Shown: piece by piece, positions 1 through 48,305 of the stretch | Position numbering within the stretch: the stretch's first letter is position 1 | How the letters are laid out: each line of letters opens with the position of its first letter | Assembly (NCBI GenBank): GCA_018659375.1 | Contig: JABJMO010000040.1 | Coordinates: 1-48,305 of the forward strand | DNA: 48,305 nt | DNA from: Methanobacteriota archaeon | GTDB lineage: Archaea > Thermoplasmatota > Poseidoniia > Poseidoniales > Poseidoniaceae | Reading direction: 5' to 3' | Made by a program: the position numbers and the translations under genes | Notes under the pieces: generated by a model | Databases searched by the model: none | What the model was told of the DNA's origin: nothing | What the model saw: the letters and a program-made list of their open reading frames with translations, nothing else

Positions 1-1
1 A

Positions 2-1183
2 GTTCACACTGGTGCAGCGGATATCGGCCAAGGCTCAACAACAGCCGTTGCTCAAGTGGTTGCAGAAGTACTAGCATTACCTATCGAAATGATTCATGTT
101 AGGAGCCATGAGAGCGATACTTCACCAGTAGACCTGGGCTCATATTCAAGCAGAGTAACCTTCATGAATGCTAATGCTGCAATCAGAGCTGCTTTAGAAA
201 TCAGAGAACAAATTCTAAACGCTGCTTGGGATATGCTAGGATATCATCCAAATACACTGGTCCTAAACGACCGTAGAATCTATTACAAACATGACCCATC
301 AATAGGAGTATCTTATCTCCAGGCATTGCACAAGGCCCAAGAGGATAAGGGTGCTCTAATTGCTAGCGGAGCCTACCGTTCACCACCAATGGGCGGTGTT
401 CACAAAGGGGCTGCTGCGGGATTAGCTCCTGCTTACTCATTTTCGTCATATGTTGCGGAAGTTGATGTAGATGTTGAACTTGGTTTGGTAAAATGTACTA
501 ATGTGTGGGCGGCTCATGATTGTGGTAAAGCCCTCAACCCATTGGCGGTGAAGGGTCAAATCATCGGCTCATGTCACATGGGTCTTGGACAAGTATTGTC
601 CGAAAAAATGGTTTATGGACGCACAGGACATCTACAAAATGCTAATTTATTAGACTACAAAATACCCTCAATTCACGAAATGCCTCATGTCGTACCAATT
701 ATCATTGAATCTTGTGACCCTGAGGGGCCATTTGGCGCTAAAGAAGCCGGAGAAGGACCACTGTTGCCAATTTTGCCAGCAGTTGTCAATGCTGTTTACG
801 ATGCCATTGGGGTGCGTTTTAGAGATTTGCCATTAACGCCTGATGTAGTTTTCAAAGGCATTGAGAAAAAGAGAAAATCACTCAAACTTGAAGATAGTTT
901 AGATTTGCCATCACCAAGACTAGAATATGGTCCAATGCAAGAACCACTGGTTCTACGTGCTGCTGAACATAAAGTTAGAGATAAAGCACGACAGAGGACA
1001 GAAGACACCTCGCACTATGTTAACGGCGTCTTGTTTGGCTTTGATCCTAATATTCCATTAGAAGATCAAGTTGATGGCTGGAAGATGGCCACCGAACCAG
1101 ACCCAGAACAATTGGCGGAATTAGGTCTTGCAGGTAAAGCATGGTTAAAGAAAACTCAAAGAGAAATGGGAGATGATGCTTAA
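2..1183 (+). CDS. Molybdopterin-binding subunit, 4-hydroxybenzoyl-CoA reductase / xanthine dehydrogenase family (5'-truncated)
   Basis: C-terminal 393 residues of a large molybdenum hydroxylase subunit; the frame is open from base 2, so the start lies before the window. Near the edge is the Mo-pterin contact motif DIGQGSTT, followed by a GAYRSPPMGG segment, and further on GAKEAGEGP, whose first Glu is the usual catalytic base of the xanthine oxidase family. The enzyme hydroxylates or reductively dehydroxylates an aromatic or heterocyclic carbon. The next gene overlaps by one base (TAATG) and encodes an FAD subunit with the extra iron-sulphur loop typical of 4-hydroxybenzoyl-CoA reductase beta, so that subfamily is my best guess. 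The 2Fe-2S subunit is not in the window. Substrate is not readable from sequence. Confidence 0.85.
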   Translation, partial: VHTGAADIGQGSTTAVAQVVAEVLALPIEMIHVRSHESDTSPVDLGSYSSRVTFMNANAAIRAALEIREQILNAAWDMLGYHPNTLVLNDRRIYYKHDPSIGVSYLQALHKAQEDKGALIASGAYRSPPMGGVHKGAAAGLAPAYSFSSYVAEVDVDVELGLVKCTNVWAAHDCGKALNPLAVKGQIIGSCHMGLGQVLSEKMVYGRTGHLQNANLLDYKIPSIHEMPHVVPIIIESCDPEGPFGAKEAGEGPLLPILPAVVNAVYDAIGVRFRDLPLTPDVVFKGIEKKRKSLKLEDSLDLPSPRLEYGPMQEPLVLRAAEHKVRDKARQRTEDTSHYVNGVLFGFDPNIPLEDQVDGWKMATEPDPEQLAELGLAGKAWLKKTQREMGDDA

Positions 1184-2160
1184 TGCTAATGCCGCCTTTT
1201 ACTCTGCATCATCCAGATTCTATTCAACAAGCGATATCCATTGCCTCTAACATTATCGCAGATGGGGAAACCTTTGATTGGGTTGCTGGTGGAACTGATG
1301 TTTTACCAAATTATAAATGGCGAATAAATCCTAAACCGCATGTAATTTCCCTTGCTAATATTCCCGAAGCCAAGCAACTTAGCCCGTATGATATTGGTTG
1401 TATGACTCCTTTGTCCCAACTTACAGAGGATAACGGAATGCATCCACTAATTGTTGAAGCCGCAGGTAAGATTGCCTCTTCCTTAATTAGAAAAAGTGCT
1501 ACGGTAGGTGGCAACCTTTGCTTAGATACTCGATGTTTTTGGTATAATCAAAGCGAAGACTGGCGCCGTTCGATTGACTGGTGTCACAAAGCCGATTGTG
1601 GTACAGGGGCAGATTGCCGGGTAATCCCTAATCAAAACACACTTTGTGTTGCCACCTATCAAGGTGACCTTGCTCCTAACTTTATGGCTTTAGGGGCAAC
1701 TATAACTCTGATAAGCCCGGATGGTGAAAGAGTAATTCCACTGCATGATTTTTACCAATTAGATGGCATGAAAAAGAACATTCTCAAGCAGGGTGAATTT
1801 CTATTGAAAGTCACATTGCCTAGCGATGCATTTGAATTAACAGGTAGTTATCAAAAGTTACGAGTTAGAGAATCATGGGACTTTCCAGAGGCCGGTATTG
1901 CAATTGCTTGGAAAAAAGGTGATTACAAAAGTCTCAAAATAGCATCAACAGCATTGGAATCTATCCCAAAGTTACATAGGGAACAAGTTGATTCTATCAA
2001 CGCCGAAGGTTGGTCAAAAAAAGAATCAATAATTGAATTAGCCGGCATGGTAAGGAAATCTGTAAAACCTGTTAACAATACCTCACTTCCACCAAATTAT
2101 CGCAGGTCAGTAGTTAGGGTGCTGACAAAAAGGGCTTTGAAAAATATTGGTTGTGAATGA
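1183..2160 (+). CDS. FAD-binding subunit with 4Fe-4S loop, 4-hydroxybenzoyl-CoA reductase beta-like
   Basis: FAD-binding medium subunit of a molybdenum hydroxylase, 325 residues. AGGTDVLPNY (about 35-44) and ATVGGNLC (about 106-113) are FAD-contact motifs of the family. After the second motif the protein carries cysteines at 118, 134, 139, 145 and 155. The order and spacing resemble the four-cysteine [4Fe-4S] loop known from 4-hydroxybenzoyl-CoA reductase beta and absent from ordinary xanthine dehydrogenases; one cysteine is extra. The start codon overlaps the stop of the upstream subunit (TAATG), implying translational coupling. It would pass electrons between the Mo subunit and a partner. 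The assignment to the 4-HBCR branch is good; the real substrate is unknown. Confidence 0.85.
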   Translation: MLMPPFTLHHPDSIQQAISIASNIIADGETFDWVAGGTDVLPNYKWRINPKPHVISLANIPEAKQLSPYDIGCMTPLSQLTEDNGMHPLIVEAAGKIASSLIRKSATVGGNLCLDTRCFWYNQSEDWRRSIDWCHKADCGTGADCRVIPNQNTLCVATYQGDLAPNFMALGATITLISPDGERVIPLHDFYQLDGMKKNILKQGEFLLKVTLPSDAFELTGSYQKLRVRESWDFPEAGIAIAWKKGDYKSLKIASTALESIPKLHREQVDSINAEGWSKKESIIELAGMVRKSVKPVNNTSLPPNYRRSVVRVLTKRALKNIGCE

Positions 2161-3111
2161 ATGATTAAATCCAGGTTGAAATCATTATGTATGGTTATGG
2201 TATTATTGATGATGATGCCAATATCAACTGCTCAAGATCAAGTTGAAATCCCATCGTGGGAGTTAGGTTGGGAGACGAATATGGATGGCACTCATGAACT
2301 TGAATTATCAGGTGATGATGATATTCTTGACATGGTGGAATTTTTTGTTGAGAATCAACGTATGAGTGAGCTTAATCTAAGGATTTCCATAACCTGGGAC
2401 GAATCTGAGGATATCCCAATTGACCTTGATTATGACGAATCAATTACCGTGGCTGCTTCTGAGAATGTTACCTTTGAGATAGAATTCTCAGATGTTTCAG
2501 GATATTCATTTGAACGTTCACCAGATGAATCAATGACGCTGCTTATACTCGCTGAAGAAATCTCTTTTGACCAGCCCGTGTCAAGTCAGGAAATTGATGC
2601 AGAAATGACCGTCCCTGCGGTATATGATTTAGAAATTGATCACACTTCAATGGATGAAGTTTTGTACGCCGGGTCATCTATTGAATACGGCTTGGCAATA
2701 ACCAATAACGGCAACGGCAAAGACGTCATAAAAATGCCTGCTGCGTCGATAAAATCGTGCCCCAGTCTATCAATTGAAGGTTTAGAGGCAATCAAGGATA
2801 CTGAAATTGACAATTCAACAACCAAGGATTTCGCAATAAGAATAGTTGCTTCAGAATCACATCCAGAAAGGATGTGTGAAGTGACAATATCGATTAAGTC
2901 CGCAGGAAATGGCCAAATAAGTAGTTCAATGTTTGAGATTCAAGTTAATTCTAATGAGGTTAAGCAAGATGACAACAATGGCGCTAATTCCGGGGAAGGA
3001 ACAACCAATACAGATGGGGAAATCACTGAAGCTAATACATTGAGTTTTCTGACCACATTTGAACTATTTTCAACAATAATATTTGCATTAATGGTCCGAT
3101 ACAGGAAATAA
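2161..3111 (+). CDS. Secreted, membrane-anchored protein of unknown function
   Basis: Not recognised as a named family. The 316-residue product begins with a typical signal peptide (basic start, hydrophobic Met/Leu/Val run to about residue 22, then ISTAQ). The body is acidic and beta-rich, with a stretch around 165-250 that resembles CARDB/NEW3-type extracellular folds (ITNNGNGKD). A low-complexity Asn/Gly/Thr linker leads to a final hydrophobic segment (about 293-312) and a short basic tail, which together look like a C-terminal membrane anchor. The ATG follows the stop of the FAD subunit with no gap, so it is co-transcribed with it, but nothing ties it functionally to that enzyme. Confidence 0.75.
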   Translation: MIKSRLKSLCMVMVLLMMMPISTAQDQVEIPSWELGWETNMDGTHELELSGDDDILDMVEFFVENQRMSELNLRISITWDESEDIPIDLDYDESITVAASENVTFEIEFSDVSGYSFERSPDESMTLLILAEEISFDQPVSSQEIDAEMTVPAVYDLEIDHTSMDEVLYAGSSIEYGLAITNNGNGKDVIKMPAASIKSCPSLSIEGLEAIKDTEIDNSTTKDFAIRIVASESHPERMCEVTISIKSAGNGQISSSMFEIQVNSNEVKQDDNNGANSGEGTTNTDGEITEANTLSFLTTFELFSTIIFALMVRYRK

Positions 3112-3180
3112 TGTTAGAAAATGGTCTTCAACCGCCTATTTTGCAGCATTAGTAATTACTCAAAAAAGTCGTTCATTCCG

Positions 3181-3187
3181 TATAAAT
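3181..3187 (+). promoter_or_regulatory. Putative TATA box upstream of the DUF4350-MoxR cluster
   Basis: TATAAAT lies in the 175-base gap that precedes the cluster, about 100 bases before the GTG start at 3287. An archaeal transcript would begin near 3210, leaving a leader of roughly 75 bases. Seen by eye only; no purine-rich BRE is obvious. Confidence 0.35.
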
Positions 3188-3222
3188 CATTGGATTAAAT
3201 CGCTCATTTTGGAGCAAGCATT

Positions 3223-3273
3223 ATGAGTGGAGATAATCTCGAAGGAGTATTACTGCGCCAGTATATAGTGTAA
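3223..3273 (+). other. Possible 16-codon leader ORF
   Basis: ATG to TAA encodes 16 residues (MSGDNLEGVLLRQYIV), preceded at eight bases by GGAG, and sits between the putative TATA box and the GTG start of the downstream gene. It might be a leader peptide or a chance ORF. No family is recognisable. Confidence 0.15.
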
Positions 3274-3286
3274 ATGAGGGATTGTA

Positions 3287-4876
3287 GTGTCGGATGAAGC
3301 AAAAACTAAGATTAGCCTAGAAACATGGCTAAAGGTTGGTTTAATGGCTTCAGTCCTTCTTTCAGTAATATTAATCGGTATTGTTAGCATGAACAAAGCA
3401 ACAGTATTCTCCCCGTACGAAGAAGATGCAGAATTCTACAATATACAACTAACTGAGATGCGTAATAATTTGGGCGATGATGGTGTAGGCTATACTGTTG
3501 CTAACACGATGTCAACTCCAATGTTGGTAAATGATTGGCGAGACCCTCATCGAACCTTGTTAGTAATTGCAGCCCCTGAGAAGCCATTCGATGCTGCAGA
3601 GGCATCTGCCATCTATGATTTTGTTACTGAAAAAGGCGGTAAAGTAGTCCTAGCATCAAATTCAACCAACGCTCAATTAGTGGCATCTGAGTTTGGCGTC
3701 AAGTATTTCGATGCACCTGTAGTAGATCCGTTCCAATTTTACGAAGTTACCGATGAGACAGGGCAGCCATTAAATCCAGACGAAAGAAAACTTTGGGCGG
3801 CAGCAAGTATCAATCGAGATGTTACTCAGATGGGCGATGAGAAACATGTTCCTTGTACTGAGAATGATTTAGGTACTGCTCAAATAGAAAATTGTAGAAT
3901 GCCAGTTCTATTCCACAGAGCTACAGCAATCCAAGTTCTAGACGAAGAAGTTGAGGACAATAGAGAAGTTATGGTTCTTGCTCATGCTTCAACTCCAGCA
4001 TTTATTGCTCGTCAGGACACTAATATTGACAACTTGAACAATCCAACGCTTGGGGAGGGTAAAACCGGACTCGTAATCAGGATGGATTTCCCCGGTATTG
4101 AAGTTCTAGAAGAACAACCAAACAATAATTTTGGGGAAGTTGATGTTACTGGTTCAATCGTTTTCGTATCAGATCACTCGGTATTGGCTAATCATCTATG
4201 GGATCAAACAGTTGGAGAAGAAACCGGTAAGCAGCAATGCAATTCGCCTTATTATGTCAATAACAAACTCGACAATTCACATGCCTGCTGGGACAGTGCT
4301 CTATTTGCCTCTGGTGGCGGTGAAGTTGAATGGAATGGCAACGGTCCATATTTCCAAGCATTATTTTACGACATGATGGAATTTGATAATGAAGAAATCA
4401 CCACTCAAGTCACTCGAGACCCAGGTGAATTTAATTTGGTCTTTGATGAAAGCCGTCACGTCTCAAGTGCTCTTTCGTCACCATTTACAGAGGCAATCGG
4501 CGCAGTTGTACTACTGACAAGTGATAATGTGTTGAAATGGTTGATTATCTTGAATCTATTTGCCTTGTTAGCAATTGCCATTATGGTAGTTCCCGAGAAG
4601 GAAAATTGGCGTCATGTATTTGACTTAACCCGATTTAGAGAACGTCCAACTAAAATTGATGCAGCCCAATATCAAATGCGAGTGAGGGATGCATTACTGT
4701 CTAAAGTTAGACAATTTAACGACCTCACAAGAGATGAGTTCGCTCGCAAAACACCTGCGGAAATCATGTATATGGTTAGAGACCCGCGATTAGTAGAACT
4801 GATAAGTTCTAACCGTTCCTACTCCAACGAAGAATTACGGGAAGTTATCCCGCAAGTACGTCGTTGGGGTAATTGA
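3287..4876 (+). CDS. DUF4350-like membrane protein of a MoxR/DUF58 cluster
   Basis: 529 residues, GTG start. One transmembrane helix near residues 15-34 and another near 415-436 enclose a large extracytoplasmic domain; the last 90 residues are cytoplasmic and basic. The first part of the outer domain (residues about 45-150) reads like the Rossmann-type domain of DUF4350 or GldG-like proteins, with the segment TLLVIAAPEKPFDAAEASAI. DUF4350 proteins are typically encoded beside MoxR ATPases and DUF58 proteins, and the next two genes are exactly those. Exact role is not known; it is thought to be part of a MoxR-driven maturation or envelope system. The stop is followed after 18 bases by the MoxR start. 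Confidence 0.75.
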   Translation: MSDEAKTKISLETWLKVGLMASVLLSVILIGIVSMNKATVFSPYEEDAEFYNIQLTEMRNNLGDDGVGYTVANTMSTPMLVNDWRDPHRTLLVIAAPEKPFDAAEASAIYDFVTEKGGKVVLASNSTNAQLVASEFGVKYFDAPVVDPFQFYEVTDETGQPLNPDERKLWAAASINRDVTQMGDEKHVPCTENDLGTAQIENCRMPVLFHRATAIQVLDEEVEDNREVMVLAHASTPAFIARQDTNIDNLNNPTLGEGKTGLVIRMDFPGIEVLEEQPNNNFGEVDVTGSIVFVSDHSVLANHLWDQTVGEETGKQQCNSPYYVNNKLDNSHACWDSALFASGGGEVEWNGNGPYFQALFYDMMEFDNEEITTQVTRDPGEFNLVFDESRHVSSALSSPFTEAIGAVVLLTSDNVLKWLIILNLFALLAIAIMVVPEKENWRHVFDLTRFRERPTKIDAAQYQMRVRDALLSKVRQFNDLTRDEFARKTPAEIMYMVRDPRLVELISSNRSYSNEELREVIPQVRRWGN

Positions 4877-4894
4877 AATTAGGAGGAAAAAGAC

Positions 4895-6049
4895 ATGCAA
4901 CCAGCCCCCCCACCCCAGCCCGCGCGAGCGCAGCCAGGGATGCCACCGCAGCCTGCACCAGTAGCGCCTATGCCAGCACCACCAATGCCAGCAGCACCAG
5001 CGCCAGCGGCACCACCAATGCCAGCAGCACCTGCACCAGCAGCCCCAGTAGCGCCAGCCGCTCCGGCCCAGCCGAAGCACCAGAGTACACCAGAAGTTAG
5101 AGAGAGACTTACTGCCGTTGGCGCGATTGCCCAAGCAATCAGTGCTGAAGTACAGAAAGTAATTATTGGTAAAGCTCACGTAATTGATAACGTGTTGGTT
5201 AACATTCTCTCAAACGGTAACCTGTTATTCGAGGATTACCCAGGTTTGGCTAAGACACTGATGACCAATACCTTTGCAGATGCATTGGGTTGTGACTTCA
5301 AGCGTGTCCAATTCACTCCTGACTTACTTCCAGCAGATATTACTGGAACTAACATTTACGATGCTAAAAAGGGAGAATTCACCTTCAAGCCAGGTCCGTT
5401 ATTCTGTAATCTACTACTAGCTGACGAGATTAACCGTGCACCACCAAAGACTCAAGCAGCTTTGCTTGAAGCTATGCAAGAAAAGCAAGTTACAATTGGT
5501 ACTGTTACTCACAAACTTCCAGCACCATTTATTGTTATGGCTACACAAAACCCTGTTGAGCAAGAAGGAACATATCCACTGCCAGAAGCACAACTTGACC
5601 GTTTTATGTTCAAGATGTCTGTTGGATACCCTGATAGGGCAGATGAAGATGAGATCCTCTCCCGACGTATTGCGCGTGGAAAAGATGCAGTAGATGTCGA
5701 TGTCATTACTGACCCACAAAGAGTTATTGCTATGCAACAAGCTTGTGAAGACGTATATGTCGATCCAGCACTTAGAATGTACATGGTCGAAGTAGTCGCA
5801 AGAACAAGAGAAGACCCTAGAGTACTTGTCGGCGCATCTCCTCGTGGTTCTCAAGCATTATTGAAGACATCAAGAGCAGCAGCAGCCCTTAGAGGCAGGG
5901 ATTTCGTCACACCAGATGATGTTAAGGCAATTGCAGAACTTGCTCTTGCTCACAGAATAATTCTTAAACCGGAACACCAAATAAAAGGATTGGAATCTGG
6001 TGAAGTTATTCAAACAATTCTGAGAGAAGTACCAGTTCCAACTGTTTGA
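4895..6049 (+). CDS. MoxR-family AAA+ ATPase with Pro/Ala-rich N-terminal tail
   Basis: 384 residues. A strong AGGAGG site precedes the ATG. Residues 1 to about 62 are a low-complexity Pro/Ala/Met/Gln tail with an 11-residue repeat. The AAA+ core follows: Walker A YPGLAKT (115-121), Walker B LLLADE (173-178), then NRAPPKTQAALLEAMQE, a MoxR hallmark, and the sensor region ATQNPVEQEGTYPLPEAQ. Downstream residues form the lid. MoxR ATPases act as chaperones that remodel or insert metal cofactors into partners, often with von Willebrand A proteins, and the next gene (DUF58) fits that pairing. The tail is unusual for the family and could tether the ring or bind partners. Confidence 0.93.
   Translation: MQPAPPPQPARAQPGMPPQPAPVAPMPAPPMPAAPAPAAPPMPAAPAPAAPVAPAAPAQPKHQSTPEVRERLTAVGAIAQAISAEVQKVIIGKAHVIDNVLVNILSNGNLLFEDYPGLAKTLMTNTFADALGCDFKRVQFTPDLLPADITGTNIYDAKKGEFTFKPGPLFCNLLLADEINRAPPKTQAALLEAMQEKQVTIGTVTHKLPAPFIVMATQNPVEQEGTYPLPEAQLDRFMFKMSVGYPDRADEDEILSRRIARGKDAVDVDVITDPQRVIAMQQACEDVYVDPALRMYMVEVVARTREDPRVLVGASPRGSQALLKTSRAAAALRGRDFVTPDDVKAIAELALAHRIILKPEHQIKGLESGEVIQTILREVPVPTV
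4976..5041 (+). repeat. 33-base tandem repeat encoding an 11-residue Ala/Pro/Met unit
   Basis: Two nearly identical 33-base units (the first about 4976-5008, the second about 5009-5041) lie in the N-terminal region of the MoxR gene and encode APPMPAAPAPA twice. The surrounding sequence is a degenerate version of the same unit. Such a repeat is prone to length change. Confidence 0.7.
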
Positions 6050-6070
6050 TTATTCATTTAGGTGTTAATC

Positions 6071-7384
6071 ATGTGGAGTCGAAAATCAGCAATGCTAGGA
6101 AGTCTAGCCATAGCAATGTATTTGCTAGGCTTGACGCTTAGAAATGAGCAATTAGTAACAATTGCCGTGGTGATTTTTGTCTTCCTAACATGGGCAGCAT
6201 TGTTTGGTGGTCATGCAGATGTTGCGTCTTCAGGCCGCCGTTCAGATGAATGGTCAGGAGAAGAAGGAATGGCACTAGGGAGCGTAATTGCGATGAGGAA
6301 ACTTTCCAGCGCAAGATTATTTGAAGATGGTGAATTAAGCGTCACATTAAGAATGCAAAACGATTCACCTTTAGCTAAAATCTTGGAAGTTAGGGATAGG
6401 GTTCCTGAAGTAATGAGGATTAAAGAAGGCTCAAACTACATATTGATGGAATTGGGCCCAAGAAGAGAGACTTTTATTGAATATACTATTGAATGTCCGC
6501 TGAGAGGATTTTACAGCATCGGGCCGGTTGCTGTTAGAATTCAGGACCCGTTTGGTTTATTCCACAAGGAAAAAGAAATGCATGTCTACGACGATTTCCT
6601 TGTGTTTCCAAAGATGGAAGACCTCAAAGAAACCTTTGTTAAGTCAAGAGTCCCCAAAATCTTCACAGGAGCCGTCAATATTCGACAACCTGGTCCGGGT
6701 TCGGAATTTTATTCTCTAAGAGAATATTTTGAAGGTGATTCCTTTAGAGCAATAAACTGGTCAGCATATGCAAGGTCTGGTAAGTTGATGGTTAATGAAA
6801 GAGAAAGAGATGCAGTTTCAGATATAATCATAATTGTAGATTCTAGAGCGGTTGCAGAAACAGGGCCAGTCTCTAGAAATGCTCTGGTTTATTCAACTAG
6901 AGCAGCGGCATCATTAGCTAAGTATTTCCTAAGCAGAAGAGATTCTGTTGGGGTTATTGTCTATGGTGATGAAGTTGTCAGTGTTGATCGTGACACAGGA
7001 AAGAAACAATTGTACGTCATTCTAACTAAACTGGCTGGAGCAGTAGCAAGAGGAAATATTCCGTTACAAGTAGTGGTAAACAGAATTCTGCCTCACATTA
7101 ACAAGGGCAGTCCAATAATTTTCTTATCTAACCTAGAGGATGACCCAACCATTGTAAGCGCTCTTCGAGACTTTAGAGCGAGAAACTTCGACGTTACCGT
7201 CCTAACACCATCTTCCCTAGAATTTGAATTTGATGCAAAGCGAATTGACCGTACGGGTTATGAAGTGCTTAAAACAGAAAGGGACGTCTTAATTGGCGAA
7301 TTAAGAGGTTTGGGAGTCAATATTATGGATTGGGAGCCAGATATGCTTTTATCTACCGCTTTAGCAGGAGCAAGAGGATTCTGA
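6071..7384 (+). CDS. DUF58 domain protein with two N-terminal membrane helices
   Basis: 437 residues from the ATG at 6071, chosen because TAGGTG lies six bases upstream; an in-frame GTG at 6062 is the alternative. Two hydrophobic segments occupy residues 8-45. A beta-rich domain follows, then the DUF58 signature around GSEFYSLREYFEGDSFRAI and NWSAYARSGKLMVNE, and a von Willebrand A-like fold (IIIIVDSRA, later SPIIFLSNLEDD). DUF58 proteins are encoded with MoxR ATPases and are thought to be their membrane-bound partners. It sits 21 bases after the MoxR stop and 9 before the next gene, within one operon. Function beyond that pairing is not known. Confidence 0.88.
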   Translation: MWSRKSAMLGSLAIAMYLLGLTLRNEQLVTIAVVIFVFLTWAALFGGHADVASSGRRSDEWSGEEGMALGSVIAMRKLSSARLFEDGELSVTLRMQNDSPLAKILEVRDRVPEVMRIKEGSNYILMELGPRRETFIEYTIECPLRGFYSIGPVAVRIQDPFGLFHKEKEMHVYDDFLVFPKMEDLKETFVKSRVPKIFTGAVNIRQPGPGSEFYSLREYFEGDSFRAINWSAYARSGKLMVNERERDAVSDIIIIVDSRAVAETGPVSRNALVYSTRAAASLAKYFLSRRDSVGVIVYGDEVVSVDRDTGKKQLYVILTKLAGAVARGNIPLQVVVNRILPHINKGSPIIFLSNLEDDPTIVSALRDFRARNFDVTVLTPSSLEFEFDAKRIDRTGYEVLKTERDVLIGELRGLGVNIMDWEPDMLLSTALAGARGF

Positions 7385-7393
7385 GGTGAGATT

Positions 7394-8317
7394 ATGACTA
7401 TGAACAAACCATCTGGAGATACCAAAATATTGTATGACGGTAAGACTGTAAGGTCTTCAGCTCCATCAAGAAAAAAACTTGCAGGGCAGGCAAGTCTCGG
7501 CTCTGAGATTCCCAAAGATGCGATTCCAACTGTAGAAATGCCTACCTTCATTGAGAGTTTACTTGGAGGTCCACTTATTCCAAAGACTAAATTTCTGCCA
7601 CCCGATAGAATGGTACAAAATCTTCAGTTAGCGGTATATGGCGTTTTAGTTGCTCTATCTCTACTTACCTACATGGTATCTCCTCCAGAAGGTACACTGT
7701 GGTACATGATTACTGGAAGCTTGGCAATATCGTTCATAATGCAAATTGTGATTATTGTTATTGCTGCGGGTGCAGGATTTTGGGGCACAATGCAGAGAGA
7801 TGCAAGGTATACCTTACTCAGCAACCTATTTTTCATATTAGCAATAATGAGGTTTGCAGCATCAAAGGTATCTCTAGCTAGCGATCCATTTGATCTTCAA
7901 GACAGCCCAGGTTTGCTCAATATACTAGTAGTGAGTTATGCTGTCTTACTAGTTATGTACTTCGAGTTGGCAAATGGTGTCATCAGGTATTCAATGTTAG
8001 ATACCAGTATTAGAACCAATGAAGTATATGTGATGAACCCAAAAAAGATTGTTGCCAAATATCACCGCTCACTAATTATCAATCCGATATCAGCTGCAGT
8101 CTTAGCAATTATTGTACTTTCTGCAAATACCCTTTTACCATTAATTGTCGGAATATTCTCTTCAGATACAGCAACTAGATTGGAAGAGTCGGTAGAACTA
8201 ATATCGGTTTACGGGGTTGCTCTAGGAACCTTTTTTGTATTCTGTGTGGTAGGTGGATTATTTGCACTAAATCTACCTAATCACTTGCAAAAGTTTAGAG
8301 AAAAGCGAGCAGAGTAA
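7394..8317 (+). CDS. Six-helix membrane protein of the MoxR cluster
   Basis: 307 residues, no family recognised. The first 70 residues are hydrophilic with a basic start and sit before any helix, so they are probably cytoplasmic. Six hydrophobic segments follow at about 77-95, 101-126, 139-156, 173-193, 230-253 and 268-292. The start is supported by GAGGTGAG five bases upstream. It is the last gene of the DUF4350-MoxR-DUF58 cluster and ends two bases before the stop of the convergent aspartokinase gene. Genes in this position in MoxR clusters usually encode further membrane partners; a specific role cannot be given. Confidence 0.75.
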   Translation: MTMNKPSGDTKILYDGKTVRSSAPSRKKLAGQASLGSEIPKDAIPTVEMPTFIESLLGGPLIPKTKFLPPDRMVQNLQLAVYGVLVALSLLTYMVSPPEGTLWYMITGSLAISFIMQIVIIVIAAGAGFWGTMQRDARYTLLSNLFFILAIMRFAASKVSLASDPFDLQDSPGLLNILVVSYAVLLVMYFELANGVIRYSMLDTSIRTNEVYVMNPKKIVAKYHRSLIINPISAAVLAIIVLSANTLLPLIVGIFSSDTATRLEESVELISVYGVALGTFFVFCVVGGLFALNLPNHLQKFREKRAE

Positions 8318-8319
8318 AG

Positions 8320-9642
8320 TTAGACGAGTTCATTGTCAATGACAACTTGAGACAGGTCTTTCATCAATTTTTTTATGTCTACAGTGTTCGCTAAATATTG
8401 TACTGAGAGTTCTGTGCAATTAAGGTATGACATCTCTGCACTAGATTGTGTCACATAATCAATTTTCTTGTTGACTAGATTTTTGTCGTCAGTCCCAATA
8501 AAAGAAATTAAACAAGAATGATTGGTAGTATTTGATATGGGTAGTGATTTACTAATGATTTTACGAGCCAATGTGGATTGCTGCTGAGATACCACGATAT
8601 CTACGCTTGAAGGATTTGATTTTATTGACCAACAAGTAATATTTTTGTTATCTAACTCTATCAAGACTTGACCAAGTTTCTTACTTTGGTCTTCAATATC
8701 ACCAGATTGAGCAGTAATACAAGAGATACTTCTCATACAACCAATGGCTTTTATTTCACCAGACTGAATTATATTTGGACCAATTATTGTGGGTGCATTA
8801 GTATTGATTGGCGAGTTTAGATTCCTAATTTCTATTGGAATACCAACTTCCTTCAATGGAATCATTGTTGTATGGTGGATTACTGGTGCGTCTAGCCTAG
8901 ATAATTCTCTTGCTTCATCATATCCAAGATATGGTATAGAATTAGTAGCAACTCCCCATCTTGGATTGATTGAAAGTATACCATCAACATCTTTCCAGAG
9001 AATTAATTTCTTGGCATCCAATATTCTAGCAATTGCCGCAGCAGAGTGGTCGCTTCCACCTCTACTAAGTAACGCTAGTCGACCATCTAGTCCTTCACCA
9101 AACCAACCTGTTACTACAGGGATGCCCGTAAAGGCAGAATAATCCAAGGTTTTTACCGATTTCTCGATATCTACACTACTCGCTGAGTTTATGCCATTAA
9201 GACATATTCCGATATCTTCTGAACCTACTGGGTGTGCCTCAAGGCCATGTTTACGTAGTTCATTAGCCACTACTAATGCTGAGAGTCGTTCTCCTGCGGC
9301 TAGTAATGTGTTAATATCAACTATACTTTCTGGGGCCTTGGATAATTTCAATAGAGATTTGTCGATACCTTGTAGCACATTCAAGAATTTTGTTGAGAAT
9401 ATAGAGTCCTCAATGTCGTTTGAGAACCGAATATGTTGCTTTTTCAAATCAGAAATTAATTTAGTGGCATAACGCGGTTCATTTGCAGCTCTAATTAAAC
9501 GGTCAGTTGCACCCCATAATGCAGAAACCACAATAACAGAATTACCTTTCTGCGCTTCAATTATTGAAGAAATAAGATTTAGATCTGAAGAATCTCTTAG
9601 GCATGAACCACCAAACTTGTGAACAGTTACATCATCTATCAA
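8320..9642 (-). CDS. Aspartokinase
   Basis: Phosphorylates aspartate, the first step to aspartate semialdehyde, lysine, threonine and methionine. The N-terminus has KFGGSCL, the amino acid kinase loop, then LLAAGERLSA and LLSRGGSDHSAAAIA (nucleotide and aspartate site), followed by KDVDGILSINPR. The C-terminal 150 residues look like ACT regulatory domains, so feedback inhibition is likely. I place the start at TTG 9642 because GAGGTGA stands five bases before it; GTG at 9651 is three codons upstream. The gene overlaps the end of chorismate synthase by 11 bases and is last in the aromatic operon. Its pathway product is a substrate of the first enzyme of that operon. Confidence 0.92.
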   Translation of the reverse strand: MIDDVTVHKFGGSCLRDSSDLNLISSIIEAQKGNSVIVVSALWGATDRLIRAANEPRYATKLISDLKKQHIRFSNDIEDSIFSTKFLNVLQGIDKSLLKLSKAPESIVDINTLLAAGERLSALVVANELRKHGLEAHPVGSEDIGICLNGINSASSVDIEKSVKTLDYSAFTGIPVVTGWFGEGLDGRLALLSRGGSDHSAAAIARILDAKKLILWKDVDGILSINPRWGVATNSIPYLGYDEARELSRLDAPVIHHTTMIPLKEVGIPIEIRNLNSPINTNAPTIIGPNIIQSGEIKAIGCMRSISCITAQSGDIEDQSKKLGQVLIELDNKNITCWSIKSNPSSVDIVVSQQQSTLARKIISKSLPISNTTNHSCLISFIGTDDKNLVNKKIDYVTQSSAEMSYLNCTELSVQYLANTVDIKKLMKDLSQVVIDNELV

Positions 9643-10714
9643 TGAACTCACCTCTTAGTGCTAAATCACAAATAACTAATTTAGCCATAGCCTCGACAAC
9701 AGCAACAGCTCTAGGTGCTAAGACTGGGTCATGCCTACCTTTCACTTGTAATGGTTCTATTTTGTTTGTTTTAACATTCAAAGTAAGTTGCTCCTTTGCT
9801 ATACTAGATGGTGGTTTAAAAGCCACTTTGAGATACAAATTAGAGCCAGTTGACAGTCCCGCTAAAGCCCCATCAGGCTTGTTGCCAATTAACTGTGGAT
9901 TGCTTTTATTGCCACCCCAAGAGTCATTATGGTCGCTACCTTTCATCTGTACTACAGAAAAACCTCGGCCAAATTCTACTCCTCGAGCAGCAGGTATAGA
10001 CATCATTGCTCTTGCTAAGTATGGTTCAAGTCCGTCAAACCAAGGTTCTCCAATTCCCATTGGCATTCCAGAAATTTGTAATTCTACTTTACTGCCAATT
10101 GAATCTAGGTTCATTCGATGCTGTTCAACGATTTTTATCATTTCCAATGCGGCTTTTTTATCTTGACATCTGATATCTTTACATTCATCAGTGGCCCATT
10201 TAGGTTCACACTCAGCAATCGGTTTAGAATCCACTATTCCGATCCCACAAACATGAGCGTTCACGTTTATCCCAAGTTGCTGAATTAGTGGAGTGATTAT
10301 TGCAGAGGCAGCGACTATTGGCGCAGTTAGTCTTGCACTAGACATCCCCCCTCCTCTAAGATCTGCCTCTCCATCAGTCTTTTTCATCATCACCATATCT
10401 TGGTGTCCTGGTCGTGGGTGGTCTGGCAAAAAAGAATAATCTTTAGTCCTAACATCTTTATTTTTTATAGAGATCTCAATTTTTTCCCCATTAGTAATAC
10501 CGTTATCAATTCCAGATAAGAATTCAACATGATCAGGTTCTTTTCTTTTGCTGGCATATCTTCCGCCCGGTCTTCGTTCGTTCATTAATAATTTGAGATT
10601 ATTATAATCAATAGTTATTCCAGCCGGTACGCCTTCAAGAATTGCTCCAACCCTTGGGCCATGACTGGTTCCAAACAAGGAAAGTCTCAATGCTTCACCG
10701 AGGCTCATTTGCAT
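9632..10714 (-). CDS. aroC: Chorismate synthase
   Basis: Converts 5-enolpyruvylshikimate-3-phosphate to chorismate with reduced FMN. Near the N-terminus is LFGTSHGPRVGAILEGVPAG, matching the conserved start of the family; RPGGRYASKRKEPD, LPDHPRPGHQD and the LRGGGMSSARLTAP segment are further family motifs, and GRHDPVLAPRA is near the end. Length (360) is normal. Start choice is uncertain: TTG 10723, ATG 10714 and ATG 10708 are all in frame; homologues tend to begin at the residue corresponding to 10708. A GGGG patch lies upstream. Part of the minus-strand aromatic operon, between shikimate kinase and aspartokinase. Confidence 0.96.
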   Translation of the reverse strand: MQMSLGEALRLSLFGTSHGPRVGAILEGVPAGITIDYNNLKLLMNERRPGGRYASKRKEPDHVEFLSGIDNGITNGEKIEISIKNKDVRTKDYSFLPDHPRPGHQDMVMMKKTDGEADLRGGGMSSARLTAPIVAASAIITPLIQQLGINVNAHVCGIGIVDSKPIAECEPKWATDECKDIRCQDKKAALEMIKIVEQHRMNLDSIGSKVELQISGMPMGIGEPWFDGLEPYLARAMMSIPAARGVEFGRGFSVVQMKGSDHNDSWGGNKSNPQLIGNKPDGALAGLSTGSNLYLKVAFKPPSSIAKEQLTLNVKTNKIEPLQVKGRHDPVLAPRAVAVVEAMAKLVICDLALRGEFIDR

Positions 10715-10761
10715 CTGTATCAATATCCCCTAGAGCCATCACTTCAAGAATGTGCGTTATT

Positions 10762-11661
10762 TCACTCGGAGTCGGTTTCGTCATTATCTTGCGATAAAAA
10801 TCTAGTTTCGACAATTAAATCATCCTTTAGGAATTTAGAAAAGTTGGAAATTATTCTGTCTGCTGATGATCTAACTAAACTGGGGATGATTATTACTATA
10901 GCAGGGCCTGAACCAGTCATTCCTGCAGATCTTGCCCCTGCTAAGAATGCATCATTGGCAAATTTACGCCCTTGAAGGTCATTGAGAACTCCGCAAACAG
11001 CTCTTCCGTTAATGGTTAAGCAATTCAAAACTTCACCTTGTTGTAAAGCAATTAGCGCCTTCTCAAATTCGTGATAAAATGGAATGAAATCTTCCAGTTC
11101 TGGTATTTTGAGGCGCTCATCTCTACATGCTAATAGCACAATCCAATCATCTGGATTTAATCCAGGACCTTCCATAACTACGCTACTATCGATTGTTTCA
11201 GCGTTAGCATCGATTAATTTCCAGCCTTTTGTCAAGCATGCCCATGAATCATCAATTGAACCAGTGATTGAAACTCCTGCATTAACTTGAGATTGAGAGG
11301 ATATGGCGACTATTTCGGAGTCGGAGAGTTCTGTTGCCGTAGCCTCGCATAGCGCTTTCACTGCCGCAATGGAAATTGCTGCACTCGACTTTAATCCTCT
11401 CCTAGGTGGTATTTTTGATGCCACTGCCCAGTGTATGTCCTCTTTTTCCATCCCTTCTGGCAAGGCCAATCCATTGGATAGCCATGATTCTACAACATTT
11501 CCTAACAAGTCATCTGGGTCATTTAATTGACGTTTACTCGGCTTGTCTAAAGCTTTGACAATCACGGGGAGATCGAGAGATACCGACGCACCATAACCTG
11601 TGCCAGCTGCGTGTAGTAAACTACATGCACCATGAGAATTGCCAGAACCGATTACTGCCAC
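10762..11661 (-). CDS. aroK: Archaeal shikimate kinase (GHMP family)
   Basis: Phosphorylates shikimate at the 3-hydroxyl. This is the archaeal GHMP-kinase type, unrelated to bacterial AroK. The N-terminus begins AVIGSGNSHGACSLLHAAGT; the ATP loop PPRRGLKSSAAIS is at about residues 87-99, and the third GHMP motif GSGPAIVIII is near the C-terminus. Length 299 fits. Start is GTG at 11661, with GGGAGAT six bases upstream. It follows dehydroquinate synthase II by two bases and precedes chorismate synthase, which supports the shikimate role over other GHMP kinases such as homoserine kinase. Confidence 0.93.
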   Translation of the reverse strand: MAVIGSGNSHGACSLLHAAGTGYGASVSLDLPVIVKALDKPSKRQLNDPDDLLGNVVESWLSNGLALPEGMEKEDIHWAVASKIPPRRGLKSSAAISIAAVKALCEATATELSDSEIVAISSQSQVNAGVSITGSIDDSWACLTKGWKLIDANAETIDSSVVMEGPGLNPDDWIVLLACRDERLKIPELEDFIPFYHEFEKALIALQQGEVLNCLTINGRAVCGVLNDLQGRKFANDAFLAGARSAGMTGSGPAIVIIIPSLVRSSADRIISNFSKFLKDDLIVETRFLSQDNDETDSE

Positions 11662-11663
11662 AG

Positions 11664-12680
11664 TTAAATCTCCCTTGAGGTGATATTGACTTTGTTACCG
11701 ATATGTCTGGTATGAATTGATTCATGGCAAAGAATAGAATCTCCTTTAGATAATTCTGTCACTGATTTCACCTCGCCGTTTGCACAAACCACGCGAACGG
11801 TCTCCGCCTGTTGTAGAAAGATAGAGCATACTCTATCATAGTTATTTTCCCAATAAATTGCTAAAAATGGCCTTTTCTCTATTTTCAATCGGCCAATATT
11901 ACCAATTCGCTTATCGCCATTTGCGGTTACAATTAGGATTTCTTGACCGGATTCTAGTTCGGCGATATACTTAGTTTTGCCATCAGCCATCATGATGTAA
12001 GAGTGTGGAGGTCCAGCATTTACTCTAAACGGTCTTGATGGGACGAACTCAGACGCCAAAACTTCACCATGAACCAGCGCTAAAGAGGATGCAGAAGAAC
12101 CAATTAACAATCCTTCACCATACCCAAGCATAGTTGTAAGGTCGATACAGAACCTCTCACCAATCCCGCCATTGTTAATCTCTGAAATTATACAGTGTTC
12201 TAACTTTAAGTTATCACTAAACCCTTCCATTGTTGCTGGTTCATTTTTCTTTGATTCTAGCCTCTGTGACTTAGCAATTTCAGCTGCTTCAATCATCGAA
12301 GGTTCTTGGCTGATAATTATCGCATCAACGCCTTTCTCTAACGCAAATGCAATCCCTTGAATATCATCGACTTGATTTACTTTTACCGCCAATTTAGTGC
12401 CAGTACCCTCGCATTCTGAGATGAGATTTTCAATCGGTATCATCTTCCAATCGGTGAATTCTAGCACCAGCCATTCAATCAATCCGATTTTTTCTCTCAC
12501 CATATTTTGTGAGTTAATATCAGTGATTGTACCATAAACACCGATATTTATCCGATTCTCAAAAATCAAATCCCCTTGCTGATAAAGCGATTTAGTGATG
12601 TCATTTGTCAAAAATTTATCAAATACCTTTGCAGAATGCTGTGGTTGCTCAATATTCCTGGAATCACACCAAACTTGCAA
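11664..12680 (-). CDS. aroB': 3-dehydroquinate synthase II
   Basis: NAD-dependent oxidative deamination and cyclisation of 2-amino-3,7-dideoxyheptulosonate to 3-dehydroquinate, the archaeal replacement for AroB. Recognisable blocks are IGLIEWLVLEFTDWKMIPIENLI, the DLTTMLGYGEGLLIGSSAS loop, PFRVNAGPPHSYI and the beta-rich C-terminal half with GRLKIEKRPF. I start it at TTG 12680 because GAGGG lies seven bases before it and it falls 11 bases after the upstream stop; a TTG at 12722 would overlap the upstream gene by 32 bases. Partner of the ADH synthase encoded immediately upstream. Confidence 0.93.
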   Translation of the reverse strand: MQVWCDSRNIEQPQHSAKVFDKFLTNDITKSLYQQGDLIFENRINIGVYGTITDINSQNMVREKIGLIEWLVLEFTDWKMIPIENLISECEGTGTKLAVKVNQVDDIQGIAFALEKGVDAIIISQEPSMIEAAEIAKSQRLESKKNEPATMEGFSDNLKLEHCIISEINNGGIGERFCIDLTTMLGYGEGLLIGSSASSLALVHGEVLASEFVPSRPFRVNAGPPHSYIMMADGKTKYIAELESGQEILIVTANGDKRIGNIGRLKIEKRPFLAIYWENNYDRVCSIFLQQAETVRVVCANGEVKSVTELSKGDSILCHESIHTRHIGNKVNITSREI

Positions 12681-12690
12681 AATATATCCC

Positions 12691-13488
12691 TCACAGTGAG
12701 CATTTTTTGATGGCCTGGTCAACCGTCAAGCCTTGATGAACAATCATTACCAATGCCCTAGCGATTGAAGTAACTTGAGGATGGGCAAAAATTTGACGAC
12801 CCATGCAAACTCCTGAACCGCCAGATTCCAAGGATTGCTTAACCATGGTTAGAATTTCCCTACTATTGCCTGATGAAGGGCCCCCTGCAACTAAGAGTGG
12901 TATTGGAGCTGCTTGACAGATTTTGGTAAAACTTTCCTTGTCACCAGGCCATACTGTTTTTGCAGCATCACAGCCTAATTCAAAGGCTATTCTAGCCGCA
13001 TGGGCATACCCATTTGTTGAGTCTCCTTCAATTAAATCAACATTATCTCCACGAACATAAATCATGCCAAGGGCTGGGACATTATTGAGATAGGCTTCCC
13101 TTGTTATATGGCCCATTCTTTCAAGCATTTTGGGTTCATTTTTGCTTCCAATGTTCAATTGACAGGAAACCCCTACTGCGCCTCGCAATAACGCTTCATC
13201 AACATCTCCTACCAGTACTTTGTTTGAGGTATTTTTTCCACCATGTCTAGTCGAGGCAGAAAGATGTGCAATCATACTTGTATTGGTTCCTTTACAGAGG
13301 TCACTGTAACGATCTACAACCCCTTTGTGTGCGACAATAACATCAACACCCCCCTCAATCAGGTCTTGAACAATTTGTTCAATATCGCCCAATCCTTCAC
13401 AAGGAAAATCAGTTACTCCATGGTCAATTGGAACCCACACACCCTTGCCATTTGGGAGGATTTTGTCTAGAACATCCTGTTTCCCCAT
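12691..13488 (-). CDS. aroA': 2-amino-3,7-dideoxy-D-threo-hept-6-ulosonate (ADH) synthase
   Basis: DhnA/FbaB-type class I aldolase that joins a ketohexose-derived fragment to aspartate semialdehyde, opening the archaeal shikimate route. Seen: VWVPIDHGVTDFP near the N-terminus, HLSASTRHGG, SCQLNIGSKNE, MIYVRGDN, and AAKTVWPGD, whose lysine should form the Schiff base. The LLVAGGPSSG and SGGSGVCMGRQIF phosphate-binding loops close the barrel. Length 265 is typical. It could be a plain fructose-bisphosphate aldolase, but its position directly upstream of dehydroquinate synthase II favours ADH synthase. First gene of the five-gene minus-strand operon. Confidence 0.92.
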   Translation of the reverse strand: MGKQDVLDKILPNGKGVWVPIDHGVTDFPCEGLGDIEQIVQDLIEGGVDVIVAHKGVVDRYSDLCKGTNTSMIAHLSASTRHGGKNTSNKVLVGDVDEALLRGAVGVSCQLNIGSKNEPKMLERMGHITREAYLNNVPALGMIYVRGDNVDLIEGDSTNGYAHAARIAFELGCDAAKTVWPGDKESFTKICQAAPIPLLVAGGPSSGNSREILTMVKQSLESGGSGVCMGRQIFAHPQVTSIARALVMIVHQGLTVDQAIKKCSL

Positions 13489-13561
13489 GTACCTGCGTAG
13501 CGCTTCTAATTGTCAATACTTTGCATGAACCCATGAGAAAGTGAAATTATTTTGCTATGAT

Positions 13562-13570
13562 TTTTATTTA
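13562..13570 (+). promoter_or_regulatory. Putative TATA element for the coiled-coil/YfaP-like gene
   Basis: A TTTTATTTA run is centred about 38 bases before the ATG at 13604 in the 115-base divergent gap, giving a predicted start near 13592 and a short leader. A second AT-rich patch at 13541-13552 could serve the divergent aromatic operon. Eye inspection only. Confidence 0.3.
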
Positions 13571-13603
13571 CTAACAACCGATGCTTCAAAAGACTAGTTC
13601 GAC

Positions 13604-15370
13604 ATGGCCAGCAACATGGAGCCGGTAAGCATAGTCACCATGTCGGCGTTAGGCGGCGGTTTCATGGTTGGCGTCTGGTACATATTGGTAAGAAGTGACG
13701 CTAAACTCAACATGCGGCCCGGCATGTCTGCAGAAGGTCTCAGACAAAGCACTGGTGCGCCCAGTTTTGGTAGAACAAAACAGGAAATAGATCGAAAATT
13801 AGCAATCGTAGAAACACGTCGTAGGCGTAGTGAAATCATCGAATCAAGACTTGCAGTACAAGAAGCAGAATTAATCGCTGCACAACGTATTAGAAAGTTA
13901 GAAGAAGAAGCTAACAACGAGCGTAATCGCCGTGAACAAGACCGTCTTCGAATGGAAGAAGAGGAACGATTACGCATAGCGAGTGAAGAAAACCGCATGA
14001 AAGAACAACAGCAGCAAGAACGTCTTCGACTAGAAGAAGAATCTCGAATGGCCAACCAAAGGGCAGAAGAAGAAACTCGCTTGCAACAACAAAAAGAAGA
14101 GCTGCGACAAGCAGAAATGGCTGCCTCTGAAGAGCAACGGTTGGCAGAACTTGAAGCGGCAAAATTGCAAGAGGAGATGGACTCACGTGCTGCAGCCGAA
14201 GCAGCAATGTCAGAGTTGCAGCAACGGTTGAACAGAGAAGGTGCCATGACTGGTGACGTTCAAATTTCATTGATGTGGGAAAATTTCAACGATTTAGATT
14301 TACACGTGGTCTGCCCATCAGGGGAAAGAATTCACGGTGGTAACAAACTCTCCGAATGTAACGGTGAATTAGATGTTGATGCTAATGTAAGGCCTGAAAC
14401 TAAAAAACCAGTAGAAAATGTTGTTTGGCCTGGAGTTTCTGCCCCACCAGGAACATACCAAGTTTATGTCCACCACTACAAGAAACACAAAAAGCGACGA
14501 GCAAAAGATCCAACATCTTTCCAAATAATTGTTAACAATGTGGGAGATTATCGTGAATACCACGGCGATTTGACACATGGTGACCCTATAACACTGGTCT
14601 GTCAGTTTGATGTTCCTGAAAGAAATGAACAAACTGAACATGCACAACGTAGTCTGGAAGACCAAATGCGTCTTGAATCCGAGGAGTCAGCTAGACAAGA
14701 AGCTGAAAAAGACGATGAAGAGGCTACTAGACAAGCAGAGTTGGCAGCAGCAGAACAGCAGAGACTTACAGAACTTGAAGCAGCAAAGCAAGAAGAAGAA
14801 CTTGCATCTAAGCAAGCCGCTGATGACGCTATGTCAGAATTACAAGACCGATTAGACAGGGAAGGTGCTCGGTCAGGGGATGTACAGATATCATTGATGT
14901 GGGACAACTACAACGATTTAGATTTGCACGTATTGTGTCCGTCAGGGGAAAGGATTCATGGTGGCAATAAGAAGTCTGAATGTGGTGGTGAATTGGACGT
15001 CGATGCCAACGTAAGACCTGAGACTAAAAAGCCGGTAGAGAATGTAGTCTGGGATGATAACACAGCTCAACCAGGAGAATACCAAGTTTATGTTCACCAT
15101 TACAAAAAGCACAAAAAGCGACGAACAAAAGACCCTACAAAATTCAAAGTAATTGTCAACAACGTGGGAGATATGTTAGAATTTGATGGCGCTCTGTCGC
15201 ATGGTGATCCGATTAAATTAGTCGCTCAGTTCAAAGTACCTTCCCAAGAAGAACGAGATGCTAAAATCGAAGGCATTAGAAGGGAATTAGAGAATTTTGG
15301 TTCAAAAAACTCTAATGTGGAAAATGACTCCGAAGAAGTTGCGATAGATTCACAAGATGAAAATGTTTGA
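13604..15370 (+). CDS. Membrane-anchored coiled-coil protein with two YfaP-like domains
   Basis: 588 residues. A single hydrophobic segment (about 9-29) is followed by a basic linker and a long Glu/Gln/Arg-rich coiled coil (about 58-210). Then comes a beta-rich domain (about 217-338) with LMWENFNDLDLHVVCPSGE and a GTYQVYVHHYKKHKKRR strand, resembling DUF2135/YfaP domains. A second coiled coil (340-420) and a second, closely similar domain (425-546) follow. Both copies keep the DLDLHV, CPSGERIHGGN and KKHKKRR motifs. YfaP-type domains occur near von Willebrand A and protease-associated proteins, but no role is established. The segment before each domain is also duplicated. ATG 13616 is an alternative start. 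Confidence 0.8.
   Translation: MASNMEPVSIVTMSALGGGFMVGVWYILVRSDAKLNMRPGMSAEGLRQSTGAPSFGRTKQEIDRKLAIVETRRRRSEIIESRLAVQEAELIAAQRIRKLEEEANNERNRREQDRLRMEEEERLRIASEENRMKEQQQQERLRLEEESRMANQRAEEETRLQQQKEELRQAEMAASEEQRLAELEAAKLQEEMDSRAAAEAAMSELQQRLNREGAMTGDVQISLMWENFNDLDLHVVCPSGERIHGGNKLSECNGELDVDANVRPETKKPVENVVWPGVSAPPGTYQVYVHHYKKHKKRRAKDPTSFQIIVNNVGDYREYHGDLTHGDPITLVCQFDVPERNEQTEHAQRSLEDQMRLESEESARQEAEKDDEEATRQAELAAAEQQRLTELEAAKQEEELASKQAADDAMSELQDRLDREGARSGDVQISLMWDNYNDLDLHVLCPSGERIHGGNKKSECGGELDVDANVRPETKKPVENVVWDDNTAQPGEYQVYVHHYKKHKKRRTKDPTKFKVIVNNVGDMLEFDGALSHGDPIKLVAQFKVPSQEERDAKIEGIRRELENFGSKNSNVENDSEEVAIDSQDENV
14135..14617 (+). repeat. Intragenic duplication, copy 1 (coiled-coil end plus YfaP-like domain)
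   Basis: Encodes roughly residues 178-338. It matches copy 2 at 14759-15241 from the AELEAAK helix through the end of the domain. Nucleotide identity remains visible in the segment encoding CPSGERIHGGN, with differences mostly at third codon positions. Confidence 0.8.
14759..15241 (+). repeat. Intragenic duplication, copy 2
   Basis: Encodes roughly residues 386-546 and is the partner of the repeat at 14135-14617, a period of about 208 codons. Conserved residues concentrate in the DLDLHV and GERIHGGN motifs; the linker after the VENVVW strand differs (PGVSAPPG against DDNTAQPG). Confidence 0.8.
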
Positions 15371-16483
15371 TTAAGACAAAATGTCTTCAAGACGCCCTTC
15401 AAGTTTTGCCTTATTGATCGAACGGGCTATTCTTCTTCCAGTCGACATACGCTCTTCATTGATATCGGAATAAGGTGAACCCCCAACAAACGGATTTGAT
15501 CCCGCAACTATTCTAGCACTTATCTCAAATACCTTGAATTCTAACTTATCAGTCACAATTGTTTCTAGGCAGAATGGTCCAATCATGCCTCTACTCTTTT
15601 CTTCAAGTTCAAATGATTCTGCAACAGTTCCCTCAGCCATTTCAAAGGCCTTAGGCAGTAAAGATTCCCTAATTACCACGGGCTGGTTTCCAGTCACGAC
15701 AAACGAAGGTTCAAGAGACATTTCTCGCAAATCTCTCAGAGATCCAAGTTTGTAAAATTCATCAACATTTGATTCATCTCTCCTATCCATTGATAGTAAT
15801 TCTAGTCGACCTAAATTTTTACCTGCCATGCTGCCTTTTCCTTGGACTTGATATCCATCAGTAGCAATCGGGTCAAAGAAAAAGTGTAAGTAATATCTAC
15901 ACCCTAAGACGTATTCTTGGATGGTAAACTCTTCTTCAATATCGACATTTCTTCTAAAATCACGGTAATCTCTAGCAATAAAATATCCTCTACCACCTTT
16001 TGCTCCGGCATATTTGACAATTACCGGCCCATCAATATCGTGAGGGTCTTCTAGAACTTGGGGCATTTCACACCCACCAGCCTCGAGCCATTGTCGTTGC
16101 CTTTCTCTACTGCTTTCCCAGTGTAATATTCCTCGATTGCCAAATGTTGGAACTTGAAGATTTCTAAAGTTAGTTGAACCTAGGTATTCTACCAAAGATC
16201 CGTGTGGGATGATTATGACATTTCGCTTTCGAAACCATTCTGCATAATCTAACATTTCTCGGTAGTCTTCTAGCATCAGCCATTCATCAGGATTTGCTCC
16301 AGGGAATGCTTGGTAAAACTTTCTTCGGTTCTCTCCTACCGCGATTCCAAGTGTCCTAAAGCCCTCTTTTCTCGCTCCGTGAAGTATTTGTAAAGAAGAA
16401 TGAGATGCTACGACTCCAATTGTGAGATTTTCTAGGTCGTAATCCGCAAGCCAACTTGCGAGTGTGTCACTGTCTACGCCCAT
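15371..16483 (-). CDS. purP: Formate-dependent AICAR formyl ligase (PurP, ATP-grasp)
   Basis: Makes FAICAR from AICAR, formate and ATP, the archaeal replacement for the folate-dependent transformylase of purine synthesis. The N-terminus has GVVASHSSLQILHGARKEGF, typical of PurP; IIPHGSLVEYLG follows, then ATP-grasp features VIVKYAGAKGGRGYFIA, EFTIQEYVLG and the metal-binding FKVFEISARIVAGSNPF. Length 370 fits. ATG start with no clear Shine-Dalgarno site, possibly leaderless. It converges on the end of the coiled-coil gene with no gap and is divergent from tryptophan 2,3-dioxygenase across 148 bases. Confidence 0.94.
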   Translation of the reverse strand: MGVDSDTLASWLADYDLENLTIGVVASHSSLQILHGARKEGFRTLGIAVGENRRKFYQAFPGANPDEWLMLEDYREMLDYAEWFRKRNVIIIPHGSLVEYLGSTNFRNLQVPTFGNRGILHWESSRERQRQWLEAGGCEMPQVLEDPHDIDGPVIVKYAGAKGGRGYFIARDYRDFRRNVDIEEEFTIQEYVLGCRYYLHFFFDPIATDGYQVQGKGSMAGKNLGRLELLSMDRRDESNVDEFYKLGSLRDLREMSLEPSFVVTGNQPVVIRESLLPKAFEMAEGTVAESFELEEKSRGMIGPFCLETIVTDKLEFKVFEISARIVAGSNPFVGGSPYSDINEERMSTGRRIARSINKAKLEGRLEDILS

Positions 16484-16573
16484 GTCAAGGGGTCAAGTAT
16501 TACCTCTATGAGTATTATGGATTTATTATTCGGTTTTAGAGAAAATTTGTATATTTACACATTTCCTGATATC

Positions 16574-16585
16574 GTTATAATTATG
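16574..16585 (+). promoter_or_regulatory. Putative TATA box for tryptophan 2,3-dioxygenase
   Basis: GTTATAATTATG in the 148-base divergent gap, about 52 bases before the ATG at 16632; transcription would begin near 16605. On the other strand, AATAATAAATCC around 16517-16529 is a candidate for purP. Eye inspection only. Confidence 0.4.
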
Positions 16586-16631
16586 TAATTCTACGGTCAA
16601 AGTTCAAGTCTTTAGTCAAGATGCGTATAAC

Positions 16632-17723
16632 ATGAGTGGCCAAGAAGACAGCAATAGAATGACTTATGGTAATTATCTAAGGCTTGATGATGTCTTATCT
16701 CTTCAAGAAGGACCACTTGGTTATTCTCCAAAGCCATGTAATGATGAACTACACTTCATAATTGTCCACCAAGCGTTTGAATTATGGTTTAAACTGGTAC
16801 TATCTGAATTAAAAGAAGTTCATGAATTGATGAATAAGGAACACATAGAAGAGGGGTCAATGCCAAAAATAGTTCATCACTTGAAGCGTGTATCATCGGT
16901 GTTTAATCTAATGTCACAACAATGGAAGGTAATGGAGACTTTAACTCCTCAAGATTTCCTCTCTTTCCGTGACCGATTGGGAACTTCCTCTGGTTTTGAG
17001 TCGTGGCAATTACGGCAAATTGAAACAATTCTTGGTTTGGAACAGCAGCAAAGAGAAGCGGGAATGGATCCTCTAAAGCATATGGAAAGGTTGGCTAAAG
17101 AAGGTAAAATCTCCAAAGAGGTATTGGTTGACTTTGAAGCAAGAATTAATTCACCATCGCTTTGTGATTTACTTGACAATTGGCTGTCAAGAACACCGAT
17201 AAACGGTTCATTATCTACAGACTTAGGCGATGAAAAGGTAATTGATCAATATGTAGAACATCACCTCCAAGCTATGTCAAATCATAGCGAGTCTGTAATT
17301 GAGCACATCTTATCAATCGGGCATGGTGACGAAGCATCAATTAGACCACGAATGGAGAAATCAATTTCGGGGGCTAGAAGTTTTTTAATTCAGGATAGTA
17401 AGGTAAACCGTTCTAGGGCAGGTCTACTATTCATTGAATCATACAGAGATTTGCCACTATTGTCTTGGCCAAGGACCTTAATTGATTCATTTGTGGAATT
17501 AGAACAGGCGTTATTGTTGTTCAGAAATTCTCACGCTAGGATGGTAGAACGCATGATTGGACGTCGTATGGGTACAGGTGGTTCCAGCGGAGTAGATTAT
17601 CTGGATGCCACTTTGAAGTATCGAATATTTGTAGATTTGTGGACTGTCAGAACTATTCTAGTAAGAAGAGATTTACTACCTGAAGTGGCAAATCCGTCTT
17701 ATTATGAGTTCAACTCACAGTAA
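16632..17723 (+). CDS. Tryptophan 2,3-dioxygenase
   Basis: Heme enzyme that opens the indole ring of L-tryptophan to N-formylkynurenine with O2. The N-terminus has MTYGNYLRLDDVLSLQ and DELHFIIVHQAFELWFKL, where the His (about 46) matches the substrate-site histidine. FLSFRDRLGTSSGFESWQLR (from about 109) contains the arginine that binds the carboxylate. HARMVERMIG with GTGGSSGVDYL (from about 301) holds the proximal heme ligand His. At 363 residues it is longer than many bacterial forms, the excess lying in the middle. Since an aspartate oxidase for NAD synthesis is encoded in this window, a catabolic role is more likely than NAD synthesis. It requires oxygen, so the host is aerobic. Confidence 0.96.
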   Translation: MSGQEDSNRMTYGNYLRLDDVLSLQEGPLGYSPKPCNDELHFIIVHQAFELWFKLVLSELKEVHELMNKEHIEEGSMPKIVHHLKRVSSVFNLMSQQWKVMETLTPQDFLSFRDRLGTSSGFESWQLRQIETILGLEQQQREAGMDPLKHMERLAKEGKISKEVLVDFEARINSPSLCDLLDNWLSRTPINGSLSTDLGDEKVIDQYVEHHLQAMSNHSESVIEHILSIGHGDEASIRPRMEKSISGARSFLIQDSKVNRSRAGLLFIESYRDLPLLSWPRTLIDSFVELEQALLLFRNSHARMVERMIGRRMGTGGSSGVDYLDATLKYRIFVDLWTVRTILVRRDLLPEVANPSYYEFNSQ

Positions 17724-17729
17724 TAATTA

Positions 17730-17981
17730 TTATTCGTGAGGGTCAATGTCAATCGGAATCAACTCATGATCGTATTCGTACAATGCAATTTTCAAAGGAT
17801 CTAAAACGAATCTAACCGAAGCTTCTTCAAAACCGTACAAGGATATCAGTTCTTCTTTGAAAGCTTCTCTTAGGGCGACTTCGTCTGCATATAGCGGCGC
17901 ACCCATCCCAATTTGAAGGGCTCTTGCTCCAATAATTCTTGCTCTTTCAAATCTAGTATGAAGTCGAATTGGTTTAACCAT
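17730..17981 (-). CDS. rpoK: DNA-directed RNA polymerase subunit K (omega/Rpb6)
   Basis: Small essential subunit that stabilises assembly of archaeal RNA polymerase. The sequence TRFERARIIGARALQIGMGAP is the family signature, followed by a short acidic insert and DPLKIALYEYDHELIPIDI, matching the C-terminal strand. Size (83 residues from the ATG at 17981) is normal. A GTG three codons upstream (17990) is in frame, but GTGAT there looks more like the ribosome-binding site of the ATG. It converges on the tryptophan dioxygenase gene with six bases between the stops. A hairpin sits just upstream (see separate entry). Confidence 0.93.
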   Translation of the reverse strand: MVKPIRLHTRFERARIIGARALQIGMGAPLYADEVALREAFKEELISLYGFEEASVRFVLDPLKIALYEYDHELIPIDIDPHE

Positions 17982-17988
17982 AATAATC

Positions 17989-18009
17989 ACTACGACTCGC
18001 AGTCGTGGT
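17989..18009 (-). promoter_or_regulatory. Hairpin just upstream of rpoK
   Basis: A nine-pair inverted repeat (one T-G wobble) with a three-base CGC loop: ACTACGACT / AGTCGTGGT on the plus strand. Its foot overlaps the GTGAT that would be the rpoK ribosome-binding site, so in RNA it could mask it. It could also be the end of the upstream minus-strand transcript. Function is inferred. Confidence 0.4.
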
Positions 18010-18066
18010 TAACCGTGAGAGCGAGTGTTTTTCAATATAACCCTAGGGTTTAGTTAAAAATAATCT

Positions 18067-19029
18067 CTATTCACTCTCATCGTTATCGATTCTTTGTAGT
18101 CTTTTCCACATGATTAATGCCGGTAGTAAAGCAACAAATAAGGCAATAAAAACCATAATTGCCAGCATAGGCGAATCATCGGTTTTTGAAAAGATTGGAA
18201 CTGTTGCTTGTTCGTTAGTAAAATCCATATCCCCAGTGGGGCTTTGTGAGAGTGAATTCAGCATTCTTATTCCATTTGACTCCAATGTAAAAATTAGTCT
18301 CCCGGTCCAATTATCCAGCCAATTAGTAAGGTCTAGTTTACTTTGGTCGTGGTTTAATTGGATGTAGTCAACAGCTAAATGGGATAGATTTCGATTGTCA
18401 AACTCATGAGCGGTTGATTTGATTTTCCAAATCTTCAGGGTGTGATTGGTAGAGGTATTCCAACTGAGTATCGAGTTAGTTATATTTAATTCATTTATTC
18501 CAAAAAACTCAGTTTGATTGTTTGGCAAACTTTGATTCAATTCATTAGCTTGTTTGGTACCCGTTAGCAAACCTTCTCCGTCAATCACTATGGATGGTAT
18601 GAAGATTAATCTAAAATCTGTTTCATAGCGCTGATTTGACAAATTCAAATAACTAGAATCAAGGACTGATGGGTGATGTTGGATAACAGCATATTTAGTT
18701 GTGTCAATATTTTCCAAAGATAATTCGACATCTAAACAAGGTTCACACCAATCAGCACCGTAGTACTCGATTAGGTGTAATGGCCGCCAAGCATGGCATA
18801 ACTGTTCACCTAAGCACTCTGAGTCAATTACCATGACGTCCATTGTGTGGCCAAAAATAGTTTCCTGTTGGGTAGTTACTTGTTCTTGACCTTGGACTGT
18901 TACCATGCTATTAAAACAGCATAGCATCATAATGAGGAGTACTGCAATTGACGCAGATTTATCATGTCTTATTGGCTTAGAGAGTGCAAGGCATGTGTTC
19001 AAAAGGGGCACTCTACTCCAATGAATCAT
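18067..19029 (-). CDS. Secreted thioredoxin-like protein with C-terminal membrane anchor
   Basis: About 320 residues. A signal peptide (hydrophobic core about residues 26-42 from the ATG) precedes a thioredoxin-type active site, YYGADWCEPC (cysteines 95 and 98), with two further cysteines nearby (72, 78). The C-terminus has a hydrophobic helix and basic anchor (AIMVFIALFVALLPALIMWKR). It likely performs thiol-disulphide exchange or metal delivery outside the membrane. It is divergent from heme A synthase, so cytochrome oxidase maturation is a reasonable guess. Start is uncertain: ATG 19029 overlaps the divergent ATG by two bases; GTG 19011 has GGAG four bases upstream and would leave 16 bases between the genes. 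Confidence 0.75.
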   Translation of the reverse strand: MIHWSRVPLLNTCLALSKPIRHDKSASIAVLLIMMLCCFNSMVTVQGQEQVTTQQETIFGHTMDVMVIDSECLGEQLCHAWRPLHLIEYYGADWCEPCLDVELSLENIDTTKYAVIQHHPSVLDSSYLNLSNQRYETDFRLIFIPSIVIDGEGLLTGTKQANELNQSLPNNQTEFFGINELNITNSILSWNTSTNHTLKIWKIKSTAHEFDNRNLSHLAVDYIQLNHDQSKLDLTNWLDNWTGRLIFTLESNGIRMLNSLSQSPTGDMDFTNEQATVPIFSKTDDSPMLAIMVFIALFVALLPALIMWKRLQRIDNDESE

Positions 19030-20089
19030 GGAACCCGCTTGGTGGCGACGCCCTTCAACCTTGCCGTTGATGATGTTGGTTTTTGCTATCTTGATTATTT
19101 CGTTTGGTGGAGCCATAAGAATCCATGATGCAGGAGAATCTTGCCCAGATTGGCCCAAGTGTTTTGGAACCTACGGTTTTGATATTTCAGAAGCGGAACA
19201 GGAGACGTATTGGGAAGAGAATCCAGATGAAATAGATTCTAGAGGTGTAGAACATAGATATACCGTCTTCGAGATATTCCTCGAATGGTTTCATAGATTT
19301 TTAGTTGGAGTTATCGCTGTTCCTGTATTACTCAATTTATACGTCTCAAAAAAAGGTATTGACAAATACGGGAAGAACAATTTTTATTCCTCTGTGTTTA
19401 TCTCTGTGATGTTACTGATACAAGCAATTGCTGGAGCTGTTACTGTGTTTTATGACAACGCTGACTGGTCAGTAGCATTACACCTTTCACTTGCTTCAAT
19501 ATTTACTGCAGCAATATTATGGCAATACAAGTTGACAAGAGTTGTTGAAGGAGCAAATTGGTCCTTCATCCAAGCCTCAACAAAATTTGTCGATAATTAC
19601 AAGAAAAAGTTTGATCTCATAGCAATATCAGTCTTAATTTTGTTAGTCTTAGGCGCTTGGGTATCATCAACTGCAGGTGGCCAATACAATCAGTCATGCT
19701 CGGTTGGGTTTCCAGATGCATGGCCTCAATGTAATGGTGAAGTTCTCCCGTCTTTGGACAATTCAGGAATATTAGTTCAAATGATTCACAGAATAGGGGC
19801 TCTATTAGTCGGCATTATTTTGTTAATGTCATTGCTCAAACTAAATCAACAGAAAGATAATTATGATAATAGTGAGCCATATTACAAAGCAATGCTGTTT
19901 ACGACTATTTTTTGGTTCAGTAACTTACTAATCGGGGCCTCTTACTTGATAAAGGCAGAAATTGGTGAATTCCCTGAATGGATATCTCTATTACACTTGC
20001 TTGGTGGCGTCACAACATTCCTCGTAGCTGCAAGTGGGCCAATGATGTTTAGGCTCACACAATACAAGGAAGCAGAGTGTGATGAGTGA
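19028..20089 (+). CDS. ctaA: Heme A synthase (CtaA/COX15)
   Basis: Oxidises the C8 methyl of heme O to a formyl group, giving heme A for aa3-type oxidases. Eight hydrophobic helices are visible in 353 residues. The first outer loop has a Cys pair (SCPDWPKC), and the second half repeats it (SCSVGFPDAWPQC), both family features. Heme-ligand histidines are seen in EWFHRFLVG, ALHLSLAS, MIHRIGALLVG and LLHLLGG. Followed after four bases by heme O synthase, its upstream pathway step. The ATG was chosen because the first helix begins soon after it and no closer start is available. Confidence 0.93.
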   Translation: MEPAWWRRPSTLPLMMLVFAILIISFGGAIRIHDAGESCPDWPKCFGTYGFDISEAEQETYWEENPDEIDSRGVEHRYTVFEIFLEWFHRFLVGVIAVPVLLNLYVSKKGIDKYGKNNFYSSVFISVMLLIQAIAGAVTVFYDNADWSVALHLSLASIFTAAILWQYKLTRVVEGANWSFIQASTKFVDNYKKKFDLIAISVLILLVLGAWVSSTAGGQYNQSCSVGFPDAWPQCNGEVLPSLDNSGILVQMIHRIGALLVGIILLMSLLKLNQQKDNYDNSEPYYKAMLFTTIFWFSNLLIGASYLIKAEIGEFPEWISLLHLLGGVTTFLVAASGPMMFRLTQYKEAECDE

Positions 20090-20093
20090 TTAA

Positions 20094-21113
20094 ATGGGAG
20101 ATGACAAAGATTCTCTCAACTCTCATCCAGGATGGTTTACGGTTTTTATTCAATTGATGAAATTAAGAGTTATAGTATTGTTACAAATTACAGCAATCTG
20201 TGCGGTATTAGTGCATGATATGTTAGCGAGACACGGATTAATTGATGTAGATCGCACTTGGTACGACACACTCTATGCTTGCATAATTACGGTCGTTGGA
20301 GGCACACTTTCCGCAGGCGGATCAAACTCGATTAACATGTGGTTTGATTCTGATATAGATCAACACATGCGCAGGACTCAACAACGCCCAGTGCCACAGG
20401 GGCACATTACACCTAAGGGGGCACTAATATTCGGTCTGATAATAGCAATCACTGGTTCATCAATATTTTTCCTTATTAGTTGGAAAGCAGCTTTTTGGTC
20501 CTTTTTTTCTGTGGCTTTCTATGTCTTAGTTTACACTATGTGGCTAAAGAGAAGAACACCACAAAATATTGTGATAGGTGGTATTGCTGGCTCAACTCCA
20601 CCACTAATTGGTTGGGCAGTAGCGGCGGCAGATTATACTAACAACTTGAATCCGTTAGACTTAGGCTCGCCCATTCCTTGGATGCTTTTTGCCTTGATTT
20701 TCCTTTGGACTCCTCCCCATTTTTGGGCTTTAGCGCTTTATCGTTCAGGTGAATATGCTAAGGCTAAAGTTCCAATGATGAATGAAGTCAAAGGTGCAAA
20801 ATACACCATCAAACAATCTAAAATTTATTGTATCCTGTTACTTATGCTTGGCTCAGTGCCTTGCTTTTGGCCTGATTCCGGATTACCTTTGCTATGGGCC
20901 TTTGTTGCTGGGGGGTTAACTCTCTGGTATTCTGTTTCCGTTTGGGCAATTGACCCTGATGAGCCATTTGATGCAAATGGGAGAATGCCTAAAGCAGCAA
21001 AGTCATTTTTTAGGTCGCTCTATTATTTGGGCTGGATGTTTTTGTTATTAGTCTTAATATGTGCAATTCCTCCTGAATCTTTGGGATATCTTGGTCCATT
21101 GTCACAAAATTAG
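20094..21113 (+). CDS. ctaB: Protoheme IX farnesyltransferase (heme O synthase)
   Basis: UbiA-family prenyltransferase that adds a farnesyl group to heme B, giving heme O. The polyprenyl diphosphate motif is NMWFDSDIDQHMRRTQQRP (about 82-100), and the second conserved block is LWTPPHFWALALY. Nine or so hydrophobic helices, 339 residues, as expected. It starts four bases after the heme A synthase stop and is surely co-transcribed. With CtaA it shows that the organism makes heme A and so uses an A-type terminal oxidase, which is not in this window. Confidence 0.95.
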   Translation: MGDDKDSLNSHPGWFTVFIQLMKLRVIVLLQITAICAVLVHDMLARHGLIDVDRTWYDTLYACIITVVGGTLSAGGSNSINMWFDSDIDQHMRRTQQRPVPQGHITPKGALIFGLIIAITGSSIFFLISWKAAFWSFFSVAFYVLVYTMWLKRRTPQNIVIGGIAGSTPPLIGWAVAAADYTNNLNPLDLGSPIPWMLFALIFLWTPPHFWALALYRSGEYAKAKVPMMNEVKGAKYTIKQSKIYCILLLMLGSVPCFWPDSGLPLLWAFVAGGLTLWYSVSVWAIDPDEPFDANGRMPKAAKSFFRSLYYLGWMFLLLVLICAIPPESLGYLGPLSQN

Positions 21114-21147
21114 ACCTTGTTACTCAACCGTCATATTCATGACTAGT

Positions 21148-21156
21148 TCTAAATTG
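21148..21156 (+). promoter_or_regulatory. Possible TATA element of the tRNA gene
   Basis: TTCTAAATT lies 13-21 bases before the tRNA 5' end, roughly where a TATA box would be expected if the precursor begins a few bases upstream of or at the mature end. Weak match. Confidence 0.2.
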
Positions 21157-21168
21157 GGAAGACCAATT

Positions 21169-21255
21169 GCGGCAGTCGCATAGCCTGGCCATTGCGCTGG
21201 ATTGCTAATCCAGTGGTGTCTCACCTCGGGAGTTCGAATCTCCCCTGCCGCGCCA
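21169..21255 (+). tRNA. tRNA-Ser (anticodon GCU)
   Basis: Folded by eye. The acceptor stem GCGGCAG (21169-21175) pairs fully with CTGCCGC (21245-21251), followed by discriminator G and an encoded CCA (21253-21255). The anticodon stem CTGGA/TCCAG encloses loop TTGCTAA, giving anticodon GCT, which reads AGC and AGU serine codons. A long variable arm (GGTG/CACC) is the mark of a type II tRNA such as serine. The T arm is GGGAG-TTCGAAT-CTCCC. No intron. The minus-strand gene for the large surface protein ends directly at its 3' end. Confidence 0.95.
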
Positions 21256-24219
21256 TCATTCGAAGAATTCGTCAAATTCATTAGCCATTGAATCAGCAGC
21301 CTGTCTTCTCTTACGAGCGCCAACTACCTTTCGAAGTCTTCTGAGGCGTTTAGCGATCAATGCAAGCATAATAATTCCCAAGCACACTATGACTAGGGTT
21401 ACTGAACCTGCTACTTTGAATTCTTGTTGCTCCATATTATCCGAAAAATCTCCTAACCAATCGTTGCCAAGAGGCGGTTCAGCCTCAGGTTCAGGTTCTG
21501 GGATTATGTGTTGATTGTATGACCACCAGTCGTCTTGGATGTGCACTCTTTCGACATTTTCTGATGGGTAAATAGCAACGGTTCTTTCATTGCCGAATTC
21601 ATCGGTCGGAGTCAGAATATAATAAAATGTTTTCATTGGTCTTATCTGTTCATCATCAATGCCTTTCTGGGTGTATGAATAACTTTCGCCTGCGACATAT
21701 TCTATGTTTTGTAAAACAGGACTGATTAGTGTTAAGTCAATTCCGTTAGGGTTTTGTTCTATCCGATACAGGTTCCAAGTCTCGTTATTTTCACCATCTG
21801 GCCATATCCATGATAGAGTTATTTCATAACAAATATTCCAGTCTTTTAATGTGTTGAAGCAATCCGAATCATTAGTGAATTCCCAATTGTGATTTAGATC
21901 TATTAGTGATGTTGAAGGCGGACTTGAGTCTCCACAAATGAAGGTGCTGTTTCCAGTATCATCCATTGTTACATTGGCCAATCTGTTGTATGAATCCCCC
22001 TTTCTGTCGACGGGGACTATTGCATAGGAAGCGCAAAAGCCGTCTGGTATGGTTTGTAAATCAGCCCAAGAATTTTCTTCAATGGTGACAAATGTTCTAA
22101 AGGTATTATCAGTCAAATCGTTCCATAGTAATTCATCAAATTCTTCGTTTGGTGAGGGGAAAATAGTACCACCAAAATCAGGAACTAGTCTTTGGTAAAT
22201 ATTGTACCCAAGATTGTATACACTATCTGTTTCACCTACAGAATCCCAAGTCAATAAGAAATTCCCATTTGCGACTAGCGAGGTCGTAAAGTTTCTAGCT
22301 TCTATATTTGGTTCGCCTAATGTGCCAATCAACAGGATAACTGAAGATTCAAATATTCTTACACTTAAGTCTGAATTAGTGCTGTAAGAGTAGTCCTCGG
22401 AATTAAATAATTCCCAATTTTTGTCCCCAAAAGAATTTAATTTCCTTACTTCAATCGATTCTAGGTCTACATTTGATGGTAATAAATCATTCAGATACAG
22501 ATTTATGTCTACCCAATTTTGTCCATCAAATGCGGATTCATCATTTGTCAAATCTAACAAATCAAAACCAACCAACAATAGTGGGCTTTTTCCGTTTCCA
22601 ATGCTGTAGGTTTCATAAGGTTCAGGATATGCACTCTGATGAGAAATGGTAACAGTATTGCTGGAAGATATTGCACTAGCATCATAATATGGTAGGTTAT
22701 CTATTTCTATCGCTCTATATACAAAGAGGTTAAAGTAGATACTTTCGCTATTGCCAAAAGAATCAGAAGCAATCATCTTGAAATTGTGACTGCCCAGCCC
22801 ATAATCTGAAGTATTAATTACAATATTGTCGCCTTGACCAATATTGATAATGCCGCTATACCACCAGCTAATAATCACTGGTGCGGCAGCGAACGGATTT
22901 GTTATGGCGTCTATTGAAACCAACTCATTATCAGTGTACCATTCTTTCTGATTCACAATGTCAATCGAACTACTAATTTGGGGTACAATAACATTAGCAG
23001 TTTCGTGTAAAATATTATCACTGGGCGCAAAGTCATTAATTCCAATAAATTGGAAAGGTAAACGAGCTTCAATTTCTACAGCCTCACCTTCAACTGGCAT
23101 GTTGAAACTGCAAGAACGTTGCTGGTCAGGTGATAATGTCGTTATGAAGCATGATTGTATGTTGCCTATATCGTTGTCAATTATGAGTTCAAGGGTGAAA
23201 TTCAAAGCAGTGTTATTACCACTGTTTGTGAGTGTGACAGTTACCATGTCCATGCCGTAGTAGTATGTGGTTGAAGAAGGGTTATGGCTTGGGGATAAAG
23301 AATCAATCTCGATATTCATATCTGAATTGATGGATATCTGAGTACTATGCAGGTTGTTGCTCTCAAACATATCCCCATACGGGTCTCCTGTTGAATTGAA
23401 GATGCCATACAATAATGTGAATTCTCCGTCTTCTTCGAAGGAAAAGTCAGGTAGGTTCATGGTAAATGTCTTGTAGAAAGAATATGCGGGGAAGCTCGTT
23501 GAATATCGGTATGATTCTTTCAGCATCTCGCTTTCGTCATGATTCCATAACTGCCATCCAACTGTAGCATTTACTACGCATGTGCTACATAAATTTGCAG
23601 ATGCAGAAAAAGGAATGGTATAGATTGTGTTGTTGTTGAATATTCTTTTATTGTCCCTTTCAACAAGGGTTGGAATATTATCAATAATGTCTTCATCATA
23701 ATCTAATTTTATATCGCTAAATAATAAACTTGCATTGATTTGAAATGTAAACAAATCATCTGAAGGGTTAGAATCTAGTTCATCAAATTGATAGACTATG
23801 GTTAGTGTTTCATTCAATCCGTTCGGATAGAAAGGATCTTGCGAGACAAAGGTTTCATTCACTCCAGGCAACATATTAGGGATCAGAATCTCTCCAGAGT
23901 CGAAGCTGTTACTAATACAGTTATTTGCTACTCGCTCTCCAAGGCAAACAAACCAATCAATGTTTCTCACGGGCGACATTAGGTTGTGATTGTTTTCAAT
24001 AGTTGCTTCAAAGTATGTTGCTACATATGCAGGAATGAATTCATTTTGCGATGGAGATGAATTGGTAATAGATAGGTTTCCCGTAGTGGATGCCTCGACT
24101 TCGTCTACTAATTTGACAGATGCTAGTGTTGAAAAGAATATTATTGCGACAATGAATATGCTGGAAATTTTCTTACTATTTCCACCAGTAACCAACACTG
24201 TCATATCTCTCCCTTGCAT
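21256..24219 (-). CDS. Large secreted surface protein with C-terminal membrane anchor
   Basis: 987 residues, no named family certain. A signal sequence (hydrophobic core about 20-35, then EVEAS) opens the protein. The body is Asn/Ser/Asp-rich and beta-structured, with several CARDB-like stretches (TVTLTNSGNNTALNFTLELI, and an earlier one around the phrase DIKLDYDED). A region of fibronectin-like character follows (SLVANGNFLLTWDSV). A short Pro/Glu linker leads to a helix (about 936-956) and a strongly basic tail of about 30 residues on the inner side. It is likely an S-layer-associated or adhesive protein; function unknown. In-frame ATG 24204 is an alternative start. Confidence 0.8.
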   Translation of the reverse strand: MQGRDMTVLVTGGNSKKISSIFIVAIIFFSTLASVKLVDEVEASTTGNLSITNSSPSQNEFIPAYVATYFEATIENNHNLMSPVRNIDWFVCLGERVANNCISNSFDSGEILIPNMLPGVNETFVSQDPFYPNGLNETLTIVYQFDELDSNPSDDLFTFQINASLLFSDIKLDYDEDIIDNIPTLVERDNKRIFNNNTIYTIPFSASANLCSTCVVNATVGWQLWNHDESEMLKESYRYSTSFPAYSFYKTFTMNLPDFSFEEDGEFTLLYGIFNSTGDPYGDMFESNNLHSTQISINSDMNIEIDSLSPSHNPSSTTYYYGMDMVTVTLTNSGNNTALNFTLELIIDNDIGNIQSCFITTLSPDQQRSCSFNMPVEGEAVEIEARLPFQFIGINDFAPSDNILHETANVIVPQISSSIDIVNQKEWYTDNELVSIDAITNPFAAAPVIISWWYSGIINIGQGDNIVINTSDYGLGSHNFKMIASDSFGNSESIYFNLFVYRAIEIDNLPYYDASAISSSNTVTISHQSAYPEPYETYSIGNGKSPLLLVGFDLLDLTNDESAFDGQNWVDINLYLNDLLPSNVDLESIEVRKLNSFGDKNWELFNSEDYSYSTNSDLSVRIFESSVILLIGTLGEPNIEARNFTTSLVANGNFLLTWDSVGETDSVYNLGYNIYQRLVPDFGGTIFPSPNEEFDELLWNDLTDNTFRTFVTIEENSWADLQTIPDGFCASYAIVPVDRKGDSYNRLANVTMDDTGNSTFICGDSSPPSTSLIDLNHNWEFTNDSDCFNTLKDWNICYEITLSWIWPDGENNETWNLYRIEQNPNGIDLTLISPVLQNIEYVAGESYSYTQKGIDDEQIRPMKTFYYILTPTDEFGNERTVAIYPSENVERVHIQDDWWSYNQHIIPEPEPEAEPPLGNDWLGDFSDNMEQQEFKVAGSVTLVIVCLGIIMLALIAKRLRRLRKVVGARKRRQAADSMANEFDEFFE

Positions 24220-24327
24220 TTGTTATTCAAAGACTCATCGCTCCAAGAACCCTAAAAATGTCGAAAATTAAGGATTTGTGGAAATCCCATCCGGCAAACT
24301 CTTGAGTCTGTTGTTGCTGGCGTATAC

Positions 24328-25422
24328 ATGGTCTCACGTCCAGCTTCATCAATTAGAAAAGATGAAGACGGCATGACTGCAGTCATTGAATTTCTATCTG
24401 CATTCACCTTATTTTTGATGATATTGACCGCTTTTTTATCACTTGCTCAATTAGAAATGGGTTCCAATGATACTTCAATAGATCGATTAGATCGTTCTGC
24501 TGCACAAGGTATGGACCGACTTACCTCCGACGGTGGTTGGTATGTTCCTGTCTTTGAGGACGGAGATTACGATTATCAAAATTCAACATCACAATGGCAC
24601 TTGAAATCACTTGAGGAGCTAAACTCCGGAATTGTAATGGCAGGGCTAATAGATGGATATTCTATAGATTTTCTTAGAGTGTCTGCTTTGCACAATGTTA
24701 CCGAAAGTAGCCTGTTGGCGGGTTTGGGTTTAGATGAATCATTTAGTCTACACTTGAGTATAAAAATAACTGAAAGTGCCGATGTTCTAAGAAATGGATT
24801 ATTATTATTTTCTGGTGGTACCGAAAGAGGTACTGCCTCGGCATCTTCTACAGCGTTCAAAGAATTACAAACCGGCTCAGAAAAGGTTTTGATCATCTTA
24901 GAGGTCCACAATGGTGGTAGGAGTGCTAATGATTTGATGCTCACCGAGATTAGTCCTCGTTCAGTATCTGGTAGCCCTGAATGGATTGAATTATATAATC
25001 CAAATGACTTTGCAATAGATCTCAAGGGATGGAGTATGTCTCACATATCTCCAAACCTTAACAGTAATCTGTTGCTAACAGAAGGTGTGGTGTCAGGACT
25101 ATCTACAACAATTATGACCGGTGACCCTAATTCACAAGACGTCGGTTTGGCCGACCATGTGATTGATTTAGGTGGCGAGGGTTTCTTGGGAGTCGGTCAA
25201 TTGAATTTACTTGATGATGGGGGAGGTGTTGTCATCCTAAGTTATACTCAATTAAGCGAATTCCAACCGTTTGAGGTGATGAGGGTAGAATGGGGTGGAG
25301 ATACTGGGTTTTTCTTAACTCCAAGCCAGTCATTAGAATATGTTCCACCAAACTTCCCCCCCGCACAAGTAGACTGGCAGATATCATCTTCGCCGACCCC
25401 AGGGATTGTCAATATACTTTGA
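24328..25422 (+). CDS. Pilin/TadE-like membrane protein with lamin-tail domain
   Basis: 364 residues. The N-terminus KDEDGMTAVIEFLSAFTLFL resembles a prepilin or TadE leader: a charged stretch, Gly15, then a hydrophobic helix with an early Glu (21, one place later than usual). A domain of about 150 residues with a pilin-like start follows. From about residue 202 the sequence DLMLTEISPRS, PEWIELYNPNDFAIDLKGW is a clear lamin-tail (LTD) domain, an immunoglobulin-like fold found in archaeal and bacterial surface proteins. The combination suggests a surface appendage subunit or adhesin. The three KaiC-like genes start 31 bases downstream. Prepilin processing is inferred. Confidence 0.7.
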   Translation: MVSRPASSIRKDEDGMTAVIEFLSAFTLFLMILTAFLSLAQLEMGSNDTSIDRLDRSAAQGMDRLTSDGGWYVPVFEDGDYDYQNSTSQWHLKSLEELNSGIVMAGLIDGYSIDFLRVSALHNVTESSLLAGLGLDESFSLHLSIKITESADVLRNGLLLFSGGTERGTASASSTAFKELQTGSEKVLIILEVHNGGRSANDLMLTEISPRSVSGSPEWIELYNPNDFAIDLKGWSMSHISPNLNSNLLLTEGVVSGLSTTIMTGDPNSQDVGLADHVIDLGGEGFLGVGQLNLLDDGGGVVILSYTQLSEFQPFEVMRVEWGGDTGFFLTPSQSLEYVPPNFPPAQVDWQISSSPTPGIVNIL

Positions 25423-25453
25423 TTTTAGATGGTGATGCCGTCTAGATAATCGG

Positions 25454-26275
25454 ATGCTTCATGAACCTCAGCGCGTTAGGAGTGTCGTTCCCATGCAACC
25501 AGTTGGTATGTACTCTCGTGACCGATGTGTAACAGGGGTCCACGGGTTAGATGAGATTTTACGTGGTGGAATTCCCTATGGGTCTACCGTTCTTGCCGCC
25601 GGAACATGCGGTTCGGGAAAAACAACGTTGGGGATGGAATTCCTTGTTCGTGGCGCCAATGCTGGAGAAGCATGTGCCCATTTCACCGCAACAGAGCCAT
25701 CAGTAAAATTATTGGAAAATATACGACAATTCGGCTTTTTCGACATGAAAATGGTTGATACAGGCCTAATCAATGTATTTGACATGGACGTACTGTATTC
25801 ATGGCTTGGATTGGAAAAAGCATCATTTGACTTGGATGACGTTCACTCGCTGATCAAGTCGATCGTGGACATTGTCAATACTATTGGAGTGACAAGGCTG
25901 GTAATCGACTCGGTTACTACACTGTGTTACAAAATCAAATCTGAACAACTAATTCGAGATTTCTTGTTTACTCTTGGTAAGAAACTCGCAACACTTGGTT
26001 GCACAACAATACTTATCGCGGAAATCACTTCTGCCACAGAAAATGCTCACTGGTCATCATTTGGCGTTGAGGAAGCGATCTGTGATGGAATTATTGTTCT
26101 TGGAGACGTCGAGCGCATGGGTCACCTGCTAAGATTCCTACAGGTAGTTAAAATGCGAGGTACATCTCACAGTAGGGCAAAACATGCAATTGAACTAACA
26201 CCTTTGGGTGTTATGCTAACTCCGATGCTCAAGTGGGGCGCAATAAGTGACAATTTGAATAGATGGGGTTCGTGA
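25454..26275 (+). CDS. KaiC-like RecA-fold ATPase (active Walker A)
   Basis: 273 residues, a single KaiC domain. TGVHGLDEILRGGIPYGSTV is the N-terminal family signature, followed by AGTCGSGKTTLGMEF (Walker A) and a Walker B region TRLVIDSVTTL. Archaeal single-domain KaiC relatives act as signalling ATPases or, like ArlH, as nucleotide-dependent switches in archaellum and pilus assembly. No clock function is implied. The gene leads three paralogous RecA-fold genes and follows the pilin-like gene, so a role in a surface structure is possible. Start ATG 25454; ATG 25493 is an alternative. Confidence 0.88.
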   Translation: MLHEPQRVRSVVPMQPVGMYSRDRCVTGVHGLDEILRGGIPYGSTVLAAGTCGSGKTTLGMEFLVRGANAGEACAHFTATEPSVKLLENIRQFGFFDMKMVDTGLINVFDMDVLYSWLGLEKASFDLDDVHSLIKSIVDIVNTIGVTRLVIDSVTTLCYKIKSEQLIRDFLFTLGKKLATLGCTTILIAEITSATENAHWSSFGVEEAICDGIIVLGDVERMGHLLRFLQVVKMRGTSHSRAKHAIELTPLGVMLTPMLKWGAISDNLNRWGS

Positions 26276-26276
26276 G

Positions 26277-26861
26277 ATGTTCGAATTAGATCAAGGAATC
26301 GCCGATCAGTTAACTGAAGTATCGCTGAACAGTTCAGTTCAAGTTAGGTGCGGCAACTCAAATTCTTTCATGGTCACTGCTAGTACTCTAATTCCTCTGT
26401 TACAAATGTTTGAGATGAAAGGCGTTTACATCTCGGCAAGCCGAGGTGCAGCCGAAGTAATCCAAGGCTTTGAGTCAGTTGGTATTGACGTTTCTCAAAT
26501 TCAATTCATTGACTTGGTCTCTTCTGGAATCTTGGGTGGCACTAACATCCCTTACAACAATGTCCATTTTGTTGATAGCCCGATAATGCTTGAATCAATC
26601 CTGCTTAGGACTCTATATATTCTCAAGACCAATCAGTCCGAACGAAATTTTGTTTTTATTGATAGCGTTAATGCCCTTGCTATCTACAACGAAGATAGAA
26701 TGCTAGCGGAGTACCTCCACACCTTCATTAACACTTTTAGGCAACAAGATGTTCTTTCAGTAATATTGAATGTACCCGATCAGACACCTCCGCTGGTATT
26801 GTCAAATCTAGATCTATATTGCACAGATTTAGTAGATAGAGGCCAAGTAGTAATTCATTGA
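26277..26861 (+). CDS. Degenerate RecA/KaiC-fold protein lacking Walker A
   Basis: 194 residues. The N-terminal half has no P-loop (VRCGNSNSFMV stands where one would be), but the core strands remain, with NFVFIDSVNAL matching the Walker B strand of KaiC relatives and LSVILNVPDQ the next strand. It begins one base after the upstream KaiC-like gene stops (TGAGATG) and is followed after ten bases by a third paralogue. Most likely a non-catalytic partner in a mixed assembly. Resemblance to the DUF835/DUF7504 type families is possible but not certain. Confidence 0.7.
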   Translation: MFELDQGIADQLTEVSLNSSVQVRCGNSNSFMVTASTLIPLLQMFEMKGVYISASRGAAEVIQGFESVGIDVSQIQFIDLVSSGILGGTNIPYNNVHFVDSPIMLESILLRTLYILKTNQSERNFVFIDSVNALAIYNEDRMLAEYLHTFINTFRQQDVLSVILNVPDQTPPLVLSNLDLYCTDLVDRGQVVIH

Positions 26862-26871
26862 GTGTGGAAAT

Positions 26872-27675
26872 ATGGCTAAAGACGTACAATTTACCTCCGA
26901 AGATGAGGAATTCTTTAGCAGCGTTGGTTCCTTTGGTGTGCCAAAATTCGATAACGAAATGCGTGGTGGCGTACCCAGGGGTTTTACCATGATTGCCTTT
27001 ACTGATATTGGCTCTGGAAGTGAGTTATTCGCCAAGCAATTTGTTTCACCAGCAGAGGAAGCAGAGAATACTATATACATTTCAACCAATGAAGGTCAAG
27101 CGGAAATAGTCCGTGTTTTCAAAAAATACGATTGGCCATTGGATATCAATGTTAGAACGATAGGAGAAGAATATAATTCTAATGTTTTAGAAAAAGAGCT
27201 CTTAGCAAGCAGATACCGTCTCGAAGGTTTTAGGTTAGAAGATGTTCAGAGACTTGCACAAACAAGATTTGTTGAGGAAAGTAATCAAGATTATCTCACT
27301 GAAGTTACCAATGAAGTGATGGCGCTGGGGCCTTACTTTAGAGCAGTTCTAGACAGTTTGGACTTTTTCTTGCAAAGAGATGACCCAGCAAGAGTCATCG
27401 CCATGGTTAGAATGCTTCAAGCACACGCCCAATTGTATCGTGGCTTGTTGTTTATCTCTGTATCCACTGACGGACTTTCACCAAAAGTAAAGCAAGAATT
27501 GTCCTCAATAGCAGACATGGTATTATCATTTCAAGTAAGGACTGTTGGTACTGATTTTGAGACCTCAATGATTGTATCAAAGTTTAGAAACGCACCAGAA
27601 AACTTGAAAATTTTAGTTTTCAGAGTGACTCCAGAAGAAGGAATTACCCCAGAAACTGTCGAGCGTATCGCTTGA
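26872..27675 (+). CDS. KaiC-like protein with degraded Walker A
   Basis: 267 residues. GVPKFDNEMRGGVPRGFTMI matches the KaiC start, but the P-loop reads FTDIGSGSELF, with the conserved Lys-Thr replaced, so ATP hydrolysis is doubtful. A longer helical section lies in the middle (about 100-165), then MVRMLQAHAQLYRGLLFISVS, the expected core strand. The last of three RecA-fold genes in a row; only the first keeps an intact nucleotide site. Possibly a scaffold or sensor subunit. A methyltransferase gene follows after 44 bases. Confidence 0.75.
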   Translation: MAKDVQFTSEDEEFFSSVGSFGVPKFDNEMRGGVPRGFTMIAFTDIGSGSELFAKQFVSPAEEAENTIYISTNEGQAEIVRVFKKYDWPLDINVRTIGEEYNSNVLEKELLASRYRLEGFRLEDVQRLAQTRFVEESNQDYLTEVTNEVMALGPYFRAVLDSLDFFLQRDDPARVIAMVRMLQAHAQLYRGLLFISVSTDGLSPKVKQELSSIADMVLSFQVRTVGTDFETSMIVSKFRNAPENLKILVFRVTPEEGITPETVERIA

Positions 27676-27719
27676 GATTCCAACGATATGTCCAAAGAGG
27701 ACGGGCTTGAGGGCATGAC

Positions 27720-28466
27720 ATGGCAAGCAGAAATGCTACAGGTGGCTATGACCCGTCTGGTATTGACCTTGATGAGTGGGAGATTTTGGAATCTCAACTT
27801 GAGGAATCAATTCCAAACTACGACCGTGTCAACCGTCTGATGACTTTTGGGCAAGACAAAGTTTGGCGAAAAAATGTTAGAGAACATGCAGAACCGGGAA
27901 TGAAGGTATTGGAAGTTGGCTGTGGCCCTGGTTCTTTTGCTGAGGACATAACTGGTGTTGATTTAACTTGTCTTGATCCTTCTCCAGAGATGCTTAAGGT
28001 GGCAAAAAGAAGAGTTGATTCAGCAAGAAATTCCCGAGGAGAATCCCCTGCTGATTACGTACAGGCGATCGCAGAGGCAATACCTTTGCCAGATAATACC
28101 TACGACAGAGTTTTTTGTTTATTTTCATTCCGTGATTTTCAAGACAAGGAAAAAGGTCTTGAAGAAATTTTAAGAGTTTTAAAGCCTGGCGGACAATTAG
28201 TCATTTGTGATGCAGGGAAAGCCAATTGGTTGCATGGTTTTGCTGGAAGAATTTGGATGTCAACCGTCGTTCAATTAATGGCGCGTTATGTCACTAAGAA
28301 GAAGGATCATCCTTGGAAAGGGTTAGCTAAAACTTACTCTCATTACGGCACTAACCGTTATTATCGCAATGTAATGAAAAAAGTTGGCTTTCAGAAAGTT
28401 CAGGGCAGACTGTTACTGCCCTTTGGCATGGCTAGTAGATTTCGCGGATGGAAGGCAGAAAAATAG
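27720..28466 (+). CDS. UbiE/MenG-like SAM-dependent methyltransferase
   Basis: 248 residues, class I methyltransferase. PNYDRVNRLMTFGQDKVWRK resembles the UbiE/MenG N-terminal motif; VLEVGCGPGSFA is the SAM-binding loop; IPLPDNTYDRVFCLFSFRDF and EILRVLKPGGQLVICD are the later family motifs. UbiE and MenG methylate benzoquinol or demethylmenaquinol in respiratory quinone synthesis. That role fits an aerobic archaeon making menaquinone, but substrate cannot be fixed from sequence. It ends just before the ATP synthase promoter. Confidence 0.85.
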   Translation: MASRNATGGYDPSGIDLDEWEILESQLEESIPNYDRVNRLMTFGQDKVWRKNVREHAEPGMKVLEVGCGPGSFAEDITGVDLTCLDPSPEMLKVAKRRVDSARNSRGESPADYVQAIAEAIPLPDNTYDRVFCLFSFRDFQDKEKGLEEILRVLKPGGQLVICDAGKANWLHGFAGRIWMSTVVQLMARYVTKKKDHPWKGLAKTYSHYGTNRYYRNVMKKVGFQKVQGRLLLPFGMASRFRGWKAEK

Positions 28467-28477
28467 TTCAGTGGGCC

Positions 28478-28482
28478 TTTTT
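28478..28482 (+). terminator. Possible T-run terminator after the methyltransferase
   Basis: Five T residues (GGGCCTTTTTGC) lie 12 bases after the methyltransferase stop, the kind of short oligo-T tract that ends many archaeal transcripts. No hairpin was seen. Weak. Confidence 0.25.
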
Positions 28483-28483
28483 G

Positions 28484-28493
28484 CATAAATTTT
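28484..28493 (+). promoter_or_regulatory. Putative TATA box of the ATP synthase operon
   Basis: CATAAATTTT in the 98-base gap before subunit H. A second candidate, CTCATAAACC, lies at 28517-28526, closer to the start and giving a leader of about 15 to 25 bases. Which is used cannot be told by eye. Confidence 0.3.
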
Positions 28494-28564
28494 GACCACT
28501 AACTAAATCATTACACTCATAAACCCCCTCTAATTGGCCTTTTCTACAGGTGATGAAGTTGAGT

Positions 28565-28876
28565 ATGGCTGAGGTTCTACGCAAAATCAAGCAAACCGAG
28601 AGAGAGGCTGCAAGACAACTGTCTTCAGCGAAGGACGACGCTAACAAAATAGTGTCTGATGCGAGAAAAAAATCTACTGAAATAGTCAATAAATCTGCTG
28701 ACGATTCAGTAACAAACACCCAATCTACTCTTGATGAAGCAAGAAGTAAAGCTTCAAAAGCGGCTGAAAAGGTCATACAAGACGGTTCAACAGCAGTTGA
28801 CTCTATTACGTCAGCAGCCGGAAAGAATCAATCCAAAGCAGTAGATCATTTGTTGAAATCAATGTCTTCGTTGTAG
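28565..28876 (+). CDS. A-type ATP synthase subunit H (peripheral stalk)
   Basis: About 103 residues, almost entirely a charged coiled coil (AEVLRKIKQTEREAARQL, then repeated Lys/Glu/Asp/Ala heptads). Its position directly before subunit I and its length match the AhaH/AtpH stalk subunit, which pairs with subunit E to hold the catalytic head. Start chosen at ATG 28565, where homologues begin; AGGTGAT lies upstream, and in-frame starts at 28550, 28553 and 28559 are possible. The C-terminal part is less typical, so the name rests partly on context. Confidence 0.8.
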   Translation: MAEVLRKIKQTEREAARQLSSAKDDANKIVSDARKKSTEIVNKSADDSVTNTQSTLDEARSKASKAAEKVIQDGSTAVDSITSAAGKNQSKAVDHLLKSMSSL

Positions 28877-28885
28877 GTTTTTTAA

Positions 28886-31237
28886 ATGTTTGAAACTGCT
28901 GAGATGTCCCGACTTACCGTTGCGGCACCAGTTGGTAAACTCGAACACGTTCTTCGAACATGTGCAGGTCTTGGATGCGTCCATATTGAGGAATATGGCA
29001 ACTTTGAGGATGGAATTGGAGTCGGTAAATCAATCAATACCGATAATTCAGGACGTATTAGCCAGTTGCTTACCAAGGCAAGAGCGCTTCAATCAGAATT
29101 AAACGCTAACAATACAGGCGGGGCCAAATCTGCCATTGAAGCAAATAAATTGACCGAATCAATGCCAGAAAAAGTAGAATCAGCACTCTCAATGGTCGAT
29201 CAAATTCGAGATGCACAATCTGAAATTTCCAATCTAGATGAGAGAATAAGAGCCTTGAGTAGAGTCGAACCACTTGGGATACCACTTGAGTTAATGAGCG
29301 GGTTTGAAGAATTGGAGATTTATATTGCTGAGTCGGCGAAGTCTTCCAAAGCACATGCTGTGTTCGCTGACATGAGTTCTGATATAGAATTGCAAACATC
29401 GTCGGGAATCATAGCCGTCGCATGCAAAAAATCAGATGGCGCAGCTGTGCAAATCGGTCTAGGTGAGTTGGGTGCGAAACCAATCCAAATACCCGCCGGA
29501 GAAGGTTCTCCAAGCGAAATGATTGCCAGTGCGGAAGCAAAAATCTCGGAATTAGAATCAACCATAACAACTTGCGAGGAAAATTTGACTGCATGGAGTA
29601 ATTCCAACGGTAGTGATTTAGTCATCTTGCTCGAACATCTGGAAAGAGAAGAATCAATCTACACTGCTCCAACACTACTTGCGGTTAGTAACCAAGCCTT
29701 TGTCCTAGACGGGTGGGTTCCCACTAGCGACAAAAACACGGTGATGAAGGCCCTTGAGGGGCAAGCATCCCACGTTTCTATAGAAAAATATGAAGCACCT
29801 CACCACGGCCATGGGCATGGTAGTGATGACGCACATGAATCCAAAGATGTACCCAAAGAACTGGTTATGCTTTCAGATTATCTTGCCGAAAAGAATATTT
29901 CGGTATTCCAGTTTTTCAGGAGCATGGATTTAGATGACTCAGGTGAACTGGAATTCAGAGAAATTGAATCTGCTATGAAAAAGGCCGACATCCCAGATAT
30001 GCCACCTCTAAATATGGCAAAATTCCTTGCTGCAATCGATCTTAATAGAGACGGGAAGATTAACCTACCAGAATTAGATTTAGCAATTGGCACAATCAGA
30101 GCTGGAAAACACCATTTAGACGAACATCATGATGATGCACAGCCTCCGATTAAATTTGAAAACGGAGATATATCTGAGCCATTTGAATTATTAGTGGATT
30201 TAGTCGGCAGGCCAAAATATGGCACATTTGACCCAACTCTACTGATGACGATAACATTCCCACTATTCTATGGAATGATATTGGGTGATTGGGGATATGG
30301 ACTAGTGTTGTGCGCTTTAGCAGCTTATCTCGGCAGTAAGCCCTTCGCAGCAGACCCACTTGCTAAAAACGGATTGACTATCCTTAGATGGATGGGGATT
30401 TGGTGTATTATTTGGGGATTGATTTTTGCTGAAGGGTTTGGCTTCGTATGGGATGACACAGGTCAACTGGGCTCCTCCTCACCATTTGCCGGAATATATG
30501 CTTGGACTTACAGCAACATCCACGTTCCTGGTGCTTTAGCAGATTTACTTGGCATGGGCGGTCTTCATGTCCCGTTCCACAGAGCAACAGTAGGTGGTGG
30601 CCTGCAAGAATACGTGGTACTATCTGTTTATGTTGGAGTCGCACACATATTCCTCGGATTAGTAATTGGCCTATTCACTGTTTACAAAGCACATGGAGCA
30701 GCGGCTGCATACTTTGAGAAGGGTTCGTGGATTCTAATTCTAACTGGAGGTACTATGCAAGCTAGGAATATGGTTATGGGTTACAACGATTTGTTCGAAA
30801 TTCAAGTGTGGTCATTCTTGATAATTATTGGACTGATTAGTCTGATTATCGGTCTGGCTATATTTGAGAAGTTCGGCTGGGTCGGAGGCATCATCATGGG
30901 ACCAATTGAAACATTTGGTTTGCTAGCCAACACTCTTTCTTACCTTAGAATAATGGGAGTCGGTGTGGCAGGAGTCAAAATCGCTGAAGTATCAATCACC
31001 ATGGGTTGGGAGAAAATCGGACCTGCCATCGACTCTGGTGACATTTTAACTATAGTGTTGGGATTAGTTTTGTTCATACTAATCCAACTCTTTGCCATTG
31101 CCTTGGGTATATTATCACCTACAATTCACGCCGTTCGTCTACACTTTGTAGAATGGATGGGCAAATTTTACGACGGAAGTGGGAAGGCATTCTCCCCACT
31201 TGGCGGTCGCACTCTTCACGTGGAGAGTGAATCATAG
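28886..31237 (+). CDS. A-type ATP synthase subunit I (a) with inserted EF-hand pair
   Basis: 783 residues, longer than the usual 650-700. The N-terminal half is the cytoplasmic arm with coiled coils; the C-terminal half (from about 436) holds the membrane helices, with FDPTLLMTITFPLFYGMILGDWGYGL and SYLRIMGVGVAGVKIAE, whose Arg688 is the essential ion-channel arginine. Between them, residues about 330-410 form two EF-hands: loop one DLDDSGELEFRE (348-359), loop two DLNRDGKINLPE (385-396), both with correct acidic ligands and Glu at position 12. Histidine-rich patches flank the pair (306-312 and 409-415). I know of no such insertion in the family. Encoded between subunits H and K. Confidence 0.93.
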   Translation: MFETAEMSRLTVAAPVGKLEHVLRTCAGLGCVHIEEYGNFEDGIGVGKSINTDNSGRISQLLTKARALQSELNANNTGGAKSAIEANKLTESMPEKVESALSMVDQIRDAQSEISNLDERIRALSRVEPLGIPLELMSGFEELEIYIAESAKSSKAHAVFADMSSDIELQTSSGIIAVACKKSDGAAVQIGLGELGAKPIQIPAGEGSPSEMIASAEAKISELESTITTCEENLTAWSNSNGSDLVILLEHLEREESIYTAPTLLAVSNQAFVLDGWVPTSDKNTVMKALEGQASHVSIEKYEAPHHGHGHGSDDAHESKDVPKELVMLSDYLAEKNISVFQFFRSMDLDDSGELEFREIESAMKKADIPDMPPLNMAKFLAAIDLNRDGKINLPELDLAIGTIRAGKHHLDEHHDDAQPPIKFENGDISEPFELLVDLVGRPKYGTFDPTLLMTITFPLFYGMILGDWGYGLVLCALAAYLGSKPFAADPLAKNGLTILRWMGIWCIIWGLIFAEGFGFVWDDTGQLGSSSPFAGIYAWTYSNIHVPGALADLLGMGGLHVPFHRATVGGGLQEYVVLSVYVGVAHIFLGLVIGLFTVYKAHGAAAAYFEKGSWILILTGGTMQARNMVMGYNDLFEIQVWSFLIIIGLISLIIGLAIFEKFGWVGGIIMGPIETFGLLANTLSYLRIMGVGVAGVKIAEVSITMGWEKIGPAIDSGDILTIVLGLVLFILIQLFAIALGILSPTIHAVRLHFVEWMGKFYDGSGKAFSPLGGRTLHVESES

Positions 31238-31266
31238 TCCATCGGACAAAATGGAGGTAGCAATAA

Positions 31267-31584
31267 ATGAATAAAAATACCCTGAAAATGAGCCTAAGAA
31301 CACTGATCGTATTGTTGGTAGTAACCCTGGTTGCCCAAGGTGTTGCAGCACAAGATGCAGCAGCTGAAGATGATAACGACATAAACGGAGATATCGGCAT
31401 GATAGGTGTCGGTCTAGCACTTGGTCTTGCGGCCATCGGTGCCGGTTACTCGCAAGCAGCAATCGGTAGTGCCGCTGTTGGCATGCTAGCAGAAGACGGA
31501 AGCAAATTCGGTGTAGCACTTATCTTTACTGCTCTACCGGAATCTATCGTTATCTTGGGCGCATTGCCATTGTTCCTACAGTGA
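31267..31584 (+). CDS. A-type ATP synthase subunit K (c, rotor proteolipid) with signal peptide
   Basis: 105 residues. The first 28 residues look like a cleavable signal peptide (LIVLLVVTLVAQGVAA, then QDAAAEDD), followed by an acidic stretch and the two c-subunit helices. Helix one has GLAAIGAGYSQAAIG with Gln63; helix two has ALPESIVILG with the ion-binding Glu92 and adjacent Ser93. The Gln plus Glu-Ser combination resembles the sodium-binding signature of Na+-coupled c-subunits, though the usual tyrosine is missing. AGGT site upstream. Forms the rotor ring next to subunit I. Confidence 0.93.
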   Translation: MNKNTLKMSLRTLIVLLVVTLVAQGVAAQDAAAEDDNDINGDIGMIGVGLALGLAAIGAGYSQAAIGSAAVGMLAEDGSKFGVALIFTALPESIVILGALPLFLQ

Positions 31585-31636
31585 ACATTTAACTTTGACA
31601 GTTTAGATTACTGTTGGAGAAAATGGAGGAATAAGT

Positions 31637-32200
31637 ATGACGCTCGAAACATTGGCTAAAGACATTGCAGCATCTGCTAAAGCAGATGTTGATGCAATAC
31701 TGAAAGAGGCCAAAGCTGAAGCAAAGCAGATTATCAATGACGCAGAGACCAAAGCCTCTGGGATAACAGATGAAGCTAATTCACGTGCAGAAAGAGAAGC
31801 ATCACAGATTTCTAGAGAAGTTGTTGCTAGTGCTAGACAAGCAAATCAAAAAGCAATATTAATTGCTAAAAGAGAAGCAATGGATAGTACCTACGCAGAA
31901 ATCAAAGAAAAACTTGCAGACCCTGGTTTTAAAGGACGAGCAAGTATGCTGAAATCATTGATGTCAAAAGCAAATAAATTAGCATCTGCAGACTTTGTAA
32001 TCAGGCCTGTTGAAGTAGATAAAAAAGCACTTAGTGATTTGAAAGGTAAAAGAAAGGTTGGTGAATCAGTTGAAGGACTTGGTGGTTTCATTCTCGAAGC
32101 CGCAGATAGTTCTGTGTCATATGACATGAGGTTTGATACACTGCTAGACTCAACCTGGGCAAATTCTTTGTCTGAAGTTAACAAAATATTGTTTGGATGA
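31637..32200 (+). CDS. A-type ATP synthase subunit E (peripheral stalk)
   Basis: 187 residues. The N-terminal 100 residues are a coiled coil rich in Ala, Lys and Glu (ETLAKDIAASAKADVDAILK), typical of AtpE, with a globular C-terminal part (GGFILEAADSSVSYDMRFDTLL) that docks on the catalytic head. GGAGGAATAAGT precedes the ATG. Gene order after K and before C is the standard archaeal one. Confidence 0.9.
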   Translation: MTLETLAKDIAASAKADVDAILKEAKAEAKQIINDAETKASGITDEANSRAEREASQISREVVASARQANQKAILIAKREAMDSTYAEIKEKLADPGFKGRASMLKSLMSKANKLASADFVIRPVEVDKKALSDLKGKRKVGESVEGLGGFILEAADSSVSYDMRFDTLLDSTWANSLSEVNKILFG

Positions 32201-32210
32201 GGTGAAAAAG

Positions 32211-33245
32211 TTGGCTGGTAATACTGCATATGTTGCTTCGAGAGCTAAATCTCGAAGAAAGAAACTTGCAGATTTGTCGCGTATGCGTCAATTAATCAAC
32301 CAATCAACAGACCAACTTACATCATCAGTAAGCAATATGGGTTATTCAGATGAGGTGAATCTATATGCCGGTAAATTGACTGGCGCAGATTTAGTCGAAG
32401 CTGCCTTGACACATAATTTAGAATCTGAACTAAATAATATACTATCCATGTGCAATGGAAAGATTCGTGACGTAGTAGAAATTTACTCATCAAGATTCGA
32501 ATACCAAAACGCAAAGGTAGTACTAAGGTCAGTAGTCAACAAAGTCTCATTGGATAAGGTTTCAAATTCAATCTTACCTGATTTGAATGAGATCAATACC
32601 CCTTGGTTGAAAATCATTGAAAATTCTGATGACTTACGTTCTGCGGTATTACAAATGCGCAGAAAATCGTTTGGCTCTGATCTTAAGTCATTATCAGAAG
32701 ATTCTAGATTATCAGATTACGAGGATGCGTTAGACCGTCATTACTACAAATCTGCGATTATGTCAATGAAGACAAATAACCCACCTACTAGATACTTGAG
32801 AGATTACCTAGCAATGGAAATTGATCACAGGAATATGCTGAATGTACTTGAAGCAGACTCAATCGGTATAACGCCGGAAGAAACAGCTAGTATGCTAATC
32901 CCTGGTGGTAAAATACTGCCAACTAGGTCATTTTCAACAATAGCAGCTGGAGGTCGCTCAGCTCTAATGGATGTGCTAAGGGCCTCCTCAAAATTTGATA
33001 TCACGCACTTTGAAACACTTCTTGAAGAAGTTTCTAAATCAAGAAGTTTAGATTCAGTAGTTACCTGGTTTAAAGAAAGGGAATATAAGTTCATGAAAAA
33101 GATGAGTTATCTCCACCCCATTTCTGCATTACCAATCGTTTACTATGTTGCTATGAAAGTGCAAGAAGTAGCAGATTTGAGAATTATTGTAAGAGGAAGA
33201 TTTGCCGGTCTGCCACCGGAAGTGCTCGAGGCGCACATACTGTGA
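32211..33245 (+). CDS. A-type ATP synthase subunit C (central stalk, V-type d)
   Basis: About 344 residues, largely helical, linking the rotor ring to the central shaft. Family blocks seen include TAYVASRAKSRRKKL at the start, AALTHNLESELNNIL, and a C-terminal MKVQEVADLRIIVRGRFAGLPPE. I place the start at TTG 32211 because a perfect GAGGTGA lies five bases before it; a TTG at 32193 would overlap subunit E by eight bases. Third stalk gene of the operon. Confidence 0.9.
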   Translation: MAGNTAYVASRAKSRRKKLADLSRMRQLINQSTDQLTSSVSNMGYSDEVNLYAGKLTGADLVEAALTHNLESELNNILSMCNGKIRDVVEIYSSRFEYQNAKVVLRSVVNKVSLDKVSNSILPDLNEINTPWLKIIENSDDLRSAVLQMRRKSFGSDLKSLSEDSRLSDYEDALDRHYYKSAIMSMKTNNPPTRYLRDYLAMEIDHRNMLNVLEADSIGITPEETASMLIPGGKILPTRSFSTIAAGGRSALMDVLRASSKFDITHFETLLEEVSKSRSLDSVVTWFKEREYKFMKKMSYLHPISALPIVYYVAMKVQEVADLRIIVRGRFAGLPPEVLEAHIL

Positions 33246-33254
33246 GGTGTAATT

Positions 33255-33554
33255 ATGGAATTTTCAGTAGTAGGTTCACAAGAATTCACTTTGGGGTTCC
33301 AACTTGCAGGAATTTCAAACACTTTCAACCCAGAGACAGAAGATGAGATGATATCTCAGCTAAAATCTCTATTAAATTCAAAAGATGTAGGGATTATCGT
33401 GGTCGACTCCGCGATAATACCAACCCTGCCTGAGAGATTGAGAAATCAACTCTCTACATCAGTAACCCCTACTGTTCTAGGAATTGGAACAGAAGAGGAT
33501 ACTACTTTGCGAGACACAATTCGTAAAGCAATAGGAGTCGATTTATGGAAATAA
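33255..33554 (+). CDS. A-type ATP synthase subunit F (central stalk)
   Basis: 99 residues. [18 protein letters not shown] and [20 protein letters not shown] match the Rossmann-like fold of subunit F, which sits on the central shaft and can regulate activity. GAGGTG upstream of the ATG. Length and position (between C and A) are normal. Confidence 0.92.
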
Positions 33555-33576
33555 ATTCCAACAAGGAGGAACAAAT

Positions 33577-35316
33577 ATGAGTAATGAAGGAGTAATATAC
33601 CGAATATCCGGTCCTGTGGTGACCGCTACTGGAATGAATGCAGCTATGTACGACGTGGTCAGAGTTGGAGATGAAGGTCTGATGGGTGAAGTTATCGAAC
33701 TTCACGGCGATAAGGCTGTAATCCAAGTTTACGAAGATACGTCTGGAATACGTCCTGGCGAGCCAGTTTTGAATACCGAGGAAACACTCTCAGTATCACT
33801 GGGCCCCGGTCTTTTGACCCAAATTTATGATGGGATTCAAAGGCCTTTGGCGACACTTGAGGAAGTAATGGGCGTATTCATCACCAGAGGTGTTGATGCT
33901 GATGCTTTTGATTTGGAAAAGAAATGGACTTTTGAAGCAGTTGTTGCCAAAGGTGACGACGTTGCTAGTGGTCAAGTAATTGGGCACGTACAAGAGACTG
34001 AAACAATTGTTCACAAAATCATGGTGCCTCCGGGTAAAAGTGGTAAAGTAAAGTCAATTAAATCAGGTGACTTCAATGTCACTGAAACTGTCTGTACTCT
34101 TGATGATGGCTCAGACCTTCAAATGATGCAAAAGTGGCCGGTTAGGTCTCCTAGACCATTCCGCCAAAAGTATGCACCAGACACTCCTCTAGTTACAGGT
34201 ATGAGAATTCTAGATTTCTTATTCCCCCTAGCAAAAGGTGGAGCTGCCGGTATTCCTGGTCCATTTGGCTCTGGAAAGACAGTTACTCAACAATCGCTTG
34301 CTAAGTATTCAGACGCTCAACTTGTTGTCTATATTGGATGTGGTGAAAGAGGAAACGAGATGACTGAAGTTCTTGATGAATTTCCGCATCTAATTGATCC
34401 AAACACCGGTAAGCCATTGATGAACAGAACCGTTATGATTGCCAACACTTCAAACATGCCTGTAGCTGCCCGTGAAGCGTCAGTTTACACAGGAATTACC
34501 ATTGCTGAGTATTTCAGAGATATGGGTTACGATGTTGCATTGATGGCTGACTCAACATCTCGTTGGGCTGAAGCAATGCGTGAAATTTCATCCCGTCTAG
34601 AAGAGATGCCTGGTGAAGAAGGATATCCAGCATATCTTTCATCACGTATTGCAGAGTTCTATGAACGTGCAGGACGTGTTGAGACGCTCAATGGCGACGA
34701 TGGTTCAGTTACCGTAATTGGTGCGGTTTCTCCACCCGGTGGAGATATTTCAGAACCAGTATCTCAAGGTACCCTAAGAATTGTTAAGGTTTTCTGGGGT
34801 CTTGATGCTGGTTTGGCAAGACAACGTCACTTCCCGGCTATCAACTGGCTGAATTCATATTCACTTTACCCACAAAGTCTAGACCAATGGTTTAGAGATA
34901 ATATTTCACAAGACTTCCCCGAGATTAGAACTCAGATCAGTGGTCTACTACAAATTGAATCAGAATTGCAAGAAATTGTTCAATTAGTCGGTTCTGACGC
35001 ACTACCAGTAGATCAGCAACTTACTCTTGAAGTCGCTAGAATGATCAGAGAATTTTTCTTACAGCAAAACGGATTCCACGAAGTCGATGCATATTGTGAT
35101 ATAAATTTGCAATATAAGATGGCTAAAGCAATTCTTTCATTCCAAGAAGCAGCTAAGTCAGCAATGGCATCAGGTGCACAACTGAATGACGTAGTTAATA
35201 TTCCAGCTAGAACCGATTTGATGAGAGGTCGGTTTGAAAAAGGCTACATTAATGAAATCGATAGCATGGTTACTGCAATGACTGACGAAATTGCTAATAC
35301 CGTGGAGGGTAACTAG
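33577..35316 (+). CDS. A-type ATP synthase catalytic subunit A
   Basis: 579 residues, the nucleotide-hydrolysing or -synthesising subunit. P-loop [12 protein letters not shown] is at about 228-239; the non-homologous region (about 115-190) distinguishes A from [30 protein letters not shown] and [19 protein letters not shown] are strong family blocks. No intein. AAGGAGGAACA precedes the ATG. Forms the alternating hexamer with subunit B. Confidence 0.98.
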
Positions 35317-35327
35317 GAGGAATTATC

Positions 35328-36707
35328 ATGAGTGGAAAAGAATATAGAACAATTACCGATGTTAAAGGGCCACTGGTCTTTTTGAACAAAACCGAGCCAG
35401 TGGCATTCGGAGAAATTGTAACTATCAGGCTTGCTGATGGTTCGACGAAGAACGGACAAGTACTCGACACTTCTGACGATTTAGTTATCGTTCAAGTGTT
35501 TGAAGGAACCGCTAAAATCAACCGAGAATCTGGTGTCACATTCATGGGCGACGTTTTCAAACTACCAGTCAGTACTGAACTGATTGGTAGAATTCTTGAC
35601 GGTGCAGGTAGGCCAAGAGATGGCGGACCGTCTATTGTCGCAGATGAAAATGCAGATATTATTGGTGCGGCGATTAATCCATACAGCCGACAAAGTCCTC
35701 ACGACTTTATCCAAACCGGTATTTCTGCTATTGATTGTTGTACAACTCTGGTAAGAGGACAGAAGTTGCCAATTTTCTCAGCGTCTGGTTTGCCACACAA
35801 TGACATTGCTCTGCAAATTGCTCGTCAAGCAAAGTTGAAGGGTTCAGATGAAGAATTTATTGTTGTGTTCTGTGCTATGGGAATCACCGCCGAAGAATAC
35901 AATTTCTTCAGGTCTGACTTGGAGAGAACTGGAGCGCTAGAAAATGCGGTTCTGTTCGTTAACCTTGCAGACGACCCTGCAGTCGAGCGAATTATTACGC
36001 CTAGGTTGGCACTAACTGCTGCGGAATACCTCGCATTCGAGAAAGATTATCACGTACTTGTTATCTATACTGACATGACAAATTATTGTGATGCACTAAG
36101 ACAAATTGGTGCTGCTCGAGAAGAAGTTCCTGGACGACGTGGTTACCCTGGTTACATGTACACCGATTTGGCCATGCTATACGAGCGTGCTGGAATTGTT
36201 AAGGGCAAGAAGGGATCTATTACTCAATTCCCAATTCTAACCATGCCTGGTGATGATATCACGCACCCAATTCCGGATCTTTCGGGATATATCACTGAAG
36301 GACAAATTGTTATCTCAAGGGAATTACATCAGCAAGGTATCTATCCGCCAATCAACGTTTTGCCATCTCTATCCAGATTGATGGGTTCCTGTATTGGTGA
36401 AAAGACCACTAGAGAGGATCACAAATCTGTTTCCGACCAAATGTATGCTGCGTATGCTCAAGGCCGAGAACTTAGAGGTTTAGTGGCAATTGTTGGCGAA
36501 GATGCACTTAATGAAAGAGACAAGCAATTATTAGACTTTTCAGGGGTTTTTGAAGATAAATTCCTGCGCCAAACAAGAGACGAAGACCGTTCCATTGAAG
36601 AAACACTTGATCTGTGTTGGAATCTAATGTCCTCTATTGATACCAAGTATCTAGTTAGATTAGACCAAAAGTGGATTGAAAAGTATCACCCAGAAAACAA
36701 AGAGTGA
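35328..36707 (+). CDS. A-type ATP synthase subunit B
   Basis: 459 residues, the non-catalytic partner of subunit A. Family marks are [65 protein letters not shown] and [15 protein letters not shown]. There is no P-loop lysine, as expected for archaeal B. TAGGAGGAATTATC leads to the ATG, 11 bases after subunit A. Confidence 0.97.
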
Positions 36708-36723
36708 ATCAGGAGAGATATTC

Positions 36724-37341
36724 ATGGCATTGGACATTAAACCAACCCGCAGTGAATTGATCAAACTCAAGTCTAGAATTAAGCAAACCAAAAATGGTTA
36801 CAAGCTGCTGAAAATGAAGCGAGATGGACTTTTCCATGAATTTAGGCAACTCCTATCTGAAATGATAAAAGCCAAGCGTGAGCTGACTGATTCATACAGA
36901 TTAGCAAAGCAAAGAATTGATTTGGCCAATGCGATTGATGGTGGATTAGCCGTCAGAGCAGCAGCTATCGCAAATAGTGCTCACCCCGAAGTAGAAGTCG
37001 AAAGACGCAACATCATGGGTGTAGTTGTGCCCAGTGTTAGTGGAACTAACCTGAAATCAACATTTAAAGAGCGAGGAGTAGGTTATATCGGCTCTTCTCC
37101 ATACATCGATGAAGCAAGCGAATCATTCAGTGAACTGATCGAAAAAATAGTTACTGCAAGTGAAATGGAAGCAACTCTAAAACGTCTACTTGAAGAGATA
37201 GAAGCAACCAAAAGAAGAGTAAACGCCTTAGAATTCAAAGTCATACCAGAACTCGAAGAAGCAAGAGTGTTTATTCAACTTAGACTCGAAGAGATGGAAA
37301 GAGAAGAAACTTTCAGGCTCAAACGTTTCAAGAATAAATGA
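36724..37341 (+). CDS. A-type ATP synthase subunit D (central shaft)
   Basis: 205 residues, a long antiparallel coiled coil that turns inside the A3B3 head. TRSELIKLKSRIKQTKNGYKLLKMKRDGL is the typical N-terminus, and RRVNALEFKVIPELE near the C-terminus is strongly conserved. The ATG at 36724 is preserved in homologues and has AGGAGAG nine bases upstream; an ATG at 36676 in the same frame would overlap subunit B and is unlikely. Last gene of the ATP synthase operon. Confidence 0.94.
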   Translation: MALDIKPTRSELIKLKSRIKQTKNGYKLLKMKRDGLFHEFRQLLSEMIKAKRELTDSYRLAKQRIDLANAIDGGLAVRAAAIANSAHPEVEVERRNIMGVVVPSVSGTNLKSTFKERGVGYIGSSPYIDEASESFSELIEKIVTASEMEATLKRLLEEIEATKRRVNALEFKVIPELEEARVFIQLRLEEMEREETFRLKRFKNK

Positions 37342-37405
37342 TGCTTACTAGCCAACGATGGTTAAAGTAGGAAAGAACCACACGCTTAGATGGTGAGATT
37401 CAGTT

Positions 37406-39976
37406 ATGGCCGACGAAGTTGCTGAAGAAACCACGTCTTCTGATGACAAATTGATGAGATTGCCCGCACACAAAGATGTGTGGAGTCAAAAGCAACTTTT
37501 CGAACGGATAATTTCTCGTCACTTCCAATTGCTCGGTGAACTTGGTGGTACAAGGTGGCCAGTTTGGAAGGTACAACTGTTAGAAGAAGGTGAAGTTAAC
37601 GAAAGTTTAGAACAACTAAATTCACATCTAGTAGATCTTGGATGGCTAGCTAAATTAGAAGCAGGAGACCCATGGCTAGTGCAGATAATACCATCTCCAG
37701 AAAGACAATTCCCCGCTTCCAAAACAACTCTTGGTTTTTGGTCAGTTTCAATTCTCACCGCAACCTTAGCCGGAATGTTTTGGATAGATGGTTCTAGACC
37801 GCAAGATGGTTGGTTTTTTGAATCATTATTTCTCGATGCCTTTATCGGCTACACGTTGCCCGTTTTTGCCATAATTTTACTGGCTTCTTTCGCTCAAAAA
37901 TATCATGCACAAAAGCATGGTCTAAGAATAGGCCATTTAACACCAATACCAGAGCCATCTATCAGTTTATTTTCGATAGGGCTCATGTCAAAGTCAATGC
38001 TTATTTGGCCATTTGGTATTCTCATAATACCCACACTTCCAAGGATGGATGCTAGACCATGGAAAGATCGAGATGTTTTAGGCTGGAGTGCTCTTATTGT
38101 GCCGAGTATTTTGATTGTATCTGGAATGGCTTTGTGGATCTTAGGTTTGTTATTTACTCCCGATCTAGTTGACGTTACCTCGATGCAATACGTTGCAGAG
38201 ATGCCTTTTCTGGTTAACATATTGAGCCCACTTATCGATGATGGTATCGCTACAAAGTTAGTTTGGGCCCACCCATTATCTAAGGCAGGAGCAATGCTGA
38301 GTTTCTTTGGTTGGGTTTCATTATTACCAGTTCCAACATTCCCAGGAGGACGTTTGCTAATAGCTAGAAGTAGTATGAGCGAAGCAAGAAACTCGACTAA
38401 TCAATTATTTTTGTTTGCAGTAATTCTCGCATTTGCTTGGATGTTCAATGCTTTTGGAAGTTTCAATATCTGGTTACCTGTACTTGGAGTCATATTTCCG
38501 TTGTTATTATTCTTGGGTTCTGATCGTAGGATTCCGGTAATACTCAACGAACCTAAAGGGATTGAACAAGACAGCGTAAAAAAAATGGGGATGTATCTAT
38601 TTGTAATATTTTTACTTGGTCTGCCAAGTCAAATACCATTTGCCATGGATCAAGATTGGGATGAAGACATTGAGTACCGATATGATGATTTCATCACCAT
38701 CTTTGAGGGTAATCAATCATGGTATGGTAGTTTGACAATTGATATTGTTAACCCATCATCAATTTCGCATGAATGGGAACTTGACTTGGCTAGAATAGAT
38801 GGTGTTGTTTCATCCGACTGGAATTTAACTTGGCAATGCAGTGATGATGAGAGACCATCCGTGTCCAAATTGGGTTGTGGAGATATCATAAAACCAGGTA
38901 TGAAATCTTCCGTTGTACTCAATGTGACATGGAAGTCAGATACCTATACTCCGTATTTAGATGAGGTCTATTTAATCACCTACATTAACGGAGATGCGCA
39001 TTTTTCAGCCATAGAATTGACTCCTGATTTGCCAGTTTACCCCAATGGTTATTGGTACATGGATTACCGTTCAGATGAACTCAAGAGGTGTATACAAGTA
39101 TTTACTAACTTAGATGGTTATTATAACGTCTCCTTCCCTAATTCTGCCAACGATTTTGATTTCCAAACTCGGATGTATTGGGTGGAAGGTAATCCTGGGT
39201 TAACTGCTGAAATATCCCACACTGTTACTGATATTTGCATAAAAGGTCAAGACCCAGTTGTATTGTTAAGGTCATATGTATTAGACGCTATATTGATTGA
39301 CGGTAATCTATTTTATCCAAATCAGCCAGAGTTAAATCTACAACTAATATCTCCTGAAAATGGTACATTAATTGATTCAACAGAGGTCAGAGGCTGGGGC
39401 TCTGAAATATCACCAGGCAACATCCTCTCAGTTGCTGATTCTAGTTGTAAATTAGTTAGTAAGGTCAGCACTCCAACAAAGCCTGGCGATTCGTCTCAAT
39501 GGATTTGGAATACTAATTATCGTAATACTGCGCTTATTCCAGCAATCCAAGACAACGATTCAATTCTAGTAGTACTTGAAGAGGGTGATGACATAACGAT
39601 TTGTTCAGAACAGATGCATCCAGATCCCTCGCTAAAAATATCAGTTGAATCCGGTCCAGAACTAATTTTAGAAAGAAACGGTAATTTCCATCGATTATGG
39701 ACTTCTATTTGGGCATCATCAGTAAATGGTCAGTTATCTAGCAGTAATCTTTCTGAGTTTGTGTTCCATAATCCAACTAACGATACAATTGGAGTGAATA
39801 TTGTACAAACGACCTCGGGTAATGAATCAACAGATTGGATAATAGATAATTCGACAAATCTACTTCTTCCGGGTGAAAACAAGTTTAAATTCACTCCACC
39901 AAACAGCATTGTCTCAACATTGTGGGTCGACTTTGAAGACGGAGAAGTTTACATCTATCTGGGTAGTTATTCGTAG
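37406..39976 (+). CDS. Site-2-protease-like (M50/EGY-type) membrane protein, probably catalytically dead
   Basis: 856 residues. An N-terminal cytoplasmic domain (about 25-100) with NESLEQLNSHLVDLGW matches the pre-domain of archaeal and plant EGY/M50 proteins. Membrane helices run from about 108 to 380. Where HExxH should be, the sequence is AS-FA-Q at 160-164 (SFAQKYHAQKHGLRIG), and where LDGG should be it is FPGG (312-315, LLPVPTFPGGR), so zinc ligands and the catalytic glutamate are gone. The HPLSKAGAMLSFFGWVSLLP helix matches the family. Residues about 410-856 form a large extracytoplasmic part with NEW3-like beta domains. It may be a pseudoprotease acting as a membrane chaperone or substrate adaptor. 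Confidence 0.7.
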   Translation: MADEVAEETTSSDDKLMRLPAHKDVWSQKQLFERIISRHFQLLGELGGTRWPVWKVQLLEEGEVNESLEQLNSHLVDLGWLAKLEAGDPWLVQIIPSPERQFPASKTTLGFWSVSILTATLAGMFWIDGSRPQDGWFFESLFLDAFIGYTLPVFAIILLASFAQKYHAQKHGLRIGHLTPIPEPSISLFSIGLMSKSMLIWPFGILIIPTLPRMDARPWKDRDVLGWSALIVPSILIVSGMALWILGLLFTPDLVDVTSMQYVAEMPFLVNILSPLIDDGIATKLVWAHPLSKAGAMLSFFGWVSLLPVPTFPGGRLLIARSSMSEARNSTNQLFLFAVILAFAWMFNAFGSFNIWLPVLGVIFPLLLFLGSDRRIPVILNEPKGIEQDSVKKMGMYLFVIFLLGLPSQIPFAMDQDWDEDIEYRYDDFITIFEGNQSWYGSLTIDIVNPSSISHEWELDLARIDGVVSSDWNLTWQCSDDERPSVSKLGCGDIIKPGMKSSVVLNVTWKSDTYTPYLDEVYLITYINGDAHFSAIELTPDLPVYPNGYWYMDYRSDELKRCIQVFTNLDGYYNVSFPNSANDFDFQTRMYWVEGNPGLTAEISHTVTDICIKGQDPVVLLRSYVLDAILIDGNLFYPNQPELNLQLISPENGTLIDSTEVRGWGSEISPGNILSVADSSCKLVSKVSTPTKPGDSSQWIWNTNYRNTALIPAIQDNDSILVVLEEGDDITICSEQMHPDPSLKISVESGPELILERNGNFHRLWTSIWASSVNGQLSSSNLSEFVFHNPTNDTIGVNIVQTTSGNESTDWIIDNSTNLLLPGENKFKFTPPNSIVSTLWVDFEDGEVYIYLGSYS

Positions 39977-39984
39977 GTGGTAAT

Positions 39985-40920
39985 GTGAAAATAGCAGTTC
40001 TAGGTGCGGGATCTATCGGCACTCTGATAGCAGCAAAACTGGTAAACTCAAAACTTGCTGATGTATTGGTGCATGCTCGAGGCGAACATGCTGCTAAATT
40101 AGCATTGGATGGGATTTCTATAACTGGGCATCAAGAGCTAGAAATATCGGTGGATGATTATGAAATATCAATTGCGGGCGTGATGCCAAATGCTGTTTTT
40201 GATGGAGCAGCAGACTACGTATTAATCTGTAGTAAGGCGAACCAAGTTGAGGATTTATTTGACATTGCAAAACGAATGTGTCATTTAGATACCAGAGTCA
40301 TGGTTATGAGCAATGGTCTTGGACATGTCGAGAAATGTAAGGAAGCTTTTGGAGCACACCGTACCATAGCCGCTACTACTACTCATGGTGCTTGGCGTCC
40401 TAGTGCTGGAGTCGTAAATTGGGCAGGTATTGGAGCCATTAATTTGGGAGAGTTGCCATATGGGGCAAAGTTATCCCAGATTCATGATTTTGTCGACTTG
40501 TTAGAAAAGTCTGGTCTGAATCCAAATTTACACAATGATGGGATGGGGATGATATGGTCAAAGATATTGCTGAATATTGCAATTAATCCAATAGCTGCAA
40601 TTACGGGCCTTCGGAATGGGGCATTACTTGATGATGGGATGTTTGAAACATGCGTTGAGGTTATGTTAGAAGGTGCCAAAATCTCTAGATTGGAAGGAAT
40701 CACAACTCTTGATGATGCAACACTAATTGATAACCTTAGAATTGTATTACAAGCGACATCAAATAATCAATGTAGTATGTTGCAAGATGTAAGAGAAGGA
40801 AGGTGTACTGAGATACAATATCTTAATCGGCAGGTGGTTGATAGGGCAGAAAAATATGGCGTCTCTACTCCTCTAAACCAATTATTGAGTAAGTTGGTGG
40901 AGTCGATAACTTCATACTAA
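39985..40920 (+). CDS. 2-Dehydropantoate 2-reductase family protein
   Basis: 311 residues. KIAVLGAGSIGTLIAAKL is the NADP-binding start; SKANQ contributes the substrate region; IWSKILLNIAINPIAAITG holds the family lysine and asparagines; VREGRCTEIQYLNRQVV is the C-terminal signature. PanE reduces ketopantoate in coenzyme A synthesis; a related 2-ketoacid reductase role is possible. GTG start with AGGTGG four bases upstream. It overlaps the convergent nadB stop by nine bases. Confidence 0.85.
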   Translation: MKIAVLGAGSIGTLIAAKLVNSKLADVLVHARGEHAAKLALDGISITGHQELEISVDDYEISIAGVMPNAVFDGAADYVLICSKANQVEDLFDIAKRMCHLDTRVMVMSNGLGHVEKCKEAFGAHRTIAATTTHGAWRPSAGVVNWAGIGAINLGELPYGAKLSQIHDFVDLLEKSGLNPNLHNDGMGMIWSKILLNIAINPIAAITGLRNGALLDDGMFETCVEVMLEGAKISRLEGITTLDDATLIDNLRIVLQATSNNQCSMLQDVREGRCTEIQYLNRQVVDRAEKYGVSTPLNQLLSKLVESITSY

Positions 40921-42531
40921 TTCTGTGTTATAATGAAGGCCCCGGTTTTCTTTTCTATCAATTGCATCATCAGTCACTAATATTGCCACTTGGATTAAAT
41001 TACGTAGTTCAATAATTCCCCTAGATGGCAGGGCTGATTTCCAAGTCATATCGATTTCTTTGTTTAGCAAGTGTAATCTTCTTGATGCACGATTCAAACG
41101 CTTGAAGTTCCTAACAATTCCAACTTCTGTTGACATTGTATCTCTTAGCATTGTCAAATCATTGATAATTGGTGCATGTTCCTTAAGTTCATTTAATCCA
41201 TCTGCACGCCAATCAGGCAATTCTTTTTCAGTTCCTTTTGGACTATTGTCGATTATGTGATTTGCGGTATTTTTGGCAAAAACAACGGCTTCTAGGAGGC
41301 TATTGGAGGCTAGCCGATTAGCACCATGCATACCTGTGCATGCAACTTCACCAATCGCGTAAAGGTATGGCATAGGGGATTTTTTATTCCTTAATCTAGG
41401 CCTTCCGAAGCGGTCAACATCTAGTCCTCCCACTATGTAATGGGCAGCAGGGGATATTGGCAAATGGTCATATCCAAGTGTAAGGTTGTATTTATCTAAG
41501 TGATTTTGCATGTTCGGAAATGATTCTTTTAGCATTGATTTGTCTAAATGTGAGGTTACTAAATACACATTCTTTCCTCCGGTTTTTTTGAGATTATTAT
41601 CAATTGCTCTAGCAACGATGTCTCGAGTTGCCATAGAGCCTAACTCAGAGAACTCTAGGGTAAATGAATAATCGCTAGGTGATGGTGGTTCTTTTCCTTG
41701 CTTAATTGCTGTTTGACAATCGTCTTCCCACTTTGCTAATCCTTGCTTGTCTAATATGACTCCTCCTTCACCTCGCAGCGCTTCAGTTATTAGATACGGG
41801 CGATCATTTTTGACTGTTAAGGCAGTAGGGTGAAATTGAATAAAAGCCATATCTTTTACTGCCGCTCCGCACCGGTAAGCCATCGCAACGCCATCCCCAG
41901 TGGCGACTCCAGGATTAGTTGTTTTAGACCATAATTGCCCAACTCCTCCCGTTGCTATTATGACGCTATCTGCCTTGATTGTAATCACTTCTGTTGATTT
42001 TTGATCTAGGCACCAAACTCCACATACCCCTTCTTCAGGATTGCCATAATCTCTTTGAATCAAATCTATTGCTAGGGTATTTCGCATCAAGGTAATGTTG
42101 TTATGGTTCTTCGCAGCTTCACTTAGCGCTCGTTCTATTTCCCGTCCAGTAGCATCTTTGGCATGCAAAATTCGACGTTCAGTATGGCCTCCTTCTTTAG
42201 CCAATTTAAAATCACCTTGCTGATTCTTTTCAAACTGAACTCCTATATTCACAAGTTCAAATATACACTCAGCAGCCCCTTCTATAACTTCTCTGACCAT
42301 GCTTTCATTGCATAATCCATCACCTGATGTCAAGGTATCTTCAATATGGGATTCTTTGGCTCCGATATCCGTTTTATCTAGGATTCCAGCAATTCCGCCT
42401 TGTGCCCAATTGGTGGACGAGTCCTTCAGTCGCTGTTTTGTAATAACTGTGACTTCATGTCCAGCGTTGGCTAATTTGAGTGCTGAAAATAATCCAGCAA
42501 TCCCACTGCCGATAATCGCAATGTCTGACAT
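40912..42531 (-). CDS. nadB: L-aspartate oxidase
   Basis: Flavoprotein that oxidises aspartate to iminoaspartate for quinolinate and NAD synthesis. IAIIGSGIAGLFSALKLANA is the FAD motif; STNWAQGGIAGILD, EGGHTERRILHAKDATGREIE, FIQFHPTAL and HGANRLASNSLLEAVVFA are family marks. Length 539 is typical. Start is ATG 42531; an in-frame TTG lies three codons earlier. Quinolinate synthase and NadC are not in this window. Its presence argues that tryptophan dioxygenase here is not needed for NAD. Confidence 0.95.
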   Translation of the reverse strand: MSDIAIIGSGIAGLFSALKLANAGHEVTVITKQRLKDSSTNWAQGGIAGILDKTDIGAKESHIEDTLTSGDGLCNESMVREVIEGAAECIFELVNIGVQFEKNQQGDFKLAKEGGHTERRILHAKDATGREIERALSEAAKNHNNITLMRNTLAIDLIQRDYGNPEEGVCGVWCLDQKSTEVITIKADSVIIATGGVGQLWSKTTNPGVATGDGVAMAYRCGAAVKDMAFIQFHPTALTVKNDRPYLITEALRGEGGVILDKQGLAKWEDDCQTAIKQGKEPPSPSDYSFTLEFSELGSMATRDIVARAIDNNLKKTGGKNVYLVTSHLDKSMLKESFPNMQNHLDKYNLTLGYDHLPISPAAHYIVGGLDVDRFGRPRLRNKKSPMPYLYAIGEVACTGMHGANRLASNSLLEAVVFAKNTANHIIDNSPKGTEKELPDWRADGLNELKEHAPIINDLTMLRDTMSTEVGIVRNFKRLNRASRRLHLLNKEIDMTWKSALPSRGIIELRNLIQVAILVTDDAIDRKENRGLHYNTELV

Positions 42532-42601
42532 GGTAACCAAACTTACCGAAATGATGCTTCCTTTTCAATTGTTTGAGCGATAGACCTATCAAATCAATTC
42601 A

Positions 42602-43390
42602 ATGTGGATTGACATGGGCAGCATAAGACGCAATCTCGCGACCATCGTTGGCTTCTCTATGGTCGCCTTTGTTATTGCGAATGTCCAGTTTGGCATGGTT
42701 GCCCCACAAATCATTGATGGGGCAGATACTTCAAAGGTCGATGTGCTAAAAATGCTTGAACCGCATTGTGCTATTTCTGAAATCGAGTCAGAATTGGCAG
42801 AAGGAAATGACAGTTTCTGTTTATCAGATGCCGGTGAATGGAATGGAGCTGATTTGTTATTGATCGCTGAAGGGGTATTCATGGTTTTTGTTGGTAAATT
42901 CAAATTTCCCCAGCAAGGTAAGTGGGCAAAACGACTTAGAAGGTTGGCATTTATTGGGGGTTGTTCGTTATTTTGTCTTGCCATTTTAGATCGATTAGAG
43001 ATTTTACCAAGATCAGTAGGCTCAGAGGGTATTGCTGATTTAATACCATTAGAAGTTTCGCCATTATTTGTTCAAATAGCTATGGCGATTATTGGTGCAT
43101 TCATGATGCGTGGTCCTAAGTATTGGGAGGCAGAAGCTGTTGATTTGACCAATAAGAGACTAGAAAGTCGCCGTGCAGTTGCAGACAAATTCCGTTCTAA
43201 GTATGGAACTATTGCCAAGCCGTTGCCTGAATTGCATGGTAAGCAACAACGAGTTGCCCGTTCACCACTAATGCATAGGGACTCACAGCTATCAATGCAA
43301 CGCTCGAAAAGTTCTGTCAAGGTTAGAGCAACCTGTCCCTATTGCGAAGGTGCAGGATGTAAAAGTTGTAATTTTTCTGGCACAATTTAG
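42602..43390 (+). CDS. Membrane protein with C-terminal CxxCxGxGCxxC zinc knuckle
   Basis: 262 residues, no family recognised. Hydrophobic segments lie at about 12-31, 79-97, 118-136 and 157-172. A basic stretch follows (from about 180), ending in CPYCEGAGCKSC, a DnaJ-type half zinc finger that would need a second half from a partner or a dimer to hold the metal. It is divergent from nadB and upstream of smc with a 130-base gap. Start ATG 42602; ATG 42614 is the alternative. Confidence 0.75.
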   Translation: MWIDMGSIRRNLATIVGFSMVAFVIANVQFGMVAPQIIDGADTSKVDVLKMLEPHCAISEIESELAEGNDSFCLSDAGEWNGADLLLIAEGVFMVFVGKFKFPQQGKWAKRLRRLAFIGGCSLFCLAILDRLEILPRSVGSEGIADLIPLEVSPLFVQIAMAIIGAFMMRGPKYWEAEAVDLTNKRLESRRAVADKFRSKYGTIAKPLPELHGKQQRVARSPLMHRDSQLSMQRSKSSVKVRATCPYCEGAGCKSCNFSGTI

Positions 43391-43430
43391 ACTTATTCGG
43401 ATAAATTTAGCAACCTGCAAAAACGCAGTA

Positions 43431-43442
43431 TTGAGTACTCAA
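43431..43442. promoter_or_regulatory. 12-base perfect palindrome upstream of smc
   Basis: TTGAGTACTCAA reads the same on both strands and lies just before a TATA-like AGTATAGTTTAAG (43447-43459) and 79 bases before the smc ATG. A dimeric repressor could bind it. Chance occurrence in AT-rich DNA is also possible. Confidence 0.35.
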
Positions 43443-43520
43443 CACTAGTATAGTTTAAGACCTTTAGAAATCCGCTCTAAGGAACAAGGTCGGGAGTTAT
43501 TTCCGCTTGAGGGATTGGGT

Positions 43521-46500
43521 ATGTATCTAAAAGCACTCGAAGTTTCAAATTTCAAATCATTCAAAGGCGAGGTGACAATTCCTCTAGAGAGGGGATTTAC
43601 GGCAATTACCGGGCCAAATGGTTCAGGTAAATCGAATTGTGGAGATGCAATCCAATTCGTACTAGGGCCTAGGTCAAATAAAACCATCCGAGCCCAAAAT
43701 TCGAAAGACCTGATTTTCAATGGCGGCAATAAAAACAAGCCAGCAAGGTCCTGTAATGTCACATTAGTGTTTGCTAATCCGACACTGGATAATGGCCGTC
43801 GAAGACTACCAGTGAATCTAGATGAAGTTAGAATGTCTCGTTCAATCAGACTCACTAAAAGCGGCAATGTGGTGACTAACTATCACCTCAATGACGAAGA
43901 GAGTTCACAGAAATCGTTTCACCGTATTCTTGGGGCAGCAAATGCAAGGCCTGACGGGTATAACATTGTCTTGCAAGGCGATGTTACAAGTTTAGCAAAA
44001 ATGACTGCTAAGGAGCGCCGGAAAGTACTGGATAGTGTTGCTGGAGTCACTCTATATGATGATGAGATAAGAAAAGCAGACCGACAAAAACAAAGCGTAG
44101 AAGATTACATCGAAAGAATCAAACTACTAGAAGACGGTCAAAAGTCAAGATTAAAAGATCTCAAAAAGCAAAAAGACCTCGCAATGAAAGTAAAGGACTT
44201 AGTTGAGGAATTAAACCAATCAAGAATTATTGCTTATCAAGCAAACTACGCTAGCCAGTTAGCGGAAAAGCAATACCAAGTCAATGAACAAGCCAGGTAT
44301 TTGCAAGAAGCCAATGACTTGGATTTGCTGGTAAAAGAAGGCTCGAAAAAGTTGCTTGCTTTAGACGACCAAGTTGGCGAATTACAGAGGCAAATAGAAG
44401 AATTAACCGGCGGAGAAAACAAAGGACTCAATAAATTAATTTTTGACCTGCACTTGAAAATTGATACCAGTAAAGATCGTATTTCTGATGCTGAAAGCAA
44501 AGACTTTGAGGATAGGAATGATCTTACAGGGCTAAATGAACAATTAGGAATTGCTGCATCTGCATTAGAAGAGTTCATTCAAACCTTAGATTCAGCACAA
44601 TCCGACCTTGAAACATCTAAATTATCCCTAAAAGAGGCAAAATCTGAAGAATTAAAAGTACAAGAAATAATGGAATCTTCAGGAGATGAGAGCGCAAAGT
44701 TTTCCCAACAACTAACTAAACTATTGGCTGAATTAGGTTTGGCCAATGAAAAATTAAATGCAGCACAAACTGAGGTTAATCGTACTGCTGCACAGGCAGA
44801 AATAATCTCTGAACAATTGTCTAATGCGCAAGGAGAGTCAGAAGAAAATCGATTGCTACTTGGAGAATTAGAATTGCAAGGGGAAGAATTCACCGGCCCT
44901 AATTCAACTGTCGACCGCAATAAGTTGTCAAAAGATTTGATAAATGCTCAAAGGAGTGAAAGTAAACTGGTTGAAGAATCTCAATTGATAGAAAATAAAC
45001 TCCGAGAATCGGAGAGAAAGCGTGAACGACTACGGGCTGAGATGGAAACCTCTTCAGGGGCTAAAGGGATGGCAGGAGGGGCTGCAGCAATTATTGCCGC
45101 TAGAGATAACGGTGAACTGACCGGTATTATCGGTAGCATCGCAGAATTATGTGCGCCCGTTGATTCGTCTCACGATAGTGCCTTAGCCACAGCAATAGGT
45201 GGTGGAATGACTTCGATTGTTGTCCAAAGCGATGAAGTTGCAGCACGGGCAATAAAATGGCTTGCTGAAAGAAGGGCAGGAAGGGCAACTTTCTTGCCGC
45301 TGAATAAATTAAACAGTAACAGAACCGCAGGAAAAGCATTAATGGTTTCTAAGAAGCCAGGAGTAATCGGTTTTGCTCATGAACTATTAGATTACGATCC
45401 TAAAATCGATATAGCAATCAAATTTGTTCTCAGGAATACCTTGATCGTTGACTCATTATCTACGGCTAGAAGTAATATGGGAGGCGTAAGACTAGTTACT
45501 CTGCGTGGTGATGTGACTGAAGCAGGCGGCGCCATGGTTGGAGGTTCAAAACGCAAAATGTCGGTATCTTTTGGTGGTGGCATAAAAGGTGCTAGCGAAG
45601 TTGAAAAACTATCTTCAGAAATCAGTAAATTACAACTTATGTCCGAAACTGTCAACGCAGCATTATTAGAGGCTAGAAGAGAACAACAACGGCTACGTAC
45701 AAAAATCAATGAATTGACTGATAGTGACCACGCAATAAAATTACAAGAATGGCGGGCTGAACTTAAGCAAGCTAAATCAGTCTACAATAAATCATTAGGC
45801 GAGATTGCTACAATTGAAAAGAAGTTATTAGATCTTGAAGGATTAGCAGCAAGTCATATCGATGAATTAGATGAAGCTCAGTCTGTCGTTGCAGATTTTG
45901 ATTCTGCAATTGTAGAGGCTAGAGCACAACTTGAATCTGCAAGTCCTGAGCATCTCAAAGACCGGATGCATGCAGCGCAAATGAAGCGTCTTGACGCTGA
46001 AGGCACCATGTCGAAGGCTCTAACAGCATTAGAGAGTGGTTCTGAGCACAAAGATTTGCTAAACCAAAGAGTGCAAGACTTAGAGTCAAGAATCAGCAGT
46101 ATCAAACATTCAATTATTGAGAGAAGCGAAATGATTGATAATTTACAAGCTGCAATTGCCACAGATTCAATTGAACTAAAAGATAAGGAAGAAGAAAGAA
46201 CTCAACTACTAGAAGAGAACAAAGGTCTTGAGGACGAAAGACTCGAACTTGTCGACGAAAGAGCAAGCTTAAGAACTGAGTTACAGCAAAAATCTACTGA
46301 TTCGCAATCTCGCCGGAGGCTCAGTGATGAACTTTCAAGATCTGTCATTAACAAAGAAATGGCAATTAATGACTTATATCTTGAAATGCAAACTAATGGT
46401 GTAGAACCAGCCCAATCAGATGTTACTTTACCCTCAGTTGGGGATGCAGACAAGAAGGTTAGGACACTTGAAAGAGCAATGGAGCGTCACGGACCGGTAA

Positions 46501-47405
46501 ATATGCTTGCTATAGAACAGTATGCTGAGTGCGAAGAACGTCTCAATTCCATGAAGGATGAATTCAAGCAATTACAAGCCAGAAAAGCAAATCTTGTTGA
46601 TATTACCGAGCAACTAGAAAGTCAGAGGAAGTCAAAACTAGTAAAAGTACTCGATAAAGTCAATGAAAACTTCAAGAAATCATACAAAGTTTTGAGCGAT
46701 GGTGGAAAAGGTGAATTGTATCTAGAAAACCCAGATGAACCATTCAAAGCAGGTCTAGAGTTGTGGGCTAAGCCAAAGGGTAAATCATCTAAGGTCAATC
46801 GTTTACAACTATCTGGTGGAGAACAATCAATGGCTGCATTGGCATTGATATTTGCCATTCAAGATTATGATCCTAGTCCATTTTACTACTTTGATGAAGT
46901 TGACCAAAACCTAGATGCGGTAAATGCAGAATTAATTGCAAAGATGTGTCGTCAGAGGAGTAAGAAAGCACAATTCATCATGGTCACTCTAAGAAAGGTA
47001 TCTTTGAGGCTTGCAGACCACCATATCGGTATTACTCACGGCGGAGATGGCTGCAGTAGAAGAATTGTAGACTTTGATCGGGAAAGAGCCATTGAATTGA
47101 GCGAGATTGAATCTGCAAAGGATAATCCGCTTGATGAAAGAATCAATGCCATTAAACTTGAAAAACAGCTTGAAGCAGATTCTGACATGCCAACAGTTCC
47201 AGAACCTTTGCCTCCACCCAGCAGCCTTGGTGGGTTGCTGAACTATACTGAGGATGACGCAAGTGAAGATTCATCGATAACAAGTCTTGCGGATAGGGCT
47301 AGTGAGATGACTGAGGACATCGAAGAGCGACAAGAATTAGTTGAATCTATAGAAGCAATTAATCAAGAGTTACAAAAAGAAGACGACTTGGAAATAAGTG
47401 AATAA
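43521..47405 (+). CDS. smc: Chromosome segregation ATPase SMC
   Basis: 1294 residues. N-terminal head: MYLKALEVSNFKSFKG and Walker A GPNGSGKS (31-38). Long coiled coils surround the hinge (about 510-680; GIIGSIAELCAPVDS, TLRGDVTEAGGAMVGGSKR). The C-terminal head carries the ABC signature LSGGEQ (1097-1102) and Walker B FYYFDEVDQNLD. After the head comes an acidic, Pro/Ser-rich tail of about 105 residues not usual in SMC. Start is ATG 43521 with GAGGGA six bases upstream (a TTG at 43515 is in frame). It acts with ScpA, encoded next, in chromosome compaction. Confidence 0.97.
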   Translation: MYLKALEVSNFKSFKGEVTIPLERGFTAITGPNGSGKSNCGDAIQFVLGPRSNKTIRAQNSKDLIFNGGNKNKPARSCNVTLVFANPTLDNGRRRLPVNLDEVRMSRSIRLTKSGNVVTNYHLNDEESSQKSFHRILGAANARPDGYNIVLQGDVTSLAKMTAKERRKVLDSVAGVTLYDDEIRKADRQKQSVEDYIERIKLLEDGQKSRLKDLKKQKDLAMKVKDLVEELNQSRIIAYQANYASQLAEKQYQVNEQARYLQEANDLDLLVKEGSKKLLALDDQVGELQRQIEELTGGENKGLNKLIFDLHLKIDTSKDRISDAESKDFEDRNDLTGLNEQLGIAASALEEFIQTLDSAQSDLETSKLSLKEAKSEELKVQEIMESSGDESAKFSQQLTKLLAELGLANEKLNAAQTEVNRTAAQAEIISEQLSNAQGESEENRLLLGELELQGEEFTGPNSTVDRNKLSKDLINAQRSESKLVEESQLIENKLRESERKRERLRAEMETSSGAKGMAGGAAAIIAARDNGELTGIIGSIAELCAPVDSSHDSALATAIGGGMTSIVVQSDEVAARAIKWLAERRAGRATFLPLNKLNSNRTAGKALMVSKKPGVIGFAHELLDYDPKIDIAIKFVLRNTLIVDSLSTARSNMGGVRLVTLRGDVTEAGGAMVGGSKRKMSVSFGGGIKGASEVEKLSSEISKLQLMSETVNAALLEARREQQRLRTKINELTDSDHAIKLQEWRAELKQAKSVYNKSLGEIATIEKKLLDLEGLAASHIDELDEAQSVVADFDSAIVEARAQLESASPEHLKDRMHAAQMKRLDAEGTMSKALTALESGSEHKDLLNQRVQDLESRISSIKHSIIERSEMIDNLQAAIATDSIELKDKEEERTQLLEENKGLEDERLELVDERASLRTELQQKSTDSQSRRRLSDELSRSVINKEMAINDLYLEMQTNGVEPAQSDVTLPSVGDADKKVRTLERAMERHGPVNMLAIEQYAECEERLNSMKDEFKQLQARKANLVDITEQLESQRKSKLVKVLDKVNENFKKSYKVLSDGGKGELYLENPDEPFKAGLELWAKPKGKSSKVNRLQLSGGEQSMAALALIFAIQDYDPSPFYYFDEVDQNLDAVNAELIAKMCRQRSKKAQFIMVTLRKVSLRLADHHIGITHGGDGCSRRIVDFDRERAIELSEIESAKDNPLDERINAIKLEKQLEADSDMPTVPEPLPPPSSLGGLLNYTEDDASEDSSITSLADRASEMTEDIEERQELVESIEAINQELQKEDDLEISE

Positions 47406-47420
47406 TTGTGAGGTGAGGAC

Positions 47421-48305
47421 TTGTCAACAAAACAATCAGTACTGGATAAATGGTTCTTAAGGCAAGACATCATTAATCAGTTGCTCGAATCAGGGGAAGA
47501 ATCAGAAGATGCACTAAAGTTTGCTGAGCGAATTATGCCAGTAGTTGAGGCAGAAGAGTCTGAATATCAATCACTAGATGACCCATTTGACAGGTCAGTT
47601 GCTCTAGTTTTATCTTTAGTTAAAGATCAACAACTCAATCCATGGGACATAGACCTGTCCACCTTTTTGAAAGTATTTACCAAGCGTGTTAGGTCGGAAT
47701 CAGATAAACTGAATTTACCAGCATGTGGACGTTTGATTAGGATGGCTTGGGAAGTATTGAATCAACAAGCAATCGTATTATTTGACAGGGTACAAAATAT
47801 GGACCAAGAAGATGACTGGGAAGATGATGTTGATTTCGGCTGGGAGTCGGATTATGATGACCAAGATTATCTTTTTACTACTTCAATTCTAGAGGGTGAT
47901 GTACAACAATTACTTCCATCATTATTTGATGAAAGAATACGTAGAGATGAAGGACGACCAGTGACTTTGGGTGAACTTCTATCTGCCTTCAAAGATGCTG
48001 CTGAGGACGCTGAAGAATTAAAAATCCGTGAAGAAAACAGAATTGCCCATCAAGCAGAATTAGGTGATTATCTAAACAACATTGGTAGTAGGATGCATAA
48101 CGAAGATTTGGAAGGTGATATCTACAGATGCTGGTCTGCGCTTAGGAATGCTTGCCAAAAATCGGGTTCCTCAAAAGTGAAAGTATCTCAAGTAATAGCT
48201 GAATTAAATGATATCTTGTTGGCTGAAAATGGCCATATTGAACAAGGCTATCAAGAAGAATCCAAAGTGGCTTCATTTATTGCTAGTTTGTTCTTGACTA
48301 ATCGA
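47421..48305 (+). CDS. scpA: Segregation and condensation protein ScpA (3'-truncated)
   Basis: 295 residues seen, open to the window end. Start TTG 47421 with GAGGTGAGGAC just upstream, 15 bases after smc. The segment QQLNPWDIDLSTFLKVFTKRV followed by LNLPACGRLIRMAWEVLNQQA is the ScpA kleisin core that binds the SMC head. A very acidic stretch (about 133-150: DQEDDWEDDVDFGWESDYDD) follows. The C-terminal winged helix, which binds the other SMC head, has begun (YRCWSALRNACQKSG, VKVSQVIAELNDIL). Adjacency to smc supports the call. Confidence 0.88.
   Translation, partial: MSTKQSVLDKWFLRQDIINQLLESGEESEDALKFAERIMPVVEAEESEYQSLDDPFDRSVALVLSLVKDQQLNPWDIDLSTFLKVFTKRVRSESDKLNLPACGRLIRMAWEVLNQQAIVLFDRVQNMDQEDDWEDDVDFGWESDYDDQDYLFTTSILEGDVQQLLPSLFDERIRRDEGRPVTLGELLSAFKDAAEDAEELKIREENRIAHQAELGDYLNNIGSRMHNEDLEGDIYRCWSALRNACQKSGSSKVKVSQVIAELNDILLAENGHIEQGYQEESKVASFIASLFLTNR

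Follow-up and report, generated by a model that had tools for sequence, protein, structure and literature searches.

What would a pair of EF hands do inside the stator of an archaeal ATP synthase? The question is raised by atpI (28886..31237, forward strand), a gene in the stretch of 48,305 nucleotides that was analysed as a whole and is called the window below. Its 783-amino acid product is an A/V-type ATP synthase subunit I (an a-subunit homologue) by Pfam (V_ATPase_I, 4e-31), by NCBIfam (V-type ATP synthase subunit I, 6e-109) and by fold, the top Foldseek match being the Thermus V/A-ATPase subunit I (3e-23). The gene is preceded by an atpH-like open reading frame (28550-28876, from the list of open reading frames and named by reading) and is followed on the forward strand by the remaining genes of the operon (K, E, C, F, A, B and D; 31267..37341), as read from the translations. 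With the genes named in this way, the order H, I, K, E, C, F, A, B, D is ordinary. Shortly upstream of the operon lies a row of KaiC-type ATPase genes (25454-27675), of which the first and the last match Pfam KaiC at 2e-54 and 4e-15, respectively.

The pre-TM segment and membrane half of AtpI (residues 420-783; 30143..31234, forward strand) include R688, which is found in the sequence LSYLRIMG. This residue and its neighbours are invariant in a 57-sequence alignment, and by homology R688 is likely to be the conserved channel-region Arg. The possibility that the insert-bearing protein is a non-functional paralogue was rejected because it is the only full-length subunit I encoded in the window's own genome and its membrane half is conserved.

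An EF-hand pair lies between the arm and the membrane half of subunit I

The initial annotation, made from the sequence alone, had described two canonical EF-hand loops 37 residues apart, located between the cytoplasmic arm and the membrane half of a subunit I about 100 residues longer than normal. Each of these points was confirmed. Loop 1 (DLDDSGELEFRE, residues 348-359; 29927..29962) and loop 2 (DLNRDGKINLPE, residues 385-396; 30038..30073), both on the forward strand, match the PROSITE pattern PS00018 with the expected spacing. When AtpI was shuffled 20,000 times, the pattern occurred on average 0.0022 times per protein and never twice, and a chance motif was therefore rejected. The EF-hand pair domain, which constitutes the insert (residues 323-405; 29852..30100, forward strand), was defined by Pfam EF-hand models, an AF2 model and its absence from the sister clade. 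It is placed in a His-rich cytosolic linker that leads from the peripheral arm to the first membrane helix. Insert-bearing proteins exceed their insert-free relatives, which measure about 692-699 amino acids in the same genus and mostly 672-692 amino acids in other Poseidoniaceae, by about 90-110 residues. By homology the insert would be on the cytosolic side, since it precedes TM1 and the arm is the counterpart of what is termed the "cytoplasmic N-terminal domain" in 3rrk.

The isolated insert scored above the cut-off with four Pfam models: EF-hand_1 (32.8 bits against a cut-off of 25.4), EF-hand_5 (32.5 against 25.9), EF-hand_7 (31.4 against 30) and EF-hand_6 (27 against 25). In the whole protein EF-hand_1 alone passed, and barely (25.6 against 25.4 bits), with EF-hand_7 below its cut-off (28.3 against 30). 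An NCBIfam match to the XopAW calcium-binding effector was dismissed as generic EF-hand similarity only (19 bits against a cut-off of 120). In the AF2 model, which was built on the 57-sequence alignment, residues 324-405 form a pair of helix-loop-helix units whose loops each contain a short strand (helices 324-335 and 340-345, strand 354-356 and helix 357-366 in the first hand; helix 377-384, strand 391-393 and helix 394-405 in the second), at a moderate confidence (pLDDT of about 65-77 in the insert) that makes fine detail unreliable. The paired EF hand stands between two His-rich linkers that are predicted to be disordered, one on its 5' side (residues 306-322; 29801..29851; pLDDT below 50 for residues 305-320) and one following it (residues 406-419; 30101..30142; pLDDT below 50 for residues 408-416), both on the forward strand. 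Both the Pfam search and the structure model, two of the checks that had been proposed at the outset, came out in favour of an EF-hand pair.

Ligands at loop positions 1, 3, 5, 9 and 12 and the Gly at position 6 are present in both loops of all 47 insert-bearing sequences. Positions 1, 3, 5, 6 and 12 of loop 1 are invariant and position 9 is Asp or Glu; for loop 2 the invariant positions are 1, 5, 6, 9 and 12, and position 3 is Asp or Asn. Position 2 is Leu, Ile or Met throughout, and Pro is absent there. A true EF-hand domain with two loops, the insert very likely binds Ca2+.

The insert was gained once and is under purifying selection

The window's genome is a MAG of the Poseidoniales, which its named relatives assign to Ca. 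Poseidoniaceae. All 47 AtpI sequences with the insert belong to its own genus, here called MGIIa-L1 (MGIIa). They come from many assemblies and include the closed chromosome CM001443.1, and misassembly, which the initial annotation had considered in the form of a single faulty contig, was therefore rejected. When 390 Thermoplasmatota genomes were searched with a model spanning the linker, the EF pair and TM1, end-to-end matches were obtained in MGIIa-L1 only. The rarity of this arrangement among A/V-type ATPases that had been supposed from the start thus holds for these genomes and for the solved a/I subunits aligned.

In seven other sequences from this genus the site is cleanly empty and takes the form HHHHDE-EDGHHQVNPPI. 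In a maximum likelihood tree of AtpI, calculated from columns with at least 80% occupancy so that the insert was dropped, the full-length insert-bearing sequences (42 of 42) form one clade (UFBoot 100). The seven empty-site sequences are its sister (joint clade, UFBoot 100), and insert-free sequences from Poseidonia and others fall outside the joint clade. The history of the insert is one gain with no observed loss; repeated gain or loss is not needed on the tree. The EF domain would have been copied once into the AtpI linker, in the ancestor of most of the genus. A viral origin of the module was also considered and rejected, as no relative was found among viral contigs. The His-rich tract at the insertion site also occurs in insert-free relatives and is therefore older than the EF insert.

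Across 218 sequence pairs, pN/pS was lowest in the membrane half (0.115) and the EF domain (0.127), higher in the arm (0.21) and highest in the linkers of the EF domain (0.28-0.29); these ratios are comparative only because pS is near saturation (0.6-0.8). The EF domain is under strong purifying selection.

Several individual assemblies deserve mention. One AtpI of the genus, 909 amino acids long (L052, genome G041), has not only the EF insert but also some 120 additional residues elsewhere, close to residues 492-512 of the query, and these may be a further insertion or an artefact of assembly. Genome G045 encodes two subunit I proteins, one EF-bearing (L069, C7) and one of the type of the other family (L024, C1; 735 amino acids), and the pair may reflect an additional ATPase, horizontal transfer or contamination of the bin. 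Contigs with a Poseidoniaceae-type atpI that are filed under Flavobacteriales and Rhodobiaceae MAGs (L130 and L176) probably reflect chimeric bins.

The same module is found in complex I

A search with a profile of the insert gave a match in 144 of 145 Poseidoniaceae genomes, revealing a wider pattern of module-bearing hosts, complex I among them, that was absent from the initial annotation. In Ca. Poseidonia, a genus tied to the named record Ca. Poseidonia alphae, open reading frames of 847-872 amino acids exceeded the cut-offs of both NuoL and EF-hand profiles; the host was identified as NuoL by TIGR01974 (NDH_I_L; 425.6 bits against a cut-off of 407.5) and PF00361 (4.8e-64). Within NuoL the module occupies the loop GAVIHEVHHAHHH...[EF pair]...HHEEFDAQSM.NMGGL and was present in 21 of the 21 Poseidonia genomes covering this loop (for example L183:1366-3906; L191-L211). 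A search of ten other Poseidoniaceae genera found it in NuoL of none of them, and in those of their sequences that were read (L212-L219) the His-rich loop continues without a break. All 21 distinct NuoL sequences have kept the calcium ligands, with the Gly at position 6 of loop 2 lost in one. From the usual topology of antiporter-like subunits, the loop would lie on the cytosolic side. The insertion sites in AtpI and NuoL are both His-rich loops that are present in insert-free relatives too; such loops are possibly metal-binding, or recombination hot spots.

A further host was found in genus g9 of the other family of the order, probably Thalassarchaeaceae. In eight of its genomes NuoJ is split, and its C-terminal half is fused to an EF pair (L271:1699-2724, L272:1752-2345 and L273:5986-6588). 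The open reading frame for the N-terminal half matches Oxidored_q3 (61.6 bits against a cut-off of 33.2), whereas the EF-fused C-terminal half alone scores below the cut-off (17.6-19.8 bits) and its assignment leans on gene order. The NuoL of g9 (L273:3054-5699) contains a divergent EF pair in the same loop as in Poseidonia, with a degenerate loop 1 (DIDSSRTLTVEE) and a canonical loop 2. This pair is 30-36% identical to all other modules, compared with mostly 45-66% identity between modules in different hosts, and may represent an older or separate recruitment.

EF modules on an oxidase-fold protein and on other proteins

Across the Poseidoniaceae, a polytopic protein encoded next to a gene for a YchF-like GTPase carries the EF module at its end (L002:1330-2634 and L085:2170-4149, both on the reverse strand, and homologues), and some copies have an added SAP domain. 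No Pfam match was obtained for its membrane part, and Foldseek matched the model to cbb3 CcoN (E 1.4e-9; TM-score 0.76 by target length). An alignment of 23 sequences revealed only two mostly conserved His columns in the membrane part (84 and 268), and the six heme/CuB His ligands of heme-copper oxidase subunit I are not conserved in this set. A working oxidase was rejected on these grounds, and the protein should be labelled an oxidase-fold protein and not an oxidase. Its EF domain gave very weak matches to lanmodulin (E 0.06-0.09). In a tree of EF domains the AtpI modules group with oxidase-fold copies (46 AtpI and 14 others, UFBoot 100), with some oxidase-fold copies outside the group and with an alignment of about 85 residues from which donor and direction cannot be fixed. 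In MGIIa-L1, the only other close copy of the module is the one on the oxidase-fold protein.

Further EF-hand pairs are encoded in the window's genome (L077 on C19, L074 on C41, L075 on C37, L080 on C32 and L083 on C45). By reading, these include an amino-acid-permease-like transporter with a C-terminal EF pair, an amidohydrolase-like protein with a TM helix and an EF pair, and a zinc-ribbon/EF/TM protein.

A possible calcium sensor acting in cis

The occurrence of the module in both ATP synthase and complex I suggests that calcium acts directly on the energy machinery. We see about an even chance that the AtpI insert is a Ca2+ sensor that regulates rotary coupling in cis. A rise in cytosolic free Ca2+, for instance by seawater influx or with a failing ion gradient, would fill both loops, and the filled pair would open. 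Opening of the pair would change the hinge that joins the arm of the peripheral stalk to the half that conducts ions, by which rotary coupling might be adjusted or braked. With the module on NuoL or on the C-terminal half of NuoJ in sister lineages, the same Ca2+ signal would act on respiration. Two CaCA (Ca2+/cation) exchangers are encoded in the window's genome and could keep cytosolic Ca2+ low. The initial annotation had proposed that calcium could gate or brake the enzyme; this proposal is strengthened by the invariant ligands and the strong purifying selection, and also by the two exchangers and the separate placement of the module in complex I. More tentatively, and with a probability that we put somewhat short of even, the EF module was grafted repeatedly (onto the ATP synthase stator, NuoL, NuoJ and the heme-copper-oxidase-fold protein) as a Ca2+-signalling layer on oxidative phosphorylation that tunes respiration and ATP synthesis in cis.

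A sensing role is favoured by the retention of the ligands, the flexible linkers, the recurrence on energy-converting complexes and the precedent of NDB1 from plants, a Ca2+-activated dehydrogenase of respiration in whose chain an EF-hand domain is embedded (PMC4587368). It is weakened by the seven species of MGIIa-L1 that do without the insert, by the marginal full-length EF-hand scores and moderate AF2 confidence, and by the existence of EF-hand-like domains that are purely structural, as in mEAK-7 (PMC9263379). The main rival of regulation by Ca2+ is a constitutive structural or tethering role. An EF pair that is always filled with metal, Ca2+ or Mg2+, might be a folded spacer or a pad for docking, which lends stability to the stator or to a contact with another subunit and senses no changes. 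The very even conservation with no observed loss and the insertion into permissive His-rich linkers would suit such a part, and mEAK-7 places a structural EF-hand-like domain on a V-ATPase (PMC9263379). We nevertheless regard a purely structural domain as rather unlikely: Glu12 and the other ligands are fully kept, which fits Ca2+ sites and not degenerate ones, and a shared signal would more readily explain why the module was placed repeatedly on different energy complexes.

It is less probable still that the EF pairs form a tether, in which those on the ATP synthase, on complex I and on the oxidase-fold protein attach to one another or to a shared partner, in a Ca2+-dependent manner or not, and so keep bioenergetic complexes joined or fixed at a site of the membrane. 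Association of EF pairs into four-hand units is common, and such a tether would be in keeping with the occurrence of a single module family on several membrane proteins of one lineage. However, the AtpI and NuoL inserts occur in different genera, no genome was found with both, and the oxidase-fold protein would be the only partner with a close copy in MGIIa-L1. Binding of another metal, a lanthanide or a transition metal held with the help of the His-rich flanks, for sensing or buffering, appears very improbable. The acidic residue at position 9 of loop 1, the flanks themselves and the faint lanmodulin similarity of the related oxidase-fold EF domain hint in this direction, but Pro at loop position 2, a mark of lanmodulin, is lacking in the AtpI EF hands, their loops fully fit the Ca2+ consensus, and the His tract predates the insert.

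In mitochondria Ca2+ acts mostly upstream, on dehydrogenases and carriers, and we know of no earlier account of Ca2+ control that resides within the polypeptides of a rotary ATPase stator or of complex I. Taken singly, EF hands, subunit I and NuoL are familiar; as far as we found, their combinations are not described in the open-access literature, which yielded nothing relevant on EF hands in NuoL, in subunit a of V-ATPases or in the ATP synthase of archaea, and the genomes compared here are those of Thermoplasmatota. Poseidoniales are uncultured, are among the most abundant archaea of the surface ocean and live in approximately 10 mM Ca2+. Na+ has been suggested as the coupling ion of their ATP synthase (PMC6336850). 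At about 85 residues the insert is compact, insert-free relatives provide natural controls and several host complexes can be compared; the old question of Ca2+ as a prokaryotic second messenger acting on core bioenergetics is thereby made directly testable.

Comparison with known systems

A 2022 study of Poseidoniales reported subgroup-specific families with calcium-binding domains in MGIIa and MGIIb, and the passages of its main text on this subject do not name ATP synthase or complex I as hosts (PMC9258230). The subunits I of Thermus thermophilus (6qum, 3rrk) and Enterococcus hirae (8wci) resemble AtpI in the fold of the arm and the membrane half, and Thermus and Enterococcus share with it the operon position and the conserved channel-region residues, but an EF insert between the arm and TM1, as in AtpI, is found in none of the solved a/I homologues aligned. 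The insert itself is closest to EF pairs of the calmodulin/CDPK type (EF-hand_7), and its best PDB match is calcium-dependent protein kinase 3 (9vhu, 1e-8). Two canonical 12-residue loops at a distance of 37 residues, Glu12 and, in the model, short beta pairing are common to both; in contrast to that type, the AtpI pair is a single one, lies inside a rotary ATPase subunit and has no separate target-binding protein. The V-ATPase-binding TLDc protein mEAK-7 likewise brings an EF-hand-like fold to a rotary V-type ATPase, but as a separate protein on the B and E subunits, with loops that lack key ligands and are unresponsive to calcium (PMC9263379). Plant external NAD(P)H dehydrogenases of the NDB type, like AtpI, have an EF-hand domain within a respiratory enzyme; they are single-polypeptide type II dehydrogenases that do not pump ions, and activation by Ca2+, which we infer for AtpI, has been measured for them (PMC4587368).
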